DNA from: Gammaproteobacteria bacterium
GTDB taxonomy: Bacteria > Pseudomonadota > Gammaproteobacteria > Steroidobacterales > Steroidobacteraceae
Length of the DNA stretch: 64,000 nt
Assembly: GCA_025359565.1 (NCBI GenBank)
Contig: JANYFY010000009.1
Span: forward strand, 558,001-622,000
Reading direction: 5' to 3'
The notes under the pieces were generated by a model. That model made no database searches. It worked only from the letters and a program-made list of their open reading frames with translations, and had not been told where the DNA came from. A program made the translations under genes and the position numbers. The number at the start of each line of letters is the position of its first letter. Position 1 is the stretch's first letter. Below are positions 1 through 64,000 of this stretch, piece after piece.

Positions 1-42
1 CGTAAAACCACGAACCACGATTATACGACCACCGTGCTTCAT
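1..42 (-). CDS. gspI: General secretion pathway protein I (start only)
   Basis: Only the first 14 codons are in the window. The minus-strand ATG at 40-42 overlaps the gspH stop as ATGA, so it is translationally coupled to gspH. The peptide reads MKHGGRIIVVRGFT, whose RGFT matches the prepilin peptidase cleavage site (cut after Gly, then N-methyl-Phe). A pseudopilin directly after gspG and gspH in a type II secretion operon is normally GspI, a minor pseudopilin of the pilus tip complex. The identity rests on gene order plus this short motif; the hydrophobic helix lies outside the window. Confidence 0.72.
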   Translation of the reverse strand, partial: MKHGGRIIVVRGFT

Positions 43-590
43 GGCTTTTTTCCGGCAGATCTGTCCGCAATGCGTGAAGTATTCTCGCGTGCAATTTTCC
101 CCAGCGTATCGCCAGTGACACTGGTTTTGATCTGGGTAGCGTCGCGTTGCAAAATCAATCGAAAGGGCGTTCCTTCGCCACTTGCGGCTACCGTAATTTG
201 CGGAGGGTTCGGTTGATCACTCGCGAATGTTTTTTCCACTTTTTTTAGCACCACGGTACGGGCGTCCAGTTGCAATTGAATACTCAGCCCTACGGGTAAA
301 TCGCGGTGCCGAAATTGAGATTCGTGATCCATAGCAAACCAACGATCGCGCCTTGTTTCATATTCCAAAAACTCGTATGAGGTGGGCGCTACCCTTAAAC
401 CAAAATCGCGGCCTTCGAGTAACGCACGCTCATGTAATAAGCTTAGTAACCCTTCGATGCGCCGACTTTCGTCGTCCAACTGAGTGTCGCGTCCCGTAAC
501 GTTAATCGAAAGCACTGCGAATGAAATGACGATGGCGATAATGACCACAACCACTAAAATTTCGACGAGGGTAAAGCCCTTGCTGCGCAT
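39..590 (-). CDS. gspH: Type II secretion minor pseudopilin GspH
   Basis: This is a 183-residue pseudopilin of the type II secretion system, inserted in the inner membrane and assembled into the periplasmic pseudopilus. The class III leader is visible: MRSKG then FTLVE, with cleavage expected after Gly5 and the conserved glutamate at mature position 5 (Glu10), followed by an all-hydrophobic helix to about residue 27. The frame stays open upstream to 725, but that would place more than 40 residues before the prepilin motif, so the ATG at 590 is taken. It lies 28 bp after gspG and overlaps gspI by 4 nt. The C-terminal domain has the alternating strands of the GspH fold but little identity I can point to. 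Confidence 0.88.
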   Translation of the reverse strand: MRSKGFTLVEILVVVVIIAIVISFAVLSINVTGRDTQLDDESRRIEGLLSLLHERALLEGRDFGLRVAPTSYEFLEYETRRDRWFAMDHESQFRHRDLPVGLSIQLQLDARTVVLKKVEKTFASDQPNPPQITVAASGEGTPFRLILQRDATQIKTSVTGDTLGKIARENTSRIADRSAGKKP

Positions 591-618
591 CAGAGCTCTT
601 GCCGACCGCAAGGTCGAG

Positions 619-1053
619 TTATTTTTGATCGAGCGTTGCCGTCGAGATATCCGCGTCGTAACCCTCACCACCCGGCTTTCCGTCGCGTCCGAAGGATACA
701 ATCTCGTAGTCTCGACCATCAGCACCTGGACTCACATATTGATAGGGTTTGTTCCAGGGGTCTTTCGGTAGTGCGGGTAAATACCCACCCGATCGATAAT
801 TTGTGATGGTAGGGTCGATAGGCTGTTTAACTAAGGCCAGTAATCCTTGTTCGGTAGTGGGATATTTAAAGTTATCTAAGCGATACAAATCCAATGCGGT
901 TTGGATCGCGCGGACATCGCTTTGAGCGCGCGTAACCCGCGCCTTATCGACATTCTCTAAAATTTTTGGTACGACAAGTGCTCCAAGCACTGCCAAAATA
1001 ACCACGACGACCATGATTTCGATTAGAGTAAAACCATATTGACGTTTGCGCAT
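619..1053 (-). CDS. gspG: Type II secretion major pseudopilin GspG
   Basis: The 144-residue major pseudopilin forms the shaft of the type II secretion pseudopilus. The leader MRKRQYG is followed by FTLIEIMVVV, with cleavage after Gly7 and the assembly glutamate at Glu12. The GspG-specific C-terminal region is clear: YPTTEQGL, a DPWNKPYQY segment and a final SFGRDGKPGGEG stretch whose acidic residues form the family's calcium site. The ATG at 1053 gives the standard leader; the frame continues upstream but would overlap the divergent rhombosortase gene. It appears to be the first visible gene of a leftward gspG-gspH-gspI run, and only 19 bp separate its start from the divergent ATG at 1073. 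Confidence 0.95.
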   Translation of the reverse strand: MRKRQYGFTLIEIMVVVVILAVLGALVVPKILENVDKARVTRAQSDVRAIQTALDLYRLDNFKYPTTEQGLLALVKQPIDPTITNYRSGGYLPALPKDPWNKPYQYVSPGADGRDYEIVSFGRDGKPGGEGYDADISTATLDQK

Positions 1054-1072
1054 AATAACCTCGGTTGACCTT

Positions 1073-1687
1073 ATGAATGATACCAAAATAGCGCGTCTAG
1101 CGCCGATTACTACAGCGCTGCAATGGGACCGCGGTCGTGGCATTTTACTGATCGGTTTATTACTTTTATTACATTTACTGTTGGGATTGGGCGACAGTAT
1201 TGCGGCATTGTTGCGCTATGACCGGGGTGCTATCGCGGCCGGCGGGTGGTGGCGCCTATTGACAGCACATGCAGTGCATCTAGACCTGCATCACTTAATT
1301 CTCAATGAATTAGGGTTGGTACTGATTTGGAGTCTTTTTGCTGCGGATTTTAATGTGGTGGAATGGTGTGTGGTGGTGCTCTTAAGCGCGTTGGCTATCA
1401 GTTCGGGTATGTGGTGGGGTAGTCCCTATGTCACTTGGTATGTAGGTGCTTCCGGAGTTCTACATGCGGTGATGGCGGCGGGCGCTGCTCGGCATTGGCT
1501 AACGGGTCAATGGGATCGTTGGATTTTGCTGAGCGGTCTGGCGGCGAAATTAATTTACGAGCGCGGATTTTCCCAGCCAGGACCCATGATTGTTATCGAT
1601 GCTCATCTGTATGGGGTACTGGCGGGATTCGTCATAGGTGTCGCTCTAACCTTGAGGATGGCTATAATGCGTAAAGGCTCATTTTAG
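1073..1687 (+). CDS. rrtA: Rhombosortase (rhomboid-family intramembrane serine protease)
   Basis: This is a 204-residue multi-pass rhomboid-like protease. It has the rhombosortase hallmarks WWRLLTAHAVHL followed by HHLILNE (about 59-79), the catalytic serine in YVGASG (Ser127) and the catalytic histidine in DAHLYG (His178). Rhombosortases are known to process proteins carrying the GlyGly-CTERM anchor, many of which are type II secretion substrates. The gene is divergent from gspG with a 19-bp gap, which fits that link. An upstream in-frame TTG at 1046 would overlap gspG, so the ATG at 1073 is preferred. No GlyGly-CTERM substrate was noticed in this window. Confidence 0.85.
   Translation: MNDTKIARLAPITTALQWDRGRGILLIGLLLLLHLLLGLGDSIAALLRYDRGAIAAGGWWRLLTAHAVHLDLHHLILNELGLVLIWSLFAADFNVVEWCVVVLLSALAISSGMWWGSPYVTWYVGASGVLHAVMAAGAARHWLTGQWDRWILLSGLAAKLIYERGFSQPGPMIVIDAHLYGVLAGFVIGVALTLRMAIMRKGSF
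1663..1668 (+). promoter_or_regulatory. Possible -10 element for the fab cluster
   Basis: A perfect TATAAT lies in the last codons of the rhombosortase gene, 35 bp before the fabD start. It would place a transcript start near 1675. I see no good -35 hexamer at 16-18 bp, so this is tentative. Confidence 0.3.
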
Positions 1688-1703
1688 GATTTAAAGGATT
1701 TTT

Positions 1704-2651
1704 ATGTCGCTTGCGATGGTGTTTCCGGGACAGGGTTCGCAAAGTTTGGGCATGATGAGCAAGTTAAGCCAAGTTGCACCCCAAATTGAGGCGACGTTTG
1801 CCGAGGCGTCAGAGGTCTTAGGGTATGACTTGTGGAAAATCTGCCAGCAAGGACCCATTGAGTCGTTAAATGCCACTGAATGCACCCAACCCGCTATGTT
1901 GGCGGCCGGCGTGGCGACCTTCCGGCTGTGGTGCGCACGCGGTGGCGCAAATCCCACAATGATGGCAGGTCATAGTCTGGGCGAGTTTTCCGCGCTGGTT
2001 GCCGCTGGCCGACTGGATTTCAAAACCGCTGTTGGGTTGGTGAAATTTCGTGCCGAGTCGATGCAAGCGGCGGTCAGCCAAGGATTAGGCGCTATGGCCG
2101 CGATTCTCGGTTTAGAAGATACTGATATTGAGAGCGCATGTGAGGAAGCCGCTCAGGGCGAAATTGTGGAAGCCGTCAATTTCAACTCGCCAGGCCAGGT
2201 GGTAATTGCTGGACATGCTACTGCTGTAACACGGGCAATTGAAATTGCAAGAGCAAAGGGAGCGAAGCGCGCTTTGCTGCTGCCGGTAAGCGTGCCGTCT
2301 CATAGCACCTTGATGCGACCCGCCGCGCTTCGCCTGAGTGAACGCCTTGCCATGATTCCGATAGCGGCAAGGCCGTCATTTCAGGTATCGCTCTACGGCG
2401 TTGACGTCAAAGTCCATGCCAGTAGCGACGATATTCGGGCCGGTTTGGTCAAGCAATTGCATACACCGGTGTATTGGGCGGCGACCGTACGTACTCTCAT
2501 TGCGGCGGGTGCGACCGAAATTATCGAGTGTGGACCTGGCAAAGTGTTAACCGGATTGAATCGCCGCATAGATAAAAATCGCGAATTGAAAATGCTGGCG
2601 CTGGAAGATCCTCAAGGCTTGGAAGATGCGCTAATAACGGTGAAACAATGA
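1704..2651 (+). CDS. fabD: Malonyl-CoA:ACP transacylase FabD
   Basis: The 315-residue cytoplasmic enzyme transfers malonate from CoA to acyl carrier protein, supplying type II fatty-acid synthesis. The N-terminal FPGQGSQ (7-13), the nucleophile in GHSLGEFSA (Ser91) and the downstream VPSHS histidine motif are present; length matches the family. An AAAGGA ribosome site precedes the ATG. The stop overlaps the fabG start (ATGA), so the two are coupled. Unlike many gammaproteobacterial loci, plsX and fabH are not immediately upstream; a rhombosortase gene is there instead. Confidence 0.97.
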   Translation: MSLAMVFPGQGSQSLGMMSKLSQVAPQIEATFAEASEVLGYDLWKICQQGPIESLNATECTQPAMLAAGVATFRLWCARGGANPTMMAGHSLGEFSALVAAGRLDFKTAVGLVKFRAESMQAAVSQGLGAMAAILGLEDTDIESACEEAAQGEIVEAVNFNSPGQVVIAGHATAVTRAIEIARAKGAKRALLLPVSVPSHSTLMRPAALRLSERLAMIPIAARPSFQVSLYGVDVKVHASSDDIRAGLVKQLHTPVYWAATVRTLIAAGATEIIECGPGKVLTGLNRRIDKNRELKMLALEDPQGLEDALITVKQ

Positions 2652-3397
2652 CGAAGAGTGATATGCTCAGTGGCGAAATTGCACTTATCACGGGTGCATC
2701 CAGAGGAATTGGCGCGGCAATCGCGAGTACTCTTAGCCGGCAGGGCGCTCGGGTCATAGGCACAGCAACCACTCTTGAAGGAGCGGCAAAAATCAGCGCG
2801 GTGCTGGCAGCGGCAGAGGGGCGCGGAGCGATGCTCGATGTGACCCAGCAGGATTCTGTTGATAGCTTAGTTAAGGATATTGAATTAAAAGAAGGGCCGA
2901 TTAGTATTTTGTGTAATAACGCGGGTATTACTCGTGATACTTTATTGCTGCGCATGAAACAGGACGATTGGGATGCGGTTTTACAGACCAATTTGGCTTC
3001 CGTATTTAGACTATCAAAAGCGGTACTGCGAGGCATGATGAAGGCCCGTAAGGGGCGTATTGTCAGTATCGCCTCTATTGTTGGCTTGACCGGCAATCCT
3101 GGTCAGGCGAATTATGCTGCGGCGAAGGCCGGTATGATTGCATTTACCAAGTCTTTAGCACGTGAGGTGGGTTCACGCGGCATAACCGCCAACGTGGTAG
3201 CACCGGGTTTCATTGATACGGATATGACCCGCGCCCTCAATGACACACAACGCTCAGCCTTAATGAGCCAAATCCCTCTGGGGCGTCTTGGGCAACCGGA
3301 TGACATTGCTGCCGCGGTGTTGTTTTTATGTTCTAGTGCGGGCGCCTATATTACGGGCGAGACCTTGCACGTAAATGGCGGCATGTATATGGCTTGA
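2648..3397 (+). CDS. fabG: 3-oxoacyl-ACP reductase FabG
   Basis: This short-chain dehydrogenase of 249 residues reduces beta-ketoacyl-ACP with NADPH. The nucleotide-binding TGASRGIG (15-22), the structural NNAG, and the catalytic Ser143, Tyr156 and Lys160 in the YAAAK motif are all visible. The ending HVNGGMYMA is typical of FabG. The start codon overlaps the fabD stop by 4 nt. Position between fabD and acpP supports FabG rather than another SDR. Confidence 0.97.
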   Translation: MTKSDMLSGEIALITGASRGIGAAIASTLSRQGARVIGTATTLEGAAKISAVLAAAEGRGAMLDVTQQDSVDSLVKDIELKEGPISILCNNAGITRDTLLLRMKQDDWDAVLQTNLASVFRLSKAVLRGMMKARKGRIVSIASIVGLTGNPGQANYAAAKAGMIAFTKSLAREVGSRGITANVVAPGFIDTDMTRALNDTQRSALMSQIPLGRLGQPDDIAAAVLFLCSSAGAYITGETLHVNGGMYMA

Positions 3398-3562
3398 CGG
3401 AGGGTTTTCTTCCCTAATCTGACCTATTTGTCAAGACACTTTAAAACGTGGGGTAGTCAATTATGCGTTCACAGTAGCCGTATCGATTTTGTTCACATAA
3501 AATACGCGCCCTGCCGAATAGACGGCGCGCATCCATAGCAATCCTGAAAGGACACCATAACG

Positions 3563-3805
3563 ATGAGTACTGTTGAGCAGCAGGTTAAAAAGATTGTCGC
3601 AGAGCAATTGGGCGTCAAAGCAGAAGAGGTCACCAATGATGCGTCGTTTGTAGACGACTTAGGTGCAGACTCTTTAGACACTGTAGAACTAGTGATGGCG
3701 CTCGAGGAAGAGTTCGAAACCGAAATTCCGGACGAAGACGCCGAAAAAATTACTACGGTACAACAGGCTGTTGACTACATTAATTCCCACAAGGGCAAGA
3801 CTTAA
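3563..3805 (+). CDS. acpP: Acyl carrier protein
   Basis: The 80-residue acidic carrier holds the growing acyl chain on a phosphopantetheine arm. The modification site is DSL with Ser37, inside the classic [20 protein letters not shown] helix region. An AAAGGA ribosome site lies just upstream. It follows fabG after 165 bp; that gap carries a 6-bp inverted repeat (CGCGCC at 3505-3510 with GGCGCG at 3524-3529) in the expected leader but no convincing promoter that I can see. Confidence 0.98.
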
Positions 3806-3828
3806 GACGCTAATGTGAGGAGTCGCCG

Positions 3829-5070
3829 TTGAGCAAACGACGCGTGGTAGTAGTCGGCCTTGGCGTCGTGTCTCCCGTGGGGAACGATGTCAAAAGCGCG
3901 TGGGCGGCTATTGTAGCGGGTCGCAGTGGTATTGCGAATGTGACTCGATTTGATACCAGTAAATTTCCGGTCCACTTTGGAGGTGAGATTCGCGGTCTTG
4001 AGTTAGAGGCTTACATGAGCGCAAAAGATGCGCGTCGTATGGATGCCTTTATGCAATATGGTGTGGTAGCCGGTACGCAGGCTATGAGAGATTCTGGGTT
4101 AGTGATCACCGAACAGAATTCTGATCGAGTCGGTGTATTGATGGGTTCGGGAATGGGAGGTCTTGAGTCCATCGAACAGACTTATGAGAAATATCTAGAA
4201 ACCCATTCGCCGAAGAAAATTTCACCTTTTTTCATTCCTTCCAGTATTATTAATTTGGTCAGCGGACATTTGTCGATGGCGTTTAATTTGACGGGGCCGA
4301 ATTTGGCGATTGCTACCGCCTGCACTACCTCGACGCATGCTCTGGGTATGGCCATGCGTCTTATACAATATGGCGATGCGGACGCCATGTTGGCGGGAGG
4401 TTCCGAAATGGCGACCTGCATTACGGGAGTGAGCGGTTTCGCTCAGGCTAAAGCCATATCGCTTCGCAATGACAATCCTACTGCCGCCAGTCGCCCGTGG
4501 GATAAGGATCGTGATGGATTCGTGATGGGTGATGGCGCTGGGGCAATGTTACTTGAGGAATACGAACACGCTAAGGCTCGCGGTGCGAATATTTATGCTG
4601 AATTGGTGGGCTTTGGTATGAGTGGAGATGCCTTTCACGTGACGGCGCCGCCTGAGAACGGCGAAGGCGCGCGTAAAGCGATGGCTAAAGCGTTAGTTGA
4701 CGCGTCGTTGAATCCTAATCAGGTCCAATACGTTAATGCGCACGCGACCTCTACCGAGTTAGGCGATCGTGCTGAGACTACAGCGATTCGGCGCGCCTTT
4801 GGCGCAGCTGCTGACCAATTGATGGTCAGTTCCACCAAGTCTATGACCGGCCACTTGCTGGGTGCCGCTGGCGCAGTTGAGGCGATTATCTCGGTGTTGG
4901 CATTGCGCGATCAAGTCGTGCCGCCCACTATCAACTTAGAGCAACCCGGCGAGGGGTGCGATTTGGATTACGTGCCCAAAATCGCGCGCCAGGCACCGTT
5001 ACAATACACTTTGTCGAATTCGTTTGGATTTGGTGGCACTAACGGTTCGCTCATTTTCCGCCGACATTGA
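3829..5070 (+). CDS. fabF: 3-oxoacyl-ACP synthase II FabF
   Basis: The 413-residue condensing enzyme elongates acyl-ACP with malonyl-ACP. The catalytic triad is complete: Cys165 in TACTT, His305 in NAHATST and His342 in [10 protein letters not shown], with the supporting Lys337. The gene starts with TTG, which is preceded by GAGGAG at a normal distance and gives the standard [12 protein letters not shown] beginning; no ATG fits better. It lies 23 bp after acpP and overlaps the next gene, pabB, by several tens of bases. Confidence 0.97.
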
Positions 5071-6394
5071 GCCGTTGCGGCTCGTCGAGCGGTTTCCGGA
5101 GCTCTATCCCGGGCTTCTAGAGAGCTCTAGCGTGGGCCGATTCGATATTCTCCCATTCAGCTCCGGCGAGACTCTAAAACTCACGGCGCCCGGAGTATTG
5201 GACGGGCCATTTGCTTCGACGGGTAAATTTCTAGATGCTTTAGATCAATGGTGGCTTGCGCTGCACTCGAGCCTAGTTGCTGCGCCAATATCCCGTCCAG
5301 AGCTGCCGTTCAAAGGCGGATGGTTACTGTACTTGGGCTACGAATTGGCTGCGGAAATTGAACCTCATTTAAATTTACCCCCAAGTCCTGACCCGATGAT
5401 TGCTTGGGCAGTTCGAGCGCCGGCGGCATGGATTCGCGATCGGTTGAGCATGCAAAGTTGGCTCATTGCCGAACCTGGCTGCGAGAATTTGCTGAATCGA
5501 TTTGAACAGCACATTGCGCTTTTGAGTACGCCGTCAGCGAATGCATCCATTGTTAGGGATACTCCGTTGACCAGTATTGTTCACGAAGAGGCGGGCGAAA
5601 AATTTGAAATCGCCGTTCGACGAGCGCTTGAATACATAGCAGCCGGTGAAGTTTATCAAACTAATTTGTCGCGTTTATGGTCCGTTCAATCCTCGGCTAT
5701 TGATCCAGTAAAAATCTATTTACAATTGCGCACTCAAAATCCGAGCCCCTTTGCGGCAATTCTTCGTCAGGGTGATTTTAGTTTGCTCTCCTCTTCGCCT
5801 GAAAGGCTATTTTGTATTATCGATGGTGTGGTTTCGACTAGACCGATTGCAGGAACGCGACCGCGAGGGAATTCTCTCGACGAAGATTTGACAATGGTAA
5901 GAACTTTGCTTGAGAACGCTAAGGAACGTGCCGAGCATGTGATGTTAATCGATTTAGAACGCAATGATTTGGGTAAGGTGTGTCGAGCAGGTTCGGTACA
6001 AGTCAATGAGTTTATGAGCGTCGAGACTTATGCTCATGTTCATCATATCGTCTCAAACATTAGCGGTACGCTAGGCAAGGAGATAACGCCTGTGGCCGTT
6101 ATCCGTGCATTATTTCCGGGCGGTACTATTACGGGATGCCCCAAATTTCGTTGCATGCAGATTATCTCTGAACTTGAAGGACAGGGACGTGGTGCCTACA
6201 CAGGATCACTGGGTTACCTGAATCGCGACGGTAGCTGTGATTTTAATATTTTGATTCGTACAATCAGTGTTCAAGGCAAGACGCTCAGGTTTCGCGCAGG
6301 TGCTGGTATCGTAGCCGACTCGCATCCTAGTCTTGAAGTTGCCGAGACTCGTGCTAAGGCTGAGGGTCTACGCCGGGCTTTGGTGATTGCTTGA
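5024..6394 (+). CDS. pabB: Aminodeoxychorismate synthase component I PabB
   Basis: The protein belongs to the chorismate-binding family; with a glutamine amidotransferase (PabA, not in the window) it makes 4-amino-4-deoxychorismate for folate. The chorismate core is clear: PIAGTRPRG, the LERNDLG segment, [11 protein letters not shown], and [11 protein letters not shown]. At about 456 residues it has PabB length, and the pabC gene follows with a 4-nt overlap. Two features are TrpE-like: Ala instead of Lys in the PIxGT motif and an LLES motif near residue 30. The start is uncertain: TTG 5024, TTG 5030 or GTG 5033 all overlap fabF and agree with PabB alignments; no ATG is available. Confidence 0.85.
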
Positions 6395-7212
6395 TCAAGA
6401 TTTGGATTAATGGTGGCATTGCTAGCCAAATTGATTGCCGTGATCGTGGCTTAAACTATGGGGATGGCTTATTTGAAACTTTATGCATAGCGCGAGGCAT
6501 TCCACGCCTGTTAGATTATCATCTCGAGCGTTTATATAATGGTTGTAAACGACTTAAAATCATTCCGCCTAATTTAGCTTTGTTGCGCCATGAGCTTCTA
6601 AAAATTGCCGCGCTTCGCACCTCTGGGATATTAAAATTAGTTCTTACGCGCGGCGTCGGCACGCGCGGGTATCGACCTACCGGCCGTGAGCGGTGTATTC
6701 GCATCCTATCACTTCAACCGTTCCCACGCATCGCAGCGCCGCACCCAGGCATTTGGCATGTCAGATTATGCACCACGCGCTTGGGAAGCAACATTACGCT
6801 AGCCGGCTTGAAAACACTTAATCGATTGGAATCTGTGATGGCGCGCTCAGAGTGGCAGAATCCGCGTATAGCAGAAGGACTTATGATGGACGCCGACGGA
6901 AACATTGTCTGCGGTACCATGTCCAATATATTCATACGGCGAGGCATACGCTTGATGACGCCGCTCTTAGATCGGTGTGGTGTAGCAGGGGTAATGCGAC
7001 GCTGGGTGTTAAGCCAGGCTGATGCGTTGAATTTAAAGCCCTATGAAATACGGCTTCGTTGGAAGGATATAGCCAACGCCGAAGAGGTATTTATGTGTAA
7101 TGCGTTAGTCGGTGTCATTCCGATTGCTAAATTAATTCGTCAAGGTGAATCCATTCGCCCGCCCGAGGTACACGCGGCCGCCCAGTTGCAGCGTCGCTTG
7201 GCCTTGTTATGA
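6391..7212 (+). CDS. pabC: Aminodeoxychorismate lyase PabC
   Basis: This 273-residue PLP enzyme of aminotransferase class IV cleaves aminodeoxychorismate to 4-aminobenzoate and pyruvate. The N-terminal RDRGLNYGDGLFET motif, the PLP lysine in GLKTLNRLES, and CGTMSNIF are family signatures. The start is a TTG that overlaps the pabB stop (TTGA), and the stop overlaps the mltG start (ATGA), so it is coupled on both sides. The pairing with pabB supports PabC over a branched-chain or D-amino-acid transaminase. Confidence 0.92.
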   Translation: MIKIWINGGIASQIDCRDRGLNYGDGLFETLCIARGIPRLLDYHLERLYNGCKRLKIIPPNLALLRHELLKIAALRTSGILKLVLTRGVGTRGYRPTGRERCIRILSLQPFPRIAAPHPGIWHVRLCTTRLGSNITLAGLKTLNRLESVMARSEWQNPRIAEGLMMDADGNIVCGTMSNIFIRRGIRLMTPLLDRCGVAGVMRRWVLSQADALNLKPYEIRLRWKDIANAEEVFMCNALVGVIPIAKLIRQGESIRPPEVHAAAQLQRRLALL

Positions 7213-8246
7213 GCACTGTAAGGCGTTTAAAGGCCATTGTCGTGCTTATGGCGTTGGTGCTGATAATGTTCACCGGACAGCGGGTACGGGACGCTTGGCA
7301 CGGCTTAAACGAACCTATCGGCAATACCGCAGTCTTGCGCTTTCGGGTATCTCCTGGAGCAAGAATCGCACACGTGGCCGCTGATTTGGCTGCCCAGGGT
7401 GTTATCAAGCAACCACGGATTTGGATTTGGTATGCGCGTTATAAGGGTCTAGCTTCGGGCATCAAGGCGGGCGAATATGCTCTTGATGCAGGTATTACGC
7501 CTCGTAAATTGCTTTACAGGTTGGTAAGCGGAGAGGTTCTGTTGCACTCATTGACCATTGTGGATGGCTGGCGAGTGGCGGATCTATTGGCCGCACTGAG
7601 GCGCGATCCCGATGTTCTTACCACGCTGTCCCTAGCGCCCAATGATCTGATGCGACGATTGGGAAGCTCTGGCGATGCGGAGGGTCAGTTTTTACCCGAA
7701 ACTTACAAGTTTCCCAGTGGCACTACCGACCTTGAGATATTGCGTCAGGCACATGTGGCATTGACTCGCGAGCTCGACGCCGCCTGGGCGAGTCGAGATA
7801 ACAGCATTGCGCTGCGAAACCCCTATGAGTTATTGACCATGGCCTCGATTGTTCAAAAGGAGACTGGAGTTCCTCGGGAGATCGGTTTAGTGGCCGGCCT
7901 ATACTTGCATCGACTTAAGATCGGCATGCGCTTGCAGGCCGACCCAACTATTATTTACGGGTTAGGCGATCGTTATGGGGGCAGCTTACACACCGTGGAT
8001 CTTAGGACTGACGGTCCGTATAACAGTTATACCCGGACAGGATTGCCGCCGACGCCAGTCGCTCTGGCGGGTGCCGCGGTGCTACGCGCGACTGCGCATC
8101 CGGAAACGACTAAGGCAATTTATTTTGTTGCGTCACCCAAAGGTGACGGCAGCCATGTTTTCTCTGAAACTCTGGAGCAGCATAACGTCGCGGTAACGGC
8201 ATACTTAGCGAGACATCAACGACCTACGTCAGACGCCGCGCGATGA
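7209..8246 (+). CDS. mltG: Endolytic murein transglycosylase MltG
   Basis: The 345-residue inner-membrane enzyme of the YceG family cuts nascent glycan strands and so limits peptidoglycan chain length. One N-terminal membrane segment (about 8-23) precedes a periplasmic part. The catalytic glutamate sits in VQKETG (Glu218), followed by LQADPTIIYGLG and YNSYTRTGLPPTP, which define the family. It overlaps pabC and tmk by 4 nt each. The pabC-mltG-tmk-holB order is common in gammaproteobacteria. Confidence 0.95.
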   Translation: MSTVRRLKAIVVLMALVLIMFTGQRVRDAWHGLNEPIGNTAVLRFRVSPGARIAHVAADLAAQGVIKQPRIWIWYARYKGLASGIKAGEYALDAGITPRKLLYRLVSGEVLLHSLTIVDGWRVADLLAALRRDPDVLTTLSLAPNDLMRRLGSSGDAEGQFLPETYKFPSGTTDLEILRQAHVALTRELDAAWASRDNSIALRNPYELLTMASIVQKETGVPREIGLVAGLYLHRLKIGMRLQADPTIIYGLGDRYGGSLHTVDLRTDGPYNSYTRTGLPPTPVALAGAAVLRATAHPETTKAIYFVASPKGDGSHVFSETLEQHNVAVTAYLARHQRPTSDAAR

Positions 8247-8884
8247 ATCGCGTCGCCCGTTTTATAACCATGGAGGGAATTGAGGGTGTGGGTAAGACCA
8301 CACAAATAGGTTTTATTGGCCAATTGCTAGCAGCAAGAAATATTAGTCACTGTGTGACGCGTGAGCCTGGCGGTACGCCTTTGGCAGAAAAAATACGTTC
8401 CCTAGCCCTGGTGGCGGATGCAGAAACATTGCCACCGATGGCCGAGCTCTTGTTGATGTTCGCGGCGCGATCGGTGCACCTTCATAACGTGATTGAACCT
8501 GCCTTAAAAGTGGGCCGATGGGTGTTATGTGATCGATTCACTGACGCAACTTATGCTTATCAAGGAGCAGGCAGAGGATTAGCGCCGGAAAGTATAGAAA
8601 AACTTGAGCAGATGGTACAGGCAACTCGTCGCCCCGACCTTACCCTTCTGTTAGATGCCCCGGTAGAAATTGCGTTGGAGCGGGCGAGGGTTCGCCGTGC
8701 GGAACAGGAAAGAGATCGCTTTGAGCGCGAACAGTACGAATTCTTCAAACGAGTGCGTTCTCTCTATTTGGCGCGGGCCGCAGCGGAGCCGCAACGAATT
8801 AGGGTAGTAGACGCCAATGCGCCGGCCACCACCGTGCGCATGCAAATACAAGAGATATTGGAATTAAGTTCGTGGATGTATTAG
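8243..8884 (+). CDS. tmk: Thymidylate kinase
   Basis: The 213-residue enzyme phosphorylates dTMP to dTDP with ATP. The P-loop EGIEGVGKTT (11-20), the DRF motif (Asp96, Arg97) and the TYAYQGAGRG segment are present. The start overlaps the mltG stop by 4 nt; the end overlaps the holB GTG start by 13 nt. Confidence 0.96.
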   Translation: MNRVARFITMEGIEGVGKTTQIGFIGQLLAARNISHCVTREPGGTPLAEKIRSLALVADAETLPPMAELLLMFAARSVHLHNVIEPALKVGRWVLCDRFTDATYAYQGAGRGLAPESIEKLEQMVQATRRPDLTLLLDAPVEIALERARVRRAEQERDRFEREQYEFFKRVRSLYLARAAAEPQRIRVVDANAPATTVRMQIQEILELSSWMY

Positions 8885-9825
8885 CGGCTGACTTATTGCC
8901 TTGGTTAAATGTGGCGCAAAACCGGTTACGCGAGGCGGCAGCTGCGCAACGCTTGCCGCATTCGCTTCTGGTGTTGAGCACTCCGGGGCTAGGAGCCGAA
9001 TCTCTAGCGCATTGGGCATCGGGTTTCGCACTATGTGAAGCAAGCGAGAAACCTTGTGGAAAATGTAGCTCGTGCATACTGTTGCGAGTAGATTCGCATC
9101 CCGATTTACATGTGGTGCGTATCGAAGAAGATGCGCACCAGATAAAAATAGATCAAGTGCGCGACCTGATTGAAGCGTTGGCCCTCAAGAGCTATCGAGG
9201 TGGTTATCGCGTGGGATTAATCGAGGGAGCGGAAACCTTGAATACTCACAGTGCCAATGCCTTTCTGAAAACTTTAGAGGAGCCGCCACAGAAGACGCTG
9301 CTCATAATGATTGCAAAGCCAAATCATAGACTACCGGCAACTATTGCAAGTCGCTGTCTTAAGATTAACCTAAGAGTACCTTCGCTCGATATCGCCAGAA
9401 ATTGGTTGACAGAAAAGTCAGGACAAAAGCGTGATTGGCTGAGTGCCTTGACATTAACCGGCGGTGCACCGCTACCAGCGCTTGATCTTGATATGCCTCA
9501 AATAGCCGCGCTTGAAACGGACATGCGGGAGTGCATCACACAATTGACGGTTAATGCACTCGATATAACCTTGCTGGCTGAACGTTGGCTTAAGTCCCAG
9601 CTAGGGTTACGTATTGCGTGGCTTGAGAACTGGATCACAGGTCAAATACGCGGCAATGTGGAACCAGTAGGCTTGCCTCAGGCTTTACTTAAGGCCAAGA
9701 TACGTGCTTTATTCGAGCTGCAGGATGCATTACGCGAGTTTCGACGTTTTGCATCGACCAGTATGAATCAACAATTGGCATTAGAAACCCTCTTGTTGGG
9801 GGGTCGAGCGGCATTTGCCGCTTGA
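8872..9825 (+). CDS. holB: DNA polymerase III subunit delta'
   Basis: This 317-residue clamp-loader subunit helps open the beta sliding clamp. The four-cysteine zinc module is visible (Cys55, Cys62, Cys65, Cys68), as are NAFLKTLEEPP and the SRC motif after IA. The Walker A region (STPGLG) is degenerate, which is normal for delta'. The start is GTG, inside the end of tmk. The DNA then continues to a PilZ gene, as in other gammaproteobacteria. Confidence 0.93.
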   Translation: MDVLAADLLPWLNVAQNRLREAAAAQRLPHSLLVLSTPGLGAESLAHWASGFALCEASEKPCGKCSSCILLRVDSHPDLHVVRIEEDAHQIKIDQVRDLIEALALKSYRGGYRVGLIEGAETLNTHSANAFLKTLEEPPQKTLLIMIAKPNHRLPATIASRCLKINLRVPSLDIARNWLTEKSGQKRDWLSALTLTGGAPLPALDLDMPQIAALETDMRECITQLTVNALDITLLAERWLKSQLGLRIAWLENWITGQIRGNVEPVGLPQALLKAKIRALFELQDALREFRRFASTSMNQQLALETLLLGGRAAFAA

Positions 9826-9847
9826 GATTTATGAGAGGTTCGAGGAA

Positions 9848-10198
9848 TTGAGAAATCCCAGTAATAAGCCCGGTCTCCTGACTCTCACCATTAAGGATAA
9901 GAGTGCGTTGTATCTGGCCTACATGCCATTCGTTAAGAATGGCGGATTGTTTATCCCGACCAACAGCATGTACCAATTGGGTGATGAAGTATTTATGTTG
10001 CTCAATTTGATGGGCGAAGAAGAAAAAATACCGGTAGCCGGGCGTGTTATTTGGATGACACCAAAGGGTGCTCAAGGTAAAAGGACAGCGGGAATTGGGG
10101 TCCAGTTTAGCGACCAAGATCGCGGTAATACTCAGAAAAAAATTGAAAACTACTTAGCCGGTGCGCTCGGTGGCGATAAGCCAACGCACACGATGTGA
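9848..10198 (+). CDS. pilZ: PilZ-domain protein (type IV pilus assembly PilZ)
   Basis: A single-domain PilZ protein of about 116 residues, close to the PilZ of Pseudomonas that acts in type IV pilus biogenesis. The segments LTIKDKSALYLAYMPFV, NGGLFIPT, VFMLL and VIWMTPKGAQG are characteristic. This PilZ type is known not to bind c-di-GMP, and the RxxxR motif is not seen at the N-terminus. The TTG at 9848 has GAGAGG nine bases upstream and matches the usual protein start; a TTG at 9815 in the same frame would overlap holB by 11 nt and is the alternative. Confidence 0.88.
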   Translation: MRNPSNKPGLLTLTIKDKSALYLAYMPFVKNGGLFIPTNSMYQLGDEVFMLLNLMGEEEKIPVAGRVIWMTPKGAQGKRTAGIGVQFSDQDRGNTQKKIENYLAGALGGDKPTHTM

Positions 10199-10204
10199 CC
10201 CTTA

Positions 10205-11269
10205 TTAACTACGATGAGTTTTAGCCGCATCGGTAGCTGCAAGGCCGCCTTTTAGTACATAGGCATCGAAACCGCGCTCACTGAGTATATAGGCACCCGC
10301 CGAGCTCCGACGGTCCGTGTCGCAACAAACAATATAAGGTATTTTTTTATCGAGTGAGTTAAATTTCAGCCGGATAAAATACAAAGGCATATTAAGCGAA
10401 CCATCGATATGAAAATTCTGGAATTCGCTAGGCAATCGCACGTCGAGCCACTTGCCACCGTTGGCTACCATTTCTTTGGCCTTGTCGTAAGTTATCCATT
10501 TCAGCAGGGGTTCGTTGAGCAAGGTTTGAAAATCACTCTTGCCTAGCCGCATTAACGAACCTTCGGTTAGCATCGTGACGGTCGCATTGCGTTTTGCCTC
10601 AGCAATTAGCGCCTCTTCCCCAAAACTATCCCCAGGCCCCAGCTCGGCGAGTTTAATGCCTTCCTTGTTCAGCGGCGTTTCACGATGAACCACGCATTTT
10701 CCAGATATCACCACGTAAAAATAATCGCCCTCGCTGCCTTGCTTAATGATGACATCGCCAGCACGAAAGTTAATGCGCTGCATGCGCATGAAAATGGCCT
10801 GAATATTTGCGGGCGGAATTAGATGAAAAGCCTTGGTTTGCAGCAGTGTCGTCATCCAGTCGCCGCCAAGGTTAGGCGCACCCCCGCGAAGATCGCCGAC
10901 TTCGTACTGACCGGTTTGATCCCAGGTTATGAGGACGTCGAGCACTTCGCTGTCGATCGCGATGTATTCGAGATCGCTGGCCGCACGGGCTGTGACTTTG
11001 CGAGGTAGTCCAGGAGCTAGGGCACAGTGCGCTTCGGGACTTCCTCCACTTATTGTGCGGACTACTTTCTCACCCACTCGCAATTCAACAGTGCCCTTGA
11101 CTATAAAGAACGTCTGTTTATTGGTATCGCCTTCTTTAAATAGATTTCTGCCGGCGTCCATCTCGCGCAAGCTCGTTTTTCGTGCGAGCGCGTGTAGATT
11201 TTCCCTTTTAAGGCCATCTAAAGGTGAGAAAACCTTTAGTACCGCGGGTTCGAGAGGTCGGTCAGCCAT
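10205..11269 (-). CDS. Dual cyclic-nucleotide-binding domain protein with C-terminal rhodanese
   Basis: The 354-residue soluble protein has three domains: a cNMP-binding barrel at about 13-115, a second at about 145-250, and a rhodanese domain at about 258-345. The second barrel carries a recognisable phosphate-binding cassette (FGEEAL, then KRNATV with Arg227); the first has lost it. The rhodanese loop is CCDTDRRS, so a Cys with the CX4R pattern (Cys316, Arg321) is present and sulfur transfer is possible. It lies 66 bp downstream of the nuclease-family gene on the same strand. Such proteins are annotated as CRP-like regulators, but no DNA-binding domain is present. The physiological role is unknown. 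Confidence 0.85.
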   Translation of the reverse strand: MADRPLEPAVLKVFSPLDGLKRENLHALARKTSLREMDAGRNLFKEGDTNKQTFFIVKGTVELRVGEKVVRTISGGSPEAHCALAPGLPRKVTARAASDLEYIAIDSEVLDVLITWDQTGQYEVGDLRGGAPNLGGDWMTTLLQTKAFHLIPPANIQAIFMRMQRINFRAGDVIIKQGSEGDYFYVVISGKCVVHRETPLNKEGIKLAELGPGDSFGEEALIAEAKRNATVTMLTEGSLMRLGKSDFQTLLNEPLLKWITYDKAKEMVANGGKWLDVRLPSEFQNFHIDGSLNMPLYFIRLKFNSLDKKIPYIVCCDTDRRSSAGAYILSERGFDAYVLKGGLAATDAAKTHRS

Positions 11270-11308
11270 CGAGCTTAAATCGCTTCTGGTTTGTATTAGT
11301 ATGATATC

Positions 11309-11320
11309 GAATCATGATTC
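11309..11320. repeat. 12-bp perfect palindrome upstream of the cNMP/rhodanese gene
   Basis: GAATCATGATTC is self-complementary and lies 40 bp before the start of the cNMP/rhodanese gene, in the 66-bp gap after the nuclease-family gene. It could be an operator, but a single site proves nothing. Confidence 0.35.
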
Positions 11321-11335
11321 TAGCACATGCTCACG

Positions 11336-12091
11336 CTACGCTATCTGGCGCGCGTTTGCGTGTACGGTGAAGTCGCAAATCAACGGTAGGTGGTCGGAAA
11401 ATTGAACATTCGGCATTGTGAAGCCGTTTACTTCAATTTCAGCGCTGTGCAGTATGAAGTCCAATTCCCGACGCGGGCTGTTGCTCGGATAGGAGGGTAG
11501 GCCTTGAGTGTTGGCGCTGTTTAAACCGGCCGCCTGCATAAACAAGTAAATTTCATGGTCGCCCCAATACGTATTAAAATCGCCCGCCACGATCACGGGC
11601 TTAAGAGTCTTACGAATAAGGTCATAAAGTGATCGGAGTTGATACTGCCGATGGCGGTATTTTAAGGACAAGTGCACCAGAAAAATGGCTACATCGTCCA
11701 GCTCTAGTTCGATAATCAGCCGTTTTATACCGGTATCAAAATAATGGAATCGTTCACCTCTTACCCTTGGCGCAGCCAGAAAAGCGTTGGCCTGTTTGCG
11801 AACAATAGGCACCAATTGATTTAGCGAAGAAACCCCATATTTGCATTCGAAAGTTGAATAGTGTCCCAGCGATTTGGCGATAAAATCAGCCTGATTTACC
11901 ATACCCGTGCGGATTGAACCGGTATCAACCTCTACTAAACCTACGACGTCAGGATCTTGATTCTTAATAAAATCAGTGATTTGCGATAAAACATTCGGGT
12001 TCGACCTTAAGTACCCCGCGCCGGGAAGAGGCAAATGAAAAGCTGCACCGGTGCCGGTAGCATAACGAATATTGTATAGCAGCAATCTCAC
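11336..12091 (-). CDS. Endonuclease/exonuclease/phosphatase family protein
   Basis: The 251-residue protein has the EEP (DNase I-like) metal site in order: Asn7 in YNIRY, Glu54 in GLVEVD, the GDFNTYWGD loop near 170, and the SDHLPL motif near the C-terminus. The family includes DNases, exonuclease III-like enzymes, sphingomyelinases and inositol phosphatases; the substrate cannot be read from sequence. No signal peptide is apparent, so it is probably cytoplasmic. It is divergent from the TIR-like gene (63 bp apart) and upstream of the cNMP/rhodanese gene on the same strand. Confidence 0.85.
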   Translation of the reverse strand: MRLLLYNIRYATGTGAAFHLPLPGAGYLRSNPNVLSQITDFIKNQDPDVVGLVEVDTGSIRTGMVNQADFIAKSLGHYSTFECKYGVSSLNQLVPIVRKQANAFLAAPRVRGERFHYFDTGIKRLIIELELDDVAIFLVHLSLKYRHRQYQLRSLYDLIRKTLKPVIVAGDFNTYWGDHEIYLFMQAAGLNSANTQGLPSYPSNSPRRELDFILHSAEIEVNGFTMPNVQFSDHLPLICDFTVHANARQIA

Positions 12092-12154
12092 CGCGGGATT
12101 GTAACTGCGGGCCGAGGTGTGCGCATGAGCATAAGGTCACGTTATACTGACTCA

Positions 12155-12610
12155 ATGAGTATTTCGGTAACGCCATTGAAATTGTTCGTGACCCATAATT
12201 GGGTGGAAAACGATGACTATATTCGGATATTTGAATATTTAGAGGCTACGGGAACTTTTTACTATCACAACACCAGCCTTCCTGACGCGAAGCAACCGGT
12301 TGATAAGGAGAGCCAACGCGAAGAGTTGCGACGTCAAATTGGCCCCTGTGAAGTCGTGATTGCGTTGCCGGCTGTCTATAAAGCTTCGCCAGAACTCGCG
12401 CTATTCCAATTGAATTTTGCTAAGTCGGCGGATCGGCCTATCGTGATGTTGGAAAATTTCGCCTCATCCGAGGCATTACCCCAGGCGTTCGCGGATTTGG
12501 CGGACGAGATAACGGCTTGGAATGAGCGTAATCTCATCGATGCGCTACTACGTCAAGGACGACACCAGGAAACCACTCGGTGGGACACCGTGGAGTTTAA
12601 GATCGACTAG
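12155..12610 (+). CDS. TIR-like domain protein (DUF1863/MTH538 type)
   Basis: A 151-residue stand-alone protein whose whole length fits the MTH538-like TIR fold: KLFVTHNW at 9-16, RRQIGPCEVVIALPAVY at about 59-75, RPIVMLE at 94-100, and a final ADEITAWN segment. Relatives include the ThsB sensor of Thoeris defence and other TIR proteins. At the position where the catalytic glutamate is expected (yEI pattern in the helix after the fourth strand) I read Gln85, so NADase activity is doubtful. The ATG at 12155 is chosen because it gives the domain start; TATACT lies only seven bases upstream, which would make the mRNA nearly leaderless. It overlaps the next convergent gene in a shared CTAG. Confidence 0.72.
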   Translation: MSISVTPLKLFVTHNWVENDDYIRIFEYLEATGTFYYHNTSLPDAKQPVDKESQREELRRQIGPCEVVIALPAVYKASPELALFQLNFAKSADRPIVMLENFASSEALPQAFADLADEITAWNERNLIDALLRQGRHQETTRWDTVEFKID

Positions 12611-13005
12611 TTGGTGGCCGCTACGGGGCTATCGAAATCGGTTGATAAGCGCTCATTTCGATGCAAGCTCAACGGTAATTGAACTACGGTCGCCGTTTGA
12701 CGCACTAGAAGCGGCGTACGACACAAGCTTTCAAACACTTGCACTATGAGCTCAGCACAGTCATCAGCCTGTTGGCTCGACATTTTGCGTACCGTAGCAG
12801 CAACAGCATCTTCGCCGGGTAAGGGTTTTACTCCGTGCAAACTGCGAGTGATTCGTTCAAATTGCGCAAGCACTTCGGTAGGCACCTGATCGGCGGTCAA
12901 GCTCATCAAATGTTTTCGGTACGCACAAATTAAGCGCTGCTTAATCGGAGTCGAGCGCACTAATTCTAAAGTTGCCGAATGAAAACACTCTGATGCGCTG
13001 ATCAT
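12607..13005 (-). CDS. Conserved hypothetical protein
   Basis: I do not recognise this 132-residue protein. It is soluble and mostly helical, with SSFHSATLEL-like start, KQRLICAYRKHL, VRKMSSQQADDCAEL and a variable tail. The pattern suggests a regulator-sized all-helical protein, but no function can be assigned. The frame is open further upstream to 13116; the ATG at 13005 is preferred because the extra residues run into an AT-rich intergenic stretch. Its stop codon shares the bases CTAG with the stop of the convergent TIR-like gene. Confidence 0.6.
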   Translation of the reverse strand: MISASECFHSATLELVRSTPIKQRLICAYRKHLMSLTADQVPTEVLAQFERITRSLHGVKPLPGEDAVAATVRKMSSQQADDCAELIVQVFESLCRTPLLVRQTATVVQLPLSLHRNERLSTDFDSPVAATN

Positions 13006-13161
13006 GACGGTCTTTAGGATGCCCACAAAGAATAAAACCTTAAAGTAGTTTCGAGGTTTAATCCTCGACCTTAGCCTCAGTAAATCAAGGCTCTGCGTCA
13101 TGAATATACAAGACAATCGATAAAAAGCAATGTAGATTTTATCATTTTTGTAAATATACCT

Positions 13162-13180
13162 ATGTTACAATAAATAACAT
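13162..13180. promoter_or_regulatory. Inverted repeat, likely MarR-family operator
   Basis: ATGTTA and TAACAT face each other across seven bases, a perfect 19-bp inverted repeat in the AT-rich region (about 13100-13290) upstream of the marR-type gene. It overlaps a possible promoter: TTGTAA at 13148-13153, 17 bp, then TAAATA at 13171-13176. MarR proteins usually bind such symmetrical AT-rich sites and repress their own operon, so autoregulation is inferred. Confidence 0.5.
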
Positions 13181-13294
13181 TAGATTTATCATATAACACT
13201 CTAATTATAAACATTTTACTACTCTAACTTGTCAAGTACTTCATTTATAAATATTCATTTCCTGAATAATATTATATGCGATACTTTAAGTGAT

Positions 13295-13819
13295 ATGGGT
13301 GTGCCGCACAGTCGAATAGCAATGTTGGAATCCAACCTCTCTGCTCTGAGCACTCGAGTGCCGGGGTTACCTGTCGAGGGTGTGTTGTTGTGCCGTTTAA
13401 TGCTGCATCTAGGACGTGAGACTGCTGCCACGTTGCATCAACATATTCGACCCTTTGGACTTGCTGAGCCGGAGTTTCGTGTTTTGATGACTTTATTTAC
13501 GCAAATCGATGGCATTGCACACCCCACTGAATTATGTGCGGGAGCCGCCATAAGTCCCGCCAATATGTCGAGAATTTGTGATGCATTGGTGGCGCGAAGC
13601 TTAATCACCCGGGTTGCGAGTGAGCAAGATCGCAGACGCATGGTGCTGGCCATCACCGCCGCCGGAGAACATTTGGTGCAGAGATTAATGCCTTCATTGT
13701 TTGCACCCCTTGGAGCGATTTGCGATGAGTTCACTGCGCCCGAGCGTCATCTACTCATTAATTTAATGAAGCGCTTGGCTTATCGAATGGAAGATGTCGC
13801 GCAATCGGAGCACGCATGA
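13295..13819 (+). CDS. MarR-family transcriptional regulator
   Basis: A 174-residue winged-helix repressor. The helix-turn-helix region HPTELCAGAAISPANMSRICDAL and the wing ASEQDRRRM follow the MarR pattern (the DxR loop is QDRRR). It is the first gene of an efflux operon and overlaps the outer-membrane factor gene by 4 nt, so it most likely represses that pump until a drug or phenolic ligand binds. The start is uncertain: the frame is open from TTG 13229; ATG 13295 is used here and ATG 13322 is possible. Confidence 0.88.
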   Translation: MGVPHSRIAMLESNLSALSTRVPGLPVEGVLLCRLMLHLGRETAATLHQHIRPFGLAEPEFRVLMTLFTQIDGIAHPTELCAGAAISPANMSRICDALVARSLITRVASEQDRRRMVLAITAAGEHLVQRLMPSLFAPLGAICDEFTAPERHLLINLMKRLAYRMEDVAQSEHA

Positions 13820-15228
13820 GAGTTCTATGCATGCCCAGCATGGCAGTAATGGTGACTTTGAGTTTGTTGGGATGCGCTACATTGCCTGCATCGTATAAGC
13901 CGGTAGATTTATCTGATCGGTCATTCGTGACACCTATTTCGGAACTGGAGTTGGGCTCCGGTAATTGGCCGGTGTCCGATTGGTGGCAGACTTATCAAAA
14001 CCCAGTTCTCAATCAACTGATCGCATCAGCGCTACAGTTTTCGCCGAGCTTACGGATGGCACAAACCCGGTATGAAGCGGCACGACAAACGGTGCGAGTT
14101 GTGGGGGCCGAGTCAGGAGTACATGTAGATGCGACGAGTTCTTTTGATCGGCAACGTCTCAGTGACAATGGATTATTTCCGCCCAGACTATTGGGTTTTA
14201 ATTGGTATAACCAGGCGGATTTAGGATTAAAGGCTAGTTACACGTTCGATTGGTGGGGTAAGCAGCGCGATTCAATAGAGGCAGCGCTAGATGCAGCACA
14301 TGCCATTCAGGCCGATCGTGCGGCGGCGGCATTAGTACTCGCAAGTTCCGTGGCCGAGACCTATTTTGGTTGGGCGGTAGATCAGTCGCGTTTGGAGATA
14401 CTGCACGCGCGATTGGAGCTTGCCGAACGGGGTGCAGGCATTGAAGCTGCGCGAGTAAAGGCGGATTTAGATTCCGGGGATAGCGTTCAGCAAAGTGCTC
14501 TTCAGATCGCAGCCTTAAAGGAGCAGGTTGCGATGCTTGAGAGTTCGGCACGGCTGCGCATTGTGGCCCTTGTTGCCTTGTGCGGTCAGCCCATTTCTCA
14601 ATTGCCAGCCCTTAAAGTCGGGCCGTTGCCAGCCACCGTAGCGCAGTTACCCGAGAGTGTGCGCATCGATCTCATGGCTCGTCGTCCGGATATCACTGCG
14701 AGTCGTTGGCGGGTAGAAGCGAGTGAGAAGAATGCTATTGCCGCACGGGCTGAATTTTTTCCAGATGTGAGTTTAAATGGATTGCTCGGATTATCCAGTT
14801 TGCAGTTAGGCAAATTGTTAGAGGCAGGTAGTGGAGTTCCACTTATCGGTGCCGCTGTCCATTTGCCGCTATTCGATGCAGGCCGAATTAGAGCACGCTA
14901 CGGTGCGAGTCAAGCGTCGGTTAATACAGCAATTGCATCCTACCAAGAGACCCTAACTAAGGCGGTGCAGGACGTTGCCACTCAGGTTGAAACTCGTAAT
15001 CAGGTAGCTGAAGAACGAGTTGCACGTCAAGGGCAAGCGGATGCGGCGCTGGAATTAAGTAAAAGTGCGGCTGCGCGCGTACGCCAGGGAATCACCGATT
15101 TAAGGCCTGAGCTGACTGCAACCAATGCGTGGCTGGTACAGCGTGATGCTCTGGTGCAATTAGATGCAGCGGCGTTACTGGCCGACATCGGGTTACAACG
15201 AGCACTGGGTGGCGGTTACCATGAGTGA
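13816..15228 (+). CDS. Efflux outer-membrane lipoprotein, NodT/OprM family
   Basis: The 470-residue outer-membrane factor forms the exit channel of a tripartite pump. It has a lipoprotein signal (SLLGC, acylated Cys20) and the duplicated TolC-like repeat with PDITASRWRVEASEKNAIAARAEFFPDVSL and later DAGRIRARYGASQASV, typical for NodT-family factors. It starts in the last codon of the marR gene and its own stop lies inside the start of the HlyD gene. With the next two genes it makes a complete inner membrane to outer membrane exporter. Confidence 0.93.
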   Translation: MRVLCMPSMAVMVTLSLLGCATLPASYKPVDLSDRSFVTPISELELGSGNWPVSDWWQTYQNPVLNQLIASALQFSPSLRMAQTRYEAARQTVRVVGAESGVHVDATSSFDRQRLSDNGLFPPRLLGFNWYNQADLGLKASYTFDWWGKQRDSIEAALDAAHAIQADRAAAALVLASSVAETYFGWAVDQSRLEILHARLELAERGAGIEAARVKADLDSGDSVQQSALQIAALKEQVAMLESSARLRIVALVALCGQPISQLPALKVGPLPATVAQLPESVRIDLMARRPDITASRWRVEASEKNAIAARAEFFPDVSLNGLLGLSSLQLGKLLEAGSGVPLIGAAVHLPLFDAGRIRARYGASQASVNTAIASYQETLTKAVQDVATQVETRNQVAEERVARQGQADAALELSKSAAARVRQGITDLRPELTATNAWLVQRDALVQLDAAALLADIGLQRALGGGYHE

Positions 15229-16393
15229 GAATACCAGTGTTGCGGCAGCACTACCCCAGAATGGTAAACGCCGGCGTATGATGATTATGATTTTCGTCCT
15301 GTTTATGGTGCTCGGGTTTTTGTATTTTTTGTATTGGTTTTTCGTACTATCAATCCGTGAGCAAACTGACGATGCGTATGTGAATGGGAATAAAGTGGTG
15401 ATTTCGTCCCAGGTTTCAGGGACCGTGGTGGCGGTGTTTGCGGACGATACTCAAGCAGTCAAAGCAGGTCAAATACTCGTCAAATTGGACCCTTTAGACG
15501 CGCAAACGGCTTTAAGTCGAAGCGCCAGTCTGCTTGCGCAAACAGTGCGTCAAGTTCGGCAACAGACCTTAAGCGCCGATCAATATGATTCGGTAATTGT
15601 TACGCGCCAATTAGAATTGGCCCGCGCCCATACTGATCTTGATAAGCGTGAACCGCTGTTGGCAGAGCATGCGATTGCACTGGAAGAGGTGCGCCATGCG
15701 CGCGAAGCAGTGGAGCTGTCGCGAGCCGCTCTTGCGCAGGCCCAGAGTCAATCGAGGGCATCGCACGCGCTGGTGGATGGTTTGCCGATTGAGGACAACC
15801 CGGCGGTGCAGCAAGCCAAAACCGCTTATCGCGATGCGTGGATAAGTGCAAAGCGCAATGCGGTGATTGCGCCGGTTGCCGGCTATGTGGCGGAGCGGAG
15901 CGTTCAATTGGGCCAGCATATTCAAGCTGGTCAGCCGCTGATGACGGTCATCGCTTTAAATGCGCTTTGGGTGGATGCGAATTTTAAAGAGGTCCAGTTG
16001 CGTCACTTGCGCATAGGACAAGCGGCGCAAGTCCATAGTGATTTATATGGAAGTTCATTGATTTATCACGGCCATGTAAAAGGGATGTCTGCGGGTACTG
16101 GATCGGCGTTCTCATTACTACCGGCGCAAAACGCTACGGGAAATTGGATTAAAGTGGTTCAGCGAGTTCCGGTGAGGATCCAAATCGAAGCTCGAGACTT
16201 GGGTAAGTATCCGCTGCGCATTGGCTTATCCACTAATGTTATCGTGGATACCAAGGACCAAAGTGGATCGGTTCTTGCTGCGCAATCCTCGGATACTGCT
16301 GCAAGTGATACGTCGGTTTACACGCAAGATCTTGACCAGGCAAATGCGACGGCGAACGCGGTGGTGCGTGAAAATTTAGGCTCCGGACGCTAG
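15221..16393 (+). CDS. HlyD/EmrA-family periplasmic adaptor
   Basis: The 390-residue membrane fusion protein links the MFS pump to the outer-membrane factor. A membrane anchor at about 20-42 is followed by the biotinyl-lipoyl motif (TDDAYVNGNKVVISSQVSGTV), a helical hairpin and the IAPVAGYVAERSVQLGQHI segment. The ATG at 15221 overlaps the previous gene by 8 nt and gives a normal EmrA-type cytoplasmic tail; an upstream TTG in the same frame lies deep inside the previous gene. Confidence 0.93.
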   Translation: MSENTSVAAALPQNGKRRRMMIMIFVLFMVLGFLYFLYWFFVLSIREQTDDAYVNGNKVVISSQVSGTVVAVFADDTQAVKAGQILVKLDPLDAQTALSRSASLLAQTVRQVRQQTLSADQYDSVIVTRQLELARAHTDLDKREPLLAEHAIALEEVRHAREAVELSRAALAQAQSQSRASHALVDGLPIEDNPAVQQAKTAYRDAWISAKRNAVIAPVAGYVAERSVQLGQHIQAGQPLMTVIALNALWVDANFKEVQLRHLRIGQAAQVHSDLYGSSLIYHGHVKGMSAGTGSAFSLLPAQNATGNWIKVVQRVPVRIQIEARDLGKYPLRIGLSTNVIVDTKDQSGSVLAAQSSDTAASDTSVYTQDLDQANATANAVVRENLGSGR

Positions 16394-16397
16394 CCTC

Positions 16398-17930
16398 GTG
16401 GCCGATTATGCGCCTCTTAGCCGCAGCAAGCTCGTATGGCTGACGGTGGCAATATCCACTGCGGCCTTTATGGAAATATTGGACATGACGATCGTCAATG
16501 TCTCGGTGCCCCATATTGCGGGTAGCATGGGGGTGAGTACCTCTGAGGGCACTTGGACCATTAGTTCGTATATGTTGACCGCAGCTATCATGCAACCGTT
16601 GTCTGGTTGGATAGGGCGACGATACGGAGAAGTACGGACTTTGTTGACTTCGGTTGTGTTGTTCATGGTGTTCTCGGCGGTGTGTGGTCTTGCAACTAGC
16701 TTACCCATGCTGGTTGCTGCGCGCTTGATGCAGGGCTTAGTCTCCGGACCCATGATGTCGGTAGCGCAAGCTATTTTGCTTCGAAATTATCCGGTTGAAA
16801 AACGCGGTGTAGCGATTGCGACTATGGGAATGGTAATGGTGGTTGCGCCCATTTTTGGCCCGATATTAGGTGGATGGATTACTGACAACTTTTCCTGGCC
16901 CTGGTTATTTTATTTAAACCTACCTATTGGGGCTGCGGTAGTGTTTATTTGTTGGACGTTACTCCACAGGCGCGAGTCTGCTTTGGTTAAGCAGCCGATT
17001 GACGGGGTAGGTTTGGGGTTACTAACACTCGGTGTGGGGAGCTTGCAGTACTTGCTGGACAACGGCAACGATAAGGATTGGTTTAGTTCCTCCATTATCA
17101 CAGCGGCAGCGGTTATCGCCGCTCTAAGTCTGACGCTATTAATCGCTTGGGAGCTCGGCGAGGCGCATCCGGTAATTGATTTACAATTATTTCGGCGCTT
17201 AAACTTTCGGGTGGGCGTGTTTGTAATTGCGGTAGGTTATTTTGCCATGATGGGAATCAATATCATTTTCCCGTTATGGCTGCAAACAAATGTCAACTAC
17301 ACCGCCACTTGGGCGGGGCTTGCGGTGGCGCCGGTAGGAATATTTGCAATGCTTGCGGCGCCCATCGTGGGGCGCAATATGAATCGAATGAACATTCGTT
17401 TAGCGATTAGTTTTGCATTTGCTGTTTTTGGTATCAGTGTGTTTTGGGTCGCCTCGTTGAACGAACACGCTACCTTTAGTCAATTCGCATTGCCTCGTTT
17501 ATGGCAAGGCTTAGGCATTGCATTTTTTTTCCTACCGCTCAATCAAGTGGTTTTCTCCAATGCGTCACCGAATGAGTTAGCGTCTATTGCCGGGTTGAGC
17601 AATTTTTTGCGCACGATGTCTGGTAGTTTTGCGACCGCGATTACTGTATGGATTTGGATTCGTCGCACTGATTATCACCATGTGGTCCTAACCGAGCATG
17701 TTAGAAATTCCGCTGCCGGATTAGCGCCTTATCAAGCGCAACTCAATGCTCAGGGCGTCTCGGGGGCCAATGCATTTCAATATATTGAGCGTGTGCTTAC
17801 GCAGCAATCGCTTACTTTGGGAATGAACGATGTATTTTATATATTGGGCGCGATTTTTTTTCTCATCATTCCTTTTATCTGGTTGGCAAAACCGCCGTTT
17901 GGTGGAAGTAGGGCGGAAGCTAGCCACTAG
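16398..17930 (+). CDS. DHA2-family MFS drug efflux transporter (EmrB-like)
   Basis: A 510-residue, 14-helix proton antiporter. The EmrB/QacA signatures are LDMTIVNVSVPHI in helix 1, the GRRYGEVR loop between helices 2 and 3, and motif C (MVVAPIFGPILGGWI) in helix 5. The start is GTG, 4 bp after the adaptor gene. It is predicted to export hydrophobic drugs, uncouplers or acids through the adaptor and lipoprotein encoded upstream; the substrate is not readable. Confidence 0.94.
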   Translation: MADYAPLSRSKLVWLTVAISTAAFMEILDMTIVNVSVPHIAGSMGVSTSEGTWTISSYMLTAAIMQPLSGWIGRRYGEVRTLLTSVVLFMVFSAVCGLATSLPMLVAARLMQGLVSGPMMSVAQAILLRNYPVEKRGVAIATMGMVMVVAPIFGPILGGWITDNFSWPWLFYLNLPIGAAVVFICWTLLHRRESALVKQPIDGVGLGLLTLGVGSLQYLLDNGNDKDWFSSSIITAAAVIAALSLTLLIAWELGEAHPVIDLQLFRRLNFRVGVFVIAVGYFAMMGINIIFPLWLQTNVNYTATWAGLAVAPVGIFAMLAAPIVGRNMNRMNIRLAISFAFAVFGISVFWVASLNEHATFSQFALPRLWQGLGIAFFFLPLNQVVFSNASPNELASIAGLSNFLRTMSGSFATAITVWIWIRRTDYHHVVLTEHVRNSAAGLAPYQAQLNAQGVSGANAFQYIERVLTQQSLTLGMNDVFYILGAIFFLIIPFIWLAKPPFGGSRAEASH

Positions 17931-17938
17931 TGAGATCA

Positions 17939-19000
17939 CTAATAGGTCGCTTGAATCACTCGTCCCGCCGCGAATGCGTGCAACTCCGCGGTGATCGCCA
18001 GCGCAATTCCCTCAGGCGTTACCGCACCAATATCGAAGCCAACAGGTCCGCGCAGTCGGCCTTGCAACCGCGCAGCGCACGCTCCGATGTCAGCGAGTAG
18101 GCGCTCGCGGCGGGGTAGAGGACCTAATAAGCCGATATAGGGAATGCCGCTCGTTGCAAGTCCGCGAAGATAGGCCGCGTCATTTGACAGGTGATGGCTC
18201 ATGACGACGGCAGCAAAAAAGCGCCCTAAATCCACATACTCACGGAGCGTTGCACCTTCCACGCATATCACCTGTGCACCGGGGAAATGCATGGGGTCGG
18301 CGTAAGCCTGTCGATGATCGACTACCGTTACTTCGAAGCGTAACGCGCGCAGTCCTGCGACCAGTGGCTGTGCGTCAGCTCCTGCGCCGCATACGAGCAC
18401 ATGGGGGGTAGGTGCGATAAGCTGAATCAACGCCTCGTGTGCCTCACCCAATTCCTGCCAGCATAGCGAATGTCCTGCGGCGCCCTGTATCGCTGCGGCG
18501 CAAGCGAGTGCGAGGGGTTTAACTAGCGGATATTCAGGCGATGCGGGCCAAACATGGGTGCCAAGTGCCCCCGGAGAGCCTTTGTGCACGCTTGCAAGTG
18601 CTGCCGGCTGGCCCGCTCGTGCCCGCTGTCCTGCGGTGTGTAGAGCACTTGCCGCGCGGCCACTTTGATGTCCCGGTTCGAGTAGGACGCGCATCGCGCC
18701 TTCGCAGCCTGCACCTAGGCCGAACAGTAGGTCATCTTCCCCGCGCATGTCATACGCAACAGTACGACAGATTTCCGTCGATAACACTTGATTCGCATGT
18801 TCGCGTAAATCGCCTTCTAAACACCCGCCGCTCAGTAACCCGGTAAATCGCCCGTCTGGCTCAATGAGCATACGCGCGCCCGCTTTACGATAAGTCGAAC
18901 CCGCTGTTGCGACAACGGTGGCGATGACCGCAGGACCCCGCACGGCTGCCATTCGTTCGAGCAGGAGCTCTAAACTGGTATCCAGCCGCAACGGGTCCAT
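17939..19000 (-). CDS. xdhC: XdhC/CoxI family protein
   Basis: A 353-residue protein with the N-terminal XdhC_CoxI domain (VIATVVATAGSTYRKAGARM, then GLLSGGCLEGDL) and the C-terminal Rossmann domain (HVLVCGAGADA, VVDHR, YIGLLG). XdhC binds molybdenum cofactor and delivers its sulfurated form to xanthine dehydrogenase; related CoxI/CoxF proteins serve other molybdoenzymes. No xanthine dehydrogenase genes are in the window. The ATG at 19000 avoids overlapping the upstream PuuD-like gene; an in-frame ATG at 19063 is possible. Confidence 0.82.
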   Translation of the reverse strand: MDPLRLDTSLELLLERMAAVRGPAVIATVVATAGSTYRKAGARMLIEPDGRFTGLLSGGCLEGDLREHANQVLSTEICRTVAYDMRGEDDLLFGLGAGCEGAMRVLLEPGHQSGRAASALHTAGQRARAGQPAALASVHKGSPGALGTHVWPASPEYPLVKPLALACAAAIQGAAGHSLCWQELGEAHEALIQLIAPTPHVLVCGAGADAQPLVAGLRALRFEVTVVDHRQAYADPMHFPGAQVICVEGATLREYVDLGRFFAAVVMSHHLSNDAAYLRGLATSGIPYIGLLGPLPRRERLLADIGACAARLQGRLRGPVGFDIGAVTPEGIALAITAELHAFAAGRVIQATY

Positions 19001-19026
19001 GCGATCGTCGTCTGCTGCGGTCGCCT

Positions 19027-19635
19027 TTAGAAGGGTAAACCGTGCGATTGTCCGCCCATGCACATCAGCATCGGAATTGACAAAATAAAATTGATTCGCG
19101 AGGCCCGAGCGGCAATCTTACGAGCCGCTGCTTTCTCATCGTCAGTTGCGGCCACGATACCCAGAATTTTCTTTTGGTTTGGCCAAATAAACACCCATAC
19201 ATTTATTAACATGATGGTGCCAAGCCAAGCACCAACGCCAATAACACGGTACGAAGGCTCGAGCATGAGCGCTTTGAATAGTCCACCGGCGTCACCGTAA
19301 CCTATCGACAGATAACCCGCTCCAGTGACCCAGGTCGCGACTGCGGCCCAGCGAAACCATAGTAACGCACGTGGCGCGATGTACTTCGAGATGCCAGCTC
19401 CACCAGGGCCACCCTTGTCGGCCGCGGCAATTGCGAGGGCGGGCGTTTGGACTACGTTAAAGTAATACAAAAGCCCAATCCACATTACGCCACTTACGAT
19501 ATGAAGCCATCGATCGACTTGCGGGACATGGAAACCGATGCTCGCTCCGCCCCAAGCGCTGAGCGAGACACCAACGACTATCGCGAGTACAAATGCGCTA
19601 ATAATTGCGCCTTTAACGGTATTAAGCGGATGCAT
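19027..19635 (-). CDS. PuuD-like membrane protein (urate oxidase N-terminal family)
   Basis: The 202-residue integral membrane protein has several hydrophobic segments and the family motif WLHIVSGVMWIGLLYYFN with NVVQTPALA. This is the membrane domain of PuuD, a urate hydroxylase, but the C-terminal cytochrome c domain of full-length PuuD is absent. Short homologues like this are common and their activity is unproven. It is 26 bp upstream of xdhC on the same strand, which hints at purine or molybdoenzyme metabolism. Confidence 0.7.
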   Translation of the reverse strand: MHPLNTVKGAIISAFVLAIVVGVSLSAWGGASIGFHVPQVDRWLHIVSGVMWIGLLYYFNVVQTPALAIAAADKGGPGGAGISKYIAPRALLWFRWAAVATWVTGAGYLSIGYGDAGGLFKALMLEPSYRVIGVGAWLGTIMLINVWVFIWPNQKKILGIVAATDDEKAAARKIAARASRINFILSIPMLMCMGGQSHGLPF

Positions 19636-19780
19636 GATTGAGTCCTCTGTGATTAAATAAAAATATAAGACGCTAGCCTAAAACTACAATAGCGTTCTAA
19701 CGGAACATCCATGGCCCATATTATAGCGGTTTAGCGCTGCTGTAGATTGGTCATTCGAACGAGGAGTACTTAAGGACCTT

Positions 19781-21166
19781 ATGTTGAAGCCGATTTTGCC
19801 GCGTGCCCTAATCTACGGATTTGTTCTGCTGCTGAGCGCCTCAGTCGTCGCGAAGCCATTGACGGCAGAGCAGAAATTTAGCATCGATTCAGCCGTTGCA
19901 AGAATACTGAAAAACAGCGAAGTTCCATCCGCTTCAATCGCGATTGTCACAGATAGCAAAATCGACTACGTGCGAGCCTACGGAAATCAACGCCTCAACG
20001 GCACTATCGCAACAACTTCTGCGCGCTATCCGATTGCATCAATCAGCAAGCAGTTTACCGCTGCCGCGATTCTGCTTCTGGTGGAGGCGGGGAAAATGTC
20101 ACTCGATGATAAAGTCGCCAAATATCTGCCAGCACTGACGGCGGCCGATACCGTGACCATCCGTGAACTATTGGGGCACACGTCTGGCTACCACGATTAT
20201 TGGCCGCAGGACTTTGCTTTTGAAGCAATGACGAAACCGACCACGCCGCAGTCGATCCTTGATCATTGGGCTAAAGTGCCCCTCGACTATATGCCGGGTT
20301 CAAAGTGGCAATACTCAAATACTGGGTATACCGTGGCTGGACTGATCGTTGAGTTGGTTGCGAATGAATCGCTTCAGAATTTCGAGCAACGACGCTTGTT
20401 CCGTCCGTTAGGCATGGATGTGGTGCTCGCTTCCGGAGGACTGTCGCGTGAAGATGCACGAGGGACTTCACGTTATGCATTGGGTCCCGTGCGACCCGCG
20501 CCGGGTGAGGGGACCGGGTGGGCGTTCGCCGCGGGGGATTTGGCAATGACGCCCACCGAACTTGCCAAGTGGAACATCGCGCGAATTACCCGAACGGTCT
20601 TAAAATCAGAGAGTTGGCAGTTTCAGGAAACTAATGTGGCGCCGATTGCAGCGGGTCTTAGGTACGGTCTTGGCGTAGACATCGATGCAGTGGGGACTCA
20701 TCAACGCGTCTGGCACAACGGTGCCTGGAGCGCATACCTCTCTAGTAATCGTGTCTACCCAACGGATCACGCCGCGATCACGGTCTTTATCAATGCAGGT
20801 TTTTCTAACAGTCAGGACGCAATTGCGGATGCAATCGAGGCCGTGCTTTTCAACCCTGTTGATGAAACGGGGGAAGCCCGGTTGATGTTCGAGAAATTGC
20901 GCGCAGGCCAAATCGACAGGTCGAAATTTACCGAAAATGGCAATTTTTATTTTAATGGAGCGGCCCTGGCGGATTATCACTCAAGTCTTAGTGTCTTAGG
21001 GGAACTCAAGAGCATGGTGCGCTATAAGCCGACCGGACTTCGTGGCGGTCTTACGGTGGAGCGCTACATCCTTGCGTTCGCGGATCGCAAGCTGCAGTGC
21101 GTGGTCCGCGCCGATCCGTCCACGGGTCGAATTGAGCAATTTGCTCTTTATCCGTTTACTGATTGA
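19781..21166 (+). CDS. Serine hydrolase of the beta-lactamase/AmpC-like family
   Basis: The 461-residue exported protein has a signal peptide (to about residue 24) and the serine beta-lactamase/DD-peptidase triad: SISK with Ser87 and Lys90, a YSN motif (WQYSNTGY), and HNG near residue 312 in place of KTG. This pattern fits class C-like esterases and peptidases that are usually not true beta-lactamases. An AAGGA ribosome site precedes the ATG. A TonB-dependent receptor gene follows after 86 bp on the same strand, so the two may be co-expressed. Confidence 0.85.
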   Translation: MLKPILPRALIYGFVLLLSASVVAKPLTAEQKFSIDSAVARILKNSEVPSASIAIVTDSKIDYVRAYGNQRLNGTIATTSARYPIASISKQFTAAAILLLVEAGKMSLDDKVAKYLPALTAADTVTIRELLGHTSGYHDYWPQDFAFEAMTKPTTPQSILDHWAKVPLDYMPGSKWQYSNTGYTVAGLIVELVANESLQNFEQRRLFRPLGMDVVLASGGLSREDARGTSRYALGPVRPAPGEGTGWAFAAGDLAMTPTELAKWNIARITRTVLKSESWQFQETNVAPIAAGLRYGLGVDIDAVGTHQRVWHNGAWSAYLSSNRVYPTDHAAITVFINAGFSNSQDAIADAIEAVLFNPVDETGEARLMFEKLRAGQIDRSKFTENGNFYFNGAALADYHSSLSVLGELKSMVRYKPTGLRGGLTVERYILAFADRKLQCVVRADPSTGRIEQFALYPFTD

Positions 21167-21252
21167 TCGCCTCAGGACGATAGATCGTCACTGCATCCAA
21201 AGGCCTCCGACGCTCGTATACCGTAACAATAGACATTGCGGATAGATAAATT

Positions 21253-23298
21253 ATGGCCTTTCGCAGATTCGGAGCCCTGGTGGCTATTATGTTTAATTTC
21301 AGTGTTTGGGCCGGCGGCAAGCAGATACTTGAGGAAATCATTGTAACGGCCCAACATGTATCCGAGGTAGACGTTGCTGACTCCGCGAATGTCGGTACCG
21401 TGACCCATGAGCAATTAGAAGCACGAACCGTCTATCGTCCCGGAGAGCTGCTTGAGGCGACACCCGGCCTGATCGTCAGTCAGCACAGCGGTGAGGGAAA
21501 AGCTAATCAGTATTATTTGCGCGGATTTAATCTCGATCATGGCACTGATTTACGAACCACCGTCGATGGAATGTTGGTGAACGAACGAAGTCACTCGCAT
21601 GGTCAGGGGTGGACCGACCTAAATTTTCTTATCCCCGAGCTTGCAACGGGACTTGAATACAAAAAAGGCCCTTACTACGCTTCTGAGGGCGATTTTGCAT
21701 CAGCCGGTACCGTCAGTGTGAATTATGCCAATGTGCTTAGCACGGGTATCGGCAGCATCGGCGTGGGTCAGAATCAATTCAAGCGCATGCTGCTCGCCGA
21801 TTCGCCTGAGGTTAAAGGCGGCCATCTTTTATACGCGCTGGAATTTGAACATAACGACGGTCCCTTCGTACATCCCGATGACTATCGTAAGATTAACGGA
21901 GTATTACGGCTGTCGCGTGGTGATGTAGCCGATGGCTTTAACGTTACCGCCATGGGTTACACAGCCAAATGGAATTCGAGTGATCAGGTCGCACAGCGCG
22001 CAATTGATTCGAGGTTGATCTCTTCGCGTTTTGATGCCATCGACCCCACTGACGGTGGTGAATCACACCGATACAGTCTTTCCGGGGCTTGGCACCTTGC
22101 TACCGACGCAGGTCTGGCAAAAATAGACGCTTACATCATCGACTATCAACTTAACTTGTTTTCTAATTTCACGTATTTTTTGGATAATCCGGTCAACGGA
22201 GATCAATTCAATCAACCCGACCGCCGAGTGACGACTGCGTTGAACGCAAGCTATACGCGCAGAGCGCCTGTTGCCGGTCTAGAATCTGCTACGACGGTCG
22301 GCCTACAGATTCAGAACGATAATATTCACAATGGGCTGTACAGTACAGAGGCGCGACAAAGGCTCTCGACTACTCGCGAGGATCACATCATCGAGACCAG
22401 CGCCGGTGTCTATTTGGAGAACACTACGCATTGGCTCGAAAGATTTCGCAGCGTGATTGGGATTCGCGAGGATTTCTATCGATTCAATGTGGCCAGCAAC
22501 TACGATCTCAACTCGGGGCATTCATCCGGCCAGCTTGTAAGCCCCAAGCTCAGCTTAATTTTCGGACCTTGGGCGAAAACCGATTATTACGTTAATTTCG
22601 GGAAAGGTTTTCACAGCAACGACGCTCGCGGAACGACGATCACCATCGACCCGAAAAGCGGCGCGCCCGCCGCTCGAGTTACCCCGTTAGTCGGTTCGAA
22701 AGGCGTAGAAGGCGGTGTGCGCATGGCGATCGTTGCGGACTTACAAACCTCTTTGAGCGTATATAGGCTGGATTTTGATTCTGAACTTATCTTTCAAGGT
22801 GATGCGGGTAGCACGTCCGCCGGAAGACCGAGCCGCCGAACAGGCTTTGAGCTCGCCAATTACTACAAGCTCAACGACTGGCTGACGATAGACGCCGATC
22901 TCGCTTACGCCCGGGCGCGCTTTCGTGACTATGACCCGGGGGGCGAACGCATCCCGGGTGCAGTCGAAGGCGTAGCCTCGGTTGCCCTAGCTATTGATCA
23001 CGTGGGACCTTTCTATGGGGCGATAGGGTATCGTTATTTTGGTCCCCGACCGCTCATTGAGAACAATAGCGTACGCTCCCAAAGCACTGCGACCATCAAC
23101 GCGCACATCGGCTACAAAATTACCCCACGTAATCGTGTTGAGGGGGACGTCTTTAACTTGGCGAACCGCCAGGCGTCTGCAATTGATTATTTTTACACCT
23201 CGCGTTTGCCGGGTGAACCTACGGCAGGAGTGAACGATATACATTTTCACCCCATTGAATCTCGGTCAATTCGCGTCAATTTCATCGCAAACTTTTAA
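21253..23298 (+). CDS. TonB-dependent outer-membrane receptor
   Basis: A 681-residue beta-barrel receptor with a signal peptide, a TonB box (EEIIVTA near residue 27), a plug domain (GELLEATPGLIVSQHSG, YYLRGFNLDHGT) and a C-terminal aromatic residue (Phe) after a final amphipathic strand. It imports an unidentified ligand with energy from TonB-ExbB-ExbD. No siderophore genes are nearby. The neighbours are the serine hydrolase upstream and the convergent choline-sulfatase gene. Confidence 0.92.
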   Translation: MAFRRFGALVAIMFNFSVWAGGKQILEEIIVTAQHVSEVDVADSANVGTVTHEQLEARTVYRPGELLEATPGLIVSQHSGEGKANQYYLRGFNLDHGTDLRTTVDGMLVNERSHSHGQGWTDLNFLIPELATGLEYKKGPYYASEGDFASAGTVSVNYANVLSTGIGSIGVGQNQFKRMLLADSPEVKGGHLLYALEFEHNDGPFVHPDDYRKINGVLRLSRGDVADGFNVTAMGYTAKWNSSDQVAQRAIDSRLISSRFDAIDPTDGGESHRYSLSGAWHLATDAGLAKIDAYIIDYQLNLFSNFTYFLDNPVNGDQFNQPDRRVTTALNASYTRRAPVAGLESATTVGLQIQNDNIHNGLYSTEARQRLSTTREDHIIETSAGVYLENTTHWLERFRSVIGIREDFYRFNVASNYDLNSGHSSGQLVSPKLSLIFGPWAKTDYYVNFGKGFHSNDARGTTITIDPKSGAPAARVTPLVGSKGVEGGVRMAIVADLQTSLSVYRLDFDSELIFQGDAGSTSAGRPSRRTGFELANYYKLNDWLTIDADLAYARARFRDYDPGGERIPGAVEGVASVALAIDHVGPFYGAIGYRYFGPRPLIENNSVRSQSTATINAHIGYKITPRNRVEGDVFNLANRQASAIDYFYTSRLPGEPTAGVNDIHFHPIESRSIRVNFIANF

Positions 23299-23392
23299 GA
23301 GTCGCACATCATTGTTTTTTGGCGTATTCACGCACGTGCTCACGGGTGTCGCGATTGCATTGAATCGCGTCCGATCGCCGATTCATCAGGAT

Positions 23393-24925
23393 TTACGTAT
23401 CGACCGTACGTACGAGGGGAAATCTTGCCATTGCTTCGAAATCGCCCAATTCTTGGTCGTTACGAACATAGAGACGACTCGCATCCCGGAATGGTTGAAA
23501 ATCCCAAGGCGTGTAGCGACCCGTGCGCAGTGAATCGTTTACTAATTGACGTCGCTGCTGGCTTGCAACCACGGCTGCGCCGAGTGCGGGCATATCCCAG
23601 CGTTTACTGATCTCCACCAGGAATTCTTCCGTCCGACCCTGATACGAAGCTGCTTGCGCTAAATTGTGCAATTCGTCTGGATCTTCAAGCAAATCGTAGA
23701 GCTGATCTGGATCTACGGGAGAGTGTATAAATTTGAAGCGCCCGCGTTTAATCATCACTAAGGGTGCGATCGCGCCTTCGGCTAGGTACTCGCCAATGAC
23801 TTCGTCGGCTGACGTCGTCTCACCCTGCAATTGTCGGGCGAGGCTAACTCCATCCAACGACGTCGCGTAGCCAGTTGTTGCGCCCGACAAATCGCACAAG
23901 GTTGGCAAAATATCAACTAGCGACGCTGAACCTGACACCCGGTGTGCGGGGAAGCGCTGCGGTGCATTTACAATCAGCGGTATGCGACATGCTGGTTCGA
24001 AGAAACTCATTTTGTACCACAGACCACGCTCACCCAGCATATCACCGTGATCTGCGAGTAATAATATGACGGTGTCTTTGACGTAGCCAGTGTCGGCAAG
24101 CGCTCCCATCATTGTTCCAATCTGGTCATCGACATAAGACACGGCACCGTAATAGGCCCGTCGTGCTGCACGAGTTTGTACTTGGGTGACGGGTTGTAAA
24201 TCTAATCCGTACACATGCCGCAGCCGTCTAGAATGAGGATCCAATTGATCAACCGGTATCGTTACTCGTGGCATATCAATATCGACGCCGGCATAACGGT
24301 CCCAATAATTTTGTGGCACGACATACGGATCGTGCGGGTGGGTCATCGAAACAACCATGCAGAATGGACGTTTATCCTTGCTGCGAGCCATATCAAATAA
24401 TTTTTGTTTTGCGGTATAGACTACTTCATCGTCAAAATCGATCTGGTTAGTACGAATGCTGGGTCCTGCCTGCCTTACTGATTCCATTGTGTGATACCAA
24501 CTCGGTCGGTGCTCGAAATTGGACCAGTCAGGAGTCCAACCGAAATCAGCCGGATAAATATCGGTAGTGAGGCGATCTTCAAATCCGTGCAGTTGGTCCG
24601 CACCGCAGAAATGCATTTTGCCGCTTAGCACAGTCTGATAGCCCGAGCGACGAAGATAGTGAGCGAAGGTGGGTATTTGTGACGGAAATTCCGCGGCGTT
24701 GTCGTAGCCGCCAATGGCTGATACTTGTCGACCCGATAAAAACGAAAATCGTGAAGGAGCGCACAAGGGACTATTGCAATAAAATGATTCGAATACCACC
24801 CCGGTCGCGGCAAGCTTATCTATATGAGGAGTTTGTGAGATCCGATTCCCATAGGCAGACAAGGCTCGTGCCGTCAATTGATCAGCCATGAGAATTAAAA
24901 AATTAGGACGGTCGGACAAACTCAA
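23393..24925 (-). CDS. betC: Choline-sulfatase BetC
   Basis: The 510-residue cytoplasmic sulfatase hydrolyses choline-O-sulfate to choline and sulfate. The formylglycine site is the CAPSR motif (Cys55). The BetC-specific segments GKMHFCGADQLHGFEDRL, TTDIYPADFGWTPDW and ADHGDMLGERGLWYKM are present, and there is no signal peptide. The start is TTG, with AAAGGA at a proper distance. It is the third gene of a leftward operon after two small unknown genes, with only 7 bp before it, and is divergent from an NCS1 permease gene. Confidence 0.93.
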   Translation of the reverse strand: MSLSDRPNFLILMADQLTARALSAYGNRISQTPHIDKLAATGVVFESFYCNSPLCAPSRFSFLSGRQVSAIGGYDNAAEFPSQIPTFAHYLRRSGYQTVLSGKMHFCGADQLHGFEDRLTTDIYPADFGWTPDWSNFEHRPSWYHTMESVRQAGPSIRTNQIDFDDEVVYTAKQKLFDMARSKDKRPFCMVVSMTHPHDPYVVPQNYWDRYAGVDIDMPRVTIPVDQLDPHSRRLRHVYGLDLQPVTQVQTRAARRAYYGAVSYVDDQIGTMMGALADTGYVKDTVILLLADHGDMLGERGLWYKMSFFEPACRIPLIVNAPQRFPAHRVSGSASLVDILPTLCDLSGATTGYATSLDGVSLARQLQGETTSADEVIGEYLAEGAIAPLVMIKRGRFKFIHSPVDPDQLYDLLEDPDELHNLAQAASYQGRTEEFLVEISKRWDMPALGAAVVASQQRRQLVNDSLRTGRYTPWDFQPFRDASRLYVRNDQELGDFEAMARFPLVRTVDT

Positions 24926-24932
24926 AAATCCT

Positions 24933-25250
24933 TTAACGCGACCCGAGCGCTAGTTCAACGAGGTTCTGGAATGCTTGCGCGTTTGAAACAGGTGTGAGTT
25001 CACAAGCCGCAGCGATAAGCTCCGCCTGGTCAATAGTGACGTCGGCCACTGTGAAGCAGTTGACCACATTCCCGTCGCTACTAACGAAAAGGGCTATTTG
25101 CGGGTCATCGTCGTACGCCCTGGTCGAGATGGGTTTTTTATTTTCAAGTATTTTTCCCAATTGGGCGCCATTCGGAATAGCTGACAGAAACGCTGCCATA
25201 TCATTTTGATTGGCTAGGTTAGCCGAGGCGAAGGTAACGATTTTACTCAA
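24933..25250 (-). CDS. Small hypothetical protein in the betC operon
   Basis: I do not recognise this 105-residue protein. It is acidic and soluble, with no signal peptide or membrane segment; DDDPQIALFVSSDGNVVNCF and ADVTIDQAELIAAACELT suggest a small alpha/beta fold. The TTG start has AGGA upstream and lies 9 bp after the 72-residue gene; betC follows 7 bp later. The tight spacing makes a shared function with choline sulfate metabolism likely but unproven. Confidence 0.65.
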   Translation of the reverse strand: MSKIVTFASANLANQNDMAAFLSAIPNGAQLGKILENKKPISTRAYDDDPQIALFVSSDGNVVNCFTVADVTIDQAELIAAACELTPVSNAQAFQNLVELALGSR

Positions 25251-25259
25251 ATCGTTGTC

Positions 25260-25478
25260 CTATTGACGTTTGCTGCGTGTCCAATTGACCACTGCGATTT
25301 TTCCAGCGCCGGTAATTACGTGTTGACCCGGGTCGCGCGGTGAGGGTGCCATATAACCGCGCCGTCCGAATTTCGCGGATTGCTCGGCGGATAGATAGGC
25401 GCGTAATCCACGTTTGGCTCGGTCCGCCGCTTTTGATAATACCTCCCAGTCATCATTGGATAAGAAATCGTCTTCCAT
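25260..25478 (-). CDS. Small hypothetical protein, first gene of the betC operon
   Basis: An unrecognised 72-residue protein with an acidic N-terminus (MEDDFLSNDDWE) and a basic C-terminus. It starts with ATG at 25478, 108 bp from the divergent NCS1 permease, so a shared promoter region is expected. It is followed closely by the 105-residue gene and betC. Possible roles include regulation or assembly, but nothing in the sequence decides this. Confidence 0.62.
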   Translation of the reverse strand: MEDDFLSNDDWEVLSKAADRAKRGLRAYLSAEQSAKFGRRGYMAPSPRDPGQHVITGAGKIAVVNWTRSKRQ

Positions 25479-25586
25479 TAAGACTCCTCATTGCGATATT
25501 GTTCTCCGCAGTGTACTCCGGTGTTAGTATTTTCGGCACCCCCGTAATCGCGGTGCTTTCTTACGCAAAACAGGCCGTCTCAACAA

Positions 25587-26984
25587 ATGTTGGAAAAACG
25601 CTCGATAGACTACGTACCGATTGCCGAGCGCCACGGCAAGGTCTGGCATCTTTGGCCTGTTTGGTTTTCAGGTGACGCACATCTTGCCACTATAGCCACG
25701 GGAGTTGTGGGCGTAGCCCTTGGCGGCAACCTTATCTGGATGTCCCTCGCGGTGATCTTGGGTTGCGCCTTTGGCACTTTCTTTATGGCCGTTCACTCTA
25801 CCCAAGGACCGCAGCTTGGGCTGCCGCAGATGATTCAGTCGCGCCCTCAGTTTGGCTACCGGGGCGCGCTGTTGGTATGGGCTGTCGCGCTTTTGGCGTT
25901 CATTGGATTTAATGCCTTCAACGAGATATTGGCCGCTCAGACGGTGCACTCCCTCTACGGCGGTGGATATACAGTAACGATTTTAGTGTTCACCGCATTG
26001 TCGCTATTATTGGCGGTGGTGGGATACGATTTAATTCACTGGGCGCAGCGAGTTGTGGCTTATTTGCTGATTGCTGCACTTTTAGTATTTACAGTATTCG
26101 TCTTAACGCAGGTCAATTTTCCTGCGCAACAATTGGTGTTACATAATTTTCCGGCCGTACCATTTTTAGCGCAATTGTTTGCAGCCGCGTCCTATCAATT
26201 GTCTTGGTCTATTTACGTCTCAGATTATTCGCGCTATTTACCTCGCAATGTGAGTGTGAAACAGTCGTTTTGGTGGACCTACGTCGGCGCTTTTATCGGC
26301 GGGACTTGGACTATGTTGGTCGGTACTGTATCAGCGGCGCTGTACCCGAAGCTGGAATTGGCTACGGGGTTAAGAGCACTTGCAGATCTTGTATTGCCTG
26401 GATTTGGTAAGCCCTTGCTGCTGTGCTCACTACTGGGGTTAATTACTATTACATCGCTCAATTTCTATGGAGCATCTCTGACTTTATTAAGTGTGGCTGA
26501 CACACTAAAGCCAAGCGCACCGACATTAACTAAACGATTGCTTACATTAGCGGTAGCAACGCTCTTAGCAACTAGCCTTGCGTTAATCTCATCTCACCAT
26601 TTCGTAGAGAAATTTGGGGATTTTCTCGCGATTCTTTTGTATCTCTTTACGCCATGGACGGCCATCAATTTAGTAGATTTTTATTGGGTACGTAAAGGTC
26701 ACTATTCGGTGCGTGAAATCTTTAATCCTAAGGGAATGTATGGTCTTTGGAATTGGCGCGGCTTGACCGCCTACGGAGTCGGTTTTGTCGCGATGATGCC
26801 ATTTTTTAGCTCGGGGCTGTATGTAGGTCCGGTGGCGGAAGCATTGGGTGGGGCTGATATTGCTATGTTAGTAGGATTGCCTGTATCGGCCATTGTATAT
26901 CTGTGGGCCTGTCGTTCCTTGGACTTGGAAGGCGATCGGCGTCGCGCCGTTGCAGCAGACGTGGGACTCGATCCGGACGCGTAG
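25587..26984 (+). CDS. NCS1-family permease (purine/cytosine permease-like)
   Basis: A 465-residue transporter with about 12 membrane segments. The NCS1 pattern is visible: WFSGDAHLATIATG in helix 1, GPQLGLPQMIQSRPQFGYRG, NLIWMSL, and YVSDYSRYLP in the middle. NCS1 proteins take up nucleobases, allantoin, hydantoins or thiamine. Its divergent position to betC suggests that the cargo may be a choline- or sulfate-related compound, but this is inference. The stop is 1 bp before the stop of the convergent ABC permease gene. Confidence 0.88.
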   Translation: MLEKRSIDYVPIAERHGKVWHLWPVWFSGDAHLATIATGVVGVALGGNLIWMSLAVILGCAFGTFFMAVHSTQGPQLGLPQMIQSRPQFGYRGALLVWAVALLAFIGFNAFNEILAAQTVHSLYGGGYTVTILVFTALSLLLAVVGYDLIHWAQRVVAYLLIAALLVFTVFVLTQVNFPAQQLVLHNFPAVPFLAQLFAAASYQLSWSIYVSDYSRYLPRNVSVKQSFWWTYVGAFIGGTWTMLVGTVSAALYPKLELATGLRALADLVLPGFGKPLLLCSLLGLITITSLNFYGASLTLLSVADTLKPSAPTLTKRLLTLAVATLLATSLALISSHHFVEKFGDFLAILLYLFTPWTAINLVDFYWVRKGHYSVREIFNPKGMYGLWNWRGLTAYGVGFVAMMPFFSSGLYVGPVAEALGGADIAMLVGLPVSAIVYLWACRSLDLEGDRRRAVAADVGLDPDA

Positions 26985-26985
26985 T

Positions 26986-27762
26986 TCAGTTTTTGAGTCG
27001 ATAACCGGTTTTAAATATCCAGGATACGATGCCCAAAAAGACTGCGAAAAACCCCACAGTCATCGCAAAACTTAAAATAAAACTGACATCAGCTTTGCCG
27101 TAAAAACTCCAACGATACCCGCTGATAAGGTACACCACAGGATTAAATAAACTAAAGGTGCGCCAACCAGGCGGTAACATATCAACGGAATAAAATGCGC
27201 CGCCCAGAAAAGTGAGCGGCGTCACTATTAACATCGGAATAAATTGCAGCTGTTCAAAGCCATTGGCCCAGATGCCAATAATGAAACCGAATAGACTAAA
27301 AGTTACGGCGGTTATGAATAAGAAGGCGAGCATCCATATCGGATGTAGGATGTGAATAGGAACAAAAAATCCCGCTGTCAACAAAATAATTAATCCTACC
27401 ACTACGGATTTTGTCGCTGCTGCCCCTACATACGCGATAAGAATTTCAAAGTGAGAAACGGGTGCCGATAATAATTCATAAATGGTGCCAGTAAATTTCG
27501 GAAAATATATTCCGAAAGATGCGTTTGCCAGGCTCTGGGTAAGAACCGCCAACATAATGAGTCCCGGAACAATGAAAGCGCCATAACTGGTGCCGCCCAC
27601 GCCGCTAACCCGAGATCCGAGCGCTGCGCCAAATACAACAAAATACAAAGATGTAGTGATAACAGGCGTAATAAGACTTTGCACTATTGTACGCAACGCG
27701 CGTGCCATCTCAAATTTGTAAATTGCCCACACGCCATATTTATTGAAAGTCAGGCCAATCAT
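26986..27762 (-). CDS. ABC-2 type exporter permease (YadH-like)
   Basis: A 258-residue inner-membrane protein with six predicted helices and the ABC-2 signature [17 protein letters not shown] followed by [20 protein letters not shown]. It pairs with the ATPase encoded just upstream, with which it overlaps by 4 nt. The pair resembles YadG-YadH; the substrate is unknown. Confidence 0.9.
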
Positions 27763-28682
27763 GTTCGTGTGCTCACCAGGCTGACAAAAATATCTTCCAA
27801 AGAGCTTTGGTCGGTTTGCAAATCCTTAAAATGAATTCCTAGCCCTGATAAACGTTGCAGAAGCACTGAAATATCGCTGGCGTGACTATCCTCAAAAATA
27901 TAGACAAGATCATTACCCTCGGCGCGTAGTTCTAAATTCCATGTGGCGAGCTCAGAAGGCACATTTTGCAGCGGTTCGCGCAGGTGTAAGGTAAGTTGTC
28001 TTTTCCCTAGTTTTTTCATTAATGCAGATTTTTCATCAACTAATATTAACTCGCCTTTACTAATTACGCCGATTCGATCGGCCATTTCTTCGGCTTCCTC
28101 AATGTAGTGTGTTGTTAATATAATAGTGCAGCCTTGTGTTCGGAGATTGCTGACTAGCGCCCACATATCGCGCCGTAGTTCAACGTCTACACCGGCAGTA
28201 GGCTCGTCTAGAAATAAAATTTTCGGTTCGTGTGATAGTGCTTTTGCGATCATCACGCGTCGTTTCATGCCGCCTGACAGTGTACGAATTTTACTGTTGC
28301 GTTTGTCGGTTAGCGACAAGTCTTGTAACAGTTTTTCAATGAATACCGCATTCGGTGCTCGGCCAAATAATCCACGGCTAAAATTTACGGTAGCCCAAAC
28401 GGTCTCAAAGGCATCGGTGTTAAGTTCTTGAGGTACCAAGCCAATTTTTGACCGAGCCGCCCGATAGTCGCGCACAATGTCGTGACCATCGGCGATGACT
28501 CTTCCATCTCCCGGAGAGACGATTCCGCAGATAATATTAATAAGAGTAGTTTTTCCTGCACCGTTTGGGCCCAATAGCGCAAATATTTCGCCTTGGTTGA
28601 TCGCAAGATTAATCCCCTTCAGCGCCTGAAAACTCGTTGCATAGGATTTGGTGAGATGCTCAACCGAAATAATCGGGGTCAC
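27759..28682 (-). CDS. ABC transporter ATP-binding protein (YadG-like)
   Basis: The 307-residue ATPase has Walker [10 protein letters not shown], the signature LSGGMKRR and Walker [13 protein letters not shown], plus the DUF4162-like C-terminal part of ABC-2 ATPases. The start is GTG. It drives the permease encoded immediately downstream, and its own start is 3 bp after the stop of the dehydrogenase gene, so the three may share a transcript. Confidence 0.93.
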
Positions 28683-28685
28683 GGG

Positions 28686-29726
28686 CTATGGACCTAAGCG
28701 CTTAATGAGTGCATTTGTAAACTCGCGTGTGCTCGCGCGGCCCCCTAAATCGCTAGTTAACACCCGGTCTATATTAAAAGTGGCGTTGATCGCCGCACGC
28801 AGACGCGTTGCCAATTCATGCAATTTGCAATGATCCAGCATCATTGCCGCCGCCAGCAATAATGCCGTCGGGTTCGCGATTCCTTTGCCGGCAATGTCGG
28901 GAGCTGATCCGTGCACTGCCTCAAAAATAGCGGCATCGGCACCAATATTAGCACCCGGTGTCATACCCAATCCGCCTACCAAACCTGCCACCAGGTCTGA
29001 AAGAATATCGCCAAATAAATTGGTGGTCACCAAGACATCAAAAGCCCAAGGATTTTGCACTAGCTTCATTGCGCAAGCATCGATGATTACCGTATCAAGT
29101 ACAAATCGTCCCTGATATTTTTGCTGGTAGATCTGCAGGCCGGTTTCTAAGAAAATACCGGTCAAGGCTTTCATAATATTCGCTTTATGAACAATGGTTA
29201 CTTTTTTTCTTCCCGTCGAAATCGCGTGTTGGAAAGCGAATTCCAACACTCGACGACAGCCTTGACGGGTGTTGATGCCAGTGGCCATAGCCACCGCGTG
29301 TGGATCGTCGTCGATCTGAATATAGTGCTCGTGACCAATGTAGAGGCCTTCCAAATTTTCACGTACCACCACAAGGTCGATGTTTTCGAATCTTCCACCC
29401 GGAATTAACGTCTGTGCGGGGCGTAGATTGGCGTACAACTTGAACTCTTCTCGTAAGCGAACGTTCGATGAGCGGTAGCCTCCACCGGATGGTGTCTCGA
29501 GAGGACCCTTAAGGGCTAAGCGTGTATTGCGAATGCTAGTCAGCGTGGCGGCGGGTAGCGGATCGCCCGCAATTTTGACGCCTTCGAGACCTGCGATTTG
29601 GGGGTCCCATTGAAAAGGCGCTCCAAGTGCGTCTAGAACTGCAACGGTCGCAGCCATGATTTCCGGACCGATACCGTCGCCGTGAATAAGAGTGGCCGGT
29701 ATTTTTATTTGAGCGGTAGAGGGCAT
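28686..29726 (-). CDS. Isocitrate/isopropylmalate dehydrogenase family enzyme (NAD-type IDH-like)
   Basis: The 346-residue enzyme oxidatively decarboxylates a malate-type substrate. The substrate loop reads [17 protein letters not shown] with LYANLRPAQ, as in NAD-dependent isocitrate dehydrogenases rather than LeuB; the catalytic Lys (VHKANIMK) and the metal-binding [10 protein letters not shown] segment are present. The nucleotide site ([15 protein letters not shown]) favours NAD. The ATG at 29726 gives the normal [22 protein letters not shown] start; the frame extends upstream to 29777. Confidence 0.85.
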
Positions 29727-29765
29727 AATGTACCTGCGTGGACCAGAAAAACTGAAGGCGACATT

Positions 29766-30305
29766 ATGCACCAGCAAATAATCGATTCCACCCGAGTCTG
29801 GTTGGAAAAATCGGTTATTGGTCTTGGTTTATGTCCTTTTGCGAAGGCCGTATATGATGCTCGCCGCGTCCGTTTTTTTGTGAGTGAGAGTAATACTGCG
29901 GAACAACTTTTGCAGGATCTTCAATCGGAGCTCAATTATTTGGTGACGCACGAGCCAACAAGCTGCGAAACGACGCTACTCATCCATCCCTGGGTCATGG
30001 CAGATTTTGCTGATTACAATGATTTTTTATCAATTTGCGATGCAGCGCTGGTTGATCTTGAGCTCGAGGGCGAGCTGCAAATTGCCAGCTTTCATCCGCA
30101 ATATCAGTTTGCTGAAACCTCGCCTGATGATATTGAAAACTACACTAATCGCTCGCCCTATCCGACGCTGCACATCCTCAGAGAACACAGCATCGATTTG
30201 GCTGTCGCGGGATCAGTTAATACCGATGAAATATATCTGCGCAATATACGCACCTTGCGTGCATTGGGGCACGAGGGCTGGTCGAACCTTTGGCGCACGC
30301 CTTGA
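29766..30305 (+). CDS. DUF1415 family protein
   Basis: A 179-residue conserved protein of unknown function. The family motif VIGLGLCPFAKAVYDARRVRFFVS is at about 16-39, followed by TTLLIHP and the FHPQYQF and NRSPYPTLHILRE segments. It is divergent from the isocitrate dehydrogenase family gene with about 39 bp between starts. The ATG at 29766 is chosen over TTG 29682, which would overlap the neighbouring gene. A hairpin follows its stop. Confidence 0.8.
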   Translation: MHQQIIDSTRVWLEKSVIGLGLCPFAKAVYDARRVRFFVSESNTAEQLLQDLQSELNYLVTHEPTSCETTLLIHPWVMADFADYNDFLSICDAALVDLELEGELQIASFHPQYQFAETSPDDIENYTNRSPYPTLHILREHSIDLAVAGSVNTDEIYLRNIRTLRALGHEGWSNLWRTP

Positions 30306-30308
30306 GTA

Positions 30309-30334
30309 CCCGTGGCGCACTCCTTGACCACGGG
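30309..30334. terminator. Hairpin between convergent genes
   Basis: CCCGTGG and CCACGGG pair across a 12-nt loop between the DUF1415 stop and the TauE/SafE stop, followed by ATTTATT. It could terminate either transcript. Confidence 0.5.
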
Positions 30335-30340
30335 ATTTAT

Positions 30341-31201
30341 TCAATCCGTATTGCGCGCCGCCGATCGCAGCATTGAGAATGCAGCATAGGCAATCACTAC
30401 GATTACTAACCATCGCAAAGCCACCATGGGGAGGCTTTTAACGATGTAGGCCGCGATTAACACACCCACCGCACCACCTACGGCCAATCCCAGGGCGGGA
30501 CCCCAGGCAAAGCGCCCGTTCTGAAAGAATCGTAGGCTTGCAACCGGTTGTACTAGAGCGCACGACCCCATCATAATCGGAAATGCGGCGAGTGGCTGCA
30601 TCCCGAGCAGGGCCAATGTGATCATACAAGGCGCATACAAGCCTATACCCGAACTCATGAGCGCCCCTAGAAGAAAGTTGATTGACACGGCAACGCCAAA
30701 TTTCCATCCAACCAAACTCATCGCGGTGCCGCCGCCCGGAAGCGCTCCGGTATTAATTGCTGTAAAAACTATCCCGGCAATCGTGAGCGCCAGCCCCATG
30801 GCGGTCTGAATTGCGCGACGCGGCAACCTTGCTACCACGCCTGCACCTAACCATGCGCCGATGGCCGCTGCACCCACAGTGCACACCAGTAACACAGGAT
30901 CGACTGCTATCGAGGTGACAAAAATGAGTGAGGAAATAAGCGCCGCAGGGGTATGGCCAATGTTGAGCGTACCCGGGATCAACTCGTCAGGGACCATATG
31001 CCGTAATTTATAAATGGCAGTGGTCGGCGCAAACGAGCCAATTCCTAGCGTATCAAAAAAATCCGTCACTAATCCAATGATTAGCTCAAACGGTGTGGGC
31101 CTGCGTAGCGCGCCGCGTTTCGCCGCTTGCGCTGCGCCGAGTATGAAAGCCAAACCAGCGCAACTCAATGCCAGGTAAAACGCCAGTTGTGCAATATTCA
31201 T
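30341..31201 (-). CDS. TauE/SafE-family membrane permease
   Basis: A 286-residue multi-pass membrane protein with the repeated TauE/SafE pattern: GLVTDFFDTLGIGSFAPTTAIY near residue 45, and in the second half SSGIGLYAPCMITLALLGM with GALMSS. The family exports or imports sulfite, sulfoacetate and other organosulfur anions; the cargo is unknown here. Its start is 107 bp from the divergent amine dehydrogenase operon. Confidence 0.85.
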   Translation of the reverse strand: MNIAQLAFYLALSCAGLAFILGAAQAAKRGALRRPTPFELIIGLVTDFFDTLGIGSFAPTTAIYKLRHMVPDELIPGTLNIGHTPAALISSLIFVTSIAVDPVLLVCTVGAAAIGAWLGAGVVARLPRRAIQTAMGLALTIAGIVFTAINTGALPGGGTAMSLVGWKFGVAVSINFLLGALMSSGIGLYAPCMITLALLGMQPLAAFPIMMGSCALVQPVASLRFFQNGRFAWGPALGLAVGGAVGVLIAAYIVKSLPMVALRWLVIVVIAYAAFSMLRSAARNTD

Positions 31202-31308
31202 AAACGGAATATACCTGTTACTGAGCTAGTATTCACTTTGTCTCATTTCGCGTAAACTGAAAGGCCAACAGCGGTCGCTAGTCCGCAATAACAGATTGGG
31301 AAATAGGC

Positions 31309-32466
31309 ATGACACAAAAAATTGTATTCCGTGTTGCAGCTGCGGCATTAAATTTAAGTTTTTTCGCGGTAAGTTTTGCCGTTGCGGAAGAATTTCCGAG
31401 CCCTTTGCCGACGGAAACGTTGCTGACTATTAATAAATTGCCGGCTAAATATCCCACTGGTTGGGCGTTCTTGAATTATTCGACCAACAGAATTGAGTTG
31501 CGCAATGTGGCTTCGGATAGCGGGGCGGTAAAGGGGAATCTCCAGTCCCGCGACTCGGCGACTTTGTTGGTCTCTGATACACGTCCTGAAATTTATGTGG
31601 CTGATACGGTTTGGTCGCGGGGCACGCGCGGCGTGCGCACCGATTTTATTTCGATATACGATCGCGAGACCTTGAATCCGGTGGGTGAAATCGTTTTGCC
31701 GGGTGCTAAGCGTGGTCTGATGACGGCGATGGAAGGGATGTTTGCGTTTACTGACGACCAAAAGATGGCATTGGTATTCGATCTGACACCGCAAGCGCTG
31801 GTAACAGTAGTCGACCTCGTCAATCGCAAGGTGCTTGGGGATATAGAAATTCCCGGCTGCGCGCTGGTATATCCAACAGGAAAACGCGGATTCTCGACAC
31901 TTTGTTCAAGCGGTACGATGCTTTCGGTACAATTAGATGCTAATGGCGCGGCTGTTAGCCGCAGCGAGACTAAGGTATTCAATCCTCTAGATAGCGATCC
32001 GCTTTTCACGGCTTCAACAGAGTTAGCTGGAATTCATTATTTCCCGTCATTTCATGGGCGAATTCAAGCAATCGACCTGCGGGGTGACGCGGCAAAAATT
32101 CTGTCTGACTGGCCGCTTGTACCGGCCGCTGACATTTCAGGTAATTGGCGTCCCAGCGGTTGGCAAATTTTGGCAAGTGACGAACATAAGTTACTGTATA
32201 TTCTGATGCAACGGAACGGCCATGAAGGCACTCATAAAGAGCCCGCCAATGAGGTATGGGTTTATGATCCAACATCCAAGACTCGGGTACACCGACTCCC
32301 GTTAGTCAGACCCGGCACTTCATTGGCGCTGACCCATGGTCCCGAAGCGTTGATGTTGGTACAAGCGGGTGAGCGTCTGGATGTCTATGATTTAAAGGGA
32401 GCGCTGCTGCGCAGCTTGGATTTGCCTGGTTTTAACACCCGTATGCAAATGGAGCCATTGCGTTGA
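31309..32466 (+). CDS. Quinoprotein amine dehydrogenase heavy chain
   Basis: The 385-residue periplasmic subunit with a signal peptide (cleavage near residue 26, AVAEE) folds as the seven-bladed propeller of the MauB/AauB family. Visible blade segments are YVADTVWSRGTRGVRTDFISIYD, ALVYPTGKRGFSTLCSSG and NEVWVYDPTSKTRVHRL. It forms an A2B2 complex with the TTQ light chain encoded by the fourth gene. It is the first gene of the operon and overlaps mauE as TTGA. Whether the enzyme uses methylamine or aromatic amines cannot be told from sequence alone; the heavy-light-chain order with E and D between them is shared by both. Confidence 0.9.
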   Translation: MTQKIVFRVAAAALNLSFFAVSFAVAEEFPSPLPTETLLTINKLPAKYPTGWAFLNYSTNRIELRNVASDSGAVKGNLQSRDSATLLVSDTRPEIYVADTVWSRGTRGVRTDFISIYDRETLNPVGEIVLPGAKRGLMTAMEGMFAFTDDQKMALVFDLTPQALVTVVDLVNRKVLGDIEIPGCALVYPTGKRGFSTLCSSGTMLSVQLDANGAAVSRSETKVFNPLDSDPLFTASTELAGIHYFPSFHGRIQAIDLRGDAAKILSDWPLVPAADISGNWRPSGWQILASDEHKLLYILMQRNGHEGTHKEPANEVWVYDPTSKTRVHRLPLVRPGTSLALTHGPEALMLVQAGERLDVYDLKGALLRSLDLPGFNTRMQMEPLR

Positions 32467-33017
32467 GTGGAATTCCTGTATCACTGCTTACCGTTAGCCA
32501 ACAGTTACTGACACAACTAGGGTTATTCGCGGCATTTTTGTTGATTCTGTCGAGTGGTCATAAGTGGTTGCAGCCGTTACGCATGCGCGCCGCCGTACAG
32601 AAATTGACGGGGGTGCGGCGTTTTGCGAGCGCAGGTGTAGCCGTTGTTTCGCTATGCGAATTCTGCGCGGGCGTGTTGTTATTAGTGCCCGGCACACGAC
32701 ACGCGGGCGCCATCTTGGCGTTACTGATTTGGAGTGCCTATTTCTTGTTGATTGCGCGAGCTTGGGCGTCGGGTCATCGCGATCTGGATTGTGGCTGTAG
32801 TTTCGGATCCATCCATCAGCGCTTAGGGGTTTTTCCGTTAGTACGAAATGTAAGCTTAGTAGGCATTGGGCTGGCATTAGTAGGGTATCCCACTAGTTTT
32901 TCTGATTCTCTTACTGCTGAGCGCATCCTTGTAGCCTCCGCTTTGTTGGCTCTTTACGCGGCTCTTGATCAAGTCATGGCGTTACAGCCCATTCGCCACA
33001 CGGGAGAAGTGATTTGA
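32463..33017 (+). CDS. mauE: MauE-family membrane protein
   Basis: A 184-residue membrane protein with four to five helices, related to DoxX/MauE. The diagnostic DLDCGCSFG cysteine pair lies near residue 117. MauE is required, with MauD, for correct disulfide formation in the light chain, which has six disulfides. The start is TTG overlapping the heavy-chain stop, and the stop overlaps the mauD start in the same TTGA manner. Confidence 0.88.
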   Translation: MSGIPVSLLTVSQQLLTQLGLFAAFLLILSSGHKWLQPLRMRAAVQKLTGVRRFASAGVAVVSLCEFCAGVLLLVPGTRHAGAILALLIWSAYFLLIARAWASGHRDLDCGCSFGSIHQRLGVFPLVRNVSLVGIGLALVGYPTSFSDSLTAERILVASALLALYAALDQVMALQPIRHTGEVI

Positions 33018-33604
33018 GCTTCCTGGTCGCCTCGCAGATTGTGCTTTGGGTGGCGGTGTTGGTATTGGCAATGGTCTGCCTCGTACTTGCTCGTCAGGTG
33101 GGTGTATTGCATCAACGGGTCGCGCCAGCCGGTGCATTGTCGCTACCACAGGCTTTGAAAATCGGCGATTTAGCGCCAGAAATGCTACTTGCCGCCTTAG
33201 ACGGAACAGAGGTTAAGGTGGGTGGGGTACGAGCTGGGCGAAGTCAACTTTTGTTGTTTGTATCTCCGGGTTGCACGGTGTGCGAAACCTTGTTGCCGGC
33301 GTTACGTTCCGCACAAGGAGCGGAACGGAAATGGCTAGATATCGTATTGGCGAGTGACGGCGAATCCGATAATCATGTCGAGTATGTCCGTAGCAAGGGA
33401 TTAGCTAAATTCCCGTATGTTTTGTCCGAAAAATTAGGGCGTGGTTTCGGCGTTGCGAAGTTGCCCTATGCAGTTCTAATTGACGAGGTAGGGAGGTTAG
33501 CTTCAACTGGTTTGGTCAATACGCGTGAACATTTGGAAAGTTTGTTCGTCGCTAAAGAAAGTGGCATTAGTAGTATTCAGCAGTTCCTCATTCAGCGCGG
33601 TTAA
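33014..33604 (+). CDS. mauD: MauD-family thioredoxin-like protein
   Basis: A 196-residue protein with an N-terminal membrane anchor (about 5-27) and a periplasmic thioredoxin fold. The redox site is PGCTVC (Cys87, Cys90), and KLPYAVLID supplies the cis-proline loop. MauD acts as a disulfide oxidase or isomerase for the light chain. The start is TTG and overlaps mauE by 4 nt; the light-chain gene follows after 27 bp. Confidence 0.9.
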   Translation: MSFLVASQIVLWVAVLVLAMVCLVLARQVGVLHQRVAPAGALSLPQALKIGDLAPEMLLAALDGTEVKVGGVRAGRSQLLLFVSPGCTVCETLLPALRSAQGAERKWLDIVLASDGESDNHVEYVRSKGLAKFPYVLSEKLGRGFGVAKLPYAVLIDEVGRLASTGLVNTREHLESLFVAKESGISSIQQFLIQRG

Positions 33605-33631
33605 GACGCGCGCATCGTCGGGAGAATTAAA

Positions 33632-34144
33632 GTGGCTCAATTTGATCATCTAGCGGAAAAAATGCTTCGCGGTTTTGCAAGTCGTACCTCGCGCCGGAGT
33701 ATTTTTACGGTATTGGGTTCTTTGTTGGCAGGTGCAGCGACTTTGCCGCTGTTGCCAGTGGCGCGCGCGCAGGATACTGGAAATCTTCAAGATCCAGGTG
33801 ATCCGAGCCGTTGCGATTACTGGCGCTATTGCGCGATTGATGGATCGTTGTGTTCTTGTTATGGAGGTAGCGTGACTGCATGCCCGCCAGGAACGGAGAT
33901 GTCACCCGTGACTTGGATTGGAACTTGTCGAAATCCCGCGGACCAACGTAACTATATTATTTCTTACAACGATTGCTGCGGGGGTGTTCCTTGGGGGCGT
34001 TGTGCATGTCAGCGTAACGAAGGCGATAGACCGGTTGTCAGGCCGCAGAATAATAACGAAATCACCTGGTGTTTTGGCACGCAAAGTCAGTCTTATACCT
34101 GCACCGTAGCGCTTGTGTTGGGGGTTGCCATTGACCAGAAGTAA
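33632..34144 (+). CDS. Amine dehydrogenase light chain with TTQ cofactor
   Basis: The 170-residue precursor of the catalytic subunit carries a Tat signal (SRRSIF near residue 20, cleavage near ARAQD). The mature part has 12 cysteines (61, 67, 74, 76, 84, 99, 115, 116, 124, 126, 147, 157), matching the six disulfides of MauA. The tryptophan pair that becomes tryptophan tryptophylquinone is Trp95 (VTWIGTC) and Trp146 (ITWCFG); the catalytic aspartates correspond to Asp70 and Asp114. The start is GTG with GGGAGA upstream. It oxidises a primary amine to aldehyde and ammonia and passes electrons to a cupredoxin or cytochrome c. Confidence 0.95.
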   Translation: MAQFDHLAEKMLRGFASRTSRRSIFTVLGSLLAGAATLPLLPVARAQDTGNLQDPGDPSRCDYWRYCAIDGSLCSCYGGSVTACPPGTEMSPVTWIGTCRNPADQRNYIISYNDCCGGVPWGRCACQRNEGDRPVVRPQNNNEITWCFGTQSQSYTCTVALVLGVAIDQK

Positions 34145-34613
34145 GTTTTTTTTTGAGGTGTTGTTCGCACTTGGCATGATTGCTTGCACGCCCATTCAAA
34201 GCGCTGAGTTAACCGAGAGCAAACCGGGAGTTGCGATATTTGCTACGCGTTGCGCCGTCTGTCACGGGCCCACGGGTGCCGGCATCCCCGGGAGCTTCCC
34301 ATCACTCCATGCGCAAGTAGAAGCGTTCGCCAAGAGTCCCCAGGGACTTGATTATTTAGTCATGGTCGTGTCAAAAGGTTTGATGGGTGAATTGAAGGTC
34401 GCAGGAATCAAGTTCAACGGTGTTATGCCCCCCCAGTCTGGACTTAACGATGCCGAGGTGGCATCTGTGGTGAACTTCCTGGCAAGCGGTTTGGGTAAAA
34501 ACCCTGCCGCTGGATCTGTCTTAACAGGGAGCGATGTAGCCGCTATCCGCGCCCGGTTGAGCGCGCAGACACCGCAGCTGACGCGTGCTGCAAGGCCCGT
34601 GTTTACCGAGTAA
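34131..34613 (+). CDS. Monohaem c-type cytochrome
   Basis: A 160-residue exported cytochrome with a signal sequence and the haem motif CAVCH near residue 41; a GVMPPQ segment further on can supply the axial methionine. The start is uncertain: TTG at 34131 overlaps the light-chain gene by 14 nt and has GGGG upstream, while TTG 34113 and 34125 are possible. As the next gene in the amine dehydrogenase operon it is a plausible electron acceptor. Confidence 0.85.
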   Translation: MTRSKFFFEVLFALGMIACTPIQSAELTESKPGVAIFATRCAVCHGPTGAGIPGSFPSLHAQVEAFAKSPQGLDYLVMVVSKGLMGELKVAGIKFNGVMPPQSGLNDAEVASVVNFLASGLGKNPAAGSVLTGSDVAAIRARLSAQTPQLTRAARPVFTE

Positions 34614-35059
34614 TGAGAGTCGCGCTCCTGCTAACGTTCGTTCTGGTGTCGCACTCTGTTGTGGCACAAGGGCTTCTAGCGCCTGTGGGCATCGAAAATC
34701 CACAACGGGCATGGCAACATTGGACGTTAAACTGCCAGGGCTGCCACCTTCCGAGTGGCTTAGGCTCCGTAGGCGGCGCACCTGATCTGAGTCGAGTCGC
34801 CCAGTTTTTGTGGCTGCCGGCTGGACGCGAATATTTGGCGCGCGTGCCCGGGGTCGCTGCATCCCCGCTCGGTGACGCCGACTTAGCGGAGGTTCTAAAT
34901 TGGATGTTGTGGCGCTTTGATAAAGAACATCTACGAGCAAATTTTAAAGCGTACACGGCGGCCGAGTTGAAGCCTTTGCGACGCCGCCCCTTACGGATGG
35001 AGGCCTCTACGATGCGCATAGAGTTATTGAAGCAAATCAAAGCGAATCCGGCTCTCTAA
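34613..35059 (+). CDS. Small c-type cytochrome, second in the amine dehydrogenase operon
   Basis: A 148-residue protein with a cleavable signal peptide (SVVAQG) and one haem motif, CQGCH near residue 41. An axial methionine is not obvious; candidates lie in LNWMLW. It starts in the last base of the previous gene's stop (TAATG), so the pair is coupled. It likely takes part in electron transfer from the amine dehydrogenase or in cofactor assembly. Its stop overlaps that of the convergent acyltransferase gene by 4 nt. Confidence 0.82.
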   Translation: MRVALLLTFVLVSHSVVAQGLLAPVGIENPQRAWQHWTLNCQGCHLPSGLGSVGGAPDLSRVAQFLWLPAGREYLARVPGVAASPLGDADLAEVLNWMLWRFDKEHLRANFKAYTAAELKPLRRRPLRMEASTMRIELLKQIKANPAL

Positions 35060-35997
35060 GCGGAAGGTTGCACGGGGGTGCGGTGACGAGAATCGCGCCC
35101 ATAATAGTCTGGGTAGTTCGGGCTTAGTCCCTTGAAGCGTCGATGAACCCAGAAATATTGTTCAGGCACGCGACGAATCTGTGCCTCAAGTAGTCGATGA
35201 AATCGTTCCACATCTTGCACCGGGTCGTCTCCTGGAAAATGATCAAGCGCCGGACCAATGACTACGCGATAGCCGGCCGTACCTGGGAGCCTTTCGGGAA
35301 AATACGTCAGCACGGCCGCGCCTGAAATGCGTGCGAGTCTCGATGTGGCGGTGGTGGTTGCAGCGGGCAGGCCAAAAAAATCTACCATCGCCGCACCTTT
35401 GTTGCGGTAGCTTTGATCTGGCGCGTACCACACTGCTTCGTTATGTTTGAGCGCGCGAATCATGCTGCGTATGTCGGTGTGCGCAATGGGGGTGCCGTGA
35501 CGGCAAAAATTTTCATACATGACTTTCGCGATTAATGCGTTTTTCGTGGGTCGATACACGACATTGAGGGGCACCACGGTGCCTAAAATGCGTGTAGCAA
35601 TCTCGATGGTGGTGAAATGACCGCCAATTAAAATGGCACCCTTCCCTTGTGCAAGTGCGGTCTCTAAATGATGCAACCCTTCCACTTTTGCAAGCCGCTT
35701 GACTTCGTTGTCACGCCCCCACCAGGTATTGGCTGTTTCGCATACTGCCATCCCAAGACTTCGGCAATGGCGATCCAACAATTCCACACGCTCAAGTGCA
35801 GTTAATTGCGGCATACAGAGTGCAATGTTGCGTTGCGCAATTCGAATATAGGCTAGGGGAAGTCGCCGAATGATCCAGCCAAGACCGTTTCCTATTCTGC
35901 ATTGGGTCGCAAAAGGTAGGAATTCAAGCGATCTCAGCAAGCCAATTCCGATCCAAGTGAGCCAGTAACGAGGAGCTAGTAGGGGGTCTATGCGCAT
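35056..35997 (-). CDS. Lipid A biosynthesis acyltransferase (LpxL/HtrB family)
   Basis: The 313-residue inner-membrane enzyme adds a secondary acyl chain to lipid A. The HX4E catalytic motif is GGHFTTIE, and VYRPTKN, APDQSYRNKGAAMVDFFG and a C-terminal YFWVHRRFK (typical for LpxL) are present. The ATG at 35997 is preferred to a TTG two codons earlier. It is convergent with the amine dehydrogenase operon and divergent from the RRM gene. Confidence 0.92.
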   Translation of the reverse strand: MRIDPLLAPRYWLTWIGIGLLRSLEFLPFATQCRIGNGLGWIIRRLPLAYIRIAQRNIALCMPQLTALERVELLDRHCRSLGMAVCETANTWWGRDNEVKRLAKVEGLHHLETALAQGKGAILIGGHFTTIEIATRILGTVVPLNVVYRPTKNALIAKVMYENFCRHGTPIAHTDIRSMIRALKHNEAVWYAPDQSYRNKGAAMVDFFGLPAATTTATSRLARISGAAVLTYFPERLPGTAGYRVVIGPALDHFPGDDPVQDVERFHRLLEAQIRRVPEQYFWVHRRFKGLSPNYPDYYGRDSRHRTPVQPSA

Positions 35998-36231
35998 GGC
36001 CAATCATCGCTTGATATAAAGGTTAACTCTAGTGCTCTTCGCAATATTCGTGCATGTTGGTAATTTACTGTACTATATGTAGCGGTTCGTGAAGTTCTAC
36101 TTGGTCTGTTTCTGGTCATCGCGCCGCTCCGGCGTCACTCTGGCCACAACCCTCAAAGCAGGTTTCGTCGATCCAGGTGGCAGGCACTTCGTGTCCGGCC
36201 GATAGTTTCTTTTGTAGTAGGTATTCTTCAC

Positions 36232-36549
36232 ATGACGAAAATGTATGTTGGCAATCTCCCGTTCTCTATGGACGAATCCGCAGTTCGCACGCTGTTTGAA
36301 AAGCATGGCGCAGTGCAGTCTGTGGCGTTGATCAATGATCGCGACACGGGCCGTCCTCGCGGCTTTGGCTTCGTTGAAATGGCCAGCGCAGACGCTGCGC
36401 GCGCTATGCAGGCTTTGAACGGCCACGATGTGGACGGGCGGGCGCTGAAAGTAAATGAGGCCCAGGAGCGCACCGGCGGTGGCGGCGGTGGCGGTGGTGG
36501 CGGTGGCGGTGGCGGTGGTGGTGGATCGCGCGGTCCGAAGCGCTGGTAA
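36232..36549 (+). CDS. RNA-recognition-motif protein with polyglycine tail
   Basis: A 105-residue RRM protein of the bacterial glycine-rich RNA-binding type. RNP2 is MYVGNL (4-9) and RNP1 is RGFGFVEM (43-50). The tail is 17 consecutive glycines (82-98) followed by SRGPKRW. Such proteins are often cold-induced and bind single-stranded RNA. The 234-bp upstream region has a GC-rich hairpin (36121-36135) and no strong ribosome site. A strong terminator-like hairpin lies 16 bp after the stop, so this gene is probably monocistronic. Confidence 0.9.
   Translation: MTKMYVGNLPFSMDESAVRTLFEKHGAVQSVALINDRDTGRPRGFGFVEMASADAARAMQALNGHDVDGRALKVNEAQERTGGGGGGGGGGGGGGGGGSRGPKRW
36475..36525 (+). repeat. GGC/GGT microsatellite encoding polyglycine
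   Basis: Seventeen glycine codons in a row, only GGC and GGT. A tract like this can change length by slippage in units of three without breaking the frame. Confidence 0.95.
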
Positions 36550-36565
36550 GCGTTAGATCGAGCAA

Positions 36566-36593
36566 GACTGGGGCCGCATTTGCGGCCCCAGTC
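36566..36593 (+). terminator. GC-rich hairpin after the RRM gene
   Basis: A perfect 12-bp stem (GACTGGGGCCGC with its complement) and a 4-base loop, 16 bp after the stop. It has no strong T-tract, so the call rests on stem strength and position. Confidence 0.65.
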
Positions 36594-36647
36594 GTATCAT
36601 GGGATGCGAATGAATGCTGTGACTTCCGAAAAATTGTGCGATCAGGG

Positions 36648-36676
36648 TTTACCGCCGCTTAACCTTTGCCTATACT
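36648..36676 (+). promoter_or_regulatory. Sigma-70 promoter of the rimP-nusA operon
   Basis: TTTACC at 36648-36653, a 17-bp spacer, then TATACT at 36671-36676. It would start a transcript near 36683 with a leader of about 129 nt before rimP. The two terminators that follow lie in this leader. Confidence 0.6.
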
Positions 36677-36733
36677 CAGCAAGTTCGGCGGATTGATTAT
36701 TAGGCTAAAGGTCGCTGAAAGTATTCTAGGTTG

Positions 36734-36754
36734 AAGCCCCGATTGGGGCTTTTT
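36734..36754 (+). terminator. First leader terminator before rimP
   Basis: A 7-bp stem (AAGCCCC with GGGGCTT, loop GATT) followed by a short T-tract. It lies in the inferred rimP leader and so could act as an attenuator. Confidence 0.75.
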
Positions 36755-36763
36755 CGTTTAAGT

Positions 36764-36787
36764 AAGGGGCCGATGGTCCCTTTTTTT
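36764..36787 (+). terminator. Second leader terminator before rimP
   Basis: An 8-bp stem (AAGGGGCC with GGTCCCTT, one G-U pair, loop GAT) directly followed by seven T. It ends 25 bp before the rimP start. With the hairpin at 36734 it forms a tandem attenuator candidate. Confidence 0.78.
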
Positions 36788-36811
36788 GTTTTGAAATACG
36801 GTTTTGTATTC

Positions 36812-37264
36812 ATGCGTGATGTCTTGATGCGCTTGCTTGAGCCACTGGTTGAGGCGCAGCAACTGGAACTTGTCGATATCGAGTATGCCAACAGTAGTGG
36901 CGGTGGTGTTCTACGGATATTCGTCGACACGCGTGTCGGTGAGGCGGCGGTTACCGTGGATGATTGCGCCAAGGTGAGTCATGCCGTGAGCGAGGTGCTG
37001 GAGGCGCAAGATCCGATTAAGGGTCATTACACTCTTGAGGTGTCATCGCCGGGCTTCGATCGGATTTTGCGCACACGCGCACACTTCGAGCGATTTTTGG
37101 GGAAGCGTATTGTCGCGGAGTTAAAACTTCCTTTAGAGGGGCGGCGACGGTTCGTCGGGGTTTTACAAGTCGTCGACGCAGAATCGATTGGGATTGATGT
37201 CGATGGCAAAGTTTATAACTTGCCATTGGAACGAATTCAGAAGGCAAGATTAAGGCCGGAGTAG
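36812..37264 (+). CDS. rimP: Ribosome maturation factor RimP
   Basis: The 150-residue protein assists 30S subunit assembly. DIEYANSSGGGVLRIFVD, DDCAKVSHAVSEVLE and YTLEVSSPGFDRIL are family signatures. The frame is open upstream to 36731 across the terminators, but the ATG at 36812 gives the usual MRDVLMRLLEPL start. It heads the rimP-nusA-infB-rbfA-truB operon. Confidence 0.94.
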   Translation: MRDVLMRLLEPLVEAQQLELVDIEYANSSGGGVLRIFVDTRVGEAAVTVDDCAKVSHAVSEVLEAQDPIKGHYTLEVSSPGFDRILRTRAHFERFLGKRIVAELKLPLEGRRRFVGVLQVVDAESIGIDVDGKVYNLPLERIQKARLRPE

Positions 37265-37291
37265 GCTTAAGATCAGGAGTCTAAAAGGGCG

Positions 37292-38788
37292 ATGAACAAA
37301 GAAATTTTGATGGCGGTTGATGCGGTCTCGAACGAGAAAAGTGTCGACAAGGAAGTTATTTTCGAAGCGCTTGAGGCGGCTCTAGCGTCAGCGGCGCGTA
37401 AGAAATATGGCGAGGAATTCGACGTGCGCGTTTCAATTAATCGTAAGACGGGTGCTTATGATACCTTCCGGCGTTGGAAAGTATTTGCCGATGACTCGAA
37501 TGAGCTTGAGGTTCCTGACCGCGAACTGCGCATGGACGATGCTCGTGATCTCGACAAAGATGTCGAACCGGGTGGTTTTGTTGAGGAACCGTTAGAGTCC
37601 GTGCCGTTTGGCCGCATTTTGGCGCAAACCGCTAAGCAAGTGATTGTGCAAAAAGTGCGGGAGGCGGAGCGCGCTCAAGTAGTTGACGCTTATAAGGATC
37701 GAGCCGGAACTTTAGTCAGTGGCATAGTCAAGCGTGTAGATCGCAACGGCGTATATGTGGACTTAGGGGCAAATGCCGAAGGTTTTGTAGCTCGCGAAGA
37801 AATGATTCCACGAGAGCCGGTTCGCGCTCAAGATCGCATCAAGGCCTATCTTAAAGAAGTGCGCAATGAGCCGCGCGGCCCCCAGTTATTTTTATCACGC
37901 ACCGCTCCTGAGTTTTTGATCGAGCTATTTAAACTGGAAGTGCCGGAAGTAGGCCAGGGCCTCATTAATATATTAGCGGCGGCTCGGGATCCGGGCGTGC
38001 GTGCGAAAATAGCGGTTCGCAGCAATGACCCGCGTGTCGATCCGGTAGGTGCTTGCGTAGGTATGCGTGGATCCCGGGTGCAGGCGGTTTCCAACGAAAT
38101 TGCTGGTGAGCGGGTCGATATTATTCCCTTCGACGAAAATAACGCCCAGTTCGTGATCAATGCTATGGCGCCGGCGGAGGTAACTTCAATTGTAGTGGAT
38201 GAAGATTCGCATTCAATGGATATCGCGGTATCAGAAGACAAACTTTCACAGGCGATTGGCCGCGGTGGCCAGAATATTCGCCTCGCTAGTGAATTGACCG
38301 GCTGGGAATTAAATGTCATGAGCGAGTCACAGGCGGAAGCCAAGAGTGAGACCGAGTCGCATAGTTTGCGCGAAACGTTTATGAAGCAACTCGATGTGGA
38401 TGCCGACGTTGCCAGCATTCTGGTGCAGGAAGGGTTTTCGACCATTGAGGAAATTGCTTATGTGCCAGCGAGCGAATTGAATAGTATTGAAGAATTCGAT
38501 GAGGAAATTATTAAAGAACTGCGAACTCGCGCCCGCGATGTGTTGTTAACGCAGGCAATTGCGACTGAGGAGACGATGGATGGAGTCGAACCGTCGGCCG
38601 ATTTGATTGAAATTACGGGCGAGTCGTTAGCGAAGACTTTAGCGCGCAAGGGTGTACGTACTCGCGAGGATCTGGCCGACTTATCAGTCGATGAACTCGT
38701 GGAGATTGGCAGTGTCGATGAGAAAAAAGCTGCCTTGTTGATTATGGATGCCCGCAAACACTGGTTTGCGCAAGAGCATAAAGTTTAG
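37292..38788 (+). CDS. nusA: Transcription termination/antitermination protein NusA
   Basis: The 498-residue RNA polymerase-binding protein has the N-terminal domain, an S1 domain ([23 protein letters not shown], about 135-200), tandem KH domains ([20 protein letters not shown]) and two C-terminal acidic helix-hairpin-helix repeats as in the gammaproteobacterial form. NusA controls pausing and termination, including at its own leader in several bacteria. It lies 27 bp after rimP and 8 bp before infB. Confidence 0.97.
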
Positions 38789-38796
38789 GAGCAACT

Positions 38797-41307
38797 ATGG
38801 CAGATGTAACCGTCGCGCAATTCGCCGAGGTGCTTAAAGTTCCGGTTGATCGATTGCTTCAGCAACTTGATCAGGCTGGAATCAAAGTAGATAGTGCTGA
38901 TGATGTGATTAGTGAGGATGCTAAACATGAGCTACTCACCCATCTACGTCGCAGCCACGGACATGAAGATTTGCCCACTGATTCGGCACCGCGGAAGATT
39001 ACTCTGCGGCGTAAATCTCAGTCGGAACTTAAGCTGGCAAGCCCGCAAGGGCGCGCACGCACCGTTAACGTCGAAGTGCGCAGTAAGCGCACCTATGTGA
39101 AACGTGAAGTATTAGAGGATCAAGCGCGACTCCAGCAAGAAGAGATAGACCGTGTAAAGGAAACTGAGGATCAGGCGAAAGCGGCAGTAGAGCGTGAGGC
39201 CAATGAAAAAATCGAGCGCGAACGGCTCGATCGGGAACGCCTGGAGGCCGAAAATCGCCGTCGTAGCGACGACGAAAATCGTAAGCGCAGCGCTGAAGAA
39301 GAGACTCGTCGCCTTGCCGAAGTTCAGGCACGCGAGCAGGCCGAACGCGACCGAAAGGCCGCAGCCGCCAAACCAATTAAAGTAACTCGTACCACCGTGG
39401 TGGATGACAAGGCCACTCGTTATGGTCGCCAGGAATTGCACATTGCCGGCGATGTCAGTGCTCGACATAAGAAAAAGAAAACTCGCGACGGTCGCCGTCG
39501 TTCTGCCGGTAACGATAATGACGCCAAGCATGGATTCGAGATGCCAACCGCGCGAGTAATTCGCGAGGTTGCCGTTGGCGAGGCTATGACCGTAGGCGAA
39601 CTTGCACAAAAAATGTCGGTTAAGGCGACAGAAGTAATCAAAGTGCTGATGAATATGGGCGTAATGGCAACCATCAATCAAATGGTTGAGCAGGATACGG
39701 CCGTACTAGTCGTGGAAGAAATGGGTCATACCGCGGTTCTGCGTAAAGAAAATATTATCGAAGATGATTTGCAAGGAATCACGGATAGTTCGTTGGAAAT
39801 TCTATCGCGCCCTCCAGTGGTTACTGTGATGGGCCATGTGGATCATGGTAAGACTTCGCTGTTGGACTATATCCGCCGCACCAAAGTCGCTGCCGGCGAG
39901 GCCGGTGGGATTACTCAACACATAGGTGCATACCATGTGGAGACCCTTAAAGGCATGGTCACCTTTTTGGATACTCCGGGTCATGCTGCGTTCACCTCGA
40001 TGCGCGCACGGGGCGCGAAAGTTACCGACATTATTATTTTGGTGGTTGGCGCAGATGACGGTGTTATGCCGCAGACGGTCGAAGCGGTTAAACACGCGCA
40101 GGCCGCTAAAGTGCCGATTGTGGTCGCCATCAATAAAATGGACAAGCCGGGTGCGGACGCTGAGCGGGTGAAACAGGAACTGACTAAACATGGTGTGATT
40201 CCGGAAGAATGGGGCGGGGAAAATATTTTCGTGCCGGTATCCGCGCACACCGGATTGGGCGTGGATCAATTAATTGAGAGCGTATTGTTGCAGGCCGAAG
40301 TCCTCGAATTAAGCGCTCCGACTGCGGGGCTTGCTGCGGGATACGTGATTGAATCCAGTTTAGAGAAAGGCCGCGGTGCGGTTGCAACTGTGTTGGTTTT
40401 GCGCGGCACCTTGAAACTAGGTGATCCGCTGTTGATTGGCCAGGAATTCGGTCGCGTTCGTGCACTTTTTGATGAGGCGGGACGCCCCATAGAATCGGCT
40501 GGACCCTCGATTCCTGTCGTCGTGCTGGGTTTATCCGGTGCGCCCAATGCCGGTGATGAGTTATTGGTGATGGAGAGCGAACGTAAGGCCCGCGAAGTGG
40601 CGATGCATCGTCAATCGAAATCGCGCGACGTCAAGTTGGCTAAGCAAAGCGCTAATATGCAGGATGTGTTCTCCAATATGGGCGAGAGCAAACCGAATTT
40701 GGTGCAGTTGTTAGTCAAGGCCGATGTGCAAGGCAGTGTCGAGGCGCTGTGTGATTCTTTGAATGCATTATCAACGGGTGAAGTAGCCGTTAACGTGGTG
40801 TCATCGGGTGTCGGTGGGCTCACTGAATCGGACATTACGTTAGCTGCCGCCTCCAAAGCGCGCATTATCGCTTTCAACGTGCGCGGCGATGCGGCCGCGC
40901 GTACCGCGATCAAGGATCACGGTGTCGACGTACGTTATTACAGTATTATTTATGAGGCCATTGACGATATCCGTGCAGTTTTGACCGGTATGTTAGCGCC
41001 GGAAGTTAAAGAACAGATCGTAGGTCTTGCGGCCGTTCGAAGCGTATTTCGCTCTAGTAAATTTGGAACTGTCGCAGGGTGCATGGTTATCGACGGTTAT
41101 GTGCGACGTAATTTCCCGATTAGGGTATTGCGCGATAACGTTGTAATTTTTGAGGGTGCGCTTGAGTCTTTGAAACGGTTCAAGGATGACGTTAACGAAG
41201 TCCGTGCAGGAACTGAGTGCGGTATTGGGGTCAAAAACTATAATGATGTGCATGAGGGTGACCAGATTGAGTGTTATTCGCGCGTGGAAGTGGCGCGCAC
41301 GCTGTAA
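38797..41307 (+). CDS. infB: Translation initiation factor IF-2
   Basis: The 836-residue GTPase loads fMet-tRNA onto the 30S subunit. An N-terminal IF2N domain and a long charged linker rich in Glu, Arg and Lys (about 95-200) precede a second IF2N region; the G domain carries GHVDHGKTS (from about residue 345), DTPGHAAF and NKMD. Domains II to IV complete the family length. It follows nusA closely. Confidence 0.98.
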
Positions 41308-41324
41308 CGCGCAGGCTTTCACCT

Positions 41325-41693
41325 ATGGCAAAAGACAATCCACGTGCACGCCGTTTGGGCGCGGAAATCCAGCGCGAACTTGTGGGTTTGTTGCGTCGTG
41401 AAGTTAAAGATGAACGAATTGGTAATGTGACTATTACCGGAGTGGATGTGACTGGTGACCTACGCACGGCTCGTGTTCATTACCTGGTGTTTGGTAAACA
41501 AGGGTCCGACCCCCAGGTGCAGCGGGGTCTGGAAAGTGCGGCCGGCTTTCTCAGAAATGCCTTATCTAAAGCGCTAATGATTCGCTATACGCCGACTTTA
41601 AGCTTTGCACTTGATACGTCGATCGAGCATGGGGTCCGTCTAACTCAGCTTATCGATTCCGTGGCCAAACCTGAAACGCCAGACCAAGCGTAA
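41325..41693 (+). CDS. rbfA: Ribosome-binding factor A
   Basis: The 122-residue KH-fold protein is needed for 16S rRNA 5'-end processing and cold adaptation. RARRLGAEIQREL, VTITGVDVTGDLRTARVHY and LRNALSKALMIRYTPTLSF are conserved. The ATG at 41325 is 17 bp after infB; the frame is open further upstream but would overlap infB. truB follows after 2 bp. Confidence 0.95.
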   Translation: MAKDNPRARRLGAEIQRELVGLLRREVKDERIGNVTITGVDVTGDLRTARVHYLVFGKQGSDPQVQRGLESAAGFLRNALSKALMIRYTPTLSFALDTSIEHGVRLTQLIDSVAKPETPDQA

Positions 41694-41695
41694 GG

Positions 41696-42595
41696 ATGCC
41701 CATCGATTTACACGGGATTCTGTTGCTGGACAAACCTTTGGGCTTAAGTTCAGCGGGCGCTGTCGCACGGGCGAAATATTTATTTGGTGCAAAAAAAGCC
41801 GGTCATACAGGATCTCTTGATCCGCTTGCTTCCGGAATGCTACCGATTTGTTTTGGCGAAGCGACAAAATTTGGCGCCCAGATGTTGGATGCCGATAAAA
41901 TGTATCGGGTTACTATGCGTCTCGGCGAGCGTACTCCTAGTGCAGATCGGGAATCCGCGGTAATTGAGCGGCGTGAATTGGCCCAATTCTCTATTGATCA
42001 ATTTAAGCAAGCGCTCGCGAACTTTCCGCGTGATTACGCTCAAACACCCCCCATGCATTCAGCCATCAAGCAAGACGGTAAACCTCTATATGAATATGCT
42101 CGTGCCGGAATCACGCGCGAGCGGGCTGCGCGCGCCATCGTGATTCATCAGATGCAGTTTTTAAACTGGGAAACTCCAGACCTATGTTTTGATGTGCGAA
42201 GCAGTAAAGGCGCCTATATTCGGGTACTGGCCGAAGATCTTGCCACTCAGCTAGGCACCATCGCGCATTTGGTGGGGCTGCGGCGCCTAGAAGTCGCGCC
42301 GTTTTCCGTTGAACGACAATGGACCTTCGAAGAACTAGAGAAATTAAGTATTTCCGATCGTCTAGCCGCGCTATTACCTGTGGACGCCGCCTTGGCGGGC
42401 TGTCCACGAGTGGATTTGCCGGCAGCAGGGGTGAGCGCCTTCCGACAAGGGCAAACGGTGTCCATTACCGCTGATAAACCTGGTACTTTGCGCATTTATG
42501 CCGCTGGCGGCGGTTTTTTAGGCTTAGGGGAGTTGCATCCCGCGGGTCGACTGGTGCCTTTACGTCTGGTTTCAGCGATTACGAATCGTGCTTGA
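41696..42595 (+). CDS. truB: tRNA pseudouridine(55) synthase TruB
   Basis: The 299-residue enzyme makes pseudouridine 55 in the T-loop of tRNAs. The catalytic region KAGHTGSLDPLASGMLPICFGEATK includes the essential aspartate (SLDP). The N-terminal GILLLDKPLGLSS and RVLAEDLATQLG segments are typical, and a C-terminal PUA-like part is present. The stop overlaps the -35 element of the rpsO promoter. Confidence 0.97.
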   Translation: MPIDLHGILLLDKPLGLSSAGAVARAKYLFGAKKAGHTGSLDPLASGMLPICFGEATKFGAQMLDADKMYRVTMRLGERTPSADRESAVIERRELAQFSIDQFKQALANFPRDYAQTPPMHSAIKQDGKPLYEYARAGITRERAARAIVIHQMQFLNWETPDLCFDVRSSKGAYIRVLAEDLATQLGTIAHLVGLRRLEVAPFSVERQWTFEELEKLSISDRLAALLPVDAALAGCPRVDLPAAGVSAFRQGQTVSITADKPGTLRIYAAGGGFLGLGELHPAGRLVPLRLVSAITNRA

Positions 42596-42620
42596 GAGCG
42601 AGTGCCGCTACGCGTACAAT
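42592..42620 (+). promoter_or_regulatory. Sigma-70 promoter of rpsO
   Basis: TTGAGA at 42592-42597, a 17-bp spacer and TACAAT at 42615-42620; each hexamer differs from consensus at one position. It lies between truB and rpsO and would start near 42627, giving a leader of about 40 nt. Confidence 0.68.
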
Positions 42621-42667
42621 GCGCGGCTTCTTGAAAGGTCTAAGTCATTGATTGAGGTTTGATTTCC

Positions 42668-42937
42668 ATGCCACTTACTCGTGAAGATAAATTGGGCGTT
42701 GTCGGTAAATATCAGCGCAGCGCGCACGATACCGGTTCCCCCGAAGTTCAAATTGCCTTGTTGTCCGAGCGCATTAACGGCTTGAGCCAGCATTTTACTG
42801 CACACAAAGCTGACCACGCATCGCGTCGCGGACTGCTCAAAATGGTGAACCAGCGTCGTAAGCTGCTCGACTATTTAAAAAGCAATACGCCGGATATATA
42901 CACGCACTTGGTCGAACGATTAGGGTTACGCCGCTAA
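42668..42937 (+). CDS. rpsO: 30S ribosomal protein S15
   Basis: The 89-residue protein binds the 16S rRNA central domain. [27 protein letters not shown] and RRKLLDYLK are diagnostic, and the length is standard. The ATG at 42668 gives MPLTREDK; an upstream in-frame TTG at 42659 is not needed. It is followed by pnp after 92 bp, as in most gammaproteobacteria. Confidence 0.98.
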
Positions 42938-43029
42938 AAGGCGCCGTCGTAGTCGTATCCGGTTTATTTAATCTTATTTAAGACGGGACGTGCTACGTGT
43001 CTACAATTCTGACTATGAAGGGGCTCTAA

Positions 43030-45117
43030 TTGAGCGCTAGCAAAAGAAGTTTTAAGTATGGTGACCATACGGTCACAATCGAAACCGGGGAACTCGCACG
43101 TCAAGCTGATGGTGCAGTACTCGTGTCAATGGGTGAGACAGTGGTTTTAGTAACCGCAGTAGGGCTTAAGAAAGCAACACCTGGGCGTGATTTCTTTCCG
43201 TTGACTGTCAATTATCAAGAGAAAACCTATGCTGCGGGACGTATCCCGGGCGGGTTTTTCAAGCGTGAAGGACGTCCGACCGAAAAAGAGACACTCACTT
43301 CGCGTCTGATTGATCGGCCGATTCGGCCGCTGTTCCCAGAAGGTTTTAACAACGACGTCCAAGTGGTGGCGTCGGTCCTCTCTGTTAATTCAGAAGTGGA
43401 TCCTGATATTGCTGCCTTAATCGGTGCTTCGGCGGCACTTGCGATTTCAGGACTTCCGTTCATGGGCCCCATAGGGGCCGCCCGCGTGGGTTATAAAGAA
43501 GGCAAGTACATTCTCAATCCTACCACCAGTCAATTGGGAGATTCTAAGCTTGATCTGGTCGTCGCCGGAACCGAAGAAGGGGTACTAATGGTCGAGTCCG
43601 AGGCTTCAGGACTCGATGAAGAAGTCATGTTGGGCGCGGTAATGTTCGGCCATGAACATATGCAAGTGGCTATTAGAGCTATCAAAGAATTGGCAGCCGA
43701 AGCGGGCAAACCTAAATGGAACTGGGTTGCACCGGAACCGCATACCGAACTTAAAGATGCGGTGAGCTCAATAGCCGAGAAGAATCTTATCGCGGCTTAC
43801 GCGCTCACTGAGAAACAGCAAAGACACGCCAAAATCCATGAAATTAAGGCCGCGGTGATTGCGAGTCTTACGACAGGCGAATCTCCTAAGTTTACGGTTG
43901 AACAAGTCGGTAATGAGTTTTTCAATTTGGAATACCGATTGGTGCGCGAGCGTATTTTGGCGGGTTTACCGCGAATCGATGGACGCGATACCAAAACTGT
44001 ACGACCGATTAGCATTCGTACGGGCGTATTAGCGCGCACCCATGGCTCGGCACTCTTTACGCGTGGCGAAACGCAAGCCTTGGTGATTACGACTTTGGGC
44101 ACTGGACGCGATGCGCAGATAATTGATGGGCTCACCGGTGAGCGTAAAGAACCCTTTATGTTTCATTATAACTTCCCGCCATTCAGTGTTGGCGAGACCG
44201 GCATGATGGGTTCGCCCAAGCGGCGCGAAATTGGTCACGGAAATTTGGCTAAGCGCGGCGTAAAAGCGGTGATGCCGTCGATCGAGAAATTCCCCTATGT
44301 CATTCGGGTGGTGTCAGAGATTCTGGAATCTAATGGTTCAAGTTCTATGGCCTCCGTTTGCGGCAGCAGTCTTGCGTTGATGGATGCTGGCGTACCTATT
44401 TCGGCTCCAGTGGCCGGCGTCGCCATGGGTTTAGTTAAGGAAGGAGCGCGATTTCAAGTTCTGACTGATATTTTGGGGGATGAAGATCACCTCGGTGATA
44501 TGGATTTTAAAGTGGCCGGCACTAAAGAGGGAATTACCGCGCTGCAGATGGATATTAAGATCACGAGTATCACTCGCGAAATTATGGAAGTTGCGCTACG
44601 CCAAGCGCGCGAAGGTCGGCTGCACATCCTGGGGGAAATGAACAAAGTAATTTCTGTATCCCGCGACAGCATGTCTGAGTGGGCTCCCACCATCATCACA
44701 TTGAAAATTGACCCTGAGAAGATTCGCGATGTTATCGGTAAAGGTGGCGCCGTCATTCGTCAAATTACTGAGGAGACGGGAACGTCTATTGATATCGAGA
44801 ATGACGGAACTGTGAAGATCGCCTCCGTTCAAGGCGCTGCGGGCCGCGAAGCTCAGCGTCGTATCGAATTAATTACGGCGGATATTGAAGTGGGTCGGGT
44901 TTATGAAGGGACTGTTGCGCGCTTGATGGATTTTGGCGCTTTTGTCACTATCCTACCGGGACGCGATGGTCTGGTACACATTTCGCAGATTTCGGAAGAG
45001 CGCGTGGAGCGCGTTAGCGACAAGCTCAAGGAAGGCGATGTGGTACGAGTTAAGGTACTTGAGGTCGATCGTCAAGGTCGGGTGCGGCTATCCATGCGTA
45101 ATGTGGATGAGGCTTAA
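43030..45117 (+). CDS. pnp: Polyribonucleotide nucleotidyltransferase
   Basis: The 695-residue exoribonuclease degrades RNA phosphorolytically and is part of the degradosome. Two RNase PH domains are visible, followed by KH ([17 protein letters not shown]) and S1 ([13 protein letters not shown]) domains at the C-terminus. The start is TTG, with AAGGGG upstream, giving [11 protein letters not shown]. Its stop overlaps that of the convergent phaR gene by 4 nt. Confidence 0.97.
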
Positions 45118-45491
45118 AGAGAAGTAATGGGGGGCGGCCTATCAGGTGCCGACTTGATAGGCTCCCGGGTCACTGTTTGCTGTCCCATAAACGTTTTGAG
45201 GTCGTCTTCCAAGTGAGCTGCAACCAGAGTCTGTACATTGGTTCCATGAGCCTGGATCACGTGTCGTAAGAAATTGCGACTTAGTATGGGTTCAGCCGAG
45301 TGCTCTTGTTCGGCGATAACCTGCAATAAAATACTGCTGGTAATATCGATACTGTTTTTTTTATCGAGCACTACAAAAGTGATTTTGTCGATGACTAGTC
45401 GGCGGATGTCCGCTAGCGTGATATAGCGACTTTCTACCGTATCGTAGAGCCGGCGATTAGGATATTTTTTAATCACTCGAGGCTCGCTCAT
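45114..45491 (-). CDS. phaR: Polyhydroxyalkanoate synthesis repressor PhaR
   Basis: The 125-residue regulator binds PHA granules and DNA and represses phasin genes. The N-terminal DNA-binding region is [14 protein letters not shown] with [13 protein letters not shown], and the central [10 protein letters not shown] part matches the family; the C-terminus is shorter and proline-rich. No PHA synthase or phasin is in the window. Confidence 0.88.
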
Positions 45492-45578
45492 GGGCCTTCC
45501 TCGCTCAATGCGTTTTCGCTACCGGAAAATGCCGGTTGCGCTCATTGCAGAATAGCGCAATGCAGCGAGAAGGCAAAC

Positions 45579-46526
45579 CTACAAGTATTTGTTTATTTTT
45601 GGGTTAAGGAGGCGCATCGTTGGCCGTTTGGGTACCAGCGCCACCTGCCAATGCTCAACCGCCCAGCCCCAAATTTCGGGAATAGTGCCCAAATGGAGCG
45701 ATTGAGGCGGTTTTAGACCTAACATTTGAAATACCTCGATGAGCTGCATGCCGATGTCGCTGGAACACAGAGAAAGACTGCGCCGAGACTTGGCGAGTTT
45801 AAGACCGCCTTCTTCAACTAATGTGGGTACGTGGGCGTACTCGGGAGTTGCCAGTTGAAGCTGCTGTTGTAAATAAATTTGGCGAGGGGTTTCGTCAATG
45901 AGATCGGCGCCGCGTACCACGTGGGTAACCCCCTGGTCTGCATCATCGACCACGACCGCCAATAGATAGGAGATGAGCTGGTCACGTCGTCGAATCAGCA
46001 AATCACCGCTGGTAGCGGCGACGTCCTGGTAAATGGACCCCTGAATCCGATCTAGAAAATGAATGGTGTGGGGCACGACTATGAGCCGAACACCGGTCGG
46101 TACGAGGTGCGGGCGGTCGCGACAGGTGCCTGGGTAGCGGCTGTGTTTGCCTAAGTCTTCACGGGTACAGGAGCAATCAAAACTTAAGTGTCGATCTCGA
46201 AGGCTGCGCAAAGCTTCAAGATATAAGTGGCTGCGCGTGCTTTGACGAACCACTTCGGCATCCCATTCAAATCCAAAATCTTCCAAAACTCGAAGGATCT
46301 TTTGAGCGGCACCGTCGACTTCGCGGGGTCGATCTAAGTCCTCTATTCGCACTATCCAGCGACCTTGTACTGCGCGAGCATCGAGGTAACTGGCGACCGC
46401 TGTGTAAAGAGACCCAAGATGGAGTAGGCCGGTGGGCGAGGGTGCAAATCGACCTACATAGGAACGGGGGATATTACTAGCGGTATCGGTCGTCGCGATC
46501 GCCGTATTGTTTTTCGCGACGCTCAC
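45579..46526 (-). CDS. gluQ: Glutamyl-Q tRNA(Asp) synthetase
   Basis: The 315-residue paralogue of glutamyl-tRNA synthetase attaches glutamate to queuosine in tRNA-Asp. It has the class I HIGH-like HLGS after APSPTG, a zinc-binding set (SCTRED with YPGTCR), and KLAKSRR replacing KMSKS; the anticodon-binding half is missing, as expected. The GTG start at 46526 overlaps dksA by 50 nt; no later start codon fits. A queF gene for queuosine lies two genes away. Confidence 0.9.
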   Translation of the reverse strand: MSVAKNNTAIATTDTASNIPRSYVGRFAPSPTGLLHLGSLYTAVASYLDARAVQGRWIVRIEDLDRPREVDGAAQKILRVLEDFGFEWDAEVVRQSTRSHLYLEALRSLRDRHLSFDCSCTREDLGKHSRYPGTCRDRPHLVPTGVRLIVVPHTIHFLDRIQGSIYQDVAATSGDLLIRRRDQLISYLLAVVVDDADQGVTHVVRGADLIDETPRQIYLQQQLQLATPEYAHVPTLVEEGGLKLAKSRRSLSLCSSDIGMQLIEVFQMLGLKPPQSLHLGTIPEIWGWAVEHWQVALVPKRPTMRLLNPKINKYL

Positions 46527-47379
46527 GCCGCTCCTGTGCTTCGACCGATAAAGTCGCTACCGGGCGCGCCTCTAGACGCTTGATGCCGATTTCCTCGCCC
46601 GTCTCCAGGCAATACCCGTACGAACCATCTTCAATACGTTTCAGTGCCGAATCAATTTTCCGAATCAATTTACGTTCACGGTCACGAGTACGAAGCTCTA
46701 GACTAAATTCCTCTTCTTGGGTGGCACGATCATTCGGATCGGGGAAATTTGCAGCCTCGTCCTTCATGTGCAGGACCGTGCGATCCACCTCAACCATCAG
46801 ATCACGCTTCCACTTCTGCAGAATCGTGGTGAAATGATCGATCTGTACCTTATTCATGTACTGCTCGCCACGACGCGAGATATAAGGTTTCACATTGCGC
46901 GGACCCGTCAACAAGCTCGGCGAGCCGGGCTGATCCTCGCCATCCTCGTCCACGGACACGCTTCGTGGCATCACCATAGGCCGAATATCAAATTTAATCG
47001 GTGGCGCTTTTTCGACGACTTGTTTAGGGGATTTGGCCGGTTTGACGGGTTTAATCGGCTTGGTCGGCTTTGCAGGCTTAAGCAACGTGACTTTGGCTGG
47101 TTTAGGGACCTCGGTGGCAATCTTACCGGCAACGCTAGGCTTACCGGCAACGCTAGGTTTATGCGACACAACCGGTTTAGTGGCTACTTTTACGGGCTTT
47201 GATCTTAAAGGTACAGACTTAACAACAGCTTTGGATACTTTCACGGGGACCTTAGGGTGTACAACCGCCTTACGTTTAGCGGGTGGCAATACGGCCTTAT
47301 GGACCGCAGCCTTGGCAGTCGACTTTTTAGGGCCGACTTTCGGCTTCTTAGCCGTTTTTATGGGTTTTTTTGAGGGCAT
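46477..47379 (-). CDS. dksA: DksA-family RNA polymerase regulator with long basic N-terminal extension
   Basis: At 300 residues this is about twice the usual DksA length. The last 150 residues are DksA: a coiled coil with the acidic tip region near DRATQEEEF and the SLELRTRDRERKLIRKID segment, then YGYCLETGEEIGIKRLEARPVATLS. Of the four zinc cysteines only the first remains: Cys257, then Thr260, Ser278 and Ala281 at exact DksA spacing. The first 150 residues are rich in Lys, Pro, Val and Ala, like histone H1. DksA with ppGpp tunes rRNA and amino acid promoters. It is followed by gluQ, the usual neighbour. Confidence 0.9.
   Translation of the reverse strand: MPSKKPIKTAKKPKVGPKKSTAKAAVHKAVLPPAKRKAVVHPKVPVKVSKAVVKSVPLRSKPVKVATKPVVSHKPSVAGKPSVAGKIATEVPKPAKVTLLKPAKPTKPIKPVKPAKSPKQVVEKAPPIKFDIRPMVMPRSVSVDEDGEDQPGSPSLLTGPRNVKPYISRRGEQYMNKVQIDHFTTILQKWKRDLMVEVDRTVLHMKDEAANFPDPNDRATQEEEFSLELRTRDRERKLIRKIDSALKRIEDGSYGYCLETGEEIGIKRLEARPVATLSVEAQERRERREKQYGDRDDRYR
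47122..47157 (-). repeat. Two 18-bp tandem units inside dksA
   Basis: Two identical 18-bp copies encode KPSVAG twice in the basic extension of DksA. This is a recent in-frame duplication that shows the tail is length-flexible. Confidence 0.95.
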
Positions 47380-47415
47380 TTAGGAACTCCGCCACCTAAC
47401 CTTAAAGAACGCGCG

Positions 47416-47443
47416 ATTATACCGACGCACGGCGCCCTGTACA
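47416..47443 (-). promoter_or_regulatory. Promoter of dksA
   Basis: On the minus strand TGTACA at 47438-47443, a 16-bp spacer, then a perfect TATAAT at 47416-47421, followed by a GC-rich CGCGCG discriminator. A GC-rich discriminator is typical for promoters that respond to ppGpp and DksA, so autoregulation is possible. Confidence 0.5.
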
Positions 47444-47448
47444 GTGCG

Positions 47449-47820
47449 TTAACACACCGGATTCGACCAGCCCGTTTGCCGATGTTCCGCTATCACGCTG
47501 GTGTAAATGCCACCCCGTACATTAAATTTTGCCGTGAGGCGCATAAACCTCGGAGCAGTGGCCGCGACCAAAGCGCGCAGTATTTCATTGGTAACGGCTT
47601 CGTGGAATGCGCCGCGGCTACGGAATGACCAAATATACAATTTCAATGATTTCAATTCGACACAGCGTTCATTTGGAACGTATTCGAGCTTCAAAGTGGC
47701 AAAGTCCGGCTGTCCAGTCTTAGGACAAAGACAACTGAATTCCGGCATGGTCATGCGTATGGTGTAGTCGGTGTCAATAGATGGATTGGCAAAAGTTTCG
47801 AGACTGGAAGGAGGCGTCAT
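47449..47820 (-). CDS. queF: NADPH-dependent 7-cyano-7-deazaguanine reductase QueF (type I)
   Basis: The 123-residue enzyme reduces preQ0 to preQ1 in queuosine biosynthesis. The substrate-binding Cys is in LCPKTGQPD (Cys32) and the catalytic Asp is Asp39; the QueF motif [13 protein letters not shown] lies near residue 56. This single-domain form contrasts with the longer E. coli enzyme. Its product feeds the queuosine modified further by GluQ, encoded nearby. Confidence 0.93.
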
Positions 47821-47947
47821 CGGTTCAACTTCTTAAGTTTAAGGGGTTTACGAGAGTAGTGATTACTTTACACTACACGGCAGATTGACGGCCACGCGCC
47901 TCTTTAATTTTTTTCCAAGGCCAGTCAAACGGAAGGTTAATAAAAAC

Positions 47948-50900
47948 ATGCGCTTAACAAAGCTCAAAATTGCCGGTTTCAAGTCGTTTGTCGATCCCAC
48001 GTCGATTACGTTTCCCAGTAGTTTGACGGGCGTAGTGGGACCTAATGGCTGCGGTAAATCTAACATTATCGATGCCGTACGCTGGGTGATGGGAGAAATA
48101 TCCGCCAAGCACCTCCGTGGTGAATCAATGGCGGATGTCATATTTAATGGATCCTCCGCGCGTAAGCCCTTAGGGACCGCCTCCGTTGAAATGGTATTCG
48201 ACAATTCAGATGGAAAAATTGGTGGCGAATATGCTAACTACAACGAAGTAGCCCTCCGCCGTGCCGTCAGTCGTGACGGAACTTCCGACTATTTTATCAA
48301 TGGCGTGAAAGTGCGGCGCAAAGATATCACTCAGTTATTCCTCGGTACGGGATTAGGTACCCGCAGTTACGCGATCATTGAACAAGGAATGATCTCGCGA
48401 ATTATTGACGCACGACCCGACGATTTGCGCGCATTTTTAGAGGAAGCTGCCGGGGTGTCGCGCTACAAAGAACGCCGTCGTGAAACCGAGAATCGAATTG
48501 CTAGCACACGGGAGAATTTAGATCGCCTTAATGATTTGCGTGAGGAGGTCGATAAACAAATTCGCCACTTACAACGCCAAGCAGCCACCGCAAGGCGTTA
48601 TCAAACACTCAAAGAGGAGGAGCGCAAACTTCACGCAGAGCTGCTTGCATTACGGCTACAAAGTTTGGACCATGATATTGGTGTGCGCGACGCGGCGACG
48701 CAGCATTGCGAGACACAACTACAGGCTACGATCGCTAATTTGCGCGCCGCTGAGGCTGAGATCGAACGTATAAGGGTCGATCAAACTGCAAAAAATGAGG
48801 CGTTGACTACCATCCAAGCGCATTTTTACCGTGCTGGCGGTGAAGTCACTCGGATTGAGCAGAGTATTCAACATGCGCGCGAACTGCGGCAACGGCAGCA
48901 GTCAGAGCTAGACCAGGCTCAAACCCAAGTTCAGGAGCTTACCGCAACACTACTGCGCGATCAGGGCCAGATTCAGTCCTTGTCGGTCGAACTTGACCAT
49001 ATGGGACCTGAGCTTGAATCAGCGCATGCCAAAGAAGCCGATCTCGCTGGACTGTTAGAGCGTTGCGAACTGGCAATCAATAGTTGGCAACAACACTGGC
49101 ACTCGCACACTGAAGCCGCGGCCTTGGCGCAGCGCGAAACGCAAGTCGAACGGGCTCGTATTGAGCAGCTGGAAAATCAGCAACGTCGATTATTGCAAGA
49201 GCATGATCGGCAACAGATTGAGCACGATACGCTGGTGCACAATAGTCTTAACGTCGCACTGGAGAGCTTATCAGATCAGACAACCCTCGTGCATGATGCA
49301 CGGCTGCGGTCGAGCGCGTCGTTACAAGAATTACTCGCTGAGTTTGCACAACTACGCGCGCAGGAACGCGAACAAGCGCAGACGCTTAATACCTTAAGGG
49401 GTGCTTGGCAAGCGGCGTTGGGCACTCAAGTGTCGACCGAAGCGTTGCAACAAGCGGCCCTCGGTAAGGCGTCGGGTAAAGTTACCCACTGGCTGAAAGC
49501 ACAGTCACTGGATCATCTCCCTCGAGTCGCGCAACAATTGCGAGTAGATCGTGGATGGGAGCGAGCGGTTGAAACCGTGTTAGGGTCCTATTTGGAAGCA
49601 GTATGCGTTGATGGCTTAGACAGCGTCACTGATGCACTGACAAGTTTCGACGGTGGGCAATTGGCGATTGTCAGCGTGAGTGACGTTGGGGCTGCGACTC
49701 TTGGGGAAAATGCATTGCAGACCAAGGTGCATGGCGCCACAATTTTGAGTTCGATCATGGCAACGGTCTACACCGCCGAGACTTTGAGCGATGCATTGGC
49801 GCAGCGTCGGCAATTGAAAGCCGGAGAGTCGGTGGTGACTCGCGATGGCGTATGGCTTGGACTTGACTGGCTGCGTTTGTCGCGGGACCAAGATCCACAT
49901 GCCGGCATGATCGAGCGTGAAGAGACTTTGCGAGAAGTACGCGTAGCGGTTGCCAAGCTTGCCAGCGAGGTTCAGGAGCTTGAGAAAAAATTGGACATGA
50001 CGCGGGAGCGCGTGCGCGAATACGAGGATCGTCGCGAACATTTACAAACCGAAGTTAACCGTCTGCATCGAGAACACGTAGATCGACGCGCCGAATTTGA
50101 CGCCGCGAATGCCCGTAAAGAAGATGGCATACGGCGGTTGAGCGTACTATCGACTGGGCTTGCGGATGCGGCAGCAGAATTAAATCGATGCGAAACTGAA
50201 ATACGTCTCGCGCGGTCACGCATGGAGGCAGCGATCGAGTCGCTGGTCACTCTGGAGCCGCTGCGGTTAGAGCTTGAGCAAGAACGCGATCGAGTCCGAG
50301 CGGAGCAAAGCGCTACTCGATTGACGGCAACTGACGCGCAAGCTGTCGCTCGAGAGTTAGGCTTGCAGGTGCAGTCGCGTCGCTCCTCGCAGGCATCGTT
50401 AATGACCAGCCTGGTGCGTGTCCAAACTCAAGTAGATACCTTTGTGTCTCGGCGCAATGAACTCGCTGAGCAGCTCGCAGGTGTTGATGCCCTTGGCGCG
50501 TTGCAAAGCCAGCTTGATCAAGCCTTGCAAGTACACTTGGGGTTTGAAACAGCGTTACAAACGGCGCGTTTGGCGAGCGATGAGTTGGATGCCACACTGC
50601 GTGGGCGCGATGAGCATCGGCTGGCGACCGAGATTACGGTCAATGCGGCGCGTAAATCCATGGATGATGCACGCCTCGCGGCCGAACAAATTCGGGCTCG
50701 CCGCGAGAGTATTGCGGAACAAATGCTTGCCACTGGGTTCGAGCTTACCGTACTAATGGCGCAAATGCTTCCAGAAGCCAACGCGCAAGCATGGGATACA
50801 AACCTTACCGAAACCCGCGTTAAAATAGAACGGCTGGGTCAAGTCAATTTAGCGGCAATCGGTGAGTTTAAGGAGCAGTCCGAGAGGAAAGAATATTTGG

Positions 50901-51448
50901 ACCGTCAGTGCAAGGATCTCACCGATGCGTTGGAAACTTTAGAATCGGCCATGCGTAAAATTGACCGCGAAACGCGCACGCGCTTCCAAGATACATTTGA
51001 TAAGGTCAATGCCGGCTTAAAAGAGAAGTTTCCGCGGCTTTTTGGCGGCGGACATGCGTATTTAGAGCTGACCGGTGAAGAATCTTCGGTAGCGGGTGTG
51101 TCTGTAATGGCGCGTCCGCCGGGTAAGCGCAACAGCACAATCAGCCAACTTTCGGGTGGCGAAAAAGCATTGACCGCGGTGGCGTTGGTGTTTGCAATTT
51201 TCGATTTAAATCCGGCGCCTTTCTGTTTGCTCGACGAAGTTGACGCACCGTTGGATGAGAATAACGTGGGTCGGTTTTGCGATATAGTTCGCGAAATGTC
51301 GCGCAGTGTGCAATTTATATTTATCACGCATAATAAAAGTACGATGGAATTAGCTTCGCAACTCGTGGGTGTCACTATGAATGAACCTGGAGTATCGCGT
51401 TTAGTGGCGGTAGATGTAGATGAAGCGGTACGCATGGCGGCAATGTAA
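47948..51448 (+). CDS. smc: Chromosome partition protein SMC
   Basis: The 1166-residue ATPase compacts and segregates chromosomes with ScpA and ScpB. N-terminal Walker A is GPNGCGKSN, and the C-terminal head has the signature LSGGEKALTA and Walker B FCLLDEVDAPLDENN. Long coiled coils flank a hinge at about residues 500-660. The ATG at 47948 with GGAAGG upstream gives MRLTKLKIAGFKSF; the frame is open earlier. scpA and scpB are encoded 6.5 kb away, so the full complex is present. Confidence 0.97.
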   Translation: MRLTKLKIAGFKSFVDPTSITFPSSLTGVVGPNGCGKSNIIDAVRWVMGEISAKHLRGESMADVIFNGSSARKPLGTASVEMVFDNSDGKIGGEYANYNEVALRRAVSRDGTSDYFINGVKVRRKDITQLFLGTGLGTRSYAIIEQGMISRIIDARPDDLRAFLEEAAGVSRYKERRRETENRIASTRENLDRLNDLREEVDKQIRHLQRQAATARRYQTLKEEERKLHAELLALRLQSLDHDIGVRDAATQHCETQLQATIANLRAAEAEIERIRVDQTAKNEALTTIQAHFYRAGGEVTRIEQSIQHARELRQRQQSELDQAQTQVQELTATLLRDQGQIQSLSVELDHMGPELESAHAKEADLAGLLERCELAINSWQQHWHSHTEAAALAQRETQVERARIEQLENQQRRLLQEHDRQQIEHDTLVHNSLNVALESLSDQTTLVHDARLRSSASLQELLAEFAQLRAQEREQAQTLNTLRGAWQAALGTQVSTEALQQAALGKASGKVTHWLKAQSLDHLPRVAQQLRVDRGWERAVETVLGSYLEAVCVDGLDSVTDALTSFDGGQLAIVSVSDVGAATLGENALQTKVHGATILSSIMATVYTAETLSDALAQRRQLKAGESVVTRDGVWLGLDWLRLSRDQDPHAGMIEREETLREVRVAVAKLASEVQELEKKLDMTRERVREYEDRREHLQTEVNRLHREHVDRRAEFDAANARKEDGIRRLSVLSTGLADAAAELNRCETEIRLARSRMEAAIESLVTLEPLRLELEQERDRVRAEQSATRLTATDAQAVARELGLQVQSRRSSQASLMTSLVRVQTQVDTFVSRRNELAEQLAGVDALGALQSQLDQALQVHLGFETALQTARLASDELDATLRGRDEHRLATEITVNAARKSMDDARLAAEQIRARRESIAEQMLATGFELTVLMAQMLPEANAQAWDTNLTETRVKIERLGQVNLAAIGEFKEQSERKEYLDRQCKDLTDALETLESAMRKIDRETRTRFQDTFDKVNAGLKEKFPRLFGGGHAYLELTGEESSVAGVSVMARPPGKRNSTISQLSGGEKALTAVALVFAIFDLNPAPFCLLDEVDAPLDENNVGRFCDIVREMSRSVQFIFITHNKSTMELASQLVGVTMNEPGVSRLVAVDVDEAVRMAAM

Positions 51449-51459
51449 GGGTTGATCAT

Positions 51460-54200
<2,741 letters not shown>

Positions 54201-54201
54201 A

Positions 54202-54229
54202 GCCAGGCGAATTCGTAAATCCGCCTGGC
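54202..54229. terminator. Hairpin between ligA and the parvulin gene
   Basis: GCCAGGCG and CGCCTGGC pair across a 12-nt loop between two convergent genes. Read leftward it is followed by TTTATTTT, so it can terminate the parvulin transcript and perhaps that of ligA. Confidence 0.65.
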
Positions 54230-54263
54230 CTGTATATAAAGAGCAAACCTCAAGCGGGAATTT

Positions 54264-55121
54264 TTAAATCTTTTTCTCGATTTTGGCAGTCTTTTTCAAC
54301 TCATCCACATAAGTCTGTAATTTCTTTTGCATGACGCGATTGCCGACCTGTTCTTTCACCTGATCAAAGGGTGGCGGCGCGACGTCGCGCATATCGTCCA
54401 GTTTGATGATGTGCCAACCAAATTGGGTTTGCACGGGGGCGCTGGTCATTTCACCTTTCTTTAGCAGTTTAACCGCGTCGGAAAAAGGCTTAACCATACC
54501 GGCAGGTTTAAACCAACCGAGATCACCACCATTAGTTTTCGACCCGTCGATTGAATTCGCCTTGGCGATTTCGTCAAACTTAGCGCCACCTTTAATACGC
54601 TTAATAAGCTGGTCGGCGAGATCCTTATCCTTCGCAGCCAACAAGATGTGCCGGGCGTGATATTCAGTTTTATCCATGGCCGCCACGGCGCTGTCGTACT
54701 CGGCATGCAGCTCGGCATCCGTAGCTTCTTTACCTTTTAGATATTTCTGGGATTCGGCATCGGCCAGCAACCGCATGCGAGTCACATCCATTTTGGCGAT
54801 CACATCCGCGTCTTTATCCAAGCCATCTTTTTGTGCTTGATGACCAATGAGTTGCATACTGACTAATTCGTCTAACACTTGTGCCTTTTGCTCAGGTGTA
54901 AGTTCAGTGGCAGGTTTGCCCTGTAGCAAACTCTTGATGTAAAAATCGTACGAGGCATGCGATATTGGCGTTCCGTCGACAACAGCGACTGGCGGCGTTA
55001 CGGGCATGGGCGCACTGGCAGGCGTGACCGCCGTTTGCCCCTTACCGCAACCCGTTAAAACTACCGCAGCAGCGGCGGCGATAGACACGCGGGTCCACGA
55101 TGCACATAAAAATTGGGTCAT
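54264..55121 (-). CDS. PpiC-type peptidyl-prolyl isomerase lipoprotein
   Basis: A 285-residue exported protein with a lipobox (VLTGC, Cys25) and a parvulin domain (about 153-245): ARHILLAAKDKDLAD, GAKFDEIAKANSIDGSKTNGGDLGWF and TQFGWHIIKL. Flanking helices are chaperone-like as in SurA/PrsA-type proteins. It probably assists folding of exported proteins at the periplasmic membrane face. It lies 56 bp downstream of bolA on the same strand. Confidence 0.92.
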   Translation of the reverse strand: MTQFLCASWTRVSIAAAAAVVLTGCGKGQTAVTPASAPMPVTPPVAVVDGTPISHASYDFYIKSLLQGKPATELTPEQKAQVLDELVSMQLIGHQAQKDGLDKDADVIAKMDVTRMRLLADAESQKYLKGKEATDAELHAEYDSAVAAMDKTEYHARHILLAAKDKDLADQLIKRIKGGAKFDEIAKANSIDGSKTNGGDLGWFKPAGMVKPFSDAVKLLKKGEMTSAPVQTQFGWHIIKLDDMRDVAPPPFDQVKEQVGNRVMQKKLQTYVDELKKTAKIEKKI

Positions 55122-55177
55122 TTGAGTCCTCTACTCGGAAAAAAGCAGGCCGATATGGCCGCGCCTAGCTGCATAGT

Positions 55178-55459
55178 TTAGCCTTTTTCAGCAGGCTGCG
55201 GGGTACCGACTTGTAAGCTTAAGGCATGGATGTCCGTTTGCATGAGATCACCGACGGCTGCATACACCAAACGGTGGCGGGCGAGGGTCGATAGACCCGC
55301 AAAATGGGCCGCGACAATCTGCACATGAAAATGTCCCAGACCGCCTGCCGCACCCGCGTGGCCTGCATGTAAATGACTTTCGTTGGTTATAACGAGTTCT
55401 ACCGGGTGAAAGTGCGCTTCCAGTCGTTGCCGGAGCTGCTGTTCGCGCGTGTTAACCAT
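55178..55459 (-). CDS. bolA: BolA-family protein
   Basis: A 93-residue protein with the BolA core: VELVITNESHLHAGHAG, HFHVQIVAAHFAGLSTLARHRLVYAAVGDLM and DIHALSLQV. The histidines in the HAGH and HFH segments can bind an iron-sulfur cluster with a monothiol glutaredoxin. The start overlaps the yciB end by 8 nt. Confidence 0.92.
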   Translation of the reverse strand: MVNTREQQLRQRLEAHFHPVELVITNESHLHAGHAGAAGGLGHFHVQIVAAHFAGLSTLARHRLVYAAVGDLMQTDIHALSLQVGTPQPAEKG

Positions 55460-56018
55460 TTGCAGGTGGTTCCTGCGGCTCTACTTTGCGCTTGCTAAAA
55501 AGCCACACCACTTGAGGCATCATGAACAGCATCATCGCAATCGTAATACCAAAAACTTTGACGTTTACCCAGACACTCTCGGAGAAATTGTGCGCAACAT
55601 ATAAATTCGCCCAGGCTAAAACAACGAACCAGCCTACCCATAGGTAGTTGAGTCGTGACCAAGCTCGCGGCGATACGTCCAAGGGTTCAGGGAATACCGA
55701 TTCAAGTGCGCGCCGCGCCAACGGCTGCTTACCAATAAAAGCACTGCCCAGAAACACCAAGGCCGTCAAACCCAACAAAATGGTGGGCTTTAGTTGGATA
55801 AAGCGTTTATCGTGAAAGGCCAAGGTGGCGGTGCCTAACACTAATGCCACCGACGTAGTCACCCAATGCATCGTTTTGAACTGTCCGGTATGCAATCGAT
55901 GCACTACTAATTGGAGCACAAAAGCAACCATTAACACCGCCGTGGCGGTGTAAATGTCAAACAGCTTAAAGCCTATAAAAAATGCCAATAACGGCAACCA
56001 TTCGAGAAGTTGGTTCAT
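55452..56018 (-). CDS. yciB: Inner-membrane septation protein YciB/IspZ
   Basis: A 188-residue membrane protein with five helices. The family segments LPLLAFFIGFKLFDIYTATAVLM, FIQLKPTILLGLTALVFLG and LNYLWVGWFVVLAWANLYVA are present. YciB is linked to cell envelope integrity and septation. The ATG at 56018 is preferred to TTG 56048; it is divergent from yciO, 22 bp apart. Confidence 0.92.
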   Translation of the reverse strand: MNQLLEWLPLLAFFIGFKLFDIYTATAVLMVAFVLQLVVHRLHTGQFKTMHWVTTSVALVLGTATLAFHDKRFIQLKPTILLGLTALVFLGSAFIGKQPLARRALESVFPEPLDVSPRAWSRLNYLWVGWFVVLAWANLYVAHNFSESVWVNVKVFGITIAMMLFMMPQVVWLFSKRKVEPQEPPANG

Positions 56019-56040
56019 GCGCGTATCATAGCGGAGAGCT

Positions 56041-56676
56041 ATGAGCATCTATCTACAATTGCACCCAGTCTCGCCCCAGCTACGTTTTATCCGTCAAGCA
56101 GCAGCCCTTTTACGCTCAGGCGCGGTATTGGTGTACCCCACCGATTCCTGTTACGCCCTCGGGTGCCATATTGGTGACAAGCAGGCCCTCGATCGAATAC
56201 GAGCCATTCGTCAGACTGATCGGAACCATCATTTCACGCTCGTTTGCCGAGATTTAACTGAAGTCGGGCACTATGCCCTGGTTGATAATTGGCAATATCG
56301 CCTACTTCGTGCTCACACCCCAGGGCCTTATACTTTCTTGCTCAAAGCATCGAAACAGACGCCCCGGCGCCTGAAACATGAACGTTCCGGAACGATCGGA
56401 CTGCGCGTCCCCGATCACCCCGTCACAGCCATGCTGCTCAAAGAATTGGGCGAACCCATCATGAGCTCCACTTTGTTACTTCCGGGCGACGAATTACCCA
56501 TGACCGATGCTAAAGAAATTTATATCCAATTAGAACGCGAGGTCGATATGGTGCTGGACGGCGGCAATTGCGGGCTTGTACCCACCTCGGTAATTGACCT
56601 ATCGACCGACCAGGCCATTATCGTACGAATCGGCCGGGGCGACGTAACCCCCTTTGCAGCTCCTCAAAACGTATAA
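56041..56676 (+). CDS. yciO: YciO/Sua5-YrdC family protein
   Basis: The 211-residue protein has the YrdC fold with GAVLVYPTDSCYALGC (about 28-43), TPGPYTFLLKA and RSGTIGLRVPDHP. Related TsaC makes threonylcarbamoyl-AMP for tRNA; YciO-type proteins are a separate group with weak or unclear activity. It is upstream of trpS, as in Xanthomonadales-like genomes. Confidence 0.9.
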   Translation: MSIYLQLHPVSPQLRFIRQAAALLRSGAVLVYPTDSCYALGCHIGDKQALDRIRAIRQTDRNHHFTLVCRDLTEVGHYALVDNWQYRLLRAHTPGPYTFLLKASKQTPRRLKHERSGTIGLRVPDHPVTAMLLKELGEPIMSSTLLLPGDELPMTDAKEIYIQLEREVDMVLDGGNCGLVPTSVIDLSTDQAIIVRIGRGDVTPFAAPQNV

Positions 56677-56692
56677 TAGCCACGAAGCGCGG

Positions 56693-56722
56693 TTGACGTA
56701 TCTCGCGTAAAATCGAGACAAT
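56693..56722 (+). promoter_or_regulatory. Possible promoter of trpS
   Basis: TTGACG at 56693-56698, an 18-bp spacer, then GACAAT at 56717-56722, in the 77-bp gap before trpS. The -10 is weak. Confidence 0.35.
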
Positions 56723-56753
56723 GAGGGCAAGCATTGGATTTATATAAAGTAAT

Positions 56754-57968
56754 ATGAGCGGACCTATCCAAAATCGACGGGTCCTTTCAGGCATGCGCCC
56801 GACCGGGCAGCTGCATTTAGGCAACTATCACGGAGCATTGAAGAACTGGATCGAGCTTCAGTATCAATACGAATGCTATTTTTTTGTGGCTGATTGGCAT
56901 GCCTTGACCACCGGCTACGAAGACACCGCCAAGCTTGAAAGCTATGTTTGGAGCATGGTCATCGACTGGTTGGCCGCTGGCCTTAATCCCGGAGTCGCCA
57001 CGCTGTTTGTGCAGTCCAAAGTGCCAGAGCATGCCGAGCTGCATTTGTTGCTCTCGATGATTACCCCCTTAGGGTGGCTTGAGCGCGTTCCCTCCTATAA
57101 GGATCAGCAGGTGCAACTGGCCGATCACGACTTGAGTACTTATGGATTTCTAGGATATCCCTTACTGCAATCCGCCGACATATTGCTCTATCGACCGCAG
57201 TATGTACCGGTGGGTGAGGATCAAGTCGCGCACGTGGAAATTACCCGCGAAGTGGCACGACGATTCAACCACATCTATGGTCGCGAAGCGGGCTTTGAGC
57301 AGAAAGTCGAAAAGGCCATTAAAAGCCTAGGTTCCAAGAATTCAGCGCTGTACCGCGCAATGCGTAAAGAATTTCAAGAACAAGGTGATGCAGGGGCATT
57401 GGCAAAAGCCCGTTCGCTGGTCGAAGCTAATGCAAGGCTCACGGTCGCCGATCGCGATCGATTATTGGGCTTTATTGAAGGCGCTGGCATTTCAATTCTG
57501 ACCGAACCCGAGGTATTGCTGACAGCAACGCCCAAGGTGTCAGGTCTTGATGGCCGAAAGATGTCGAAATCCTATGGCAACACCATCGGGTTACGTGAAG
57601 ACACGGATTCAGTGGTCAAAAAACTTAAAACCATGCAAACCGATCCTGCCCGGGCGCGACGCACAGATCCTGGTGACCCTGAAAAATGTCCGGTATGGGA
57701 TCTCCATAAAATATATTCAAATTCCGCCACCCAAACTTGGGTTCAACAGGGCTGCCGCAGCGCCGGTATCGGGTGTTTGGAATGCAAAGCTCCCTTAATT
57801 GAGAAGGTGGTCGAGGAGATCTCGCTCTTCCGCAAACGGGCGCAGGAATTTGAAGAGAACCCCGAACTGGTACGCGGTATCATCGCCGAAGGCGGCGAGC
57901 GTGCGCGCGATGTGGCGCGTGATACCTTGGACTTGGTGCGTCAATCTATGGGCATGAATTATCGATGA
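56754..57968 (+). CDS. trpS: Tryptophanyl-tRNA synthetase
   Basis: The 404-residue class I synthetase carries HLGNYHG for HIGH and KMSKS in full. It is about 65 residues longer than the E. coli enzyme because of an insertion around residues 180-245 (helical, with KSLGSKNSALYRAM), seen in some non-enteric lineages. The stop overlaps scpA by 4 nt. Confidence 0.96.
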   Translation: MSGPIQNRRVLSGMRPTGQLHLGNYHGALKNWIELQYQYECYFFVADWHALTTGYEDTAKLESYVWSMVIDWLAAGLNPGVATLFVQSKVPEHAELHLLLSMITPLGWLERVPSYKDQQVQLADHDLSTYGFLGYPLLQSADILLYRPQYVPVGEDQVAHVEITREVARRFNHIYGREAGFEQKVEKAIKSLGSKNSALYRAMRKEFQEQGDAGALAKARSLVEANARLTVADRDRLLGFIEGAGISILTEPEVLLTATPKVSGLDGRKMSKSYGNTIGLREDTDSVVKKLKTMQTDPARARRTDPGDPEKCPVWDLHKIYSNSATQTWVQQGCRSAGIGCLECKAPLIEKVVEEISLFRKRAQEFEENPELVRGIIAEGGERARDVARDTLDLVRQSMGMNYR

Positions 57969-58864
57969 AACCTGAATTGACTCTTGTGCAAAATACCGAG
58001 GTTGCGAGCGCTAAATCTGCACGCGCGGTTGCCGTTCTGCGTACCCCGGCACCCGCACAGGGCGAGATGCCCTTCGCCATTGTTGAAGGCTTGCCGGTTT
58101 CGGAGATGCCACGGGACCTGTATATCCCCCCCCAGGCATTGGAGGTGTTCCTAGAAGCTTTCGAAGGGCCACTCGACATGCTTCTGTATTTAATCAGACG
58201 CCAGAATCTCAATATTTTGGATATTCCGATCGCGGAAATCACCCGTCAATACATGCGTTACATCGAAGTGATGCAAGTATTGCAACTAGAACTTGCGGGC
58301 GAATATTTGTTGATGGCGGCGACTCTCGCCGAAGTTAAATCACGCATGTTGCTGCCGCGCCTCAAGAGTGAGGAGGAGGAGGAAGACGCCGATCCGCGTG
58401 CTGAATTAGTGCGGCGATTACAGGAGTACGAGCGTTTCAAGCGGGCTGCCGAGGGAATTGACCGCATGCCGCGTTTGGAGCGTGATACTTGGGTGGTCAG
58501 TGCCGAGTTGGTCGATCGAAAAGTAGTGCGCCTCGCTCCACGGGTCACCCTGCAGGAAATGCTCTTGGCATTTCAGGAAGTATTGACGCGTAGCGATATG
58601 TTTGCCCATCACCATGTGCAGCGCGAGCCTTTATCGGTACGTCAACGTATGACTGATGTGCTCTCAACCTTGTCAGCGAGCACATTCATGAATTTCTCGA
58701 GTTTGTTTACCGCAGAAGAGGGACGCCGCGGCCTGACGGTGACTTTTGTCGCTATATTGGAACTCATGCGCGAGGGACTGATTGAAATTGCTCAATCGGA
58801 ACCTTATGCGCCCTTACATGTCCGTCTCGGTAGCCCGCGACACTTAAAATTGGTGGAATCTTAA
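57965..58864 (+). CDS. scpA: Segregation and condensation protein A
   Basis: The 299-residue kleisin bridges the SMC heads. The core FEGPLDMLLYLIRRQNLNILDIPIAEITRQY, LAGEYLLMAATLAEVKSRMLLP and the C-terminal winged-helix segment TFVAILELMREGLIEI are conserved; the first 55 residues are an extra, poorly conserved tail. It overlaps trpS and scpB. Confidence 0.95.
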   Translation: MKPELTLVQNTEVASAKSARAVAVLRTPAPAQGEMPFAIVEGLPVSEMPRDLYIPPQALEVFLEAFEGPLDMLLYLIRRQNLNILDIPIAEITRQYMRYIEVMQVLQLELAGEYLLMAATLAEVKSRMLLPRLKSEEEEEDADPRAELVRRLQEYERFKRAAEGIDRMPRLERDTWVVSAELVDRKVVRLAPRVTLQEMLLAFQEVLTRSDMFAHHHVQREPLSVRQRMTDVLSTLSASTFMNFSSLFTAEEGRRGLTVTFVAILELMREGLIEIAQSEPYAPLHVRLGSPRHLKLVES

Positions 58865-59571
58865 TGAATGATCATTACGTAAAAAATGTAGTTGAGGCAG
58901 CGATGCTTGCGGCGGGGCGTCCCTTGGCTTTAGACGAACTGGTATCGCTATTCGACCAAAGAGATGGCTCGAATGCCGAGGAAGTGAACGCGGCGATTGC
59001 GGCTCTGGTGGCCGAATACGAAACCCGCGGACTCGAACTAGTATTGGTCGCCAGTGGTTACCGCATTCAAATCCGCGCGGCTGTTGCCGAGCCGGTGTCG
59101 CGCCTTTGGCAAGAGCGCCCTAGTAAATATTCCCGTGCGTTGCTTGAGACATTGGCTCTAGTGGCTTATCGTCAACCGATTACTCGCGGAGAAATCGAAC
59201 AAATTAGAGGTGTTGCCGTTAATCCAAATATTATTAAGACACTAGTTGAGCGCAATTGGATTCGAGTCGTTGGGCATCGCGACGTACCCGGCCGGCCCGA
59301 ACTGTTGGGTTCAACACGCGAATTTCTCGATTATTTTAGCTTGCAAAAATTAGATGATTTACCGACATTGGCGCAATTAAAAGAACTGGAGGATTTGCGT
59401 GTACAGCTCAGTCTCCCGGGAGCGGAACCTGTGGCTGCCGAAAGCGCACCAATAGGAGAACCGATCGACGAGGCCGATGACGAAGACGCGACTGAGACGG
59501 AGGCCGAGCATTCCGACGCGCCACGACCTCAAGGTTTGGTGGCAGGCAGTAGTGCCGATGATCTTTGTTGA
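58864..59571 (+). CDS. scpB: Segregation and condensation protein B
   Basis: The 235-residue partner of ScpA has the paired winged helices: VEAAMLAAGRPLALDEL and LLETLALVAYRQPITRGEIEQIRGV, then LVERNWIRVVGHRDVPGRP. The C-terminal 50 residues are acidic and low in complexity. It starts in the last base of the scpA stop and its own stop overlaps the next start as TGATG. Confidence 0.94.
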   Translation: MNDHYVKNVVEAAMLAAGRPLALDELVSLFDQRDGSNAEEVNAAIAALVAEYETRGLELVLVASGYRIQIRAAVAEPVSRLWQERPSKYSRALLETLALVAYRQPITRGEIEQIRGVAVNPNIIKTLVERNWIRVVGHRDVPGRPELLGSTREFLDYFSLQKLDDLPTLAQLKELEDLRVQLSLPGAEPVAAESAPIGEPIDEADDEDATETEAEHSDAPRPQGLVAGSSADDLC

Positions 59572-60485
59572 TGGCGCCCAGACCCCCACGATTCGCTGCA
59601 CCGCGCAACGTGAGTGCACCGCGCAACGTGAGTGGACCGGGCCGAGGGAGTGCGCCGCGTAGAGCAACAACCGCTCGCTCGCGCGATGAGCAAATCGAAG
59701 TCGCGCCCAGCGATCGTATACAAAAGGTGCTGGCGGCGGCGGGAATCGGTTCGCGGCGTGAGGTTGAGCGCTGGATTCGTGAAGGACGCTTGCAAATTAA
59801 CGGTGCGGTCCCGGCACTCGGGGTGAAACTGGATGCGCGCGACCGGATCACTCTAGATGGACGGCCCGTGCGATTGCATGCGCCCGGTAAAGAACACCAT
59901 ATTTTATTGTATCACCGCTCGCCGGGCGATAACCTCGATATCAAAGTCGTAACTTCGCGCGCCATCGAGATACTCGAGCTTGGAAAATCCAACGGTCGCT
60001 GGCTTGCTATTCAACCCATGCCGCCGGTCGATGGCGGTCTTGAATTATTGACGGATGACGGGTCGTGGGCAAATCGTGTGTCGCGAGGTGCGCATCTGCT
60101 TACCGTCGACTATGTGCTGCGTATGCGGGGGCCGCTCAAAGATGATTTGGTAGAAGAGTTTCGTGCTGCCACCCATGTTGAAGACGACGCTATCGAAATA
60201 TTAAGCGCTGAGGCTCAGTACGGCGAAGGATTTAATCACTGGTTAAAAGTTACCGCGCGCGCCACGCGCTCTGCGCAAGTGAGACATTGGTGGGCCGCGC
60301 GTGGCATTATTGTGAGTCGTTTAATGCGAGTACGGCTCGGGCCCGTACACCTTACGCGGGATTTGCCGCGTGGACATTCGCGAACTATTTTAGCCAGCGA
60401 ACGCAATGCACTCGTCAACGAAGTTGACGCAATTCCAACACCGAGCGCTTCAGCGGACGTGTCGCTAGTCGACGACGTTCCCTGA
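59571..60485 (+). CDS. RluB-family pseudouridine synthase-like protein, altered active site
   Basis: A 304-residue protein in the usual rluB position after scpB. It has a basic low-complexity N-terminus with a tandem APRNVS repeat, an S4 domain (IQKVLAAAGIGSRREVERWIREG, about 49-110) and the synthase fold. The catalytic motif GRLDxxTxGLLLLT of the family is replaced by GRWLAIQPMPPVDGGLELLT, so the essential Asp appears to be absent; the Asp in PVDGG is displaced. NRVSRGAHLLTVDYVLRMRG and SRLMRVRLGPV keep the rest of the fold. It may bind 23S rRNA without modifying it. Confidence 0.8.
   Translation: MAPRPPRFAAPRNVSAPRNVSGPGRGSAPRRATTARSRDEQIEVAPSDRIQKVLAAAGIGSRREVERWIREGRLQINGAVPALGVKLDARDRITLDGRPVRLHAPGKEHHILLYHRSPGDNLDIKVVTSRAIEILELGKSNGRWLAIQPMPPVDGGLELLTDDGSWANRVSRGAHLLTVDYVLRMRGPLKDDLVEEFRAATHVEDDAIEILSAEAQYGEGFNHWLKVTARATRSAQVRHWWAARGIIVSRLMRVRLGPVHLTRDLPRGHSRTILASERNALVNEVDAIPTPSASADVSLVDDVP
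59598..59633 (+). repeat. Two 18-bp tandem units in the RluB-like gene
   Basis: Two identical copies encode APRNVS twice in the disordered N-terminus, another in-frame 18-bp duplication like that in dksA. Confidence 0.95.
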
Positions 60486-60563
60486 TCTTGATTTAAGGTT
60501 GGTAAGCTCGCAAAGTGCTCGGAAGAAACCGCACGAGCACAAACTAAACGGCGTTAATGAATC

Positions 60564-60893
60564 ATGAATAAGTCCTTAGGTTTAACTGCGAAACGCCTAG
60601 CTTGTGCGCTGGTTATGGTGGGCATAGTGCTTGCACCCTTGATCGCTACACACGCTGCCGTCCCGAGTACCAAAGTCTCCGAATCAACACGCTCCGGTAA
60701 TTTCGGCGAGCATGTCAAACATGACGCAGCGGCTGTCGGAGCCGCGGTTAAAGAGGCAGCTCATCGGGTCGGAGTAGCGATCAAGGCAGTCGCCCACGAG
60801 GTTGCGGGAGCGGCCAGGCGCGGTGCCGCGGCGACACGGAAAGCGATTAAGGGCGAGAAAATCGATACCAGTACTGCGGAATCTAGTCGCTAG
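60564..60893 (+). CDS. Small exported alanine-rich protein
   Basis: An unrecognised 109-residue protein. The signal peptide ends near THAA (residue 32). The mature part is a long amphipathic, Ala- and Lys-rich helix with repeats such as VGAAVKEAAHRVGVAIKAVAHEVAGAARR. Such small periplasmic proteins resemble apolipophorin- or histone-like helical proteins but no family is assigned. It has no obvious partner gene. Confidence 0.6.
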   Translation: MNKSLGLTAKRLACALVMVGIVLAPLIATHAAVPSTKVSESTRSGNFGEHVKHDAAAVGAAVKEAAHRVGVAIKAVAHEVAGAARRGAAATRKAIKGEKIDTSTAESSR

Positions 60894-60921
60894 GGATATA
60901 TCGGCAGACGTGCAATCGCCT

Positions 60922-60984
60922 GGCGCTTTCGAAGCAAAGAAGACCATCGACGAGACGCCGTCAGAGCGTGCCTCCGAAAGCGCC
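60922..60984. repeat. 10-bp inverted repeat with 43-bp spacer
   Basis: GGCGCTTTCG at 60922-60931 and CGAAAGCGCC at 60975-60984 pair perfectly; a smaller repeat (GACG with CGTC) lies inside. It could form a large RNA hairpin after the small exported protein gene. Confidence 0.6.
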
Positions 60985-61075
60985 CTTGCGGTTAGTCGAG
61001 ACCATTAACGCCGACTGATTAGTCCTGCATCCCCATGCGAACCCGGCGCGCCCTGCCGTGCGCACCACAAAAAAG

Positions 61076-61094
61076 GCCCCGCGAAAGGCGGGGC
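61076..61094 (-). terminator. Intrinsic terminator, leftward
   Basis: A 7-bp stem (GCCCCGC with GCGGGGC). Read on the minus strand it is followed by CCTTTTTTGTG, a good T-tract, so it should end leftward transcription from the enoyl-CoA hydratase side. The plus-strand tail is weak. Confidence 0.7.
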
Positions 61095-61470
61095 TTCAAT
61101 TAACTTAAATGTGAGGAAATTTAGAGGATTTTGTGTGTTAGGCACGCTGCTGTTGTCGATACTGGCCGGTCACCATCGACATGCGCACATCAGCAGTGTG
61201 CGGATGGACGGAGTGCATCCGAGACTGTTGGGATATGGCGAGTCTTGAGTGAATATACGATCCGCGGGGTCTTGAAGCGCTTGGACGAGACGGCCCGGTT
61301 CGAGTGGCTGCAGAGCCAACTACAGAACCCGCACAAGCCCGGACGTCCTTTGCACGCGCCGGCCATCAATGGGGCCTCGAGATACCAAGGGCACGGTTGC
61401 TGCCAGAGCAGGGGCGGCGGTGGGCCGAAAAGTTAATCATCGCGCACCAGGGGTGTACTCTTGCGATCTG

Positions 61471-62244
61471 CTACCGACCACTCCACCGAGGTTTGCGCTT
61501 CTCAGTAAATGCGCGCGTGCCTTCTAGCAGATCGTCCGAGCGAACGACTCTTTGCACCGCATCGAGTGAATCGTGCAATTCAAACGCCTCATGTTCGGCG
61601 ACCATCTCAGTATGCCGCAGCAATTGTTTAATAGCTGGAAAAAGCAGAGGAGGGCCCTCTGCTAATTGTTGCGCGATCTCACGTGCTTTAATCATGCTCT
61701 GACCCTTCGGCACCACATGATTGGCAAGCCCCCAGTGCTTGGCTTCGACTGCGTCCATCCATCGACCGGTGAGTAGAAACTCAACAGCCACGTGATAGGG
61801 AATTCGACGGCGCAACTTAATGGTTCCCGCATCCGCCAAAACACCCACATTGATTTCCGGCAGCGCGAATTTTGCATGCTCTTCCATGACAATAATGTCA
61901 GTCCCGAGCACCACTTCAAATCCACCACCACAGGCAATACCGTTCACCGCAGCGATCACCGGTTTATTTAAATTGCGTGGGTAATTAAGTCCCCCGAACC
62001 CGCCTACCCCCCAATCTTCATCAGATTTTTCCCCAGCAGCCGCAGCCTTCAAATCCCAGCCAGGCGAGAAAAACCGCTCCCCAGCTCCCGTAATAATGGC
62101 GACGCGAACCTTAGGATCATCACGAAAACTAGTAAATACCTCATTCAAACGTCGGCTCGCAACCAGATCGATGGCGTTAGCCTTGGGACGATCAATCGTG
62201 ACTTCCATGACACCGTTAGACTGAACTACCTGGATACCGCTCAT
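61471..62244 (-). CDS. Enoyl-CoA hydratase/isomerase family protein, CaiD-like
   Basis: The 257-residue crotonase-fold enzyme acts on an acyl-CoA. It is close to carnitinyl-CoA dehydratase CaiD: RPKANAIDL, VAIITGAGERFF, GWDLKAAAAGE, GIACGGGFEVVLG and ALPEINVGVLADAG. The catalytic glutamate is in ALPE; the substrate is unproven. The ATG at 62244 has GAGGAG six bases upstream. It lies 17 bp after the acyl-CoA synthetase gene on the same strand. Confidence 0.85.
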   Translation of the reverse strand: MSGIQVVQSNGVMEVTIDRPKANAIDLVASRRLNEVFTSFRDDPKVRVAIITGAGERFFSPGWDLKAAAAGEKSDEDWGVGGFGGLNYPRNLNKPVIAAVNGIACGGGFEVVLGTDIIVMEEHAKFALPEINVGVLADAGTIKLRRRIPYHVAVEFLLTGRWMDAVEAKHWGLANHVVPKGQSMIKAREIAQQLAEGPPLLFPAIKQLLRHTEMVAEHEAFELHDSLDAVQRVVRSDDLLEGTRAFTEKRKPRWSGR

Positions 62245-62261
62245 ACTCAACTCCTCGTTTT

Positions 62262-64000
62262 TTAACCTGGGTTCAATCGAATGAGTACATCAACCGCGAG
62301 TGCTCCTGAGCCCATAGGGCGCACCAGCGCCGGATTCACATCCAATTCGACTAAGGTCTCTATGTGTGCAGTCGCGTAATCAGCGACCGATTTGATCATA
62401 TCGATGAGTGCTGGCACGTCGCCGGCCGGTTTGCCACGATATCCCCGTAGCAATTTTGAAACAGTTAGTTTGCTTAACGCAGCTTCGATCGATTGCGATG
62501 TCCACGGAGGTAGTAGAGTAATACTGTCATTTAGCAATTCAGCAAGTATTCCTCCGGCACCCAGGACTAAGACCTGTCCGAATTGTGGATCAACCGTGAT
62601 GCCGATCAATATTTCGCTGACCGCATCATTAATCATTTCCTCCATTAATACAGTATCGGAGAGTTTGCAAAGTTGAGTCACAGCGAGACTCAAGTCCACA
62701 GCATTTCGGACGTTTAAAATAACACCGCCTACCTCAGTTTTATGCTCTAGGTGAGCACCAACGGCTTTGATCACCAGCGGATAGCCCAGCGATTCTGCCA
62801 GCGTTACACTCTTTGATGCTGAATCAACCGCGCAAATTACTCCACGAGGAATAGAAACACCAAAAGCGGCCAGCGCCGCTTTCCCTTGAAATTCACTCAA
62901 GGTATGCGCAGTACTGATAGAACGAGGTACATTTTTGGGCTTTTGTAATTTTAAATTGCCGCCATTTAACCAACCAATACCGATGGCACTCGCGAGATTC
63001 AGCGCTTCAAGTGCTTCGCGAAGCCCCTGCAGCGGCACCACTCCGCCCTCAAAACAGCGTTGCCGAATTCTGGCGCTCAAAGTCTCCGGCAGCGAAGAAA
63101 TCAATGTCGCACGGGTAGGCGACTGACCAGCAGATTTTATGTAAACATCAATGACTGCATCAAAGGCAGCGGTATCTGCCAGCAGTTCGGGCGGACAATC
63201 CAACATGAATCCCACCGCATCGTAGCCTGCGTGTAGAATTTCTGAAAATACCTTGCTTAGGGCCGGCGGATCAAACCATAAATAAGTATGAATATCGAAG
63301 GGATTAGCGATTGAAACGCGGTCGGTCAACAATTCCTGCAAAACCGCGGCTCGAGCTTTGGCGATCTCTGGGAACTCCAACTGAAGTGATTGCGCCACGT
63401 CTGCCGCCATCGCCATATCGCCGCCCGAGGCACCCATGATTAAAACTTTACGGCCTGCGAGCGGACCCCCTCCATGCAGTACTTTTAAGGTTTCGCACAG
63501 CGTACCGAGCGTATCGCAGCGAGCAATTCCGGCTGACCTACAAAATGCGTCGAATACCAAATCAGCACCGGCAAGCGCCCCGGTATGACTATGCGCAGTT
63601 CGTGCTGCAGCTTCCGACCGTCCTGCTTTAACCAAGGCAATCGGTTTACCGGCCTTGCGCGCACATTCTGCGGCATGCGCAAATCGCTCAGCATTCTTGA
63701 TACCTTCGAGGTAAAGACCAAACGCGGTAACCCGCGGATCTGCACACAAATTCTCAATCAAATCCTCAACCGCTAAGCGCGTCTGATTACCCACGGTAAT
63801 GAGGTACCCAATGGGCAGAGATCTTGCGTTAAACATCAAGGTGAGCGCGATTGTGCCGCTCTGGCAGATGATCGCCACCCCTCGCTCAATCGCGGCACCT
63901 ACGACTTGGTCTGGCCATAGCGCAACTCGATCAAAAAAATTGGCGAACCCGTAACAGTTAGGACCGAAGTAGGGAAGCGTACCCGCCGCGATCTCTAAGT
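62262..64000 (-). CDS. NDP-forming acyl-CoA synthetase (acetate-CoA ligase family), 5' end cut
   Basis: The C-terminal 579 residues are present; the frame is open to the right edge. It contains the CoA-ligase part with GPNCYG near the cut, the phosphohistidine loop AHSHTGALAG, and the C-terminal ATP-grasp domain (FGVSIPRGV, YPLVIKAVG, HKTEVGGVILN, VLVLGAGGILAEL). Such enzymes make acyl-CoA from acid, CoA and ATP. Next to a CaiD-like hydratase it may activate a carnitine-like or branched acid. Confidence 0.85.
   Translation of the reverse strand, partial: LEIAAGTLPYFGPNCYGFANFFDRVALWPDQVVGAAIERGVAIICQSGTIALTLMFNARSLPIGYLITVGNQTRLAVEDLIENLCADPRVTAFGLYLEGIKNAERFAHAAECARKAGKPIALVKAGRSEAAARTAHSHTGALAGADLVFDAFCRSAGIARCDTLGTLCETLKVLHGGGPLAGRKVLIMGASGGDMAMAADVAQSLQLEFPEIAKARAAVLQELLTDRVSIANPFDIHTYLWFDPPALSKVFSEILHAGYDAVGFMLDCPPELLADTAAFDAVIDVYIKSAGQSPTRATLISSLPETLSARIRQRCFEGGVVPLQGLREALEALNLASAIGIGWLNGGNLKLQKPKNVPRSISTAHTLSEFQGKAALAAFGVSIPRGVICAVDSASKSVTLAESLGYPLVIKAVGAHLEHKTEVGGVILNVRNAVDLSLAVTQLCKLSDTVLMEEMINDAVSEILIGITVDPQFGQVLVLGAGGILAELLNDSITLLPPWTSQSIEAALSKLTVSKLLRGYRGKPAGDVPALIDMIKSVADYATAHIETLVELDVNPALVRPMGSGALAVDVLIRLNPG

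Follow-up and report, generated by a model that had tools for sequence, protein, structure and literature searches.

The window that we analysed, a 64,000-nucleotide stretch of DNA from a gammaproteobacterial genome of the family Steroidobacteraceae, contains a genuine operon of six genes that encodes a bacterial TTQ amine dehydrogenase (Table 1). The open reading frames, taken with their Pfam and NCBIfam matches, bear out the gene order given in a preliminary description of this DNA, namely heavy chain, mauE, mauD, light chain, cytochrome and cytochrome. Neighboring genes in the operon overlap by 4, 4, 32 and 1 bases, the single gap being the 27 bases between mauD and the light-chain gene. 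The heavy and light chains scored above the curated Pfam cut-offs (125.5 bits against a cut-off of 21 for PF06433, and 164 bits against a cut-off of 25 for PF02975), and the MauD-like protein, at 176.5 bits, scored slightly below the TIGR02661 cut-off of 188.6. Inspection of the sequence and alignment confirmed that the light chain carries both of the TTQ tryptophans (Trp95 and Trp146), the 12 cysteines that make up the six-disulfide set, and both catalytic aspartates, Asp70 and Asp114, which align with the active-site aspartates Asp32 and Asp76 of methylamine dehydrogenase (MADH); Tyr155 was invariant in a 9-sequence alignment. The gene content of the locus likewise agrees with the earlier statement that the operon has no mauG, since neither mauF nor mauG was found there. 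Each of the two cytochromes, which we refer to as cytA and cytB, contains one CxxCH motif and matches only PF00034/PF13442, with no match to PF03150, so that neither is a classic MauG, as had been claimed.

Table 1. Genes of the TTQ amine dehydrogenase operon, with positions in the window.
Gene product	Position	Strand	Features and basis
Amine dehydrogenase heavy (alpha) chain	31309..32466	+	385 aa, signal peptide; PF06433, 3.1e-36
mauE-like membrane protein (putative light-chain export/disulfide maturation)	32463..33017	+	PF07291, 3.1e-18
mauD-like accessory protein, thioredoxin fold	33014..33604	+	TIGR02661, 3.8e-52
TTQ light (beta) chain	33632..34144	+	Tat-type leader SRRSIF; PF02975, 1.5e-48; alignment with MADH and relatives
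cytA, mono-haem c-type cytochrome, His/Met ligation (distal Met in NGVMPP)	34113..34613	+	PF00034, 1.2e-10
cytB, mono-haem cytochrome without Met loop (RVPGVAAS)	34613..35059	+	78-row family alignment, AlphaFold fold

The operon has in common with the mau operons of Paracoccus denitrificans and Methylobacterium the homologues of mauB, mauE, mauD and mauA, arranged in the same order, as well as the TTQ tryptophans, the aspartates and the cysteines. It differs from them in that it has no mauF, mauG, mauJ, mauM/N or amicyanin gene, is 31% identical, and falls below the curated cut-offs for MADH. In particular, against the NCBIfam pair TIGR02658/TIGR02659 the heavy chain scored 127 bits (cut-off 454) and the light chain 168 bits (cut-off 197), the scores of the P. 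denitrificans control against the same families being 678 and 399 bits. These cut-offs, together with a tree of heavy and light chains that comprised 108 sequences and included four mauG loci, led us to reject methylamine dehydrogenase as the identity of the enzyme. In the tree the four mauG loci were separate (support 1.0), the A. faecalis AADH and P. aeruginosa aau loci formed one clade (support 0.992), and the operon described here belonged to another clan (support 0.999), which excludes both AADH and MADH and whose 71 sequences come for the most part from Gammaproteobacteria and sphingomonads. Its nearest relatives, which include Steroidobacteraceae and other gammaproteobacterial MAGs, are 64-74% identical.

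AADH in the strict sense is also ruled out by the tree, since the AADH clade excludes this operon, and over heavy and light chains the operon is 33% identical to the A. faecalis enzyme. (Note that A. faecalis itself was not found among the 399 genomes of the family of G146, one of the genomes sampled below, where the best light chain was 65% identical.) The solved structure that best matches the heavy chain is the AADH heavy chain (E 5.7e-40), MADH coming next (8e-31), and the aau operon of P. aeruginosa RW109, whose genes are named aauB/aauA, has an identical order of heavy chain, mauE, mauD, light chain and two cytochromes, again with no mauG. The suggestion in the preliminary description that the operon could be of the aromatic-amine type thus stands as regards architecture but not as regards identity with AADH; the phylogenetic comparison of heavy and light chains that it proposed, once run, placed the operon in neither the AADH nor the MADH clade. 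On these comparisons the operon can be assigned to a large MauG-less class that contains AADH, albeit in a different clade, and we infer that the enzyme would be a periplasmic TTQ-dependent primary amine dehydrogenase of that class, with a primary amine as substrate. AADH is a crystallised TTQ enzyme whose operon has been described without mauG, and the A. faecalis aau cluster, in the literature of 2001, reportedly lacks mauF, G, L, M and N and contains a gene for a small mono-haem cytochrome. MauG-less TTQ operons are already known, and the operon in the window is one of a known kind.

According to the preliminary description, a mauG homologue elsewhere in the genome would mean that its absence from the operon reflects only a split locus. 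We therefore searched the whole source assembly (3.14 Mb in 33 contigs, 98.35% complete) with PF03150 (CCP_MauG) and with a MauG profile built from the four sequences of four mau operons. Neither search found a MauG/CCP-type di-haem protein anywhere in the assembly; the PF03150 search was positive in two control genomes. Because the whole-genome search returned no such match, the operon is not a split locus. A further TTQ operon of the source genome, on contig C4, likewise has no mauG.

The last gene of the operon encodes a protein that differs from MauG and the di-haem cytochrome c peroxidases of PF03150 in being a 148-aa mono-haem protein with a class I cytochrome c fold and no similarity to PF03150. 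Searches of Pfam and NCBIfam placed cytB in no family beyond generic cytochrome c, and it has no solved structure. Across 78 diverse members of its family the CxxCH motif, P41, R56, P63, G64 and N80 are invariant, and V62 is nearly so. No column of the cytB alignment has Met in more than 50% of members, whereas the distal Met of cytA is present in 98% of 54 homologues. (A Met does lie close to the motif in a few cytB members, for example the C4 copy, which reads GVAMSA; what is missing is its conservation.) The AlphaFold model of cytB is all-helical, with a pLDDT of 94.8, and its closest fold is that of Thermus c-552 (TM 0.63). Aligned with T. thermophilus c-552, the cytB profile shows matches in two stretches, including GREYL and the C-terminal extension, that flank a gap at chain residues 52-72 of c-552; this gap spans Met69, the Met ligand of c-552. 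Where c-552 has its Met-ligand loop, cytB has V-P-G.

In effect, the Met-ligand loop has been deleted from cytB, with a near-invariant V-P-G in its place. Because the loop that would bear the Met is missing, the sixth site of the cytB haem is probably open or weakly held, and so enzyme-like rather than electron-carrier-like, although loss of the Met is no proof of an open site and the ligand may be another residue, the N-terminus or water. What the preliminary description overlooked is that the second cytochrome differs from ordinary electron carriers.

The distribution of cytB was assessed in a set of about 170 operons composed of the 80 nearest loci from genome contigs, named plasmids, and loci drawn from genome samples; the final tally was scored with the cytB profile alone, and the tallied loci are not independent, as many are close relatives. 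Thermomicrobium (L186) fell below the light-chain threshold. In the tally, 154 loci had cytB but no mauG or mauF. Five loci had no cytB and had mauF with a linked di-haem gene, and two had no cytB and had mauF with a MauG-like gene elsewhere; cytB was thus present in 0 of the 7 mauF-bearing (methylamine-type) loci, a small sample. A further eight loci had neither cytB nor mauF/mauG. One of these, L074, lies at the end of a contig, which stops 149 bases past the light chain, and the remaining seven (L046, L058, L065, L140, L219, L304 and L311) are pairs of heavy- and light-chain genes without mauE/mauD in six genomes, all of which have cytB elsewhere (the genome of L304 and L311 also has L305). 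The linked di-haem gene of L310 encodes Met, not Tyr, at the MauG ligand position, so that its product may be a peroxidase rather than MauG; this locus was counted as mauF-type and is no proof of MauG.

When 399 genomes were sampled evenly across the phylum, strong cytB matches (at least 100 bits) were found in exactly 11 genomes, the same 11 that have a full-length TTQ light chain, and in 0 of the 388 others, where the best match was 40 bits. The copy number of cytB equals that of the light chain, both being two in G000, G146 and G288. When neighbor families were clustered for the 97 loci with full flanks, the light chain was present at 97, the heavy chain at 96, cytB at 95, mauD at 86 and mauE at 85, the next family being a TonB-dependent receptor (60 of 97 loci), with no other family above 60. 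The AADH of A. faecalis also falls inside the class that has cytB. These findings show that cytB is near-perfectly associated with MauG-less TTQ loci and is excluded from mauF/mauG loci; in the samples examined, nearly all TTQ operons are MauG-less.

Two arrangements of the genes bear on what cytB might do. In G486, a genome of one contig, mauE, mauD and cytB form an operon of their own about 1.2 Mb from the heavy- and light-chain genes, and tandem double enzymes usually have two heavy-chain and two light-chain genes with a single mauE, mauD and cytB (five loci). Both arrangements are suggestive of a role for cytB in maturation, although an electron acceptor shared by tandem enzymes could likewise be single. 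At ten loci cytB accompanies the heavy- and light-chain genes and mauE/mauD are missing, so that cytB is not a constant companion of the accessory genes.

What is understood of TTQ biosynthesis comes from MauG alone, and the literature that we searched contained no paper on AADH biogenesis or on MauG-less TTQ formation. As a small gene that is exclusive to MauG-less TTQ operons and whose product seems suited in structure to haem-oxygen chemistry, cytB offers the best lead to the way in which TTQ is finished without MauG. We propose, with a probability of roughly 0.5, that cytB is an open-site mono-haem cytochrome that takes the place of MauG in TTQ maturation. MauG converts a mono-hydroxylated precursor to TTQ by long-range oxidation via a high-valent di-haem state (PMC7876137; PMC6405878), and the job proposed for cytB is the same, namely haem-based oxidation of the pre-TTQ tryptophans. 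On family knowledge and sequence, the heavy and light chains are exported, the light chain probably via Tat; MauE and MauD help the light chain to form its disulfides and to fold; and cytA, along with other c-type cytochromes, probably passes the electrons of reduced TTQ on to the respiratory chain. The proposed new step concerns cytB, which at a free or weakly held distal site could react with H2O2 or O2 to give a ferryl intermediate, which would oxidise Trp95/Trp146 so as to bring about the second hydroxylation and the cross-link and complete the quinone. MauG has two haems and a bis-Fe(IV) state, and the single haem of cytB would need either another mechanism or pairing with cytA. If the proposal is correct, a reaction for which a di-haem bis-Fe(IV) enzyme has been considered necessary would also have a mono-haem route. 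At slightly under even odds, we would further suggest that cytB is the founding member of a new family of enzymes for TTQ maturation, in which a mono-haem class I cytochrome whose site was opened by loss of the Met loop completes the quinone cofactor in most TTQ amine dehydrogenases of Pseudomonadota, MauG then being the minority solution. The recognition of cytB as a signature gene and likely maturation factor of MauG-less TTQ operons appears to be new.

The co-occurrence of cytB with these operons also fits a dedicated electron acceptor, the main rival to this proposal. In that event cytB would stand in for amicyanin or azurin as the obligate acceptor, with TTQ formed spontaneously or by an unlinked enzyme. 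An acceptor is required by every TTQ enzyme, the mauG-bearing loci of Paracoccus and Methylobacterium have amicyanin instead, and cytB both resembles c-552 and is encoded directly behind the light chain or cytA at most loci. However, cytB is without the Met loop, the source of the potential and of the six-coordination in electron-carrier cytochromes, and it is often accompanied by cytA, a His/Met cytochrome of the normal kind. Moreover, the cytB gene of G486 sits with mauE/mauD, apart from the enzyme, and Indioceanicola, which has mauG, has no amicyanin beside mauA and yet has no cytB. We regard a role as electron acceptor as doubtful, but we do not rate it lower because the ten loci without mauE/mauD keep cytB and because a shared acceptor could be single.

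It is improbable that cytA and cytB together constitute a MauG split between two proteins, with the six-coordinate haem in cytA and the open haem in cytB. The two genes are adjacent and overlapping here and adjacent in about 30 relatives, and Met ligation is present in cytA and not in cytB, as such a division would have it. Nevertheless, cytA is optional, being missing from many loci that have cytB, though another c-type cytochrome could substitute for it. There is a similarly slim chance that TTQ forms without a dedicated enzyme, or by means of an unrelated and unlinked one, and that cytB serves some other purpose, such as removal of peroxide at the enzyme. Copper amine oxidases make their quinone themselves, with no helper, and the fact that only cytB, mauE and mauD are constant near the TTQ enzyme leaves room for an unlinked enzyme; what this account leaves unexplained is a c-type cytochrome that is exclusive to TTQ enzymes and as constant as the enzyme itself.

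Very improbable, and mostly refuted already, is an unlinked MauG-type di-haem enzyme that completes TTQ from a split locus and was overlooked in the draft genome, for although the assembly is 98.35% complete in 33 contigs and an unlinked MauG-like protein with Tyr ligation occurs in 12 of the 27 TTQ genomes tested, the source genome matched neither PF03150 nor the MauG profile, and other genomes with TTQ loci lack such a protein. In particular, a Tyr-ligated MauG-type protein is missing in 15 of the 27 TTQ genomes, and a CCP_MauG protein, as defined by PF03150, is missing entirely in 10, which include the two single-contig, closed genomes G058 and G190 (G190 has only a 19-bit partial match to the MauG profile). 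Where CCP_MauG proteins are present in TTQ genomes, they are recorded either at a great distance from the TTQ locus or on a different contig. The residue that corresponds to the tyrosine ligand of MauG is Met only, as in the peroxidase type, in three genomes and His or Gln only in two; one of the three is G456, which is of the same genus as the source genome and whose sole candidate is a Met-ligated protein of the bCCP type.

Among the loci that encode a tryptophan tryptophylquinone (TTQ) amine dehydrogenase but lack mauG, a TonB-dependent receptor gene lies within about 7 kb of the operon in 60 of the 97 for which full flanks were available, hinting at uptake across the outer membrane of an amine-bearing or metal-bearing compound. 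A TauE/SafE family gene neighbors the operon of the window (see table), as it does the operons of the close relatives L012, L013, L017 and L021.

The window's own genome contains a second TTQ operon, on another contig (C4), that is followed by a TonB-dependent receptor gene. Its light chain scores narrowly above the NCBIfam cut-off for methylamine dehydrogenase (198.5 versus 196.85), and its heavy chain falls below the corresponding cut-off.

Features near the operon and in the same genome
Feature	Location	Strand	Remarks
TauE/SafE family membrane protein	window 30341-31201	(-)	transcribed divergently from the heavy chain gene, ~108 bases away
Second TTQ operon	L003:7898-11630, contig C4		divergent; heavy chain, mauE, mauD, light chain, cytB, another c-type cytochrome

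Seven loci (L027, L034, L039, L052, L054, L072 and L077) encode tandem double enzymes, with two pairs of heavy and light chains each, and mostly carry a single copy of mauE, mauD and cytB, the last encoding the small mono-haem cytochrome proposed as a TTQ maturation factor. In L150–L153 (genomes G466, G448, G484 and G490), cytB forms an in-frame fusion with a C-terminal domain that, from its sequence, may be a phosphotriesterase-type amidohydrolase.

L007 (P. aeruginosa RW109), L010 (Chimaeribacter) and L268 (genome G780) have light chains that resemble those of aromatic amine dehydrogenase and in which cysteines of the usual set are missing: CSCCGG has become CSTSGG and the CGRCxC region is altered. 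Outside Pseudomonadota, a Thermomicrobium roseum plasmid locus (L186) contains several light-chain-like ORFs together with a MauE-containing fusion, and neither mauG nor cytB is found alongside these ORFs. Two mauF-bearing loci from gammaproteobacterial genomes, L310 and L312, encode a 7-haem cytochrome close to the light chain. At the MauG ligand position, the product of the di-haem gene of L310 carries Met, not Tyr.
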